Of a stretch of DNA of 42,461 bases, positions 1 through 42,461 are shown in pieces. The DNA is from a virus. Position 1 is the stretch's first letter. Each line of letters opens with the position of its first letter. The stretch covers positions 1 to 42,461 of the IMG/VR virus record IMGVR_UViG_3300009601_000008. One strand, given 5' to 3'. The notes under the pieces were generated by a model. It was not told the DNA's origin. It ran no database searches and was given only the letters and a program-made list of their open reading frames with translations. A program made the position numbers and the translations under genes.

Positions 1-7
1 CAAATTA

Positions 8-34
8 TTAACAAAGATTTAACATCTTTTAACA
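8..34. repeat. Three TTAACA hexamers in 27 bases
   Basis: TTAACA occurs at 8-13, 19-24 and 29-34, a spacing of 11 and 10 bases, about one helical turn. Further copies lie at 107-112 and 279-284, both inside the 9-base word GTTAACAAG. Phased short repeats can be protein-binding sites or iterons, but in such A+T-rich DNA some of this could be chance. Confidence 0.4.
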
Positions 35-63
35 TTTACCTTATTTCCTCTTTTTTATATAGA

Positions 64-79
64 AACACACACACACGCA
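64..79. repeat. CA dinucleotide microsatellite
   Basis: A run of alternating CA, broken once by a G near its end, stands out from the surrounding A/T-rich sequence. It lies in non-coding DNA and no function can be assigned. Confidence 0.6.
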
Positions 80-115
80 CGTAAACAATAAAATTGAATT
101 GAGATGTTAACAAGT

Positions 116-130
116 GTTAAATAATTTAAC
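116..130. repeat. Perfect palindrome GTTAAAT-A-ATTTAAC
   Basis: Two 7-base arms are exactly complementary around a single central base. The size and symmetry fit an operator for a dimeric repressor. The arm contains the GTTAA word that recurs across this region. A second short inverted repeat (CTTGA / TCAAG) follows at 146-158. Confidence 0.45.
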
Positions 131-371
131 TACATTATGTAACTACTTGATTATCAAGCGAAAGAACTATCTTTTCTTTTATGTACTATGCATCCATATT
201 GATACAAAGTTGCTTAAACGGTCTTATTTTGCATGATGTAAAATAAACGAGATTAGCAATAGGTTACTCACATAGTTGTTAACAAGTTTTATGTTAGTAA
301 TTAAAAGTAGAGTTTTGTTTGGATATTAGAATTTAAATTAGTATGGGGGATTGTGTTATGCTATGTCTCAT

Positions 372-461
372 CATACGTAACAATGTATGTACTTACAATT
401 AATACAATTGAATTAGTTACAGTTGTATTAAAAGTTGAAACAGTATATACAAACGTATATA
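372..461. promoter_or_regulatory. Cluster of three inverted repeats
   Basis: Three separate inverted repeats follow one another within 90 bases. CATAC / GTATG lies at 372-376 and 385-389. AATACAATTG pairs with CAGTTGTATT at 401-410 and 420-429, with one wobble. TATATAC / GTATATA lies at 444-450 and 455-461 around AAAC. They sit in non-coding DNA upstream of the gene block. They could be operators or small hairpins in a leader RNA. Confidence 0.45.
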
Positions 462-488
462 AAACCTAAAAACGTAAACCGAAACGAT

Positions 489-504
489 AAAAAAAGGGGG
501 GGGG
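489..504. repeat. A7G9 homopolymer tract
   Basis: Seven A are followed directly by nine G, by far the longest G run seen in this A/T-rich window. A C-rich block with two CCCC runs follows at 561-572 and could partly pair with it. Such tracts can change length by replication slippage, can form G-rich structures, or can be sequencing or assembly artefacts. Confidence 0.6.
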
Positions 505-750
505 CTGGGTCAAACTAAAATGGTTTTCTTTTGGAAAAAAATTAAAATCTGTGCGGTATAACCCCTAACCCCTAGATATGTGACGTGATTAAAAAACCAC
601 TCTATAAGAGACATTACTCACCTCCTACAGCTACCTTCTTTGCTACCTTTTCCTTTATTATTGACCCTTCTATTTTAAAAACAGAGGGTCACGCCACTAA
701 TTATGTGTACCTTTACACCATAATTTACACCTTAAACCCTAGACACATTT

Positions 751-1182
751 ATGGAAGCATCACAGGCAAAAACATCTTGGTCAGACGACCACTTACTACA
801 ATTAACAGACCCACATAACCACAGGATAAGGTACGACAGGGTAGGATTCATTTGGGAACACCGTTTAGATGGAAATTGGGACTTACATTCTGTGTTTAAG
901 CACAGGACTCACGGGTACTACTTTCACCTTATTAGATTTTGGACTTACAATTGGAGTAAGGAGCTAATGGACAGGAGGGTCAGTTTATCTAGGAGCATTA
1001 TAAATGGGTTTGATTCTTTGTATAAGGACTCTAAGAAAGTGAAGAAGATATCTGAGAATAGTGAGATAGGTGTAAAGGAGAAAGTTAAGTTGATTAAAGA
1101 TATACTGCCAGGAGAACCTTTGTCTTACATAGCGGATGCGTTGAATATTAGCCTTAGTACGCTGAAGAGGAGGATTAAATAA
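751..1182 (+). CDS. Small protein with C-terminal helix-turn-helix
   Basis: The protein has 143 residues. The N-terminal half (about 1-75) is rich in aromatic residues and histidine and is not recognised. A charged helical stretch follows. Residues 121-143 (EPLSYIADALNISLSTLKRRIK) read as a helix-turn-helix of the resolvase or transposase type, with the turn around ALNIS and a basic recognition helix. It is the first gene after the long non-coding region and is separated from the next gene by 233 bases, so a regulatory role in this region is a reasonable guess. A DNA-packaging or mobile-element role cannot be excluded. The start is the first ATG of the frame, within an A/T-rich leader. Confidence 0.7.
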   Translation: MEASQAKTSWSDDHLLQLTDPHNHRIRYDRVGFIWEHRLDGNWDLHSVFKHRTHGYYFHLIRFWTYNWSKELMDRRVSLSRSIINGFDSLYKDSKKVKKISENSEIGVKEKVKLIKDILPGEPLSYIADALNISLSTLKRRIK

Positions 1183-1415
1183 AAAAAGGGAGTTAACTGT
1201 ATGAGACTTCTTTGGGTGACCAGACTTTTATATACTAGCATACCCTCGTCGGTTTTAAACCAATACAGAAAACCCCCTTCTAAACTATGAAAACATTAAT
1301 ATAAACAATCAACGGTGCTAAGTTACAAAACTTTTATGGAAAAAACTAATATTATCGGTAATAATATATAGTGTAGGTTGTTATTTATTAACAGCTACAA
1401 AATAAAGTTAATAAT
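1183..1415. promoter_or_regulatory. Intergenic region with an inverted repeat
   Basis: There are 233 bases without a gene. An inverted repeat ATATTAT-cggta-ATAATAT lies at 1349-1367, about 50 bases before the next start codon, and another TTAACA word follows near 1387. The only open frames are under 15 codons. It probably holds a promoter or operator for the following gene block, but no exact promoter motif was found. Confidence 0.4.
1349..1367. repeat. Inverted repeat ATATTAT / ATAATAT
   Basis: Perfect 7-base arms flank a 5-base spacer. The position upstream of a gene start suits an operator. The arms are pure A/T, so a chance match is possible. Confidence 0.4.
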
Positions 1416-1688
1416 ATGGCCAAACCAAAGAAGAAAGGCGGACCAAAACAGAAGTTGAGTCCAGAAGCAAGGAAGGCTAAGGCTGAAAGAGACTTAGATA
1501 TAGCTAAGAGTCCAAGGAGAATGAAGATGAAGCGGGATAACTACGCAAAGAGGAAAGAAGCAGGGGGTAAGTTTGGTAAATTGTGGCTATTAGGTAAGGA
1601 CTACGACCACGAGGACGGTAAGTTTGAGTCAGTAAAGCGTAACCGTGGTAATGACGGGAATGGTACTAAGAAAGAAGGTAAAAAATAG
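1416..1688 (+). CDS. Small lysine-rich basic protein
   Basis: The protein has 90 residues, is extremely rich in lysine, arginine and glycine, and has no hydrophobic core or membrane segment. It opens with MAKPKKKGGPKQKLSPEARK. It is one of several small, very basic ORFs in this genome, with those at 1695, 11488 and 11781. The composition suggests nucleic-acid binding or a disordered virion component, but no family is recognised. The ATG start follows an A/T-rich leader, and the next small gene begins six bases after its stop. Confidence 0.7.
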   Translation: MAKPKKKGGPKQKLSPEARKAKAERDLDIAKSPRRMKMKRDNYAKRKEAGGKFGKLWLLGKDYDHEDGKFESVKRNRGNDGNGTKKEGKK

Positions 1689-1694
1689 ATAGAT

Positions 1695-1868
1695 ATGAAG
1701 GGAGTTGCACACTATAAGAAAGATGGTACGATTTACAAAGGTAAGGGTACACATAAGGACGCTAAGGGCAAGTTAATGTCTGGTAAGACACATACATCGT
1801 CTAGTAAGTTCTTGTTCCACATGAAGGAGCTACCAAAACCTGTACAGGCAAAACTAAAAAAGAAATAA
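1695..1868 (+). CDS. Very small basic protein
   Basis: An ATG-started frame of 57 residues begins MKGVAHYKKDGTIYKGKGTH and ends in a lysine-rich tail. It fits exactly between its neighbours: six bases after the upstream stop and two bases before the next ATG. The HYKKDGTIYKG opening and the central histidine/lysine pattern look like short proteins seen in other marine phages, recalled but not checked. Function unknown, possibly nucleic-acid binding from its charge. The tight packing supports it as a real gene. Confidence 0.65.
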   Translation: MKGVAHYKKDGTIYKGKGTHKDAKGKLMSGKTHTSSSKFLFHMKELPKPVQAKLKKK

Positions 1869-1870
1869 CA

Positions 1871-3103
1871 ATGGCAATAAATTATACATACCCAGTAAAG
1901 GGTTCGCCCTCCACGGCAGATGAGTTCTTAATAATAGATAGCGTAGACAACTCAACAAAGAAAGTTACTGTAGCTAACATACTATCCTTAGGTGGTGGCG
2001 GTAGTGGTGGAACTGGGACCGTAAGTAACATTCAGATTACTGCTCCGTTAACTGGTGGCCCTATAACAACTACAGGAACTATTGGGTTAGGAGTTGCTGG
2101 TATTGCTAATGGTGGTACTGGTAAAGACGGTTTGCTTTCAAGCAGTAGGAGTCAAGTACTAGCAGTAAACTCTGGTAGAACAGGTTACGATTTTGTAGAC
2201 CAACAAGTAATTGAAACTATACAGGCTAATGAAACTTTATCTAAAGGAGACCCTTTATATGTAGTAGGTTTTGATAGTGCTACATCTCTAGCAAAGGTAG
2301 CTAAGGCTGACTCATCTCTAGGGTCAAAAATGCCGTGCGTTGGTGTTGCGGCAAATAATATAGCTGCAAATGCAGTTGGAGAAATGATTGTTGTTGGCGT
2401 AATAGAAGGCATAGCAACAGATACAATTCAAGGCAGCCCATCAACAGGTGATATAGTTTACGTTAGAACTGGAGGAGGGTTTACAGGTACTAAGCCAGAC
2501 CAAGGTAACTTAATACAGAATATTGGAATAATCTTAAATGTTGCAGGAGCTGCCTCTGGTAGTATACAAATAATTGCAACTGGAAGGTCTAACGACATAC
2601 CTAATATACCATCTGCAAGTGTATGGATTGGTAGTTCAAATCAAGTTGCTACTCCTAGAACATTTTCTGGTGAAGTTAGTCTATCTAACACAGGAGTTAC
2701 TGAGGTAACAGGTATTGACGGTAATGTATCTATACAAGGGTACAGACCAATAACTACAGTTACTGTAGATTCAAAAGTACTATTGTTAGCTGACAGTGGT
2801 AAGTACATAAATTTTGTAGCCACTTCAAGTGGAACTAGCAGTAAGTTTTTAATATTACCATCTTCAGCAAATATAGAGGCTTTTAAAGTTGGAACAGAAA
2901 TAGAGGTTGTAAATAATAGTATACCTCCTGCTGTTGGAGAACCACAACCTACATTTACTGTAAAGGTAGATTCTGGTTCTAATCCAGGAACCATAAATGG
3001 ATTAACTAATATTGTGCTAACTGCTAGGTATGCTTCAGCTACATTGAAGTTAATTTCTAGAGCAAATAATCAAGCGGTATGGCACGCAAGAATAATACAA
3101 TAA
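1871..3103 (+). CDS. Putative tail fibre or receptor-facing virion protein
   Basis: The protein has 410 residues rich in glycine, threonine, serine and valine. After an N-terminal segment of about 45 residues comes a Gly-rich hinge, then a fibre-type motif (ITAPLTGGPITTTGTIGL) and an NGGTG turn. Residues 110-245 hold a module common in phage fibres, with KGDPLYV, a VGVA strand and a GDIVYV strand, ending in NDIPNI. The C-terminal third is beta-rich. No catalytic residues are seen. It starts a run of surface-type genes, so host binding or a fibre/knob role is likely. Confidence is good for a virion surface protein and low for the exact role. Confidence 0.65.
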   Translation: MAINYTYPVKGSPSTADEFLIIDSVDNSTKKVTVANILSLGGGGSGGTGTVSNIQITAPLTGGPITTTGTIGLGVAGIANGGTGKDGLLSSSRSQVLAVNSGRTGYDFVDQQVIETIQANETLSKGDPLYVVGFDSATSLAKVAKADSSLGSKMPCVGVAANNIAANAVGEMIVVGVIEGIATDTIQGSPSTGDIVYVRTGGGFTGTKPDQGNLIQNIGIILNVAGAASGSIQIIATGRSNDIPNIPSASVWIGSSNQVATPRTFSGEVSLSNTGVTEVTGIDGNVSIQGYRPITTVTVDSKVLLLADSGKYINFVATSSGTSSKFLILPSSANIEAFKVGTEIEVVNNSIPPAVGEPQPTFTVKVDSGSNPGTINGLTNIVLTARYASATLKLISRANNQAVWHARIIQ

Positions 3104-3110
3104 TATAAAT

Positions 3111-4862
3111 ATGGTAAACCCAATATATCAACAAGGCGAGGGACTATTACTAAACCCATTGGGGTCTAAGCGATTAGGGGCTGGGGCGTACACAGCCGTG
3201 AACTCTAGCGAGTTCGTTGCACAGGAAGATACTATTATATCTGTCCTTACTGGAGGAGATGTGGCTATAACTGAGGACAACATCGACTACAAGACATCAA
3301 TGAACCTTGGTAGTGTTACACTAAAGAAGGGTGCGCTAATAGTTGCACCAGTTGGTGAGGCATTCAAGAGTATAACTATTGACAGTGGCGTTATAATAGC
3401 TTATAATTGTGTTACTGGGGGAACAAAACCTTCTTTAGTTTCTATTTTAGATTTTGGTCCTATTAATGTATGGGACTCGGAACACGTTACGAAAGTGGGG
3501 AACGTTACAACCTGTGAAGATTTTAATGATGTCGGAGTCCGTTATAATTTAGTTAACCCAACGGCTACCAACCAACCAACTTTAAATACGTCAAGTAGCA
3601 ACTTTAATAGTCTTCCATCCATAACTTTCGATGGTGTAAACGATTATGTCTCAAATGGGTCGGTTACTAACTATAGGTTATCAGACTCAACAGGCGTTTT
3701 TATATCAGTGCTTAGAAGAACTGACCTCTCCTCTGCCCGAATTGATGGCGTTAAGTTAAGCGACGCTACCAAAACCAATAGGTTTTTTAACATATCAGCA
3801 GACAACGTTGATACATTCAGGTTTCAAATTTTATTAAGAGGCGGTTTTAACTCTATGAGAGGTAGCTCAAACATAGATAATACAAATCCAATGATAACGA
3901 CCGCAGCTGGTGCAGGTTCTGTTTACAAGATATGGGTGAATAATCTCCCTCAGACCGTGACGGTAGTGGGTTCTGGTAGCAATGATGGTGGGGTTTGGTT
4001 GGATGACCAGTCCACTCACAAACTAAACGCAATAGCAATAGGTGGTTTGGTTCTATCAACTGGCCCAATTTTTTATTCTTCAGAGTGGGTATTCAGCGGT
4101 TATTTCCCTTATACCGACGACGCTAAAGTCGAAGAGATATTAGCATTTTTGCAAACGAAATACGAAATACCAAATCTTTTTAATTTTGGTAACGCTTTAA
4201 AGTTTGATGGGACTAATGATTCTGTTACTACTGGAGGTAGTGTAGGTAATAGCGCAACTAAGTTAACCCTTTCGTTTTGGGCAAAAAGACCATCTAACGG
4301 GATTAACACTACTGTTGGAAGTTTTACTGCATCAAACAATGGATGGTGGTTTAATTGGTTTACCGATAACAAGATGTATATCTCTTTCCGTAATTTCAGC
4401 AGCAACAATTCTGGACAAATACTCAACACAACCAATTTAGGGGAATGGGTGCATATTTTTGTAGTATATGACGGAACAGAGGCTGCATCTAATGATAAGG
4501 TCCTTCTGTATGTAAACGGAACATTGCAAACACTAACGTACTCAGGAACTCAACCTACAAGCTTATCTTCTACTGGTGGAAATACTTTCGAAATAGGGTC
4601 CTTGGATGGAGGGTTCAACACTAAAGGAGAGCTTGACGAAGTTGCTGTTTGGACAGGTGTGGCGGGAACTGGGCAAAACGCTATAGACTTGTATAATGAT
4701 TCAAATGGGGCTTTAGCAAGTTCAATAATACCATCGCCAAATCGTTATTATAGATTTAATGAAAGTGGAGCAGATTTAGTTGCAATAGACAGCGGGTCTG
4801 ATTCTCAAAATGGAACTTTAATTAATTTTACACGACCACCTGAATTTTGGGTTCCCCATTAA
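3111..4862 (+). CDS. Decoration-domain/lectin fusion with LamG domain
   Basis: The protein has 583 residues in three parts. Residues 1-100 match the separate small protein at 4920 (TAVN, a DT-I-SVL-GGD segment, GALI-AP). Residues 107-355 match the separate protein at 5219 (ILDF, NVWDSEH, FND, YNLVNP, FDG, FSGYFPYT) and look like a concanavalin-A-like fold. Residues 363-583 form a second lectin-like domain with LamG hallmarks (ALKFDGTNDSV, LSFWAKR, GEWVHIFVVYDG, LYVNG, GELDEVAVW). It probably binds glycans or polysaccharide on the host or in the medium. It begins seven bases after the fibre-like gene. The fused architecture relative to its neighbours is unusual. Confidence 0.7.
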   Translation: MVNPIYQQGEGLLLNPLGSKRLGAGAYTAVNSSEFVAQEDTIISVLTGGDVAITEDNIDYKTSMNLGSVTLKKGALIVAPVGEAFKSITIDSGVIIAYNCVTGGTKPSLVSILDFGPINVWDSEHVTKVGNVTTCEDFNDVGVRYNLVNPTATNQPTLNTSSSNFNSLPSITFDGVNDYVSNGSVTNYRLSDSTGVFISVLRRTDLSSARIDGVKLSDATKTNRFFNISADNVDTFRFQILLRGGFNSMRGSSNIDNTNPMITTAAGAGSVYKIWVNNLPQTVTVVGSGSNDGGVWLDDQSTHKLNAIAIGGLVLSTGPIFYSSEWVFSGYFPYTDDAKVEEILAFLQTKYEIPNLFNFGNALKFDGTNDSVTTGGSVGNSATKLTLSFWAKRPSNGINTTVGSFTASNNGWWFNWFTDNKMYISFRNFSSNNSGQILNTTNLGEWVHIFVVYDGTEAASNDKVLLYVNGTLQTLTYSGTQPTSLSSTGGNTFEIGSLDGGFNTKGELDEVAVWTGVAGTGQNAIDLYNDSNGALASSIIPSPNRYYRFNESGADLVAIDSGSDSQNGTLINFTRPPEFWVPH

Positions 4863-4919
4863 TATTTAAAACATAGATAAATACGAAATAATTAATATAA
4901 AATAAAACAATAAATTAAA

Positions 4920-5219
4920 ATGGCAAATTCAAGTAAGGGTGTAAACCCTAGTAGATTAATAGGTACATTTGGTTCTAAGCATTTAAACACAGCAGCACAT
5001 ACAGCAGTGAATGCTTATGCTTTTATTGCTCAAGCAGATACTGTAATGACAGTGTTAAAAGGTGGTGATGCAAGTACTGCAATATCTACGGATAACTATC
5101 TAACATCAATGTCTTTAAGTGGTGTTACGTTAAAACAAGGGGCATTAATACAAGCTCCAGCAGGGGAGTTATTCCAGACTATAACAATTACGGATGGAGC
5201 AATAATAGCTTATAAGTAA
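4920..5219 (+). CDS. Small beta-rich virion protein, decoration-like
   Basis: The protein has 99 residues and is homologous by eye to residues 1-100 of the 3111 protein, sharing GSK-L, TAVN, GGD, SG-VTLK-GALI-AP and the II-AY end. Proteins of this pattern are common next to capsid or fibre genes in marine phages, and I recall them as small structural proteins. It follows a 57-base A/T-rich gap and its stop overlaps the next start in TAATG, so the two are probably translated in a coupled way. This gene and the next together equal the first two domains of the 3111 fusion. Confidence 0.65.
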   Translation: MANSSKGVNPSRLIGTFGSKHLNTAAHTAVNAYAFIAQADTVMTVLKGGDASTAISTDNYLTSMSLSGVTLKQGALIQAPAGELFQTITITDGAIIAYK

Positions 5220-6007
5220 TGCCGTTTGTATCAGCATCGGCAATATCCCCATATAACAGTATAAGGGGAGGAGCATCGGCATCAGCAAGCATTTTAGATT
5301 TTGCACCTTTTAATGTATGGGATAGCGAACACTTAATAGTTACTGGAAATACTATAACATTTGAAGATTTCAATAATGTTGGAAGTAAATACAATTTAGT
5401 TAACCCTGCCGCAACAAACAAGCCAGATTTACTTGCATCTGATTCTGAATTTAATGGTTTACCTTCACTTTCTTTTGATGGGGTCGCTGAATATGTAGTT
5501 GGTATTGCGTCAAATTATAGGAGTTCAGATACTACGGGGGCGTTTATTTCAGTTATGAGAAAAACAGCAGGAGGCAGTACTCGTTTAAATCCTTTTCTAA
5601 CTACCCAATCAGGTGGCAATAAGTACATAGGGTACTCAATAATAGGTACTGGTGGTACATTTCAGTTTACAGTAAACCCCAGTTCCAGTTATAGTTTTAA
5701 AGGTAATACAAACATAAACGACAGTAACGCTTTTTCTATCGCAAATATTAATACAGGTACATCATACAAACAATACGTAAATGATACCGCCCAAACCGTA
5801 ACACCTGCAGCTGGTAATGATGGGTCTCTTTGGATAAATGATGCGGGGGGTAGTATTAATACGTTAGGTGTTGGTGCGCTGGTGCGTGGTGGAAATCCTA
5901 GCAATTTTGCTAAGATGGATTGGGTATTTAGCGGATACTTTCCTTATACAAGTGACGCTCAGATTGAGGGTATAATGACTTTTTTGATTAACAAATACGG
6001 ATTATAA
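5219..6007 (+). CDS. Concanavalin-A-like lectin-fold virion protein
   Basis: The protein has 262 residues. From residue 25 it parallels the middle domain of the 3111 protein: SILDFAPFNVWDSEH, FEDFNNVG, YNLVNPAATNKP, GLPSLSFDGV, then WVFSGYFPYTSDAQIEGIM. This looks like a beta-sandwich carbohydrate-binding fold. Its first 20 residues differ from the fusion and may act as a linker. It lacks the C-terminal LamG domain found in the 3111 protein. The start overlaps the upstream stop by one base (TAATG), as does its stop with the next gene. It is probably a fibre tip or decoration protein. Confidence 0.65.
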   Translation: MPFVSASAISPYNSIRGGASASASILDFAPFNVWDSEHLIVTGNTITFEDFNNVGSKYNLVNPAATNKPDLLASDSEFNGLPSLSFDGVAEYVVGIASNYRSSDTTGAFISVMRKTAGGSTRLNPFLTTQSGGNKYIGYSIIGTGGTFQFTVNPSSSYSFKGNTNINDSNAFSIANINTGTSYKQYVNDTAQTVTPAAGNDGSLWINDAGGSINTLGVGALVRGGNPSNFAKMDWVFSGYFPYTSDAQIEGIMTFLINKYGL

Positions 6008-6246
6008 TGGAGTTAGTAAATGGGTGGATAACACCAACAGTAGAACTGTATGAAGAAAAGCAAACCGAACTAGGTTTAGCATACAACATTAATATGCCAC
6101 GGTATGCGGGTAGAATTGTAGACGGGGTTGTATTTCCTGATGTTGAATTAATAGCAGGTGGGTACTTTATGCGGGACATAAGAGGTCTTGGTCCTGTTTA
6201 TATTACCGAGGCAGACATAAAGCAAGGCCCTGAACCAGAAGACTAA
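6007..6246 (+). CDS. Small acidic protein of unknown function
   Basis: The protein has 79 residues and ends in an acidic tail (GPEPED). The start overlaps the stop of the lectin-like gene by one base. The middle contains RYAGRIVDGVVFPDVELIAGG, which suggests a few beta strands. No family is recognised. Its position at the end of a coupled trio suggests an accessory role, such as an assembly chaperone or cap for the fibre or lectin protein. That is inference from order only. Confidence 0.6.
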   Translation: MELVNGWITPTVELYEEKQTELGLAYNINMPRYAGRIVDGVVFPDVELIAGGYFMRDIRGLGPVYITEADIKQGPEPED

Positions 6247-6314
6247 TTTAAAATAATATAAACAAAATATCTAATTAAATCTACTCTATGACATAACAAT
6301 AAAAACAAAGGCAC

Positions 6315-6575
6315 ATGGATAGCGATAGTCTTATATTAGTAGTAGGTGGTTTAGCTGGGGCGGTTGGAATTAAAGAGGTCTGGTCTATTATAAGAAAAAA
6401 GATGGATATGAATCACTCTGTGTCCTCAAGCCAGAGCAATTACAAGCAAAAAAGAATTGAGGAGTTAGAGGATGAGCTTAAACAATCTAATCAGGCTATA
6501 CTTGAGTTAACAGTCAAGGTATCTAAATTAGAAGAAAGAATGCTGCACGTTGCAAAGAATAGAGTAAAAAAGTAA
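6315..6575 (+). CDS. Small membrane protein with coiled coil
   Basis: The protein has 86 residues. Residues 5-25 form a hydrophobic, glycine-containing membrane segment. Residues 45-82 form a charged coiled coil (KRIEELEDELKQSNQAILEL) with a basic end. A single N-terminal membrane anchor followed by a coiled coil fits an inner-membrane spanin or an accessory lysis protein. The recognised holin and endolysin genes lie further on, so a lysis role is plausible but unproven. The gene stands between two A/T-rich gaps. Confidence 0.6.
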   Translation: MDSDSLILVVGGLAGAVGIKEVWSIIRKKMDMNHSVSSSQSNYKQKRIEELEDELKQSNQAILELTVKVSKLEERMLHVAKNRVKK

Positions 6576-6620
6576 AAAAATAAGTAACTATATATAACAA
6601 CAACAAAAAAACAATTTAAA

Positions 6621-7154
6621 ATGGCAAACGAAGTAATTAACTTAGACACGGTATTTAGTGGTTTCAACAAAGGAACAGACTTGCAACCAAAGAATGCAAG
6701 AACAAATAACCAAGGAGTAAAAATAAATGATATCGCAGGATTTGCACAAATTCAAGCGGCTGCCCCAGCTACAACAACTGGATTAAAAGGTGACATGGTA
6801 TATGCTTTGGCAGACCATAAAATATACGTTTGTGAAAATTCGTTTGGAACTTTAGAAGTGGGTACTGTATTAGCTGGCACTCCAAGTTCTGTAACTGGTG
6901 CAACGGCTGGAACTTATACAGGTGTAGCCTTAACAGGTGGAACTGGAACTGGAGCTAAAGCTACTATTATAATGGCTAACGCAACAACAGTTACATCTAT
7001 AACTATCAATGTTGAAGGTGAGGGTTATAAAACAGCGGATACGTTAGTTATTGCTGCTCAAACTGTAGGAGCATCATCAACTTCATTTACTATTCCTCTT
7101 GTAGCAGCAGACACAGCTTCTATTTGGTATAAAACAGCAGCTCTTACAGTATAA
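6621..7154 (+). CDS. Virion protein with GxGY beta-module
   Basis: The protein has 177 residues. Residues 1-90 resemble small head-decoration or capsid-associated proteins (MANEVINLDTVFSGFNKGTD, then KGDMVYALADHKIYVC). Residues 96-146 carry a beta-module (GTYTGVALTGGTGTGAKAT, then EGEGYKTADTLVI) that recurs in two other virion genes here. The C-terminus is again beta-rich. No enzyme motif is present. It lies directly upstream of the chaperonin pair, with a 37-base A/T-rich gap. A structural or decoration role is the best guess. Confidence 0.6.
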   Translation: MANEVINLDTVFSGFNKGTDLQPKNARTNNQGVKINDIAGFAQIQAAAPATTTGLKGDMVYALADHKIYVCENSFGTLEVGTVLAGTPSSVTGATAGTYTGVALTGGTGTGAKATIIMANATTVTSITINVEGEGYKTADTLVIAAQTVGASSTSFTIPLVAADTASIWYKTAALTV

Positions 7155-7191
7155 AGGAGTAACATTACAATCTAATTAAATTTAATATATT

Positions 7192-8730
7192 ATGTCTGAC
7201 GAAATCGTTAAGAAATTAAACTTCGGAGACGAAGGTAAAAATAAAGTGTTTGAAGGTGTATCAAAATTAACACGGGCCGTTAGCTCTACATTAGGGGCTA
7301 GCGGTAAATGTGTTATGCTTGAGGACTCATCTGGAAAACCATTAATTACAAAGGATGGGGTAACAGTAGCTAATTCAGTTACATTACTAGACCCTGTTGA
7401 AAATATGGGTGCTACGCTTCTAAAGGAAGCCGCTAGACAAACCGTTAAAGAGGCAGGTGACGGAACAACGACTGCTACGGTACTAGCACACTCTATTTTA
7501 AAAGAGGCATTCGAAACAAAGGACTACAACTCAAGAGAAGTAAGAGATGGAATAAGCTCTGCCGTTGAAAAGGTTGTAGCGTACTTAGAAAGTAAAGCTG
7601 TAGATGTGAGTGGTGATATGCTAAAACAGGTCGCAACAATATCATCTAACAATGACTCAGTTTTAGGGTCAATGATAGCTAAAGCTTTTGAAGACGTTGG
7701 CGAGAATGGTGTAGTAAGTATGGAAATATCTAATGACGAGGAAACATCCGTAGAGGTTGTGGATGGTGCATCGTTAGACAAGGGCTTAAAGAACCATCAC
7801 TTTATTAATAACAAAGAAAAAGGTTCCTGTGAGTTAAGTAACCCACTGGTGTTAATCGTAGAGAGCAAGATACCTAACGTAAGGAAGGTTCAAAGCATTC
7901 TTGAGTACATCATTAAGAACAAAAAAGAATTATTGATTATCGGGGATGCTGATGAGCAACTTGTTACAGCAGTCTCAATGAACGTATCTAAGGGAAACAT
8001 CAAGGCAAATATTATTGACGCACCTGATTACGGTATTAATAAGAAGCAGACGCTACAAGACTTTGCGGTACTAACGGGGGCTACAGTGATAAACGAAGAC
8101 CTTGGTGACGATATGGACTTGATTGATGTAAGTCACTTAGGGACTTGCTTAAAGTCAATAACAACATCTGACGAAACAATCATTCAAGTAGACGGAATGA
8201 GTGATGACGTTAAGGACTTAATTAAGCAGCTTAAAAAGGAGTTAAAGACCACAAAGATTAACGGCAAGAAACACTTACTTGAGAAAAGACTTTCAAGACT
8301 TGGAGGCAAGGTAGGAGTTGTTAAGGTGGGTGCAAACTCGGAGGTTGAATTAAAAGAAAAAGCTGACAGGGTTGAAGATTCAATCTGTGCAACTAAGGCA
8401 GCGATTAAAGAGGGTATACTTCCAGGTGGAGGTATTGCTTTACTTAATGCTAGTGACAATATTAAATCTAAGAATGTAGGAGAGGCAATATTGCTAAAGG
8501 CGATAAAAGCACCATTCCAAACAATAATGGACAATGCTGGGGTTAAAATTGGATTTGTAAACTCAGAAGAGGGTTTAGGAGTCAACGTAATAACAGGAGA
8601 GATTGTTGATATGGTTAAGTCTGGAATAGTTGACCCACTACTTGTTACAAAGAGTGCATTGAAGAATGCGGCATCTGTAGCTAATACGATACTAGCAACC
8701 GATTGTGTAATTAATAACTTAAGAGCATAA
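7192..8730 (+). CDS. groEL: GroEL-type chaperonin, Hsp60
   Basis: The protein has 512 residues (E. coli GroEL has 548) and is complete. It folds proteins in an ATP-driven double-ring cage. ATP-site motifs are intact: ITKDGVTVAN with D55, GDGTTTATVLA with D90, and DRVEDS with D396 at the place of the catalytic Asp398 of E. coli, followed by the EGILPGGG turn. The apical segment has FINNKEKG and LLIIGDADEQ. The SALKNAASVAN helix near the end is conserved. It lacks the C-terminal GGM repeats and ends in NNLRA, which accounts for part of the length difference. The stop overlaps the groES start (TAATG), so the pair is coupled. Substrates are probably capsid or tail proteins. Confidence 0.95.
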   Translation: MSDEIVKKLNFGDEGKNKVFEGVSKLTRAVSSTLGASGKCVMLEDSSGKPLITKDGVTVANSVTLLDPVENMGATLLKEAARQTVKEAGDGTTTATVLAHSILKEAFETKDYNSREVRDGISSAVEKVVAYLESKAVDVSGDMLKQVATISSNNDSVLGSMIAKAFEDVGENGVVSMEISNDEETSVEVVDGASLDKGLKNHHFINNKEKGSCELSNPLVLIVESKIPNVRKVQSILEYIIKNKKELLIIGDADEQLVTAVSMNVSKGNIKANIIDAPDYGINKKQTLQDFAVLTGATVINEDLGDDMDLIDVSHLGTCLKSITTSDETIIQVDGMSDDVKDLIKQLKKELKTTKINGKKHLLEKRLSRLGGKVGVVKVGANSEVELKEKADRVEDSICATKAAIKEGILPGGGIALLNASDNIKSKNVGEAILLKAIKAPFQTIMDNAGVKIGFVNSEEGLGVNVITGEIVDMVKSGIVDPLLVTKSALKNAASVANTILATDCVINNLRA

Positions 8731-8990
8731 TGAAAGCAGTAGGAAAGTATATGTTGATAGAGCCTGTAAAAGAAAACGAAGTATCTACAAAGGGTGGTTT
8801 AATCTTAGGAGAGAGCCACAGAGAGGATATAAGATACAGGGAGGCAAAAGTAAAGACTATAGGGACATTAGTTGAAGGAGTGCAAGATGGAGACACCATT
8901 TACTACGACAGACACTCAGGGTTTGATATGGAGATTGATAAGGTTATTTACAAGGTCATTAAAGAGTTTGACGTAGTAGTTGTTTTGTAA
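8730..8990 (+). CDS. groES: GroES-type co-chaperonin, Hsp10
   Basis: The protein has 86 residues (E. coli GroES has 97). It caps the GroEL ring. The opening AVGKYMLIEPVKENE matches the first strand of the family. STKGGLILGE is the mobile loop, with LIL in the place of the I-V-L triad that grips GroEL. GVQDGDTIYYDRHSG matches the VGD--I--- strand. The gene follows groEL with a one-base overlap, the reverse of the usual bacterial groES-groEL order. Its own stop overlaps the next gene by one base. Confidence 0.88.
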   Translation: MKAVGKYMLIEPVKENEVSTKGGLILGESHREDIRYREAKVKTIGTLVEGVQDGDTIYYDRHSGFDMEIDKVIYKVIKEFDVVVVL

Positions 8991-9454
8991 TGAGAGGGGG
9001 TAAGTTAGAGTACTCCGACTTAAGAGAGTTTAAGATACTTAAGCACTATAGAGTTATTCGGAAGTGGGTTGCTAAAAACAACGACATTAGTACGGCAGAC
9101 TTAGAGGTATTAATATACTTAGACTGTGTAGGATTCTTCAACAGGTTAGACTTTATAGATGGTCAGTACTCACACAGTTGGGATAGCGCAAGGTGGTCTA
9201 GGCTTATGGATGGTGGCTGGATAACTATATTCTCAAAAAGAGATAGGGTACACGCTAAGAAGAATACCTATAAAGTATCATTTAAAGGCAAGAACCTTAT
9301 CAATAGAATCTACAAGATAATGGTTGGAGAGGAAGACATACCAACAAGTAAAAGAAGAAACGAAATAATGAAGGGCGGGTCTTACACAAGCAAGGTTCTT
9401 ATTAAATCAATAAAAGACGTTAACAAAGATAAAACAATAAACAATGGGATATAA
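8990..9454 (+). CDS. Putative winged-helix protein, MarR-like
   Basis: The protein has 154 residues. Residues 20-110 fit a winged helix: a helical segment KWVAKNNDISTADLEVLIYL, then WSRLMDGGWITIFSKR, then a wing with NTYKVSFKGKNLINRIYK. This pattern is typical of MarR-like DNA-binding proteins found in Bacteroidetes phages. The tail is basic and polar. The start overlaps the groES stop by one base, so it is co-transcribed with the chaperonin genes. It could regulate late genes or act in DNA packaging; the sequence does not decide. Confidence 0.6.
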   Translation: MRGGKLEYSDLREFKILKHYRVIRKWVAKNNDISTADLEVLIYLDCVGFFNRLDFIDGQYSHSWDSARWSRLMDGGWITIFSKRDRVHAKKNTYKVSFKGKNLINRIYKIMVGEEDIPTSKRRNEIMKGGSYTSKVLIKSIKDVNKDKTINNGI

Positions 9455-10388
9455 AACAAAGTCAATGATTAATCAAAGGGGACCTGGACAGCTACCTGGT
9501 TTTGACATTGAAAACTTTAATTCAATAAATAACAACCTAAAGAAGTTGACGACGAAGTTTAAAGGAATTAACGAAACCAAAGCAATTCAAGAGATTAGAA
9601 AAAAAGAAGGACCTAGTGGTGCGATTAATACTTCTAATTTACTTCAAGAGAATCTAAACAAAGAAAGCTCTAAATCTAGTTCCCCAACAAAAGCTAAGAA
9701 AAAGTTGATAGAAGGACGTAAATTTAAACGCTCTCAAAGAAAAGAAGTTAGAGAGGCTGGGAAAGAAGCTGCAAAAGATGTTGATACAAGTTTTAAAAAA
9801 GCTGAACTAGCAGGAACAGATTTTAATTCTTTATTAATTGGTACGATTCAAAATCTTACATCATCATCAAAAGCTTCAAGCAAAAAAAGAAAAGTAAAAA
9901 AAGCAGCTAAAGATACGAAAAGAGAAATGCTTTCTAAAGGTAGACCAACAGAACCTATGGGAGAACTGGGAAATAAAAAATCTCAGACATTAAATGCTAT
10001 AAAGACAAGTATAGCTCCTGAGAAAAGTAAAGTTACTGAGGCAAGTGCAGTTACTAAAAATACGAATAAAACTAATACAGCTCCTATACCTGGAAGCGAC
10101 CCATTTTTAGTACCTAAAATAACAAAAAACCCAGATAAAATTAAGCCATATAAAGGAAACCTAGGTAGCGCTGAAACTCAAATTGTAGTACCTGGCTCTG
10201 ATGTTCCAGGTAGCAAATACAACTTAAACGAATTTGGTAGAAATCTTACTGCACAAGACGAGGCTAATAAAAAATTGGATGAAGAAGCAATGATGAGTAG
10301 GTTTAAAAATATAGGACTAGTAGGAGTTCCAATGATGGGTGACGGATTCAATAAAGGAATGTTAAGAAAAAACAAATACAAAAAGTAA
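9444..10388 (+). CDS. Lysine-rich, largely disordered protein of unknown function
   Basis: The protein has 314 residues, is rich in Lys, Ser, Asn and Thr with few hydrophobic stretches, and so is probably mostly disordered. Several clusters are strongly basic (KKLIEGRKFKRSQRKEVREA and KASSKKRKVKKAAKDTKREM). The C-terminus is more ordered, with a GLVGVPMMGDG segment and a final basic tail. It overlaps the previous gene by 11 bases. It could be an internal virion or DNA-binding protein. No family is recognised. Confidence 0.6.
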   Translation: MGYKTKSMINQRGPGQLPGFDIENFNSINNNLKKLTTKFKGINETKAIQEIRKKEGPSGAINTSNLLQENLNKESSKSSSPTKAKKKLIEGRKFKRSQRKEVREAGKEAAKDVDTSFKKAELAGTDFNSLLIGTIQNLTSSSKASSKKRKVKKAAKDTKREMLSKGRPTEPMGELGNKKSQTLNAIKTSIAPEKSKVTEASAVTKNTNKTNTAPIPGSDPFLVPKITKNPDKIKPYKGNLGSAETQIVVPGSDVPGSKYNLNEFGRNLTAQDEANKKLDEEAMMSRFKNIGLVGVPMMGDGFNKGMLRKNKYKK

Positions 10389-10389
10389 T

Positions 10390-10641
10390 ATGAAAAATAT
10401 ACTCAATCAATTAGGAGCAACAGCAACTAACCTAGATGGGGCAAATCCACAAGAGATGCAAGCGTTAGGGATGAATCATATGGGTCCTGCTGTTCAAGGT
10501 CCTATGGCGAATAACCCTATGACTCCAACAACAGACCCTACTGCAATTTCCCCAGTAGTTCCAACAGATAATAATTTTTCACCAAAAACCAAATCAGTTG
10601 CTGACTACACATACGGTAGTGATGTATCTAGAGGTTACTAA
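10390..10641 (+). CDS. Small Met/Pro/Asn-rich protein of unknown function
   Basis: The protein has 83 residues. After a short helix (MKNILNQLGATATNLDG) it is dominated by Met, Pro, Asn and Thr, with GPAVQGPMANNPMTPTTDP. No domain is recognised and it is probably disordered. It starts one base after the previous stop. It belongs to a run of small unknown genes before the lysis cluster. Confidence 0.55.
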   Translation: MKNILNQLGATATNLDGANPQEMQALGMNHMGPAVQGPMANNPMTPTTDPTAISPVVPTDNNFSPKTKSVADYTYGSDVSRGY

Positions 10642-10651
10642 AAACAAAGCT

Positions 10652-10873
10652 ATGAAAAGTAAAAATATGGTAAAGACAAAAAGAATGTATGCTCCAGCTC
10701 AAGGGTCTGATGCAATATGGGATGGCCCGTTAAATATGGACAATATGCCAAGAGGTAAGGGGTCTAGCAGTGGTGCAAATGGCATTCAGCTATTAGCTAA
10801 AAATATGCCAGCTTATATTCCAGGACCTATCACTGAGATAGCAAAGGGATTTGACGGAGAAGGTATGAACTAG
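10652..10873 (+). CDS. Small protein of unknown function
   Basis: From the ATG at 10652 the protein has 73 residues and opens MKSKNMVKTKRMYAPAQGSD. An upstream in-frame start at 10598 would overlap the previous gene by 44 bases, so the later ATG is preferred. The rest is Gly/Met/Pro-rich (PLNMDNMPRGKGSSSG, then NMPAYIPGPI). It shares the style of the preceding protein and may be related in function. No family is recognised. Confidence 0.5.
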   Translation: MKSKNMVKTKRMYAPAQGSDAIWDGPLNMDNMPRGKGSSSGANGIQLLAKNMPAYIPGPITEIAKGFDGEGMN

Positions 10874-10878
10874 AAGTT

Positions 10879-11043
10879 TTGGAAGACTTTAAGCTTTGCG
10901 TTGCCAATGCGTTGGTAATGATGATAACTATGTCAGACATAGAGGTCATACTTAAAATAATTTTATTATTAGTCACAATAGGTTACACTACTTTTAAGTG
11001 GTTGTCTGTTGCTAAAAAATATAAAGATGGAAAAGATAAGTAA
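10879..11043 (+). CDS. Tiny single-span membrane protein
   Basis: The likely frame of 54 residues starts at a TTG at 10879 (translated MEDFKLCVANALVMMITMSD); ATG starts at 10918 or 10921 would give about 41 residues. The frame has one hydrophobic span (IEVILKIILLLVTIGYTTF) followed by a basic tail ending KKYKDGKDK. It lies directly before the endolysin and overlaps its start by 17 bases. The layout suits a small holin, antiholin or other lysis accessory. I recall similar short proteins from other flavophages, not checked. The start is uncertain. Confidence 0.6.
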   Translation: MEDFKLCVANALVMMITMSDIEVILKIILLLVTIGYTTFKWLSVAKKYKDGKDK

Positions 11044-11488
11044 ACATATATCATATAAGGAAGGGGTTAGAAGTTCTACCGCTAAGAGATTAAGCATAGA
11101 TAACACTCCTAACGAGTTTGATTTAGATAGAATGAAGTCTATATCCAAAAATATATTTGAACCTCTTAGAGAGGCTGTAAATGGCCCTATACGCATAAAT
11201 AGCTTCTTTAGGTGCAAGCAACTCAATAGAGAGGTAGGTGGAAGTGGTGCGTCTCAACACTGTAGAGGAGAAGCTTTTGACTTAGATGACTCTTACGGTC
11301 ATATGTCAAATGCAGATATGTATAAGTTTATTAAGAACAACCTTAGCTTTGACCAAATGATATGGGAATTTGGTGACGATGAGAACCCTGATTGGATTCA
11401 CGTTTCTTATGTTTCGGAAGACAAGAACAGGAATAGGTGTTTGAGAGCTATAAAGGAAAATGGTAGAACTGTTTATATTGTAAAGTAA
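11027..11488 (+). CDS. M15-type peptidase, probable endolysin
   Basis: From the ATG at 11027 the protein has 153 residues; an earlier in-frame start at 11009 adds six. It fits the Peptidase_M15_3 family of zinc carboxypeptidase-like murein enzymes, which cut peptide cross-links in the cell wall. The zinc site is visible: SQHCRGEAFDLDD gives H78 and D85, and WIHVSY gives H125. RINSFFRCKQLN is the conserved segment before it. No signal peptide is present, so it would need the holin to reach the wall. It is embedded in a cluster of small lysis-type genes, and its stop overlaps the next start. Confidence 0.85.
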   Translation: MEKISKHISYKEGVRSSTAKRLSIDNTPNEFDLDRMKSISKNIFEPLREAVNGPIRINSFFRCKQLNREVGGSGASQHCRGEAFDLDDSYGHMSNADMYKFIKNNLSFDQMIWEFGDDENPDWIHVSYVSEDKNRNRCLRAIKENGRTVYIVK

Positions 11489-11763
11489 TGGCAAGCAAAG
11501 TAAGCAAGAAAGATATGGCTTGCAACAAGCCCAAGAGAACATCTGGTCACCCAAAGAAGTCACATATTGTAAAGGCTTGTACGGGTGGAAAGGAAAAGTT
11601 AATTAGGTTTGGTCAGCAAGGTGCTAGTACAGCAGGAAAACCAAAGACTGGAGAGTCTGATAAGATGAAAGCTAAAAGAAAAAGTTTTAAGGCTAGGCAC
11701 GGAAAGAACATAGCTAAAGGTAAAATGTCTGCTGCTTACTGGGCAGACAAAGTTAAATGGTAA
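11488..11763 (+). CDS. Small basic protein of a widespread phage family
   Basis: The protein has 91 residues and is rich in Lys and Gly, with two cysteines in its N-terminal third. The second half (RFGQQGASTAGKPK, then SFKARHGKNIAKGKMSAAYW and DKVKW) is a pattern I recall in many marine phage genomes as a conserved protein of unknown function. It is probably a nucleic-acid or virion-associated protein given its charge. The start overlaps the endolysin stop by one base. Confidence 0.7.
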   Translation: MASKVSKKDMACNKPKRTSGHPKKSHIVKACTGGKEKLIRFGQQGASTAGKPKTGESDKMKAKRKSFKARHGKNIAKGKMSAAYWADKVKW

Positions 11764-11780
11764 ACAATAATAAATAAAAA

Positions 11781-12098
11781 ATGGATAAGTCAAGAAAAAG
11801 AATCTCACAAGATTACGCAAGAAACGCTATTGTAGATGGAGACACCAAGGCAGGTAGATACGAAAAAAAGATGGCAGTAAAAGAAGCTGCTGGAGAAGGA
11901 CCTTCTATGAAGTCTGAAATTTACATGGCAGGAACTTCTATGGGTTCTGGCAAAATGTCAAAAAGCGGTATTATGCAGTGTGGAAGCTGTATAGGCAAGC
12001 ATATGAAAGGTAACAGTGGTATTAATATGAGTGCTGACCTTAAGTATATGCCAATTATAGACAGAGAAAAAAATGCAATGAAAAAAGGCGATAGGTAG
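11781..12098 (+). CDS. Small basic protein of unknown function
   Basis: The protein has 105 residues, with many Lys and Met and a CGSC pair near the middle (IMQCGSCIGKHMKGN) that might bind metal or form a disulfide. The N-terminus MDKSRKRISQDYARNAIVDG is helical and charged. A conserved-looking MKSEIYMAGTSMGSGKM stretch precedes the cysteines. No family is recognised. It ends one base before the following HExxH protein. Confidence 0.6.
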   Translation: MDKSRKRISQDYARNAIVDGDTKAGRYEKKMAVKEAAGEGPSMKSEIYMAGTSMGSGKMSKSGIMQCGSCIGKHMKGNSGINMSADLKYMPIIDREKNAMKKGDR

Positions 12099-12099
12099 T

Positions 12100-12450
12100 A
12101 TGGGGTTTAAGTTATCTAATCCACCATATAAGAACGAACCAACCCCAGTCTATGAATTAGACTTGGGGCCTGGCGTTCTTGGGCAGAGTAATAACAACGG
12201 CACTATCATAATAAATGATAAGCTAGACCCTAAGTTTCACGATGAGGTTATTGGACATGAAGAGGTTCATATCAATCAAATGGCTAGAGGAGACTTAGAT
12301 TATGACGACAAGAACATTTACTGGAAGGGAAAGTCTTACTCAAAAAACAATGCCAAGATAGCTATGGCTAGTCCTGCAAATTCTCCTTGGGAAAAAGAAG
12401 CCTACAGTAAGTCTAAGACTAAATATAAAGATAAAAAATACAATGTCTAA
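12100..12450 (+). CDS. Small putative zincin metallopeptidase
   Basis: The protein has 116 residues. GHEEVHINQM contains an HExxH motif with H53, E54 and H57, and WEKEAY offers E100 as a possible third zinc ligand, about 43 residues later. This is the layout of a minimal gluzincin. Upstream strands (TIIINDKLDP) fit the beta strand that usually precedes the active-site helix. Targets might be virion proteins, host proteins or murein. It overlaps the holin start by eight bases. No transmembrane or signal segment is visible. Activity is inferred from the motif only. Confidence 0.6.
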   Translation: MGFKLSNPPYKNEPTPVYELDLGPGVLGQSNNNGTIIINDKLDPKFHDEVIGHEEVHINQMARGDLDYDDKNIYWKGKSYSKNNAKIAMASPANSPWEKEAYSKSKTKYKDKKYNV

Positions 12451-12886
12451 AAAATTTAAGGATACAAAGTTAGGTGCATTTTTAGGTAATGCTGCACCAC
12501 ACATATTAGAGGTAGCTGGAGATTTACTTCCAGATGCTGGTGTGTTAGGTATTGTAAAGAACCTCATTGAAAAAGATGATAAAATTAAACCTGAGGATAA
12601 GAAGGTAGCTTTAGCAAAGACAAAAGAAATGTATGAGCTAGAAGTTAAAGACAGAGACTCAGCAAGAAGTAGAGAGGTTGAAGTTAAGAAAACAGGTAGT
12701 AAGGATATAATGATGATGCTGACAGGTATTGTTGGATTGTTGTCGTTTATGTTTATTATATACGCAGTAGTTTACGAGGAGGGTGTTTTACACAACGAGC
12801 TGTTCGTTCACTTGATGGGTATGGTAGAGGGTGTAGTAATATCTAACATTTTTGCATACTATTACGGGTCATCAGCAGAAAAATAG
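12443..12886 (+). CDS. Putative holin, GTA/3TM-like family
   Basis: The protein has 147 residues. A helical N-terminal half holds a hydrophobic patch (GAFLGNAAPHILEVAGDLLP), then a charged stretch with DRDSARSREVEVKK. Two clear membrane spans follow, at about 92-114 and 121-141, ending in IFAYYYGSSAEK. The DRDSAR segment and the YYYGSS ending are features I associate with the GTA holin 3TM family (Pfam PF11351), from memory. It would make inner-membrane holes that release the nearby M15 endolysin. The gene lies in the lysis cluster and overlaps the small zincin gene. Confidence 0.7.
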   Translation: MSKKFKDTKLGAFLGNAAPHILEVAGDLLPDAGVLGIVKNLIEKDDKIKPEDKKVALAKTKEMYELEVKDRDSARSREVEVKKTGSKDIMMMLTGIVGLLSFMFIIYAVVYEEGVLHNELFVHLMGMVEGVVISNIFAYYYGSSAEK

Positions 12887-12934
12887 TAAAAAGTAAGTAA
12901 TTATAAAAAGAGTAAGAATCAAATTTAATTTAAT

Positions 12935-13174
12935 ATGAACAGAATTACAGATGAAGAGCTAGAGCTTATCAGAGAGCAACAAACAAAAATTGCTCAAATT
13001 AAACAAGACATCGGAACACTAGAACTTAGGAAGCACGAGGTTATGGGCGTAATGCTTGATGTAAATCAAGAAGTCGAAGAAACAAAAACCACACTAGAAG
13101 AAAAGTATGGTCGTGTAAACATTAACCTTGATGACGGGACTTATACCGAAGTTGAGGAAGAAGAATCTAAGTAA
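12935..13174 (+). CDS. Short coiled-coil protein
   Basis: The protein has 79 residues. Residues 4-60 form a continuous charged helix (ITDEELELIREQQTKIAQIK) with KYGRVNINLDDGTYTEVEEE as a short beta end. I recall small proteins of this shape just upstream of terminase genes in other marine phages; their function is unknown. It may be a chaperone or structural connector. Its leader is A/T-only (TTTAATTTAATATG) and its stop overlaps the next start by one base. Confidence 0.6.
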   Translation: MNRITDEELELIREQQTKIAQIKQDIGTLELRKHEVMGVMLDVNQEVEETKTTLEEKYGRVNINLDDGTYTEVEEEESK

Positions 13175-13401
13175 TGAGTAGTGTTATAAGAAAAATCAGC
13201 ATAGGGTCTGATTACAAGAATGAAGCAATGCATTATTCTGTTGGGCAACAAGTATATGGTGGTCACGAAATATCTGATATTCTCCTTGACGAGAAAGATA
13301 ACTCTTATAACATTTATATTCAAAAAAATAAGGAGACATTGCCGTGGAAGAAGTTCAACTCTAATATGGCAATATCTGTTGAATATGACTTGCAGTATTA
13401 A
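13174..13401 (+). CDS. Small conserved-looking phage protein
   Basis: The protein has 75 residues, with a beta-rich pattern: VIRKISIGSDYKNEAMHYSV, then GQQVYGGHEISDILLDE, then SYNIYIQK, ending in MAISVEYDLQY. This looks like a compact all-beta fold. I recall similar ORFs near packaging genes of marine phages, without known function. It is linked by TAATG overlaps to both neighbours, so it is translated with the Hsp10-like protein that follows. Confidence 0.6.
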   Translation: MSSVIRKISIGSDYKNEAMHYSVGQQVYGGHEISDILLDEKDNSYNIYIQKNKETLPWKKFNSNMAISVEYDLQY

Positions 13402-14000
13402 TGAAAAGTATTCACGATTTTATCGTAAAACCTATAGAGGGTCGATACAATAATACTGTTAAGGTTGACGAGGTTGACCTTATAGTCAATACAAGAATTG
13501 AGGAATTTAAAAGCGTGAGTAAAGTTGCCGAAGTGGTGGCTTTACCATTAGCTATAAAAACTAACATAAAAGTTGGGGATAAAATCATAGTACACCACAA
13601 CGTATTTAGAAGATTCTATGACATTAGAGGAAACGAAAAGAATAGTAGGAGTTTTATTAAAGAAGATATGTATGCTTGTTCACCTGAGCAGATATACCTG
13701 TATGGAGCAAATAAGACTCATCTTGATTATTGTTTCGTAAAGCCAGTAGAAAACGATAGTATATTTTCTTTAACAAAAGAAAAGCCACTTGTAGGATTTC
13801 TAAAGTATGGAAACAAAGGACTAACTAACTTAGGGATAAACAAAGGAGACCTTGTTTCGTTTAGACCAACATCTGAGTTTGAGTTTGTTATAGATGGAGA
13901 ATTATTATATTGTATGAAATTAATTAATATCGTTGGTAGTTATGAAGGTAAAGGAGATGAAAGAGAGTATAATCCTAGCTGGGCAAAAAGCAGTTGTTGA
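13401..14000 (+). CDS. Putative co-chaperonin with two tandem Hsp10-like domains
   Basis: The protein has 199 residues. Residues 4-101 can be laid on GroES: IHDFIVKPIEG (first strand), VDLIVNTRI (place of the mobile loop, with LIV), VAEVVALP, then KVGDKIIVHHN at 57-67 and EDMYACSPEQIYLY at the end. Residues 109-180 repeat the scheme: CFVKPVEN, VGFLKYGN, INKGDLVSF, IDGELLYCMKLINIV, but with almost no mobile loop. This suggests two fused Hsp10 folds, as in plant Cpn20. It would act with GroEL, or as a specialised cap for a large substrate. The assignment rests on pattern matching by eye. The gene sits just before the packaging genes. Confidence 0.55.
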   Translation: MKSIHDFIVKPIEGRYNNTVKVDEVDLIVNTRIEEFKSVSKVAEVVALPLAIKTNIKVGDKIIVHHNVFRRFYDIRGNEKNSRSFIKEDMYACSPEQIYLYGANKTHLDYCFVKPVENDSIFSLTKEKPLVGFLKYGNKGLTNLGINKGDLVSFRPTSEFEFVIDGELLYCMKLINIVGSYEGKGDEREYNPSWAKSSC

Positions 14001-14223
14001 ACTGATTAAAGTTGCTGAAGAAGCTATTATAGACTCAGAGGACGACTTAACGGCAGACAAGTTAAAGAATGCTGCTGCAACTAAGAAGTTAGCAATATTT
14101 GATGCATTTGAAATACTACAACGCATAGAAAATGAAAAAAATTTGTTAGAAAACAAACCAAAAGAAGAAACTAAAAAGAAAGAGTTTAGAGGGTTTGCTG
14201 AAGGAAGGGCTAATACTAATTAG
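13957..14223 (+). CDS. Candidate small terminase subunit
   Basis: The protein has 88 residues from the ATG at 13957; in-frame starts at 13933 (TTG) and 13942 (ATG) are also possible. It is all helical (MKESIILAGQKAVVELIKVA, then ADKLKNAAATKKLAIFDAF and EILQRIENEKNLLE), with a polar tail. It lies directly upstream of the large terminase, the usual place of the DNA-recognition subunit. No clear helix-turn-helix is seen, so the role is a positional inference. It overlaps the Hsp10-like gene by 44 bases and ends one base before the large-subunit start. Confidence 0.5.
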   Translation: MKESIILAGQKAVVELIKVAEEAIIDSEDDLTADKLKNAAATKKLAIFDAFEILQRIENEKNLLENKPKEETKKKEFRGFAEGRANTN

Positions 14224-14224
14224 T

Positions 14225-16438
14225 ATGTACGAGCAAAGTTTATACAAGGTATTAGACAACTACATAAAACCATCTACTCTAAAGAAAAAAAATAATGATA
14301 AGTCTTGGAAGTACGGGTACGATGAGGATTTTGATATTATTGTAATAAGTAAAACAGGTAAAATAGGAGAGATTTATGAAATACAAAATCTTAAGATAGC
14401 ATTACCTGCTGAGTTTGAAACTCATAACTTTAAAGATAAGAAGTGGTCTCATACAGAATATCCAAAAGAATTAGCTAGAATAAAAACAATCTTTGATTGG
14501 AAGGAATACCCTGAAGATTTTAAAGAACAATGGTACGATTATATTGAGAAAGAATTTGAAAGAAGAGAAAATGGATTTTGGTTTAGTAATAAGGGTAGTT
14601 CTACTTACATTACTGGCTCTCATTATATGTACTTGCAATGGTCAAAAATTGACGTTGGACAACCAGACTTTAGAGAATCAAATAGATTATTCTATATATT
14701 CTGGGAAGCTTGCAAGGCAGACACAAGGTGCTTTGGAATGTGTTACCTTAAAAATAGACGGAGTGGATTCTCCTTTATGTCTTCAGGAGAGACAGTCAAC
14801 CTTGCTACGATATCAGTTGATTCCAGATATGGAATACTTTCAAAGTCAGGGCCTGATGCAAAGAAAATGTTTACCGATAAGGTTGTACCAATCTCAGTCA
14901 ACTATCCGTTCTTCTTTAAGCCCATACAAGATGGTATGGACAGACCAAAGACTGAACTTGCATATAGAGTTCCAGCATCAAAGTTTACAAGAAAGAAACT
15001 TGACTCTAATGAGCAGCAAGAAGATATCAAAGGGTTGGATACTACTATTGATTGGAAGAATACAGGTGACAACTCCTATGATGGAGAAAAACTAAAGCTA
15101 CTTGTACACGATGAATCAGGTAAGTGGGAGAGACCAAGCAACATACTAAACAACTGGAGGGTTACAAAAACCTGCTTAAGACTAGGTAGTAGGATAATAG
15201 GTAAATGTATGATGGGTTCAACATCTAACGCTTTAGATAAGGGAGGAGAAAACTTTAAAAAACTTTACTATGCATCAGACGTTACGAGAAGAAACAGCAA
15301 TGGACAGACTGCTTCAGGACTATATTCTTTGTTCATACCTATGGAATGGAACTACGAGGGATACATTGATTCTTATGGACTACCTGTCTTTGACACTCCA
15401 GAAAAAGCGGTTAAAGACCCTTACGGAAATTTAATTAAACTAGGGGTAATAGAGTACTGGGACAATGAAGTAGAAGGACTAAAAGGAGACCAGGATGGAT
15501 TAAATGAATTTTATAGACAGTTTCCAAGAACAGAGCAACACGCTTTTAGAGATGAAGCTAAAGAATCTATATTTAATCTAGCAAAAATATACCAACAGAT
15601 AGACCACAACGAAGGAATGAAGTCTAGTTCATTAGTAACTAAAGGAAACTTTCAGTGGGAGAATGGAATTAAAGATACAAGGGTAGTTTTTATGCCAAAC
15701 TCAAACGGTAGGTTTCATATAACTTGGATTCCTCCTGTTTCTTTACAAAACAGAATTGTCTCTAAAAGTGGAATAAATTATCCAGGCAATGAGCATTTAG
15801 GTGCTTTTGGATGTGACCCTTACGACATATCAGGAACGGTAGATAAAAGAGGTTCTAATGGTTCTCTTCACGGACTAACTAAGTTTAGTATGGAAGATGC
15901 TCCAAGTAATCACTTATTTTTAGAGTACATTGCAAGGCCTCAGACAGCAGAGATATTTTTTGAGGATGTATTAATGGCTTGCGTATTTTACGGTATGCCA
16001 ATACTAGTAGAGAATAACAAACCAAGACTATTGTATCACTTTAAAAATAGAGGGTATAGAGGATACTCAATGAATAGACCCGATAAAAAGTATACAAGAC
16101 TATCAGTAACAGAGAGAGAGATTGGCGGAATACCTAACTCTAGTGAGGATATAAAACAGGCACACGCTGCTGCAATAGAAACATATATAGAAGAGCTTGT
16201 AGGAATATTAGGTGATGATGAAATGGGGGATGTGTACTTTCAAAGAACTCTAGAAGATTGGGCAAGATTTAATATAAACAATAGGACATCACACGATGCA
16301 TCTATAAGCTCAGGATTAGCCATTATGGCTTGTAACAAAAATCGTTACGCACCGATAAACAGGGTAGCAATAAAAAATATAAATTTAGGGTTTAAGAGAT
16401 ACGACAACTCTGGAAGTTATTCAAAAATAAGAAATTAA
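14225..16438 (+). CDS. terL: Terminase large subunit
   Basis: The protein has 737 residues from the ATG at 14225, chosen because it follows the upstream stop directly; an upstream TTG at 14195 would overlap. It is the ATPase and nuclease that packs DNA. YLKNRRSGFSF at 174-184 is an atypical Walker A. LLVHDE (D296, E297) is Walker B. KCMMGSTSNALDKGG looks like the coupling motif. The nuclease part has GCDPYD (D531), LVENNK (E596) and HDASIS (D691), three acidic residues spaced as in the RNase H-like terminase nuclease. The length and style resemble terminases of crAss-like and Cellulophaga phages. The portal gene follows directly (TAA then ATG). Confidence 0.9.
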   Translation: MYEQSLYKVLDNYIKPSTLKKKNNDKSWKYGYDEDFDIIVISKTGKIGEIYEIQNLKIALPAEFETHNFKDKKWSHTEYPKELARIKTIFDWKEYPEDFKEQWYDYIEKEFERRENGFWFSNKGSSTYITGSHYMYLQWSKIDVGQPDFRESNRLFYIFWEACKADTRCFGMCYLKNRRSGFSFMSSGETVNLATISVDSRYGILSKSGPDAKKMFTDKVVPISVNYPFFFKPIQDGMDRPKTELAYRVPASKFTRKKLDSNEQQEDIKGLDTTIDWKNTGDNSYDGEKLKLLVHDESGKWERPSNILNNWRVTKTCLRLGSRIIGKCMMGSTSNALDKGGENFKKLYYASDVTRRNSNGQTASGLYSLFIPMEWNYEGYIDSYGLPVFDTPEKAVKDPYGNLIKLGVIEYWDNEVEGLKGDQDGLNEFYRQFPRTEQHAFRDEAKESIFNLAKIYQQIDHNEGMKSSSLVTKGNFQWENGIKDTRVVFMPNSNGRFHITWIPPVSLQNRIVSKSGINYPGNEHLGAFGCDPYDISGTVDKRGSNGSLHGLTKFSMEDAPSNHLFLEYIARPQTAEIFFEDVLMACVFYGMPILVENNKPRLLYHFKNRGYRGYSMNRPDKKYTRLSVTEREIGGIPNSSEDIKQAHAAAIETYIEELVGILGDDEMGDVYFQRTLEDWARFNINNRTSHDASISSGLAIMACNKNRYAPINRVAIKNINLGFKRYDNSGSYSKIRN

Positions 16439-18844
16439 ATGAACGTAAGCGCAAATCCAAACAGTGTATTTCCTAGCCAAGTTGTTAGTGACGCAGAAAA
16501 ATCAAGCCTTGAATATGGAAGGCAAGTTGCCCAAGCTGTAGAATCGGAGTGGTTTAACCAAGGAGGCTATGGGAATAGATTTGCTACAAATTTTAATCAC
16601 TTTAATAGTTTAAGATTATACGCAAGGGGAGAACAACCAGTTCAAAAATATAAAGATGAGCTTGCTATAAACGGAGACCTCTCTTATTTAAATCTAGATT
16701 GGAAACCCGTACCTGTAATTTCAAAGTTTGTAGATATCGTTACAAACGGTATGACAGAAAAAAAATATGAGATTAGTGCTTACGCACAAGACCCTGAATC
16801 AATAAAGAAAAGAACTGACTACGCTTCTGCTTTAATGGAAGATATGGCAGCAAAAGAGCAACTATTAAAACTTAAAAACAATTTAGGTATAGATGCTTTC
16901 AATACTAGCAATCCAGAAGAATTACCTCAGTCTAAAGAAGAGTTATCTCTTCATATGCAACTTGACTATAAGCAATCAATTGAAATAGCAGAAGAAGAGG
17001 TTATAAATCAAGTACTTGCTAAAAATAAGTTTGATGAAATAAGAAAAAGATTTAACTACGACTTAACTGTTATAGGTATAGGGGCTGTCAAAACAACTTG
17101 GAATAAAGCTAATGGGGTAAAGGTAGAATACTGCGACCCTGCAAACTTAGTTTACTCATACACTGAAGACCCTAACTTTGAAGACATATATTATATTGGA
17201 GAGGTTAAGGGTGTTACAATACCTGAGCTTAAAAAACAATTCCCTAATATACCTCAAGAAGAACTAAAAAGAATTGAGGAGATGCCAGGCAATAGAGACC
17301 GTATAACTGGATGGAAAGGATATGATGAAAACACAGTTCAAGTTTTGTATTTTGAGTACAAGACTTATAACAATCAAGTATTTAAAATAAAAACAGGACT
17401 AAACGGATTAGAAAAAGTTATACAAAAGTCAGACGACTTTAATCCACCTGAAAACGATACATTTAAAAAAGTATCAAGAAGTATAGAGGTCCTTTATTGT
17501 GGGGCTAAAGTTCTTGGAACAAACACTATGTTAAAGTGGGAGTTGTCTGAAAATATGACAAGACCTTTTGCTGACACAACTAAGGTTGAGATGAACTATG
17601 TTCTTTGTGCGCCAAGAATGTACAACGGAAGGATTGAATCCGTTGTAAGTAAGATTACAGGGTTTGCCGATATGATTCAAATTACACATTTGAAGCTACA
17701 GCAAGTTATGACAAGGATGGTCCCTGACGGAGTTTTCTTAGATATTGACGGTTTAGCAGAAGTTGATTTAGGAAACGGAACTAACTACAATCCAGCAGAA
17801 GCTCTTAGTATGTACTTCCAGACAGGTAGTGTTTTAGGTAGGTCTATGACACAAGATGGAGAATTGAACAGAGGCAAGGTTCCAATTCAAGAGCTTACAA
17901 GCTCAAGCGGAGGTGCTAAGATACAGTCTTTAATACAGACATATCAGTACTACTTACAAATGATAAGAGATGTTACAGGATTAAACGAGGCGAGAGATGG
18001 TTCTGCTCCAGCTAAAGATGCACTCGTAGGACTTCAAAAGATGGCCGCTAATCAATCCAATGTAGCAACAAGACATATACTTCAAGCAAGTTGTTATTTA
18101 ACGCTTAGAGCCTGCGAAAATATATCTATGAGAATTGCTGATTCCTTACAGTTTGCTTTAACGGCTAACTCTCTTAAGAACAGTATTACTATTTTTAATG
18201 TAGAAACATTAAAAGAAATATCTAATTTAAATTTACATGACTTTGGAATATTTTTTGAGTTAGAGCCTGATGATGAGGAGAAAGCACAATTAGAGCAGAA
18301 CATTCGAGATGCTTTAAAGATGGGAGGAATAAACCTTGAGGACGCTATTGACATAAGGAGGATAAAAAATCTTCAACTTGCAAATGAAATGCTTAAGGAT
18401 AAAACAAAAAAGAAAATTCAACAAGCACAACAAGCACAACAAGCAAATATACAAGCTCAAAGTCAAGCTAATGCACAAGCATCTGAAGCTGCTGCAATGG
18501 CTGAAACTCAAAAGCAACAAGTAATAACAGCAGAAAAAATTAGTATTGAGCAAGCTAAATCTCAGTTTGAAATAGAAAGAATGCAAGCAGAGGCTGAAAT
18601 AAAAAGAGGTCTTATGTCTGAAGAGTTTAACTTTAATATGAAACTAGCTCAGATTAGAGCAAATGCTGAAATTTCAAAAGAACAAGATATTGAAGATAGA
18701 AAAGATAAAAGAATAAAGATACAAGGGACTCAGCAATCTGAACTGATTGACCAAAGAAAAAATAACTTATTACCGAAAAACTTTGAAAGTTCAGGTAATG
18801 ATGTATTAGGGGGAATTGGATTAGACGAGTTTAACCCAAAATAA
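16439..18844 (+). CDS. Portal protein
   Basis: The protein has 801 residues. A ring of such subunits forms the DNA channel at one head vertex. The N-terminal part (YGNRFATNFNHFNSLRLYAR, then WKPVPVISKFVDIVTNGM) and the middle (KFDEIRKRFNYDLTVIGIGA, then EYCDPANLVYSY) follow the pattern I recall for long portals of Bacteroidetes podoviruses. Residues about 645-760 form a Gln/Ala-rich helical barrel or coiled coil, starting with a short tandem repeat (QQAQQAQQA). It lies between terminase and scaffold-like genes, the classic portal place. The large size is due mainly to the C-terminal helical extension. Confidence 0.85.
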   Translation: MNVSANPNSVFPSQVVSDAEKSSLEYGRQVAQAVESEWFNQGGYGNRFATNFNHFNSLRLYARGEQPVQKYKDELAINGDLSYLNLDWKPVPVISKFVDIVTNGMTEKKYEISAYAQDPESIKKRTDYASALMEDMAAKEQLLKLKNNLGIDAFNTSNPEELPQSKEELSLHMQLDYKQSIEIAEEEVINQVLAKNKFDEIRKRFNYDLTVIGIGAVKTTWNKANGVKVEYCDPANLVYSYTEDPNFEDIYYIGEVKGVTIPELKKQFPNIPQEELKRIEEMPGNRDRITGWKGYDENTVQVLYFEYKTYNNQVFKIKTGLNGLEKVIQKSDDFNPPENDTFKKVSRSIEVLYCGAKVLGTNTMLKWELSENMTRPFADTTKVEMNYVLCAPRMYNGRIESVVSKITGFADMIQITHLKLQQVMTRMVPDGVFLDIDGLAEVDLGNGTNYNPAEALSMYFQTGSVLGRSMTQDGELNRGKVPIQELTSSSGGAKIQSLIQTYQYYLQMIRDVTGLNEARDGSAPAKDALVGLQKMAANQSNVATRHILQASCYLTLRACENISMRIADSLQFALTANSLKNSITIFNVETLKEISNLNLHDFGIFFELEPDDEEKAQLEQNIRDALKMGGINLEDAIDIRRIKNLQLANEMLKDKTKKKIQQAQQAQQANIQAQSQANAQASEAAAMAETQKQQVITAEKISIEQAKSQFEIERMQAEAEIKRGLMSEEFNFNMKLAQIRANAEISKEQDIEDRKDKRIKIQGTQQSELIDQRKNNLLPKNFESSGNDVLGGIGLDEFNPK
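18422..18447 (+). repeat. Nine-base tandem repeat inside the portal gene
   Basis: CAAGCACAA occurs twice perfectly, with a third imperfect copy, encoding a Gln-Ala-Gln pattern at the start of the C-terminal coiled coil. The copy number could vary by slippage without changing the frame. Confidence 0.6.
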
Positions 18845-18860
18845 ATAGAATTTTTTAATT

Positions 18861-18875
18861 TATATTATATTATAT
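18861..18875 (+). promoter_or_regulatory. A/T-only leader with TATAT repeats
   Basis: Three tandem TATAT units lie directly before the ATG of the scaffold-like gene, in a 32-base gap. The sequence could serve as a translation leader of the A/T-rich kind used in Bacteroidetes, or contain a promoter -10 element. No matching -33 or -35 element was identified. Confidence 0.3.
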
Positions 18876-18876
18876 T

Positions 18877-20073
18877 ATGTCAGAAGAAGTAAAACAAGAA
18901 GGAGACTTTAAAATAAAAAGTAAACCTAAAATGAAAAAGTTTAATAAGGAAACCGAAACTATTAAAGTGGATTTATCCGATAATAAAAAAGTTGAGGAAG
19001 AAGTTATTAAAGTTAACTTAAAAGAAGAAGATGCCAATAAAAAGCAAGAAGCAACAAACGTGGCTACAGATAAACCAGCCGAAATTGTACCAGAAGTGGA
19101 AGCAGAAGTATCATCAGGGGAAAGCCCCATTCAAAATGAAGGGTTTGCTGGCATCCAAGAAATAACTGGAGAAGAAGTAAAAGAAGAAGTAATAGAAGTT
19201 ACTAAAGAAATAAAGGAAGCAATTAGAGATGAACGTGTTTCAGGAAAGCCACTTCCTGAAAATATTGAAAAACTTGTTTTATTTATGGAAGAAACAGGTG
19301 GCAATGTTGAAGACTATGTTAGATTAAATGCTGACTACAGTAATGCAAATAAAGATACATTATTAAAAGAGTACTATAAAAAAAGTAAACCGCATCTTGA
19401 TGATGACGAGATTAATTTCCTTTTAGAAGATAAATTTTCGTATGACGAAGACTTAGATGAAGAAAGAGATATACGCAAGAAAAAGCTTGCGTTCAAAGAA
19501 GAGGTTCAAGAAGCCAAAAACTTTTTAGAAGACTTGAAGGGTAAATATTACGATGAGATTAAGTTAAGACCAGGCGTAACCCAAGAGCAACAAAAAGCAA
19601 CGGAGTTCTTTAACCGATACAACGAAGAGAAAAGCTTAAAGAGCCAAAAGCACGACAGGTTTAAAAAGGCTACATCTGAAATGTTCAACAACGACTTCAA
19701 AGGTTTTGATTTCGAGGTTGGAGAAAAAAAATTCAGGTATGGTGTTAATAATCCAACAAGTCTTGCTGACAAACAATCTGAACTTTCTAACATAATCGGG
19801 AAGTTCCTGAATAACAAGGGAGAAATTTCAGACCACAAAGGTTACCACAAAGCTATGTATGCTGCGTCTAACGTAGACAAGATTGCAGGTCACTTTTATG
19901 AGCAAGGTAAAGCCGATGCTGTTAAGGAGGTTGTGAATGGTTCAAAGAATCTATCAGACCAACCGAGGCAGACTTCTGGTGATAGCGTGTTTATAAATGG
20001 GATTAGAGTTAAGTCTGTAAGCGGAGCGGACTCTTCAAAATTAAAAATTAAAAAAACAAACTTTAAAAATTAA
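18877..20073 (+). CDS. Putative scaffold or capsid assembly protein
   Basis: The protein has 398 residues, very rich in Glu and Lys. Residues 1-120 are acidic and probably disordered (EEEVIKVNLKEEDANKK). A helical middle follows with PENIEKLVLFMEETGGNVED, DYVRLNADYS, then DEDLDEERDIRKKKLAFKEE, and a basic tail ends in SKLKIKKTNFKN. Charged, helical proteins placed between portal and capsid genes usually guide capsid assembly and leave before maturation. No protease motif is visible. The gene ends six bases before the capsid gene. The assignment rests on composition and position. Confidence 0.7.
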   Translation: MSEEVKQEGDFKIKSKPKMKKFNKETETIKVDLSDNKKVEEEVIKVNLKEEDANKKQEATNVATDKPAEIVPEVEAEVSSGESPIQNEGFAGIQEITGEEVKEEVIEVTKEIKEAIRDERVSGKPLPENIEKLVLFMEETGGNVEDYVRLNADYSNANKDTLLKEYYKKSKPHLDDDEINFLLEDKFSYDEDLDEERDIRKKKLAFKEEVQEAKNFLEDLKGKYYDEIKLRPGVTQEQQKATEFFNRYNEEKSLKSQKHDRFKKATSEMFNNDFKGFDFEVGEKKFRYGVNNPTSLADKQSELSNIIGKFLNNKGEISDHKGYHKAMYAASNVDKIAGHFYEQGKADAVKEVVNGSKNLSDQPRQTSGDSVFINGIRVKSVSGADSSKLKIKKTNFKN

Positions 20074-20079
20074 AAAAAA

Positions 20080-21555
20080 ATGGGACAATTTATTCCAAGC
20101 TCAAAGGACCCTCTAGGGGACTTTAATTTAAGTCCGATGCCTACTAAAAGTGCATCACCTTTTAATTACATTGATTTTACTGGAGAAACAGGTGGAAACT
20201 TTGCACAACAATACCTACCAGAGATTTACGAAGCTGAAGTAGAGCGATACGGAAACAGAACTCTATCAGGATTTTTAAGAATGGTAGGTGCTGAAATGCC
20301 AATGACTTCTGACCAAGTTGTATGGTCTGAGCAAAACAGATTGCATATTGGGTATAAACTAGCTACTGTTACGGTAGCAACTGGCGTTATTGCTTTACCA
20401 ACGAATGGTGACGATGGAAAGGCTACTAAAAATGCTATCAGAGCAAAAAATACTATTGTATTACAAGCTACTGCTGGTACAGGTGTAGGGACAACTATTA
20501 CTGCTTATGTTAGTGTTGTTGATGGACTTAACGTAACTGTTCTTCCTTATACTGCTGCTAATTTAGCAGGTGCTGGATTTGGAGATGACTCAATATTTAG
20601 CTTATTTGTTTATGGTTCTGAATTTGCTAAAGGAACAAATGGAATGACAGGTTCTTTAGAAGCTTCTTTCACTCAGTTTAGCAACAAGCCAATTATCATT
20701 AAGGACAATTATGAAATTAATGGTTCTGATGCTGCACAAATTGGATGGGTTGAAGTTGCTGCTGAAGACGGAACAAACGGATTCTTATGGTATTTGAAGT
20801 CTGAAGGAGAAACAAGATTACGTTTCCAAGATTACTTAGAAATGGCTATGGTTGAAGGAGAACTTGCTGTTGCTACATCTGCTGTTAAAGCTCAAGTAGG
20901 AAATCAAGATTCTGCTGGTACTGAAGGTCTTTTTGCTGCTATTACTGCAAGAGGTAACGTATACCAAAACTATGCAAGTGGTGCTGGTAAAGATGGTGCT
21001 GGACAAAGAAGTGCTTTAGCTGACTTTGATTTAATTCTTCAAAATCTTGACAAGCAAGGAGCTATTGAAGAGAATATGTTATTCTTAGACAGAGCTACTG
21101 CTTTAGACTTTGATGATATGTTAGCTGCACAAAATTCTTACGGAGCGGGTGGTACATCTTACGGTGTATTTGAAAACTCTGCGGAAATGGCATTGAACTT
21201 AGGATTTGACGGTTTCAGAAGAGGTTCTTATGACTTCTACAAGACTGACTGGAAATACTTAAACGATGCTACGACTCGTGGTTTAGTTGACAATATTGAA
21301 GGTGTATTAGTTCCTGCTGGAACAAGTACAGTGTACGACCAAATGTTAGGTACTAACATCAGACGACCATTCTTACACGTACGTTACAGAGCTTCTGAAG
21401 CTGACGATAGAAGAATGAAGTCTTGGATTACAGGTTCTGTAGGTGGTGCTGCAACTAGTGATGAGGATGTAATGAGAGTTAACTTTTTATCTGAAAGATG
21501 TTTAGTTACTCAAGCTGCTAACAACTTTGTGTTATTCACAAAATCTGCATCATAA
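20080..21555 (+). CDS. Major capsid protein
   Basis: The protein has 491 residues and probably the HK97 fold. The N-terminal signature includes FNYIDFTGETGGNFAQQYLP, EIYEAEVERYGNRTLSGFLR and MVGAEMPMTSDQVVWSEQNR, a pattern I recall in capsid proteins of crAss-like and related Bacteroidetes podoviruses. Residues about 90-180 look like an inserted beta-rich domain (VATVTVATGVIALPTNGDDG). The C-terminal part has LTSDQ-free ordinary capsid strands ending NFVLFTKSAS. The gene has a regular, Gly/Ala-rich composition and is followed by a strong terminator, as expected for the most abundant virion protein. Confidence 0.85.
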   Translation: MGQFIPSSKDPLGDFNLSPMPTKSASPFNYIDFTGETGGNFAQQYLPEIYEAEVERYGNRTLSGFLRMVGAEMPMTSDQVVWSEQNRLHIGYKLATVTVATGVIALPTNGDDGKATKNAIRAKNTIVLQATAGTGVGTTITAYVSVVDGLNVTVLPYTAANLAGAGFGDDSIFSLFVYGSEFAKGTNGMTGSLEASFTQFSNKPIIIKDNYEINGSDAAQIGWVEVAAEDGTNGFLWYLKSEGETRLRFQDYLEMAMVEGELAVATSAVKAQVGNQDSAGTEGLFAAITARGNVYQNYASGAGKDGAGQRSALADFDLILQNLDKQGAIEENMLFLDRATALDFDDMLAAQNSYGAGGTSYGVFENSAEMALNLGFDGFRRGSYDFYKTDWKYLNDATTRGLVDNIEGVLVPAGTSTVYDQMLGTNIRRPFLHVRYRASEADDRRMKSWITGSVGGAATSDEDVMRVNFLSERCLVTQAANNFVLFTKSAS

Positions 21556-21570
21556 CAGCAATCAATTATT

Positions 21571-21618
21571 ACTTGGGGTCGCAAATTGCGGCTCCAAGTT
21601 TTATTTATTTTTTTTATT
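21571..21618 (+). terminator. Rho-independent terminator after the capsid gene
   Basis: A 12-base-pair stem (ACTTGGGGTCGC with GCGGCTCCAAGT, two G-U pairs) closes a five-base loop at 21571-21599. It is followed by a T-rich tract with a run of eight T. It lies 16 bases after the capsid stop. It probably ends most transcripts there, while readthrough supplies the next gene. Confidence 0.85.
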
Positions 21619-21633
21619 AAATTTTATTATATT

Positions 21634-22401
21634 ATGGCTACAAAAGCAAAAGAAAAGACTACCGAAAATTGGGAGTCTAAAGACAGGTTGTACTACCTTA
21701 AAAATGGGGTATCACCATTGACATTTACATTATCAAGCAAGCATTCACAAAGACATCCATTGATGTATTTTGATGAGGAATTAGGTTATGAAAGAGAGCT
21801 TAGGTATGCAACAAACCAAGTATCTCCATTTGTTGATAAGCAAACAGGGCCAGCAACATTAGCGCACATTGTTTTTCACAATGGGGTGTTGATGGTTCCT
21901 AAACAAAAACAAAATTTACAAAAACTTTTATCATTATATCACCCTCTAAGAAAAAATTTATATACAGAGCAAGACGAAGTTGCTGAAGCAGTAAACGAGT
22001 TAGAAGATATTGAACTGGAAATTGAAGCATTAAATTTAGCTTTACAATTAGATGTTGACCACGCTGAGGCAATATTAAGAACTGAATTAGGTAGTGCTGT
22101 ATCTAAAATGAACAGTAAAGAACTTAAACGAGACTTAATGCTACTTGCTAAAAGCAATCCAGCGTTGTTTATAAGTCTTGCACACGATGAAAACGTGGAG
22201 CTTAGAAGCTTTGGTATTAAAGCAGCGGAATCAGGGATTATTATATTGTCTTCTGACCAAAAAACATTCAAGTGGGCCACTAACGGCAAAAAGTTAATGG
22301 AAGTTCCATTTGACGAACATCCATACTCAGCATTAGCTAGTTGGTTTAAAACTGACGAGGGGATGTTAGTATACAAAAGTATAGAGAAAAAATTCTCTTA
22401 A
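21634..22401 (+). CDS. Conserved head or neck protein
   Basis: From the ATG at 21634 the protein has 255 residues; the upstream frame runs back through the terminator and is not used. The N-terminal part (SPLTFTLSSKHSQRHPLMYF, DEELGYERELRYATNQ, SPFVDKQTG) and the C-terminal part (KWATNGKKLMEVPFDEHPYS, then DEGMLVYKSIEKKFS) follow a pattern I recall as a conserved protein next to capsid genes in marine phages. The middle is a Glu-rich helix. It is probably a head-associated or connector protein. It is unusual in lying alone between two terminators. Confidence 0.65.
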   Translation: MATKAKEKTTENWESKDRLYYLKNGVSPLTFTLSSKHSQRHPLMYFDEELGYERELRYATNQVSPFVDKQTGPATLAHIVFHNGVLMVPKQKQNLQKLLSLYHPLRKNLYTEQDEVAEAVNELEDIELEIEALNLALQLDVDHAEAILRTELGSAVSKMNSKELKRDLMLLAKSNPALFISLAHDENVELRSFGIKAAESGIIILSSDQKTFKWATNGKKLMEVPFDEHPYSALASWFKTDEGMLVYKSIEKKFS

Positions 22402-22423
22402 TATGTAACTATATTTACAGGGG

Positions 22424-22450
22424 TAGGTCAACTTCGGTTGGCCTATTTTT
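22424..22450 (+). terminator. Rho-independent terminator with UUCG loop
   Basis: A nine-pair stem (TAGGTCAAC with GTTGGCCTA, one G-U pair) closes a TTCG tetraloop, one of the most stable loops known, and is followed by five T. It lies 22 bases after the stop of the head protein gene and 22 bases before the next start. Confidence 0.88.
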
Positions 22451-22451
22451 G
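22444..22451 (+). promoter_or_regulatory. Possible Bacteroidetes -7 box in the terminator tail
   Basis: TATTTTTG fits the Bacteroidetes -7 consensus TAnnTTTG, and start of transcription about seven bases later would fall just before the next gene. A proper upstream TTTG was not found; TTTA at 22414-22417 is the nearest and its spacing is too long. The match may be chance within a T tract. Confidence 0.25.
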
Positions 22452-22472
22452 TAAATAAAACAAAACATCAAT

Positions 22473-23531
22473 ATGGCAATAAATATAAATACGGTATATA
22501 AGACTGTGTTGCTAATACTTAACAAAGAGGAAAGAGGCTACGTTACTCCAGATGAGTTTAATAGAATTTCTAATCAAGTTCAATTAGAAATATTTGAACA
22601 ATACGGAGATGACTTAAACCAACAGTTAAGAGTTCCTCAAAGCGATACAGATTACGCAGACAGGATTGCTAATATTGATGAAAAGATTTCAATATTTAAA
22701 ACATTTGGTGGCACAACGTATAATGCAAATGTTCCATCTGACACATACTTTGAATTAAAAGAAGCGGGCAATGACTTGCCAATTTACAGACTAGGGACTG
22801 TAACGTACAAAGACCAAGTAGAACTACAAAGACTTCAAAGAATGGAGTTCTACAACATTCAAAAATCTCCTCTAACAAAATCTACAGAATCATTTCCAAC
22901 GTACTTACTTGAGAACAATAGGCTTTATGTAAAGCCAAGCACAATAACATCTTTAATAGGTGTTAGTTACTTAAGAATACCTTCTGAACCTAGATGGGGA
23001 TACTATGTTGGCAGTGTTGGGCAATACATATACGACAGTAATGCTTATAACATAACATCTATAAATACAGGACCTAACTCACTAATAAACAGTTTAATTA
23101 GTGGTGTTTCAGATTATCCTACAGATGGAATTTATAGAGGAATTGTTAATTCAACTGCTGGATGGAACTCTTTTGGCCCAGGGTCTGGGTTAGATATTTC
23201 AATTACAATATCAAATGGGACTGTTTTAAGTATAGGAGTTAATGCACCAGGAATAAACTACCTTCCAGCAGGAGGTCAACAAATAACTGTATCAGGTTCC
23301 GTGTTTAAGAACTCAGCACCATTTCCTGGTTCTGTTGAAATACTTTTACAGGAATCAGACTTTAATGGTAACAGTACATATGGCTCTACCCAAATTGAAC
23401 TTGATGTTTCAGAGCAAACTAACTTTATACTTAGAACATTGTTTTATTTTGGTGTTGTTATAAAAGACCCACAGATTATACAGGTTGCTGCAAGCCAAGT
23501 ACAGAGAGATGAAATAAACGAAAAAAGCTAA
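22473..23531 (+). CDS. Head-to-tail connector or tail protein with inserted beta-module
   Basis: The protein has 352 residues. The N-terminal half is helical (MAININTVYKTVLLILNKEE, GYVTPDEFNRISNQVQLEIF) and then has the ring-protein pattern PIYRLGTVTY, then LLENNRLYVKPSTI, SYLRIPSEPRWGY. The end (STQIELDVSEQTNFILRTLF, YFGVVIKDPQIIQVAA) looks like the normal continuation. Between them, residues about 190-300 hold an extra beta domain, with the GxGY-like module at 219-275. I recall relatives in Bacteroidetes podoviruses without this insert. It probably joins head and tail or forms part of the tail tube. Confidence 0.6.
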   Translation: MAININTVYKTVLLILNKEERGYVTPDEFNRISNQVQLEIFEQYGDDLNQQLRVPQSDTDYADRIANIDEKISIFKTFGGTTYNANVPSDTYFELKEAGNDLPIYRLGTVTYKDQVELQRLQRMEFYNIQKSPLTKSTESFPTYLLENNRLYVKPSTITSLIGVSYLRIPSEPRWGYYVGSVGQYIYDSNAYNITSINTGPNSLINSLISGVSDYPTDGIYRGIVNSTAGWNSFGPGSGLDISITISNGTVLSIGVNAPGINYLPAGGQQITVSGSVFKNSAPFPGSVEILLQESDFNGNSTYGSTQIELDVSEQTNFILRTLFYFGVVIKDPQIIQVAASQVQRDEINEKS

Positions 23532-23537
23532 TAATAT

Positions 23538-24698
23538 ATGTCAAATCCAAATGGTGGTTTAATCACCGAAACTAATGCACAATACTACGCTGGACAGCAG
23601 TCTTTTGTTGGGGATGGAAGTACACGAATTTTCGTATCTACATTTAATACTAATTTAATTGCAACAGTAACAGGTGTCTCTAATACAAACTTTTCTGTAA
23701 CAGTTAATGGAACTCTTGTAACTGATTATACCTTATCTGCAACAGATACAATTACATTTACGGTAGCACCTATTAATAATGCAGAGATTATTATTAATCT
23801 TATAGAGACTGCAATAGAAGGAAATTACGGAGGGTATCAGTACACATCATTGAATGATGTTATTAATAACTTTATGGTTGCTTACGTTGGTGCAGGTAAA
23901 CTTATACTAAGTGCTAAGAGAACTGACATAATATTTCACGCAAAACGTGGGATGCAAGAATTTAGTTATGACACATTAAGAACTATTAAGTCTCAAGAGC
24001 TAACCATATCTCCAAGTCTAACTGCGGTTATACCGCAAGACTATGTAAATTACGTTAGATTATCTTGGATTGATGATTCGGGGGTAAAAAGAATCATATA
24101 CCCAAACACAAACCTTACGATAAACCCAGCACAAGCTCCTGAGCAAGATTCAACAGGACAGATAGTTCAAGACAACTTGGAAGAGAACGTAGGTACAGAC
24201 CCACCACAAACAGTGGAAAGATGGAGAACTGCTGACGATAAAAAAATAACAGGACTATTTAATGCAGGCTCTGTTGATGCAGGGCTTGACATTGATGGTA
24301 TTAATATTGGTAGCCTATATTGGGGAGGAGCTTATGGGCAAAGATATGGCTTAGACCCTGTTTTAACTCAAAGTAATGGATGGTTTGGAATTGACGAAGT
24401 AAGAGGGGTGTTTACATTCTCAAGTAATTTAAAGGGTCGTCTAATCGCTATAGAGTACATCTCAGATGGTTTGGCTTACGACTTGGATACTAGAGTCCCA
24501 AAGATGATAGAAGACGCTATGTATGCCCATATAAGCCACGCAATTATTTCTACAAGAATTAACCAACCTGAGTACATCGTTAATAGATTAAAAAGAGAGA
24601 GAAGTGCAAAGCTAAGAAACGCTAAAATAAGATTGTCTAATATTAAACTAGGTGAGCTTACGCAGCTTATGAGAGGTAAATCTAAATGGATAAAATAA
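23538..24698 (+). CDS. Head-tail adaptor or tail tube protein
   Basis: The protein has 386 residues. Residues 12-90 form an extra beta-rich domain (QQSFVGDGSTRIFVSTF, VTVNGTLVTDYTL, APINNAEIIINL) like N-terminal domains of T7-type tail fibres. The core then follows: YTSLNDVINNFMVAYVGAGK, IIFHAKRGMQEFSYDTLRTI, DYVNYVRLSWIDDSGVKR, a proline-rich stretch, and VERWRTADDKK. A helical C-terminal part is basic (RLKRERSAKLRNAKIRLSNI). The core pattern matches tail-ring proteins recalled from crAss-like phages. It follows the previous gene by six bases. Confidence 0.6.
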   Translation: MSNPNGGLITETNAQYYAGQQSFVGDGSTRIFVSTFNTNLIATVTGVSNTNFSVTVNGTLVTDYTLSATDTITFTVAPINNAEIIINLIETAIEGNYGGYQYTSLNDVINNFMVAYVGAGKLILSAKRTDIIFHAKRGMQEFSYDTLRTIKSQELTISPSLTAVIPQDYVNYVRLSWIDDSGVKRIIYPNTNLTINPAQAPEQDSTGQIVQDNLEENVGTDPPQTVERWRTADDKKITGLFNAGSVDAGLDIDGINIGSLYWGGAYGQRYGLDPVLTQSNGWFGIDEVRGVFTFSSNLKGRLIAIEYISDGLAYDLDTRVPKMIEDAMYAHISHAIISTRINQPEYIVNRLKRERSAKLRNAKIRLSNIKLGELTQLMRGKSKWIK

Positions 24699-24704
24699 TA
24701 TAAT

Positions 24705-27700
24705 ATGCCAGAAGTTAAAAATATATTTGTCGGGGCTAAGATGAACAAAGACCTTAACCCAAGGATGATATCAAACCAAGAATACGTAGACGCAAGAAAC
24801 GCAGCAATAATAAATTCTGAGGGAAGTAATTCGGGTCTATTACAGAATGTTAGTGGTAACACAATAGAAACAGATTTTGGACTAACAGGTGTTAATTTAG
24901 AAATAATTGGTTTTTACATAGATAGCACAAACAATAGAATTTTTGCTTTTATAACTGACTGGAACGACACATCATCTGATGGACTTTCTCGCTACGCTCC
25001 ATCAACATCAAGTCACTACATTTGCTTATATGACCTTAACTCGTCTCAGGGAACTGTTTTGGTTAGTGGAAGCTTTTTAAACTTTGCAAAAAATAATAGA
25101 ATACTTGGTATCAACTTGTTAGAAAACTTACTGTTTTTTACAGACGATAGAAATCAACCAAGAAAAATAAATGTAAATAGTGCTATTGAAAACGCTAACG
25201 CAAGAGCTGGCGGTGCTACTTATGTTTACTACTTAAAAGAAGAAGATATATCTGTTTCTAGGTACTACCCTTGGGAGCCGCTTAGTTTTTTAAAGAACGA
25301 AGAAACAGAAGTTCCTTATGCCTTACAATTAAACTCAAATTTAAAAATAATTAATACAGTTAATGTAATTGGGGCTGGTGTTGTAGGGTATCCAATAACT
25401 GTATATACAGGCTCTGGAAATGGGGCTACTTTGGAAGTTTTTTTTACTAATGAATGGGTTAGTAGAGTTACTGTAATTACTTCTGGAGGCCAAGGGTTTA
25501 AAGAAGGAGATACGGTAACTATATCTAGTATTACAGGTCTTACATTAGAAAATCCTATTGTATTAAAAGTGTTAAAAGATAACATTCAAAAAGAGTCTAC
25601 ACTTAAAGATGTTACATCTAAAAACCTTCCATTAACTATTACGGCTGTAGCAATAGCCCCTATATCGTCAACTTCTTTTACAACTGCAATTGCTGTTAAC
25701 AATAATTTCGTAGGCGCAACAATATCAGTAGTTAATAATAATGGGCAAGAAAGATTTAATGCTTTATCAGGTGTAACTATAACTGCGATATCAGCAGATG
25801 GAAAAACAATAACGCATACATCAACATCAAATATCTCTCCTACCGACATAGTTACTATTGGGGCAAACCCTTATTATAGTAATACATTTAATGGAGATTC
25901 TAATTTCACATCTGATAAGTTTATAAGATTTAGCTACAGGTTTAAGTACGACAACAATGAATATTCTTTATCTGCACCATTCTCTCAGATTGCATTTATA
26001 CCAAATCAAGATGGTTATTTTTTAGATAAAGTTAGTGTTCCAACTAGAATAGAAGATGATGAAGCAGAATCAGATGAAAACAATGCGGTAAAAAGTACTA
26101 TCATTAGCTTTTTTGAAAATAAAATAAATCAAGCTCAGTTAATTATACCCCTGCCAGAAAATATAACAGATGGGTTATCTTTGATTAATATTTTAAAGGT
26201 TCAAGAAATAGATATTTTATACAAAGAGTCAGACAAAACGTCTATTCAAGTCTTAGATACTATATCTAATTTAGATTTAAGACTAGAAGAGTTTGACACT
26301 ATTGCGTACACATATTCATCTCAATCACCTGTAAAAACATTACCAACAAATAATTCTACTAGGGCTTCTGACAAAACACCTATCAGAGCTAAAGCTCAAG
26401 AAGTCGCTGGTAATAGAATAATTTATGGTAATTACCTAGTTAGAACGGCAAGACCAAACTCAATAAACTATATCGCTACGACTAGCGAAAAAAATAAATT
26501 AGGTATCTTTAATTCTTTTAGTGAGCTAGAGTACCCAAATAGCGTATTAAAACAGAATAGGTCTTATAAGGTAGGTATTGTTTTAGCGGATAAATTTGGT
26601 AGACAATCGGATGTTATTACGTCCGAAAACTCTACGGTGTATTGTGAGTATAGAAATACTCCAGGAGACTTTATAACTAATTCTGCTACTGAAAAAAGCA
26701 TTTACAGAGGAAGCTCTTTAAAGGTAGACTTCATCTCTAAAATACCAGAGTTGCTAGAAGTTCCAGGGTATGCAGGATTATATAGTAACACAAATCCTTT
26801 AGGTTGGTATACCTACAAGGTTGTTGTTCAGCAAAAGGAACAAGACTACTATAATGTGTTTCTACCAACAATCTTAAATAACCATCCTCAAAAAAATACA
26901 AATGCTGACGGAGAACCACCAATCCCAGTACCTATAAAATCAGAAAGCACAGCATTTATAACTTTATTTTCAGACAACATAAACAAGGTTCCTAGAGACT
27001 TAAAAGAAGTTGGGGCGCAAGACTTGCAGTTTTCAAGTTCTGTAAATTTATTCGGCAGGGTTTATAACACTACTTTTACTAACTTAATCCCAACATCTAG
27101 GCAGTTTATTCCAAATACAACACCTGACAAGGTTACATTAATAGGTACTAGAAATGAAATTGGCTTAGATGAAATGATAAATGGAGACCCATATAGTGTC
27201 TCCCCATTTTATAGTATTCCATCAGTGGGTGTTGGTCCTGTTTTGTCAAGTAAAACAGGTGCAAACCCATACATTGGAGAAGTTGCAACAACAAAAAGAA
27301 TAGGTGCAATTGGAGGAGGTGGAGTTTCAACTGATACAGTGAATACTTCCCAAGTTTCCTTTAGTTCAATAAGGCTTAATGTTTATGAAACAGCTCCAGT
27401 AGAATCTAATTTAGATATATTTTACGAAACAGGAACATCGGGTCTAATATCTGAGCTAAATCAATCAATAGATACAGTTACAACTCAATTAATTCCAAAC
27501 TCTATAGATGGGTGGTCTTTTGATTTAAGTGAATCAACCCCTCCTAATACCGTTATAAGTCTAAACTCTTTTGACATATTAACTGCTCAAGGATTATCTT
27601 TGTCTGAAAAATCTTTAAACGATGCAAATATAACTTTAACAGGGAAAATTGTTAATGTTATTAACGGTGTTGATAAATCTGTTTTTTCCAATAATCTTTT

Positions 27701-28613
27701 TGTATTAGAACAAGATAATAGTAAAAAATTTAAAATTAAAACTGGACCAAATGCAAACTTTGTATTTATAAGAAATAGTTCTAAGGTTGATAATTGGAAA
27801 TTTGTCTTTGAGTTTACAATAGTAGATACATCAATAGTAAAATTAGAAAATCAAAAAACATCTGTAAATATAATACAAGATTATGGATTAAGTGCATTAA
27901 AAAATGTTTTCCCTATTCTTGTAAGTCCAATTACATCAATTGTTAAATATAAATTAGATTGGGTTTGGCAATATTATATTAATCAAAACAATCAAGGAGA
28001 TTATAGATGGATAGACCCAAACGGCCAAGATGAATACAGATTAAATTTTGAAATAACTACAACAGCTTTATTTGGAGGGAATAGCTTAGATTTTACTGAT
28101 ATAGGCGAATTGGTTGTTAAAAATGGAGCACTTAGCAATAATTTGTTTACAGAAGGAATATCTTATATTTTAGACTCAATTTGGTTCTGGGATGAATGGA
28201 GAACAAGTCCACCTCCACCACAAGCCGATGCCCCCTCTAAATGGGTAGACTTAACAAATCAATCATACATACAAAAAATAAGAGATTCTTCAGGAGGAAG
28301 TAATATCACAACACCTAGCACTATAGCATATGGGCCTAATACATTTAGGTTAGAACCATTTGGAAATAACAATGTTTCAATCCAAGCCTCAAAACCTCTT
28401 TTAAAATATATAAACAGAACACAATTTACGCCTGTAGGAGAAACAAAAGATACTGTTTATAAATTAATATTTAAAATTAGAGATTCTTCAAATTCAACAA
28501 CAAATAATTATGGCGCACAAAGCGAAGGGTGGAATAAAATATCTGTATACGTGCGAGTTAATGGGTATAATAATAAAATTATAAGAGGCACAGGAACAAG
28601 ACCTCCACTTTAA
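24705..28613 (+). CDS. Large tail protein, N-terminal part of a tail stabilisation-type protein
   Basis: The protein has 1302 residues, beta-rich throughout. The start (PEVKNIFVGAKMNKDLNPRM, then SNQEYVDARNAAI and GLLQNVSGN) matches the opening I recall for large ring or stabilisation proteins of Bacteroidetes podoviruses. Blocks like FIDSTNNRIFAFITDW-type strands and NLLFFTDDRNQPRKINV suggest propeller-type blades. Residues about 222-282 contain the shared GxGY beta-module (YTGSGNGATLEVFF, QGFKEGDTVTI). The YSLSAPFSQIAFIPNQDGYF segment is another recalled hallmark. The expected C-terminal half seems to be encoded by the next gene. Confidence 0.6.
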   Translation: MPEVKNIFVGAKMNKDLNPRMISNQEYVDARNAAIINSEGSNSGLLQNVSGNTIETDFGLTGVNLEIIGFYIDSTNNRIFAFITDWNDTSSDGLSRYAPSTSSHYICLYDLNSSQGTVLVSGSFLNFAKNNRILGINLLENLLFFTDDRNQPRKINVNSAIENANARAGGATYVYYLKEEDISVSRYYPWEPLSFLKNEETEVPYALQLNSNLKIINTVNVIGAGVVGYPITVYTGSGNGATLEVFFTNEWVSRVTVITSGGQGFKEGDTVTISSITGLTLENPIVLKVLKDNIQKESTLKDVTSKNLPLTITAVAIAPISSTSFTTAIAVNNNFVGATISVVNNNGQERFNALSGVTITAISADGKTITHTSTSNISPTDIVTIGANPYYSNTFNGDSNFTSDKFIRFSYRFKYDNNEYSLSAPFSQIAFIPNQDGYFLDKVSVPTRIEDDEAESDENNAVKSTIISFFENKINQAQLIIPLPENITDGLSLINILKVQEIDILYKESDKTSIQVLDTISNLDLRLEEFDTIAYTYSSQSPVKTLPTNNSTRASDKTPIRAKAQEVAGNRIIYGNYLVRTARPNSINYIATTSEKNKLGIFNSFSELEYPNSVLKQNRSYKVGIVLADKFGRQSDVITSENSTVYCEYRNTPGDFITNSATEKSIYRGSSLKVDFISKIPELLEVPGYAGLYSNTNPLGWYTYKVVVQQKEQDYYNVFLPTILNNHPQKNTNADGEPPIPVPIKSESTAFITLFSDNINKVPRDLKEVGAQDLQFSSSVNLFGRVYNTTFTNLIPTSRQFIPNTTPDKVTLIGTRNEIGLDEMINGDPYSVSPFYSIPSVGVGPVLSSKTGANPYIGEVATTKRIGAIGGGGVSTDTVNTSQVSFSSIRLNVYETAPVESNLDIFYETGTSGLISELNQSIDTVTTQLIPNSIDGWSFDLSESTPPNTVISLNSFDILTAQGLSLSEKSLNDANITLTGKIVNVINGVDKSVFSNNLFVLEQDNSKKFKIKTGPNANFVFIRNSSKVDNWKFVFEFTIVDTSIVKLENQKTSVNIIQDYGLSALKNVFPILVSPITSIVKYKLDWVWQYYINQNNQGDYRWIDPNGQDEYRLNFEITTTALFGGNSLDFTDIGELVVKNGALSNNLFTEGISYILDSIWFWDEWRTSPPPPQADAPSKWVDLTNQSYIQKIRDSSGGSNITTPSTIAYGPNTFRLEPFGNNNVSIQASKPLLKYINRTQFTPVGETKDTVYKLIFKIRDSSNSTTNNYGAQSEGWNKISVYVRVNGYNNKIIRGTGTRPPL

Positions 28614-28635
28614 TATGATAAGTTAATATAAAAAA

Positions 28636-30321
28636 ATGGGATTTTTAAAAGAAATATTATACTTTAATTCTTTTTTAGTAAAGAAAGTTGTAGAAAATAA
28701 ACTTAACAACACTGCTGGAAAGGCTACTTGGCCCGCTCTTCCTTGGAATCCAGTGGGGTATCCGAAGTTTCCTTTGTTAGCATCGGCCAATCATAACGAT
28801 GTATCTTGGTATATTGAAGAGTCAAGGATAAGGGGTGGATACAACAATAAACAGGTAGATTTTGGAGCAAAAGCTTATATAACAGAGTCTGAAGATTCTG
28901 AGTTAAGGCTTATTAATGGATTAATATACTCTGGAATATACAACTCTAGAACTGGAGTCAACGAAACAAATGTTTTTTCTACAGCAGAGAACATAACAAA
29001 AGAGGTTGACCCTAGATATGGTGCAATACAAAAGCTTTACACAACAGACACTAACTTAATAATTTTTCAAGAAGATAAAGTTAGCAATGCTTTAGTTGAC
29101 AAAGACGCTATTTTTACAGCAGACGGAAATCCTGCACTTACAGCATCACAGCTTGTATTAGGGCAAATAAACCAATACTCAGGAGAGTATGGTATAAGTG
29201 ACAACCCTGAATCTTTTGCTTTTAAAGGTAGTAGGATGTATTTCTCAGACAAAAATAGAGGAGCAATAATGAGGCTTTCAAGAGATGGTCTTACAGAAGT
29301 AAGTAGTTATGGTATGAGAGACTACTTCCGTGATACGTTATCAAACATATCTGAAAACTTACAAACTACTCAAATTGAGTTGACAGTAGAGGCTTTTTTA
29401 ACAAACACATTGACATTGTCAAATTTAGACGAGGCTAATAACACTTTTGATAGGGTTCAATACGGAATGTCTTTGTCTGGGGATGGTATACTTCCAGCAG
29501 GGCTATATATTATAAACGTAGATAAAGTAAACAAAACAATAACACTAAGCGATACTATAACATCAACTATTAATATAGGCTCTACCGTAATACTTTCTAG
29601 CTCCGTAATGGATAGGATTGTGGGTGCGTATGACAACTATTATGATAAGTACGTTGTGTCTATGCAAAATTGGGAATTAACATCTTACTCTTACGAAACT
29701 CTTTCTTTTAACGAAAGCAATAACGGATGGACTAGCTTTTGGGATTACGACCCAAGTTTTGGTGGTACACTAAACAACTCTTATTACACAACAAAAGGAG
29801 CTTCTTTATGGAAACATTACGATGAGAGTGTAATTAATAATAGAGGGACTTTTTATAAAACGTATTATCCAACATCTGTTGAGTTATCATTCAATCCAAT
29901 GGTGTCTGTATCTAAAAACTTTCAAACAATTAACTACGAAGGGACTAACGGTTGGCAGGTTGATTATTTCTTATCAGACCCAACAGAGACATTACTTTTA
30001 AACACTTCAAATAACTCATACAAAGACGAATCTTCTTCAATTAAAAGTTATAATGAAGGAGTTTATTTGGATGCAGGAATTACTCATAGAGTTGGATTTA
30101 ACTTAAAAGGAAACAAATATTTTGCTAACTTAGTAAACAAAGGAGTTTTATCTAATAATTTAAATATTCCTCAAGGTCTTCCAGGACAAGTTTTACCAGG
30201 AAATAGTATGAGTGGAATAAAGGGGTTCTACTCTACAGTAAAAATAAGTACAGATAACACAACAGACTTAGGTGGTCAAAAGAATTTATTTGCGGTATCA
30301 TCAAATTTTGTAAAATCTTAA
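28636..30321 (+). CDS. Large tail protein, C-terminal part of the same family
   Basis: The protein has 561 residues and is beta-rich. It includes VDFGAKAYITESEDSELRLI, GLIYSGIYNSRTGVNETNVF, VDPRYGAIQKLYTTDTNLII and FQEDKVSNALVDKDAIFTAD, a run that I recall near the C-terminus of single, longer stabilisation-type tail proteins. It ends with FYSTVKISTDNTTDLGGQKN. Its own N-terminus (MGFLKEILYFNSFLVKKVVE) is hydrophobic and unlike the rest. The gene starts 22 bases after the previous stop, in another frame. It probably assembles with the upstream product in one tail ring. Confidence 0.6.
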   Translation: MGFLKEILYFNSFLVKKVVENKLNNTAGKATWPALPWNPVGYPKFPLLASANHNDVSWYIEESRIRGGYNNKQVDFGAKAYITESEDSELRLINGLIYSGIYNSRTGVNETNVFSTAENITKEVDPRYGAIQKLYTTDTNLIIFQEDKVSNALVDKDAIFTADGNPALTASQLVLGQINQYSGEYGISDNPESFAFKGSRMYFSDKNRGAIMRLSRDGLTEVSSYGMRDYFRDTLSNISENLQTTQIELTVEAFLTNTLTLSNLDEANNTFDRVQYGMSLSGDGILPAGLYIINVDKVNKTITLSDTITSTINIGSTVILSSSVMDRIVGAYDNYYDKYVVSMQNWELTSYSYETLSFNESNNGWTSFWDYDPSFGGTLNNSYYTTKGASLWKHYDESVINNRGTFYKTYYPTSVELSFNPMVSVSKNFQTINYEGTNGWQVDYFLSDPTETLLLNTSNNSYKDESSSIKSYNEGVYLDAGITHRVGFNLKGNKYFANLVNKGVLSNNLNIPQGLPGQVLPGNSMSGIKGFYSTVKISTDNTTDLGGQKNLFAVSSNFVKS

Positions 30322-30335
30322 AAAAATAAAATAAT

Positions 30336-30929
30336 ATGGCAGCAGCAGCAATAGCATCAGGAGTTGTAGGTTTAGCGGGAGTTGGAATTAAATTATACAG
30401 CTCAATTAAAACTTACGAATCAATGAGAGACCAAGCATCAGACGATGCAGCACACGCAACTCAAATGCGAGAGAAATTAATTCAATTAGAAAATTCTAGG
30501 CAAGATGTAACAAATCCTTTTGCAAATATTGGAGTAGCAACACAGGCTGCCGAGATTCAAATAGAGCAAACAGACATTGCTTTAGCTAACACCTTAGATG
30601 CAATTAGAGCAACTGGCGGTGCGGCTGGTGGTGCTACTGCACTCGCACAAGCTGCATTGCAAAGTAAAAAAGATGTATCTGCAAATATAGAGCAACAAGA
30701 AGCAACTAATGAAAAAATGAGGGCAGAAGGAGAATTGTATGCTTTCAATGCTAGAGAAAGAAGAGAGGAGGGTCAGCTTGATAGACAAGCGGATTTAACT
30801 GACCAAGCAAATGCTCAAGAAAGAGCATCTAGTAATAATCAAGTACTAGCTCAACAAGCCATAGGAGACTTAGCAGCAGAAGGCCTTATGGGAGGAGCTT
30901 ATGGTTTAAGCTCTATGGGTTCTAAATAA
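30336..30929 (+). CDS. Internal virion protein, T7 gp14-like
   Basis: The protein has 197 residues. A hydrophobic N-terminal segment (IASGVVGLAGVGIKLYSSI) is followed by a long Ala/Gln/Glu-rich helix (NIGVATQAAEIQIEQTDIAL, then ATGGAAGGATALAQAALQSK). Ala/Gly-rich helical proteins with a membrane-active start, placed before a murein hydrolase and a giant internal protein, are typical of the T7 gp14-gp15-gp16 ejection set. It is probably stored in the head and enters the host envelope with the DNA. The role rests on composition and order. Confidence 0.65.
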   Translation: MAAAAIASGVVGLAGVGIKLYSSIKTYESMRDQASDDAAHATQMREKLIQLENSRQDVTNPFANIGVATQAAEIQIEQTDIALANTLDAIRATGGAAGGATALAQAALQSKKDVSANIEQQEATNEKMRAEGELYAFNARERREEGQLDRQADLTDQANAQERASSNNQVLAQQAIGDLAAEGLMGGAYGLSSMGSK

Positions 30930-30944
30930 TAAAAATATAAAAAT

Positions 30945-33275
30945 ATGAGCTATAGAAATCCAAGTTTAAAGGTAGATACAAGTTTAGGAGATGCTTTCAT
31001 TAAACAGATAAAAGGTGTAAGTTCAGGCATAAATACAACTATGTCTAAATATGCCAAAATGGCATCAGAGAATAAACAAAGAAACTTTGAATTAACAAAA
31101 AAGATAAATCAATACGAATCAGAAGTTTCCTCAAATGTATCAAAAATTGCTACAGAGAATAAAGTGGATGTTGAAAGTTTACTTAGTGGACTTGAGCCAA
31201 GAACGAAGGAGTTCAAACAGGCGGCAGCTAGATACAATATGGCAAAAGAATCATACGAAGGTATGGAGGAAGATGCAATTATAATGAGAGAGTTTGAAAA
31301 TTTTACAAACTACGGATTAGGTCAGCAACTTGCTGCAAAAGAATTTATTTTCTCAACTTTTAACGATGCAATGTTAAAAGGTGGTATGGATGGAAAAGGT
31401 GGCTCTATAAGTTCATCTGTTGACCCACAGTTGTTAGCTATGGTTAATGTAGAAAAACCAGGGAGCAATATTAAAGCAAGAAATAGTTATGAGGTTGTTG
31501 GTAATGATGTGTTTTATGTTACATCTGGTCCAGAAATAGCACGACTAAATAAAGAGATGGGTATAGAAGGTGACTCCTATAGAGTATCTGCAAAAGAATT
31601 ACAAGAGCAAACAACAGCTAAAGGAGCAAGTCCTACCAACTTTCATATTTTTAATACAATAGTAGACTTAGCAGGTGATGGTAGTGAAAATGGAGTTGGA
31701 ATTAGTTATCAACTACAACAAGATGAGGTTATAAATAAAGGTGAGTTTACCAAAGAGTACAGTAGAAATTACGGAAAACAATTAAGAAGTGAAAAAGTAG
31801 AGGGAGGTCAAGATATTTCAATATTGGTTGATAGAACAGCGGTAGATATAGATAATGCAACAGCAGCGATAACTCCATCCGTAAACGCAACTATGAATAC
31901 TTGGTTTGGATTTAAAGGACCAGAGCTTTTTGACTACATTAGAACTAATGTAAAAGAAACAAGAGAGATTGATGGTAAAAAATACTATGTTCACAAGCCA
32001 GTAAAAGGCAGAAATGAAAAAGGAGAAGTAGAGTATGGGGAAGAGATTTTAATGTCTGAAGATGAGCTTGTTAGGGATTTTGTAAATAATCCAGATGATG
32101 GGTATAGCGAAGAGATGAAGGATAAAATAAAGAAAGTAGGAGTCGATGATGCTTTAAAAATTTATGGAGCTTTAAACAAACCCAAAGAAACAAAGAGTAA
32201 TGCTCCTGAATATGTGAGAGGAAAGGCAAGAAGCCAAACAGCTAAATCTATATCTGCTGAAGTTCAAAAAAATAGCGAACTTGCAACTCAAGGAAGGTAT
32301 AATGAGATGGATTTTTCTATGTTAGAAGGAATAAAAAATGGAAGTGCATTTAGAGTAAGAGATGATAATTCTGGAATCGTTGATGTTTATGATAAAAGCG
32401 GAAATCAAATAGCACAACTTGATTTAAATGACAAAGCAGAGGTAACAGAAAGGAATTTGCTTAATATATTTGACGAAGGAGCTGCAGGTGTTCTTGATTC
32501 AGGAGAAGAAATACCTAAATCTGCTATTATAAAGGACCTTATAAATCCAATAAAAAATGTAGACTCTGATATATCAGAAGAAGATTTTATGGATAACTTA
32601 TCAGGTGGTTACTTAAAAAGATTATCTAAGTTAGGTATAGGGTTAGAAGAAACTAATGTTGGAAATGATGCTTTACTTTTAACGAAACCAAATGGTGATG
32701 AAGTTGAGATTGATTTAGAGAAAGGTGGATGGCAAAATGTGTACGCAAGAGAAATGGAAAGTGCCATAAAGATGAGTCCAGAGTATGAAAAGTCTGTTAA
32801 TGAAGAAAAAAAACCACCTAAAACAGAAGGTGAAAAGCCTAAAACAGAAGGTGAAAAGCCTAAATTGGGTTTGCTATCATTTTACAATAAACTAAAACAA
32901 AGTGAATCATCTAACGACTCAACAGAATCAAGAGTAAATAAAACTGGAGATAGATATGTTGGCGAATTGCAGTTTGGCGAGGCGAGATTAAGTGACTACA
33001 AAAAAGCTACTGGAAGTTCATTTGATTTAGATGAGTTTCAAGGAAATCCAAGTCTACAAACAAAGGTTGGACTTTGGCATATTGGGGATATTGATAGATA
33101 CATAGACCAATTAGGTGACTTAGCAAAGGGGTATGACAAAGATGGATTGAGAGCTATAGCTCACTTAGGCGGTAAAGCAGGAATGAAGAAGTGGTTGGAA
33201 TCAAAAGGAAAAGCAAACCCATCAGACGAACTAGGAACATCTTTAACTAAATATTACAAAAAGTTCTCGAAATAA
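30945..33275 (+). CDS. Virion protein with C-terminal lytic transglycosylase domain
   Basis: The protein has 776 residues. The first 620 residues are helical and acidic, suited to an internal core protein. A PKTEGEK linker repeated twice leads into residues 636-776, which read as a lysozyme-like murein hydrolase: NKLKQSESSND carries the likely catalytic E654, then YVGELQFGEARLSDYKKATG, LRAIAHLGGKAGMKKWLES and LGTSLTKYYKKFSK. Such domains open a local hole in peptidoglycan during DNA entry, as in T7 gp16. It lies between the gp14-like and the giant internal proteins, consistent with an ejection complex. Confidence 0.75.
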   Translation: MSYRNPSLKVDTSLGDAFIKQIKGVSSGINTTMSKYAKMASENKQRNFELTKKINQYESEVSSNVSKIATENKVDVESLLSGLEPRTKEFKQAAARYNMAKESYEGMEEDAIIMREFENFTNYGLGQQLAAKEFIFSTFNDAMLKGGMDGKGGSISSSVDPQLLAMVNVEKPGSNIKARNSYEVVGNDVFYVTSGPEIARLNKEMGIEGDSYRVSAKELQEQTTAKGASPTNFHIFNTIVDLAGDGSENGVGISYQLQQDEVINKGEFTKEYSRNYGKQLRSEKVEGGQDISILVDRTAVDIDNATAAITPSVNATMNTWFGFKGPELFDYIRTNVKETREIDGKKYYVHKPVKGRNEKGEVEYGEEILMSEDELVRDFVNNPDDGYSEEMKDKIKKVGVDDALKIYGALNKPKETKSNAPEYVRGKARSQTAKSISAEVQKNSELATQGRYNEMDFSMLEGIKNGSAFRVRDDNSGIVDVYDKSGNQIAQLDLNDKAEVTERNLLNIFDEGAAGVLDSGEEIPKSAIIKDLINPIKNVDSDISEEDFMDNLSGGYLKRLSKLGIGLEETNVGNDALLLTKPNGDEVEIDLEKGGWQNVYAREMESAIKMSPEYEKSVNEEKKPPKTEGEKPKTEGEKPKLGLLSFYNKLKQSESSNDSTESRVNKTGDRYVGELQFGEARLSDYKKATGSSFDLDEFQGNPSLQTKVGLWHIGDIDRYIDQLGDLAKGYDKDGLRAIAHLGGKAGMKKWLESKGKANPSDELGTSLTKYYKKFSK
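32817..32858 (+). repeat. Tandem 21-base repeat encoding a PKTEGEK linker
   Basis: Two perfect copies of a 21-base unit lie head to tail, encoding PKTEGEKPKTEGEK. They form the flexible joint between the body of the internal protein and its murein hydrolase domain. The length is a multiple of three, so copy-number change keeps the frame. Confidence 0.85.
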
Positions 33276-33281
33276 AATATT

Positions 33282-36200
33282 ATGGAAGAAGAAAATTTAT
33301 TTGAATACGAAGGAGTATCTTACTCAGAAGCTGCTCTTAGGGAGGCGTATCCTGAAACCTTTGATGAGTACGTCAATCAAGGGGTATTGACAAAAGTAGG
33401 AGGTGAAGAGCCTGTTGAAGTTGAAGATGTTAAAGAAGAGTCTTTTTATGAGTATGATGGAGAGTCTTATCCAGAGTCTTCACTTAGAGACTTATATACA
33501 GACTCTTTTGATGACTATGTAGAGCAAGGCGTACTTACAAAAGTAGACGGCCTGGGAAAGCCAATAGCTGTCGAGGATTCTGCGACAGCAAGAGATATGG
33601 ATTTAGAATCGGAAGATGGTTTATCGGGGTCACAAGAAGAAGACACTTTTCTTGAAAGAACATTTGGAAAGAATGAGGTCACTGATTGGTTTGGAGATAT
33701 GTACAGGGCAAAAGAGCAAGGTTTTTTGCAAGCAGAATCTGTAGACCCATCAATAAAATTAATGACAGCAGGAGCTGAAGCGTCAGTTCTAGATGTATAT
33801 AAATACGTTCAGAAAAACAAAGAAATAGCAGAAAAATCTATGGAGTCTGACGAAATGAAAGACTTCAATAGGGTTTATGACGATAATGGTGGAGGTGCTT
33901 TTGGATTCTTAATGGGTGTAATAGAAAGCCCTAGTATACTACCAAGTTTATTTATAAGCTCTATGGCTACTCAAATTGGGTCACTTCAGTCAGAAGAGGT
34001 TGCAGCAGCTGGAGTCATTGGAGCAGGCTCAGGTGCTGCACTTGGTTTAGCTGGAGGGGTTTTCGCCCCTATAACTTCATCAACAGGGGCTATGGTAGGT
34101 GGACTTAGTGCAGTAGCAGCAACTATGGAGGCAGGACTTACATTCAGCGAGTTACTTGAAGAGCAGATAGAAGGGGAGATTACTCCAGAAAAAGTTAGAG
34201 CAATACTAGAAGACCCTGAAAAGCTTTCAGACCTTAGGATAAAGTCTATAGGTAGAGGTGTCGCTGTTGGTGCGGTAGAAGGTCTTTCTGGTGGACTAGC
34301 AAAAGGAGCTACAGGATTGGCATCTAGAGCTATATCAAAAGGTAAATCTATTGCAGGAAGGACTGCTAGAAAGAGTTTAGTCCCATTAGCTGGTGGTGCT
34401 GTAGAGGTTGTAGGTGGAATGACTGGTGAAGTAGCAGGTAGACTAGCTGCTGGCCAAGAGATGGATGTAAAAGAGATTGGGTTTGAAGGTTTTGCAGGTT
34501 TAGGTTCTGCGCCTATATCTGTCTTACCAACAGCAATTAAGAACATAAATATTGTAAGTGGTAGAGCTAACGCAGCAAAGGTTTCTAAGAAAGGTGGATA
34601 CAATAATGTTTCATCAGTATTTGACCCTAATACTGCCATTGACGAAACAACAATGGAACTTGCTGTCAATAAAAACACATCTAACATAGTTGACGAACAA
34701 GTAGAAATAGAGGTCGCTAACGGAAGAATGACTCAAGAGGAGTCCGAATCTATAAAAGAAAACTTTAGAGCCACTCAGGGGGCTGTAAATACCGCCAATA
34801 AGATTGATAGACTATCAAAAGAAAACAAGCCAGAGGTGGTAAATCTTTTAATTGAAGAAGAGAAATTAAAAAATAAAATAAAGGATGTTGATAATTCAGC
34901 ATTGACTAAAACAGAATCTGAAAGACTTAAAGAAGTACAAGTTAGATTAGAAGAAATTAGCAACCCTAAAGAAGAGGCAGTATCAGAGATAGAGACAGAG
35001 GAGGAGACTGGTGTTCCACCAACCCCAGAAGAGCCAGCGAGTGTAGAAACTGCACCTGCGGAAGAAGCAATACCCCAGGAAGCTCTAGAAGAACTAGAAG
35101 TAGAGGTGCAATCAAGAGAAGAGCAAGGTAGTCTCTTAGATAATGTAAACAAAGAAGAAAAAGTTTATCTAAATGGTAAAGAGGGTAATATAAAGATTGA
35201 CCCAACAAACGAAAACACCATTATATTTGAATCGAGTGATGAAATAATTGAACTTGGAAATAAAGACGAGGTAGGTTCTGAGTCTCTTGCTGGATTTGGA
35301 TTAACTACAATGCCACCTGAAGGTTTGGATGTTCAAACTAAAACTGCGGATTCAGATGTTGTGTCTATAGATGGTAAAGAGTATAATGTAATAGGTAGAA
35401 GTAGAGATAAAAAAGGAAAGGCTGTAATAAAAGTAAAGGAAGTAGTTAGAACTACAGATAAAAAAACAGGAGAACCTGTAATTAAATCTGGATTACAAAG
35501 GAGAATCGTAGGAGCTAAAGCGGAAAGAGTTTTAAAAGATGTTCAACTCAGAAAAGAAAAAAAAGAAACTCCATTACCTTTAAAAACAGAAGGAAAAGAA
35601 GTTACTACTCCTACTAAAAAAGAAAGAAGAGCCGAAAGAGTTGCAGAAAAGAAAAAAGCTAGAGAGGAGCATGACAAAAAATCATTAGAGGAGTTATCTC
35701 AAATTGATGAAGAGTCTCAGAAAAGCGTTCAGGAGTTTGAAGAGATGGTTCTCGAAGAGGCTGCTCAAGAATCTAAAAACAAAGACTTAGTTCAAGTTGG
35801 AGAAGATATATTTCAAGTAACTAAGAATGACGATGGTTCTTTTGCTGTATCTCAAATGAACGAAAGTGGCAAACTGATTGGCACTAGAGAAGAAGGAAAG
35901 AGAAGTAAGGCTATAGGTGTATTTAAATCTAAGAAGTCAAACCAAGAAAGAAGGGCTTTAGCTAAAGCAGAAAAGCTTATAGATGAATTTAAAAAAGAAG
36001 AAGCACAAAAAATAGACGATGCTATTAACGAAAGTCTATCTGCAAGACAACAAAAATCAGATGGGTCGAAACCTGCATTTAACGAAAGAATATCCGCACC
36101 TGAGTCAATTGTAACAAAATCATTGCAAGTTTTAAGAAACTCTTACGCTGCTGGAAACTCATTGGTTCAATCAATAGAATACGCATTGTCATTTATAGAG

Positions 36201-39200
36201 GAGCAAGGGTTTTCTGCAAACGAGTTTTATTTTAAGAAGTTTGTTCTTGATACACTTAAAGCTCCCAAGCCAAAAGAAACTACAAAGGCTACACCAAAGA
36301 CTAAGGCTGCTCCAACGGAAACTACAAAAGCCACTGGGAAAGAAAGTTTAATTGGTAAGTATGGTAAGGTTAGAATTAGAAGGCAAGTAGCAAAAGCTAA
36401 AAAGGCTTTATCAAAGATTGCTAAGGGTGTCACTATTGAGGTATACGAAACTCAAGATGAGTTTGAAGCTGCTACCAATGGAGACTCTGTTTCAGGAGGT
36501 ATTTATGAACCACTAACAAAAACTATAAAGATAAATCTTGAAAAAGCAAACCCAAGAACGGTTGCACACGAAGTATTCCACGCATTACTACTTAAGGATG
36601 GAATAACAAACGCTAGAGCGCAGAAAGTTACATCGGATATGATGGCTGCTGTTCGTAAGGTTGCGTCTCCAAAGTTACTTAAACAGCTTGATGCATTTGC
36701 TGACCAATACAAAAATGAAGGACTTAAATCTGAAGAGAGTATTGCTGAACTTTTTGGCATACTAGCAGAGAGCTACGATTCGTCTCCGCAGTCTGTAAAG
36801 GACTTAATAAACGATTGGATAAGAAAGCTTGCTAAGGCTCTTAATGTGCCAGTAGAGGGCATCCTAGACAGCGACAAGCAGGTACTAGAGTTCTTAGGTG
36901 TTGTGTCTGGCAAGGTTGCAAGGGGAGAAGTTATTGAGGAGTCTGATATAGGTGTAATTAAAGGAGGAGAGTTTGTTGAAAATCCAGCAAAAACTTTAAC
37001 TAGAAGACAAGTTGGAGGATTTGAGGTTAACTATACTGAGAAAGATAATATTGATACTTACATTAAAGATGGTAGAGTTACTGAACCAAAAAATTTAAAA
37101 TTTTTAGAAGGCTTACTAACTGTTATTACATCTCCAGATGATATGTTAGCTGGTGAGATTAAATATAAAGGGGAAGTAATCTTCGAGGGTGAAGGAGGTG
37201 TATTTTTTGTTACAAAATTTGGCGATGTATGGGCTTCTGGAAAAGAAGGAACAGCAAATAATATTGCTAATGCATTAAATAATCAATTAAAAGAAAATAA
37301 TGGGAGAGCGTTTCTTGCTTTAACAAAAGGAACAGATTCTAAATTAGTTAGTAGTGCTTCAGGGGTAAACTCCACTTTAGCGGTGCTAAATACAATGGTT
37401 GATAATAATATAATCTCAATAGATGTTTTCAAATCTGCGGTATCTAAAGCGATATTAAATGAAGAGAATATATTAGCAGAGAAAAAGAAGAAAGATATAG
37501 CTAAGGCTAAAAAAGAAGGTAAAGAATTAACAGAACCTAAGACAGAACCTGAGACAAATACTAAAAAAATTGCACTACCAGAAAGTATATCCGAACTTCT
37601 TGGTAGTAGTAAAAAATACTTTACAGACCCAAAAACAACAACCTTCGAGACAAGAGGTAATGTAGTAAAAGGAATTGTTAGTGAGATTGCAAAAAGTTTT
37701 AAAACCAAAGAAAGTAAAAAAGTTTTGGCTAAATTCTTAGGAGGAGATACGTCAAGAGGTGTAGGTGTCGGTAATACTACATTAAAGAGTGGTAAGCCTG
37801 GGTCTCAAGCATTAGTTGATTTAATAGCAAAAGTAGCTGCTGAAGACTTAACAAAAGGATTAAATGTTGGGGATGTTTATGCTGTTATTGAAATAAATAG
37901 TGAGGTTATTGTAAAAGAAGATAGCCATCCAAGTTATCCATTTCATATTAGTCTGAAGAATGGAAAAAAGCCAGTATTACATTTAATAAAAAACAGAGAA
38001 AACGGTAGGGATGTATTCAAGCCTCAATATGGAATAGATGAAAAAACTGGAGAAAAACTAAATAATCCTTATAAAGTAGGAAATGTTTCAGTAATGACTG
38101 GTCAGTTTGAAACTGTATCTGATACACAAACCCGTCAGCAGAAAGCACAAGATGACTTTACAATACAAGACGTAATAGAAGACGCTGAACAAGAAGGTCT
38201 TACAAGAAAAGAAACCATAGAGGTCTTACAAGAACTTGGGTTTACTAAGGATGAGATAAGAGGTGCGGTGAAGCCTGTTAAGGAAAAGGCTAGGTCTGTA
38301 GCGTCTGAAACAACAGGCCTATCTACAATAGAAGCTTTCAAGCAAGGGTTTACAGAGTTCTTTGATGCAATTCAAAGAGGTAAGAAAGAAGCAAGAGTAA
38401 AAGCTGCGGAAAACTTAAAAGAAAAGGTAAACAAAGTAAGAGAATCTTTCAAGAAAAGATTACAGAAAGAGAAGGATAACAAGGATGCAAGAGCCGCTGT
38501 TGTTAAGGATATTCGAGCCATAATAAAAGACTCAGGAATTAGTCAGTTCTCTAAAAGGACTATAAACAAGATAATGACAAACGTCAAGAACGCCAATGTG
38601 AATAATATGCAGAGGATGTTTGACGAGGTTATGGATGTTGTTAATAGAGACATTGACAGAAAAGTTAAAGATGCAAGGTATGAGACACTTAAAGCTGCCA
38701 GAAAAAAGTTATCAAGACTTGGTGCTTTAAAGGAACTTCAAAAGCCTCTTATGGAGATGTTAAGTATAAACCCTGACTATTTATCTAAAGCTGCTTTAAA
38801 CTTTTACGATAAAGTGGTTGTAAACTTAGCAAACGTAGAGAAGAAGTTTGACAATAGAGCCTCTAGAGAAGACCTTAAAAAAGCCGCAGATGAGGTTATA
38901 AAAGCATTTACAGCTGATAGTATTGCGGCTGAAGAGTTAGCTGGAAAAACAATAAATCCAAACCTTGACTTAACAAAAACAAAGGGTGAGAACCTGAAGC
39001 AAATGCTAAAGGATAGGCTAATATCTGACTCTGACTTTGAACTTATGACAAGGTTTGAGGACCTTATTGGTAATACTGAGGAAGAACTTACATTAGAGGG
39101 GTTAGAGCAGAAAGCAAAAGAAAGGAGGGACGCTGCAATAGAAGACTTTGAAGCAGCTATGGATGAAATACCTGCGTCATTGCCAAACCTTTCAAGAGAT

Positions 39201-41816
39201 GATAAGGAAGCGGTTAGGTTTGCAAATGGTCTAAAAATGAAAGACCTTGAAAGTTTAAGTACTGCACAAATAAAGAAGCTTACAAGAGGAGTTGAAATGC
39301 TTCAGGCAGGATATGTTACCACAGAATTAGTTCAATCAAAAGTACGGGTGGAGGCTAATAGGGATACAACAGAGACCCTTATAAGCGAAACAGAGGAAAG
39401 AGGAAAACTTGACAAAGCTATATCTAAAGCTAAAGTCTTTGTAACCAATCTTTTTAGAAAGAGAAATAAGAAGATTACCTCTATAGAGAATAGAATTAAA
39501 TCAACTCCACTTACAAATATAGACCAAATACTTAACGCAGGAGCTAAAAAGTTTAAATCGACAAGAATTTATGAATCTATATTTAGACCTGTTGGAGCCG
39601 CATTCTCAAAAACAGAAGATTTCTTAAAACAAGTAAAGAAAAAACTACAAGTAGCTGAAACCTATTTAGATTTAAACGGCAATAAGAGGTATGTTCAAAA
39701 AGCTAAGGTAATGATTTACCAAATTCAAAGAGAGTATGAAAGCAACCCAGATAACAATGAGGTAAGTAAAGCTATAGAGTGGATTAAAGCTACACTTGAT
39801 GACCCTGAATCAAATATTTCAGATGTAGAGAGAGAAGCGATAGAGAAGATTAGAGACGAGTTTACTGTAAACGGACAGATAGATTCTAAAAAGATTTTAG
39901 ATAGCCTTACGAGTAAGGAGAAGAAGTATATGGCGATTATAGACGAGGGGTATAAGAGCGTAGAGTTTATGGTTGCTGCTGACGCAAAGATGCAAGGTAA
40001 GCTATTTGTTCTTAGAGAGAACTATGTTCACCTACCAAGAGTTACTAAAAGTAAAAATTCAATGAGTGATGATTTGAAAGAAATATCAAGTAGCTTTACA
40101 AATCCAGCACTAAAAAACAAAGCTTTGACACAAAGAGATGGTACAGCACACGCAATATCATTTGACCCTACATTTAATGTAAATGCAATAACAAAAAAAG
40201 CTGCAATTAGTTACTATATGTACCCAGCAGTTAAAAAAGCTAAAATTACATTAGGAGGCGTTAAGAAGAATGCGCAAACTGACTTTCAGAAAGAAACGGC
40301 AGACGCATTGGAGAGTGTTTTTGATGGAATAGTTAAAAGCCAATATGCTCATTTATCTGCCGATAAAGCTTTTATAGAGAAAGCTTTAGCGTTTTTAGGT
40401 AGAGCAGGTTACCTAGCACAGCTTGCAGGTCCTATTAAGGCGGTAGTTGAATTAGCAACCAACTTAACTCACGCATTATTTGTAAATCCAACAGGTTTGA
40501 TTTCTGGGTTTGACACTTTAAAGATTAACTCTAGGGAGATTATGAATAAAGCTATTGACTATTTGCCAACAAACCAAAACAATAGGTTGAGTGGAAAGGG
40601 AGTTAAAGACAGTAAGGAGGTAGATAGTAGATTAATAAACGACTCCTTAAACGTACTTGAACAAGAGGAGATGACTTCTGAATTTAGAGCTAAAGTAAAC
40701 ACTATATTTAAGTTTGCTAAGAAACCAGCAAGTGCAATAATAAAGTTTAACGAAAACTTGATTTCAAGACCAGACACAATTGTAGCCAGGCCTTTGTTTG
40801 TTGGTGTTTTTAATAAGTCTTTTGAGAATATAGCACAAGAAAAACCCAACTGGGAGAAGATTGCAAACGATGAATCATACAGAGATAAGTTTAGAGATGC
40901 TATTAAGCAAGCCACTGAGGATGGGGATACTGCTGTTGTAGATAACGCTGCTTCTAACAACCCGTTTGATGGTATTCCTAAAAACGTACTTGATAAAGAT
41001 GCTACTCCCGTAAAACAAGCACTACAGATGGTGGATAGGTATATGACAAGGTTTAGAACCTTTGAATACTACTCGGCATTGAAAGGAATACAAGGATTAA
41101 TGGGTAAAGGTAAACTAACGCCAACTCAAGGGGCCATGCTTTTAGCAGGAACTGTAGCTCGTTTATCTCTGTATAAGATGGGTATTGATATGGTTTTTAC
41201 TTTGATATTCTCAATGTTAGGTATAGACAAAGAGGAAGATGAGATAGATTTAGAAAAAGATTTAACCAAAGGAGTGTTAGGTGCAGTTGCTACACTTGCA
41301 CTTGGAAGAAGCTTTGGTAATATTGCTCAGATGCCAATAAACTATGGGACTGAGTGGTTAAATAAGGAGTACGGAGAAGACATAACAAGGTCAGGAGAGT
41401 ATAACCAGTATAAGGATGGTCTGGTTTTTTCCAAGATTCCTATGGAGGTTAAACCTCAAGATAATATGGTTGAAAAAATTGTAACCTCATCACTTGGTTC
41501 TTACACTCCAATGGTTAAAACTTTAACAAGAGGTGGGAAAGTAGCAACAAAAGCTGCAACACTGAAGACCGAAGAATCTAGAGATAGAAACTTTGGAGAA
41601 CTTACAACAAGAATACCTTTTGAGATAGCAGGGAACTTAGGGGTAATTCCAGGGTACAAGAGCCTTAGAAAGATATATTTAAAATATCTTTATGGAGGGA
41701 TTGAAAATTCAGCAACCTCAAAACAAAATAAAATAAGCAGATTTACAGGTCCAAAAATAAATAATTCTAAAGACAAAGTAAAATCAAGATTTACAGGTCC
41801 AAAAATAAATAAATAA
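33282..41816 (+). CDS. Giant polyvalent internal virion protein with zincin motif
   Basis: The protein has 2844 residues and fills a fifth of the window. Two related 33-residue units open it (7-39 and 56-88, each ending QGVLTKV). Residues about 205-420 are Gly/Ala-rich and hydrophobic (GVIGAGSGAALGLAGGVFAP), possibly membrane-inserting. Charged linkers follow. TVAHEVFHALLL holds an HExxH zincin motif (H1096, E1097, H1100), with E1156 in EESIAELFG as a candidate third ligand. Long coiled coils fill the middle. Near the end, LAQLAGPIKAVVELATNLTH and SLYKMGIDMVFTLIFSMLG are hydrophobic, like large polyvalent protein domains. The last 32 residues carry SRFTGPKIN twice. It is probably ejected with the DNA, as T7 gp16 is. 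Confidence 0.7.
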   Translation: MEEENLFEYEGVSYSEAALREAYPETFDEYVNQGVLTKVGGEEPVEVEDVKEESFYEYDGESYPESSLRDLYTDSFDDYVEQGVLTKVDGLGKPIAVEDSATARDMDLESEDGLSGSQEEDTFLERTFGKNEVTDWFGDMYRAKEQGFLQAESVDPSIKLMTAGAEASVLDVYKYVQKNKEIAEKSMESDEMKDFNRVYDDNGGGAFGFLMGVIESPSILPSLFISSMATQIGSLQSEEVAAAGVIGAGSGAALGLAGGVFAPITSSTGAMVGGLSAVAATMEAGLTFSELLEEQIEGEITPEKVRAILEDPEKLSDLRIKSIGRGVAVGAVEGLSGGLAKGATGLASRAISKGKSIAGRTARKSLVPLAGGAVEVVGGMTGEVAGRLAAGQEMDVKEIGFEGFAGLGSAPISVLPTAIKNINIVSGRANAAKVSKKGGYNNVSSVFDPNTAIDETTMELAVNKNTSNIVDEQVEIEVANGRMTQEESESIKENFRATQGAVNTANKIDRLSKENKPEVVNLLIEEEKLKNKIKDVDNSALTKTESERLKEVQVRLEEISNPKEEAVSEIETEEETGVPPTPEEPASVETAPAEEAIPQEALEELEVEVQSREEQGSLLDNVNKEEKVYLNGKEGNIKIDPTNENTIIFESSDEIIELGNKDEVGSESLAGFGLTTMPPEGLDVQTKTADSDVVSIDGKEYNVIGRSRDKKGKAVIKVKEVVRTTDKKTGEPVIKSGLQRRIVGAKAERVLKDVQLRKEKKETPLPLKTEGKEVTTPTKKERRAERVAEKKKAREEHDKKSLEELSQIDEESQKSVQEFEEMVLEEAAQESKNKDLVQVGEDIFQVTKNDDGSFAVSQMNESGKLIGTREEGKRSKAIGVFKSKKSNQERRALAKAEKLIDEFKKEEAQKIDDAINESLSARQQKSDGSKPAFNERISAPESIVTKSLQVLRNSYAAGNSLVQSIEYALSFIEEQGFSANEFYFKKFVLDTLKAPKPKETTKATPKTKAAPTETTKATGKESLIGKYGKVRIRRQVAKAKKALSKIAKGVTIEVYETQDEFEAATNGDSVSGGIYEPLTKTIKINLEKANPRTVAHEVFHALLLKDGITNARAQKVTSDMMAAVRKVASPKLLKQLDAFADQYKNEGLKSEESIAELFGILAESYDSSPQSVKDLINDWIRKLAKALNVPVEGILDSDKQVLEFLGVVSGKVARGEVIEESDIGVIKGGEFVENPAKTLTRRQVGGFEVNYTEKDNIDTYIKDGRVTEPKNLKFLEGLLTVITSPDDMLAGEIKYKGEVIFEGEGGVFFVTKFGDVWASGKEGTANNIANALNNQLKENNGRAFLALTKGTDSKLVSSASGVNSTLAVLNTMVDNNIISIDVFKSAVSKAILNEENILAEKKKKDIAKAKKEGKELTEPKTEPETNTKKIALPESISELLGSSKKYFTDPKTTTFETRGNVVKGIVSEIAKSFKTKESKKVLAKFLGGDTSRGVGVGNTTLKSGKPGSQALVDLIAKVAAEDLTKGLNVGDVYAVIEINSEVIVKEDSHPSYPFHISLKNGKKPVLHLIKNRENGRDVFKPQYGIDEKTGEKLNNPYKVGNVSVMTGQFETVSDTQTRQQKAQDDFTIQDVIEDAEQEGLTRKETIEVLQELGFTKDEIRGAVKPVKEKARSVASETTGLSTIEAFKQGFTEFFDAIQRGKKEARVKAAENLKEKVNKVRESFKKRLQKEKDNKDARAAVVKDIRAIIKDSGISQFSKRTINKIMTNVKNANVNNMQRMFDEVMDVVNRDIDRKVKDARYETLKAARKKLSRLGALKELQKPLMEMLSINPDYLSKAALNFYDKVVVNLANVEKKFDNRASREDLKKAADEVIKAFTADSIAAEELAGKTINPNLDLTKTKGENLKQMLKDRLISDSDFELMTRFEDLIGNTEEELTLEGLEQKAKERRDAAIEDFEAAMDEIPASLPNLSRDDKEAVRFANGLKMKDLESLSTAQIKKLTRGVEMLQAGYVTTELVQSKVRVEANRDTTETLISETEERGKLDKAISKAKVFVTNLFRKRNKKITSIENRIKSTPLTNIDQILNAGAKKFKSTRIYESIFRPVGAAFSKTEDFLKQVKKKLQVAETYLDLNGNKRYVQKAKVMIYQIQREYESNPDNNEVSKAIEWIKATLDDPESNISDVEREAIEKIRDEFTVNGQIDSKKILDSLTSKEKKYMAIIDEGYKSVEFMVAADAKMQGKLFVLRENYVHLPRVTKSKNSMSDDLKEISSSFTNPALKNKALTQRDGTAHAISFDPTFNVNAITKKAAISYYMYPAVKKAKITLGGVKKNAQTDFQKETADALESVFDGIVKSQYAHLSADKAFIEKALAFLGRAGYLAQLAGPIKAVVELATNLTHALFVNPTGLISGFDTLKINSREIMNKAIDYLPTNQNNRLSGKGVKDSKEVDSRLINDSLNVLEQEEMTSEFRAKVNTIFKFAKKPASAIIKFNENLISRPDTIVARPLFVGVFNKSFENIAQEKPNWEKIANDESYRDKFRDAIKQATEDGDTAVVDNAASNNPFDGIPKNVLDKDATPVKQALQMVDRYMTRFRTFEYYSALKGIQGLMGKGKLTPTQGAMLLAGTVARLSLYKMGIDMVFTLIFSMLGIDKEEDEIDLEKDLTKGVLGAVATLALGRSFGNIAQMPINYGTEWLNKEYGEDITRSGEYNQYKDGLVFSKIPMEVKPQDNMVEKIVTSSLGSYTPMVKTLTRGGKVATKAATLKTEESRDRNFGELTTRIPFEIAGNLGVIPGYKSLRKIYLKYLYGGIENSATSKQNKISRFTGPKINNSKDKVKSRFTGPKINK
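41739..41812 (+). repeat. Perfect 26-base direct repeat at the end of the giant gene
   Basis: Copies at 41739-41764 and 41787-41812 are identical and start 48 bases (16 codons) apart. Each encodes RFTGPKIN, and the preceding serine codon gives SRFTGPKIN twice. The repeat runs to the very end of the protein. Confidence 0.9.
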
Positions 41817-41818
41817 CT

Positions 41819-42424
41819 ATGACATACAAAATGAACGGATTGCCACAGATAGGTCGGGAGTTTTCTGCCAAAAAAGTTTTTAGTAAACAATCAGAATTAA
41901 TATCCAAAAGAGGACCCATAGATGTAAGAAAAAAAGAAACTCCTAAAACTTTAGAGTCAAAAGTTAACGACTTCTTAGGTAACCCAAAGAGAGCTGTTGA
42001 TGAGGTAGAAGCTAGATATAGTTCAGATAAGGGGGGCAAGTTTGACAAGGGGAGAGATAGAGCTAGGCATATGACTACAGCTCAGTACACTACAGAGGGT
42101 GTAAGAAATAAGCTTGATATGATTCCATTCTCAAATTCCACTGTAAATAAATTAGTTGGCGTTGGGGTTTCTAACATTCTAGGTGCTGCACACGAAGCTA
42201 AGGCAGGATACGCAAGCATAAAGAAAGGTAAACCAATTTACGATACTATAGTTGAAACTGCCGAAGACTTAACAAATAACTTTGCAGGGTCAATTGTTGG
42301 AGCTATGGATAGGCCAGCAAATAAAAAGATGGAGGTCATAGATAACTCTAAACTAAAAAAAATACTTCCAGACGGAAGGTATAATAAGAAAGGAGATAAC
42401 ACATACAGTAAAAAGAAAAAGTAG
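41819..42424 (+). CDS. Phage protein of a widespread unknown family
   Basis: The protein has 201 residues. The core DRARHMTTAQYTTEGVRNKL, then VNKLVGVGVSNILGAAHEAK, follows a pattern I recall in many phage proteins near the tail and internal genes (RHM..., then a glycine/asparagine turn and HE). Hydrophobic helices in this part may touch membranes. The ends are basic and polar. It lies two bases after the giant gene and probably works with the internal proteins, but the function is unknown. Confidence 0.55.
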   Translation: MTYKMNGLPQIGREFSAKKVFSKQSELISKRGPIDVRKKETPKTLESKVNDFLGNPKRAVDEVEARYSSDKGGKFDKGRDRARHMTTAQYTTEGVRNKLDMIPFSNSTVNKLVGVGVSNILGAAHEAKAGYASIKKGKPIYDTIVETAEDLTNNFAGSIVGAMDRPANKKMEVIDNSKLKKILPDGRYNKKGDNTYSKKKK

Positions 42425-42426
42425 CT

Positions 42427-42461
42427 ATGAAACAACTAACCGACAAGCAAAAGAAATTAGA
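42427..42461 (+). CDS. Start of a further gene, cut by the window end
   Basis: An ATG two bases after the previous stop opens a frame reading MKQLTDKQKKL before the window ends. The tight spacing and same strand suggest a real co-transcribed gene. Eleven codons are too few to identify it. Confidence 0.5.
   Translation, partial: MKQLTDKQKKL

What the first reader, a model, noticed from the sequence alone, without database searches (positions are those of the whole stretch)
13401..14000. Possible phage co-chaperonin made of two fused Hsp10 domains
The sequence shows two successive stretches that each read like GroES: a K-P strand, a GD strand (KVGDKIIVHHN, then INKGDLVSF) and a closing strand (EDMYACSPEQIYLY, then DGELLYCMKLINIV). 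Only the first seems to keep a mobile loop. Two-domain Hsp10 proteins are known in plant chloroplasts (Cpn20), and T4 gp31 is a one-domain phage cap. That this genome has a normal GroES at 8730 as well suggests a division of labour, such as a cap with a special cage size for capsid protein. The second part is inference.
Basis: partly seen in the sequence, partly recalled or inferred. Interest (0 to 1): 0.8.

Follow-up and report, generated by a model that had tools for sequence, protein, structure and literature searches.

The report
Two-domain phage GroES beside terminase gene
This flavobacterial phage gene encodes two GroES (chaperonin-cap) units joined in one protein, like the chloroplast cap protein Cpn20, and it is kept beside the DNA-packaging gene in a large family of marine phages that also carry an ordinary single GroES, so it probably forms part of a special lid for folding virion proteins.

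Summary
ORF 13401-14000 (199 aa) consists of two Hsp10 domains. The C half matches phage GroES by profile comparison (prob 96.6, E 5e-10). The N half matches more weakly (prob 71.8), but far above 100 column shuffles. A full-length AlphaFold model (pLDDT 84) has as its best PDB matches two chains of the Chlamydomonas Cpn11/20/23 cap (7ekq_R, named Cpn20, and 7ekq_Q). The N half folded alone finds GroES and gp31 first. Only the N domain keeps the ~28-residue mobile loop. The C-domain loop is about 10 residues shorter here but intact in relatives (Pervagoviridae, Pachyviridae). The family has at least 597 members in IMG/VR and none was found in bacterial genomes. It sits just upstream of TerL. 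It was never seen without a single-domain phage GroES in any record long enough to tell, whereas two near-complete genomes lack a phage GroEL. Public annotation already calls it GroES/cpn10 (PHROG 13932), but I found no description of the two-domain build. Best mechanism (inferred): a late co-chaperonin that joins the single GroES in a mixed seven-domain ring, as chloroplast Cpn20/Cpn10 do, and caps phage or host GroEL for virion proteins. New variant of a known kind.

The parts
13401..14000 (+). Two-domain co-chaperonin CDS (199 aa plus stop)
   Evidence: (PHROG 13932 E 1e-21, full length)
13401..13712 (+). N-terminal Hsp10 domain (residues 1-104)
   Evidence: HMM-HMM vs phage GroES prob 71.8 with shuffle control; AF2 of this part alone: top 16 PDB matches are Cpn10/GroES/gp31
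13443..13520 (+). N-domain mobile loop (about residues 15-40) with hydrophobic DLIV, aligned over GGLLL of the single GroES
   Evidence: alignment; low pLDDT at residues 31-40 in the model; constant 28-29 residues in 61 sequences
13713..13943 (+). C-terminal Hsp10 domain (residues 105-181)
   Evidence: HMM-HMM prob 96.6, E 5e-10; Pfam Cpn10 above cutoff in relatives
13743..13796 (+). Shortened C-domain loop (P115-G132, 17 residues; 26-28 in phi18:3, phi38:1, L201, L202)
13944..13997 (+). C-terminal tail (EYNPSWAKSS), conserved at least partly because it overlaps the next gene in another frame
   Evidence: third-position entropy falls from 0.92 to 0.37 in the overlap; tail absent in relatives without the overlap (ctfjg026, phi18:3)
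13174..13401 (+). 75-aa companion ORF of unknown function; last base of its stop is the first base of the double's ATG
   Evidence: homologues just upstream of the double also in elemo, Panino, ctfjg026, phi38:1
13942..14223 (+). Small ORF (about 93 aa) overlapping the double's 3' end, between it and TerL; possible small-terminase-like gene, not shown
14195..16438 (+). Terminase large subunit (ATG probably 14225)
   Evidence: PHROG 6681 E 1e-163; downstream of the double within 311 nt in all 174 ORFs where it could be scored
8730..8990 (+). Single-domain phage GroES (86 aa, loop motif GGLIL)
   Evidence: Pfam Cpn10 41.4 bits; PHROG 3188
7192..8730 (+). Phage GroEL (512 aa)
   Evidence: Pfam Cpn60_TCP1 187.9 bits; PHROG 5725
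20080..21555 (+). Virion structural protein, putative major capsid protein (491 aa); a candidate client
   Evidence: PHROG 13704; in Calle_1 the gene at the same place is annotated major capsid protein

Best explanation
The protein is a tandem (two-domain) Hsp10 co-chaperonin of flavobacterial phages. Shown here: two Hsp10 domains, one mobile loop, conserved place beside TerL, constant company of a single-domain phage GroES. Inferred: it acts as part of the removable lid of a GroEL cage. It joins the single GroES in a mixed ring with seven Hsp10 domains (for example three doubles plus one single, or two doubles plus three singles), docking on phage GroEL, or on host GroEL in phages that lack their own, through the N-domain loops and the loops of the single GroES. 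Being in the head/packaging gene cluster, it is probably made late and tunes the lid for virion proteins such as the putative major capsid protein.
For: Two Hsp10 domains. Best whole-length PDB matches are 7ekq_R (TM 0.53; named Cpn20 co-chaperonin subunit) and 7ekq_Q (TM 0.49), while single-domain GroES reaches only about 0.30 by query length; so both domains superpose at least roughly on a Cpn20-type pair. Of 30 distinct phage records with the double, 27 also hold a single GroES, and the three without are fragments of 11.9-17.8 kb. Gundel_1, with homologous TerL and portal, lacks all three genes. Phage GroEL is missing from the complete phi18:3 and from a 72.8-kb relative, so host GroEL must serve there. 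Position: TerL within 311 nt downstream in all 174 scorable ORFs, whereas the single GroES lies with GroEL (window, elemo, ctfjg026) or near replication genes (phi38:1, phi18:3). In phi18:3 several neighbours are annotated from virion MS/MS but gp096 only from similarity, so nothing there suggests it is a virion part. Precedent: Chlamydomonas CPN20/CPN23 combine with CPN10 into functional seven-domain hetero-oligomers (PMC5780408), and at least four of seven functional GroES subunits are reported necessary for binding GroEL (PMC4242682); three doubles plus one single would offer exactly four.
Against: No oligomer could be modelled or tested. N-domain similarity is weak in sequence, and the TM-scores (0.42-0.55 alone) are modest. 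Co-occurrence with the single may only mean that both are useful, not that they share a ring. Cpn20 alone can work as a homo-oligomer in vitro (PMC4242682), so partnership is not required. No expression data were found for the double.
Confidence: 0.5

Rival explanations
1. The double works alone as a homo-oligomeric cap (for example a tetramer with eight domains, one left out of the ring), a second lid used instead of the single GroES for late clients.
For: Cpn20 can act as a tetrameric homo-oligomer in vitro, and P. falciparum Cpn20 replaces GroES in E. coli (PMC4242682, PMC5780408). The double and the single lie in different gene clusters, suggesting different timing. Four doubles would carry four loops, the reported minimum.
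Against: Never found without the single in any record long enough to tell. With the C loop lost, a homo-oligomer has no spare loops.
Confidence: 0.25
2. Two-tier cap: seven doubles, with N domains forming the GroEL-binding ring and C domains, freed of loops, forming a second ring or collar that changes the dome.
For: Seven N loops would match seven GroEL subunits, and loss of the C loop fits a C domain that no longer docks.
Against: The linker between last N strand and first C strand is only about 8 residues. Whole-chain superposition on 7ekq favours the side-by-side Cpn20 arrangement, though loosely (rmsd 7.2). C loops are intact in phi18:3 and phi38:1, so two docking domains look ancestral.
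Confidence: 0.1
3. Not a GroEL cap: a repurposed Hsp10 pair acting in packaging, as a TerL or portal assembly partner, or capping host ClpP as the chloroplast cap does.
For: Strict linkage to TerL and to a 75-aa companion gene. In 7ekq the Cpn11/20/23 cap sits on ClpP (PMC8889267).
Against: The N mobile loop is kept at constant length with a hydrophobic centre. Genomes with the double always carry further chaperonin-system genes when long enough to tell. No ClpP link was tested.
Confidence: 0.13

Closest known systems
Cellulophaga phage phi18:3 gp096, phi38:1 gp089, Calle_1 gp013, elemo gp30, Panino CDS0088 (PHROG 13932, annotated co-chaperonin GroES / chaperonin cpn10)
   Same: Same family: full-length homologues of 180-200 aa, same place just upstream of (or one gene before) TerL. 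A chaperonin cpn10 is a core gene of Pervagoviridae (PMC8776804); that it is this gene is inferred.
   Different: Window protein is only 18-35% identical to them. phi18:3 and phi38:1 keep a long C-domain loop, which the window protein lacks. No source found notes that they are two-domain proteins.
Chloroplast/apicoplast Cpn20 (and Chlamydomonas CPN23; PDB 7ekq chains R, Q)
   Same: Two Hsp10 domains head to tail in one chain; best PDB matches over the whole length; accompanied by a single-domain Cpn10.
   Different: Eukaryotic organelle protein with no significant full-length sequence match (7ekq_R E 0.22, C half only). An inactivating mutation in the Cpn20 N loop and discussion of its C domain as functional (PMC4242682) imply two usable loops, while here the C loop is lost. 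Probably an independent fusion (inference).
T4 gp31 / RB49 CocO
   Same: Phage-encoded Hsp10-fold co-chaperonin; gp31 (1g31) is matched by the N domain, TM 0.55. No E. coli-like roof hairpin is visible in the alignment of either domain or of the phage single GroES (that gp31 also lacks it is from general knowledge).
   Different: One domain, works with host GroEL, no second phage GroES (general knowledge); no sequence similarity detected.
Bacterial and phage GroES (Pfam PF00166)
   Same: Fold; C-domain sequence; mobile loop in N domain.
   Different: Two domains per chain, one loop per two domains; N half unrecognisable to Pfam.

Membership tests
Hsp10/GroES co-chaperonin (PF00166) | Profile match above curated cutoff | tested here: inconclusive
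   Window protein 14.5 bits vs 21.1 cutoff; same-family relatives above it, 33.3, 26.8, 26.0 and 24.1 bits; 45 of 61 members match at E up to 1
Hsp10/GroES co-chaperonin (PF00166) | Hsp10 beta-barrel fold in each half | tested here: met
   AF2 plus Foldseek: full length and N half alone
Hsp10/GroES co-chaperonin (PF00166) | Flexible mobile loop with hydrophobic motif that docks on GroEL | tested here: met
   N domain only: DLIV aligned over GGLLL, low pLDDT, constant length. C domain: not met here, present in phi18:3, phi38:1, L201, L202. Docking itself not tested
Hsp10/GroES co-chaperonin (PF00166) | Seven-domain ring that caps GroEL with ATP | not testable with these tools
   No complex modelling or biochemistry available
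Cpn20-type two-domain co-chaperonin | Two Hsp10 domains in tandem in one chain | tested here: met
Cpn20-type two-domain co-chaperonin | A functional mobile loop in both domains | tested here: not met
   C loop 17 residues vs 26-28 in outgroup phages; works-like claim kept, membership not claimed
Cpn20-type two-domain co-chaperonin | Common descent with plastid Cpn20 | tested here: inconclusive
   Sequence match to 7ekq_R only E 0.22 and over the C half only; N domains of all phage doubles form one clade, 100/99, but plastid sequences were not in that tree
PHROG 13932 (phage co-chaperonin GroES) | Full-length profile match | tested here: met
   E 1.3e-21, residues 1-174 on profile 1-192 of 200
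T4 gp31 family | Single-domain cap; sequence similarity to gp31 | tested here: not met
   Two domains; no sequence match in the PDB search, only a fold match to 1g31

The most novel reading that the evidence does not exclude
The phages build an asymmetric mixed GroEL lid with seven Hsp10 domains but fewer than seven docking loops (four with three doubles plus one single). The C-domain loop was lost in lineages that carry their own GroEL, giving a weaker-binding, chemically uneven lid specialised for large virion proteins: a bacterial-virus parallel, evolved separately, to the chloroplast Cpn10/Cpn20 cap.
Probability: 0.22. Interest if true: 0.75.

Novelty: new variant of a known kind. Interest (0 to 1): 0.5.

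Why it matters
Two-domain Hsp10 caps are known oddities of plastids, and how an even-numbered tandem protein fits a seven-fold GroEL ring is a standing puzzle (the symmetry dilemma, PMC5780408). A cultivable phage family with the same build, a single-domain partner, its own GroEL, and natural variants with one or two loops gives a simple bacterial system to test ring make-up, loop number and client choice. It also corrects annotation: hundreds of marine phage genes called GroES, cpn10 or hypothetical are two-domain proteins.

Tried and rejected
Conserved C-terminal tail (EYNPSWA) as a functional motif: rejected as evidence, since it overlaps the start of the next gene in another frame and third codon positions are unusually fixed there. 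A single fused ancestor of TerL N-terminus and the small ORF between the double and TerL: HMM-HMM prob only 4, left open. Origin of the two domains by duplication of the phage single GroES: the domain tree is too weak (5 of 30 inner branches supported); it shows only that all N domains group together, so the fusion is old and probably arose once. Number of C-loop losses: two changes of state on the tree, with very long branches, so one or two. Sequence search of the PDB with the single protein: no relevant match. Papers: none found that describe a two-domain phage co-chaperonin; the held library lacks most subscription papers, including Tsai 2012, and the original phi18:3/phi38:1 genome paper did not turn up in the searches.

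Full report
WHAT WAS CHECKED. It is under protein-coding selection: in 49 close relatives, entropy at codon positions 1/2/3 is 0.31/0.15/0.92.

TWO HSP10 DOMAINS. For the window protein alone, Pfam sees only a sub-threshold Cpn10 match in the C half (14.5 bits, cutoff 21.1), and the PDB sequence search finds nothing relevant. The full-length match to PHROG 13932, itself labelled co-chaperonin GroES, is strong (E 1.3e-21). In relatives the C domain passes the Pfam cutoff: phi18:3 gp096 33.3 bits over profile positions 6-92, phi38:1 and Calle 24.1, and two further contigs 26.0 and 26.8. HMM-HMM comparison of each half with the phage single GroES gives prob 96.6, E 5e-10 for the C half and prob 71.8, E 3.5e-5 for the N half. 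In 100 column shuffles the best scores were 17.2 and 16.5, against 52.0 and 30.7 observed. AlphaFold2 on 61 window and viral-contig sequences gave pLDDT 83.9, pTM 0.77. Its best PDB matches over the whole chain are 7ekq_R and 7ekq_Q (TM 0.53 and 0.49), then single-domain GroES (about 0.3 by query length). 7ekq_R is named Cpn20 co-chaperonin subunit and belongs to the CPN11/20/23 cap on Chlamydomonas ClpP (PMC8889267). The N half folded alone (pLDDT 82.5) finds Cpn10, GroES and gp31 as its first 16 matches, followed by oxidoreductases whose N-terminal domains share the GroES-like fold (the fold relation is general knowledge).

ONE LOOP. In the N domain the loop between R15 and A43 is 28-29 residues in all 61 sequences, with a hydrophobic centre (DLIV) that aligns over GGLLL of the phage single GroES; the model is least certain at residues 31-40. 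In the C domain the stretch P115-G132 is 15-19 residues in the window clade, elemo, Panino and ctfjg026, but 26-28 in phi18:3, phi38:1 and contigs L201 and L202, where motifs such as GSIIVPN and NGLRVI are visible. The simplest reading is that two loops are ancestral and the C loop was lost once or twice. Of the long-loop lineages, phi18:3 and the 72.8-kb record behind L201 carry no phage GroEL, L202 lies in a 17.8-kb fragment that cannot tell, and phi38:1/Calle do carry one; every short-loop record long enough to tell has a phage GroEL. The sample is small, so this is a lead only.

GENOME CONTEXT. TerL starts within 311 nt downstream in all 174 ORFs that could be scored, also in the isolates elemo, Panino, phi38:1, Calle, ctfjg026 and phi18:3. 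A 75-aa ORF of unknown function lies directly upstream, its stop sharing one base with the double's ATG, and its homologues accompany the double in elemo, Panino, ctfjg026, phi38:1 and Calle. The single GroES and GroEL are elsewhere: adjacent to each other in the window, on the opposite strand in elemo, next to DNA polymerase genes in phi38:1, and, single only, next to RNase H and a resolvase gene in phi18:3. Counting each record once, 30 records other than the window hold the double; 27 of them also hold a single GroES, and the other three are fragments of 11.9, 17.0 and 17.8 kb. GroEL is found in 25 of 30; it is missing from those three fragments, from complete phi18:3 and from the 72.8-kb record. 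Gundel_1 has homologous TerL and portal but none of the three genes, so the set is dispensable in the wider group.

MECHANISM. Shown: tandem Hsp10 protein, one loop, co-occurrence, synteny. Inferred: it is a co-chaperonin. A ring of doubles only cannot hold exactly seven domains. In green algae and plants the same problem is solved by mixed rings of Cpn20-type and Cpn10 subunits with seven domains in all (PMC5780408). Mixing an inactive N-loop mutant of Cpn20 with inactive Cpn10(1) restores activity, and at least four of seven functional GroES subunits are reported necessary for GroEL binding (PMC4242682). Three phage doubles plus one single would give seven domains and four loops. Because the double lies in the head and packaging cluster while the single lies with GroEL or early genes, I infer that it is made late and adapts the lid for virion proteins, the 491-aa putative major capsid protein being the natural candidate. 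Where the phage has no GroEL, the host's must be used.

WHAT IT IS NOT. It is not claimed as a member of the plastid Cpn20 family: the C loop is lost, sequence similarity is negligible, and common descent was not shown. It works like Cpn20 in build. Nor is it a gp31: two domains, only a fold match. In phi18:3 several neighbouring genes are annotated from virion mass spectrometry while gp096 is annotated by similarity only, which gives no support to a virion-component reading.

NOVELTY. The gene family is already annotated as GroES or cpn10 in public phage records, a chaperonin cpn10 is listed as a core gene of Pervagoviridae (PMC8776804), and GroEL is reported in 36 of 78 phi38:1-like environmental genomes (PMC5332604). 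The Panino paper reports GroEL and GroES homologues without comment on domains (PMC11590407). I found no paper in the held library that notes two Hsp10 domains in one phage protein. New variant of a known kind.

CAVEATS. No complex could be modelled, coordinates of the model were not available for measuring the angle between domains, and N-domain evidence, although consistent, rests on profile comparison and a predicted fold.

Noticed in passing
window 13174-13401: 75-aa ORF of unknown function, stop overlapping the double's ATG by one base; homologues sit at the same place in elemo, Panino, ctfjg026, phi38:1 and Calle (168 homologous ORFs in the fetched loci). A conserved companion worth naming.
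   Followed up: partly
window 13942-14223: Small ORF between the double and TerL, overlapping the double's last 18 codons in another frame; free-standing also in ctfjg026 and phi18:3, while elemo, Panino and phi38:1 have a TerL with about 150 extra N-terminal residues instead. Possible small terminase; HMM comparison inconclusive.
   Followed up: partly
window 8730-8990 and other phage single GroES: Phage single GroES proteins in this group lack the roof hairpin of E. coli GroES and carry a conserved motif (usually DRHAG or similar) after the GD strand; the lid would have an open top.
   Followed up: no
window 13593-13622 (residues 65-74 of the double): HHNVFRRFYD segment of the N domain is among the most conserved parts of the protein (mean identity 0.76 for residues 65-84); by alignment it lies where GroES lines the cage, so it may contact the client.
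   Followed up: no
L201 (record of 72.8 kb) and phi18:3: Near-complete genomes with single and double GroES but no GroEL; both keep long loops in both domains.
   Followed up: partly
window 7192-8730: Phage GroEL ends in CVINNLRA without the GGM-repeat tail typical of bacterial GroEL.
   Followed up: no
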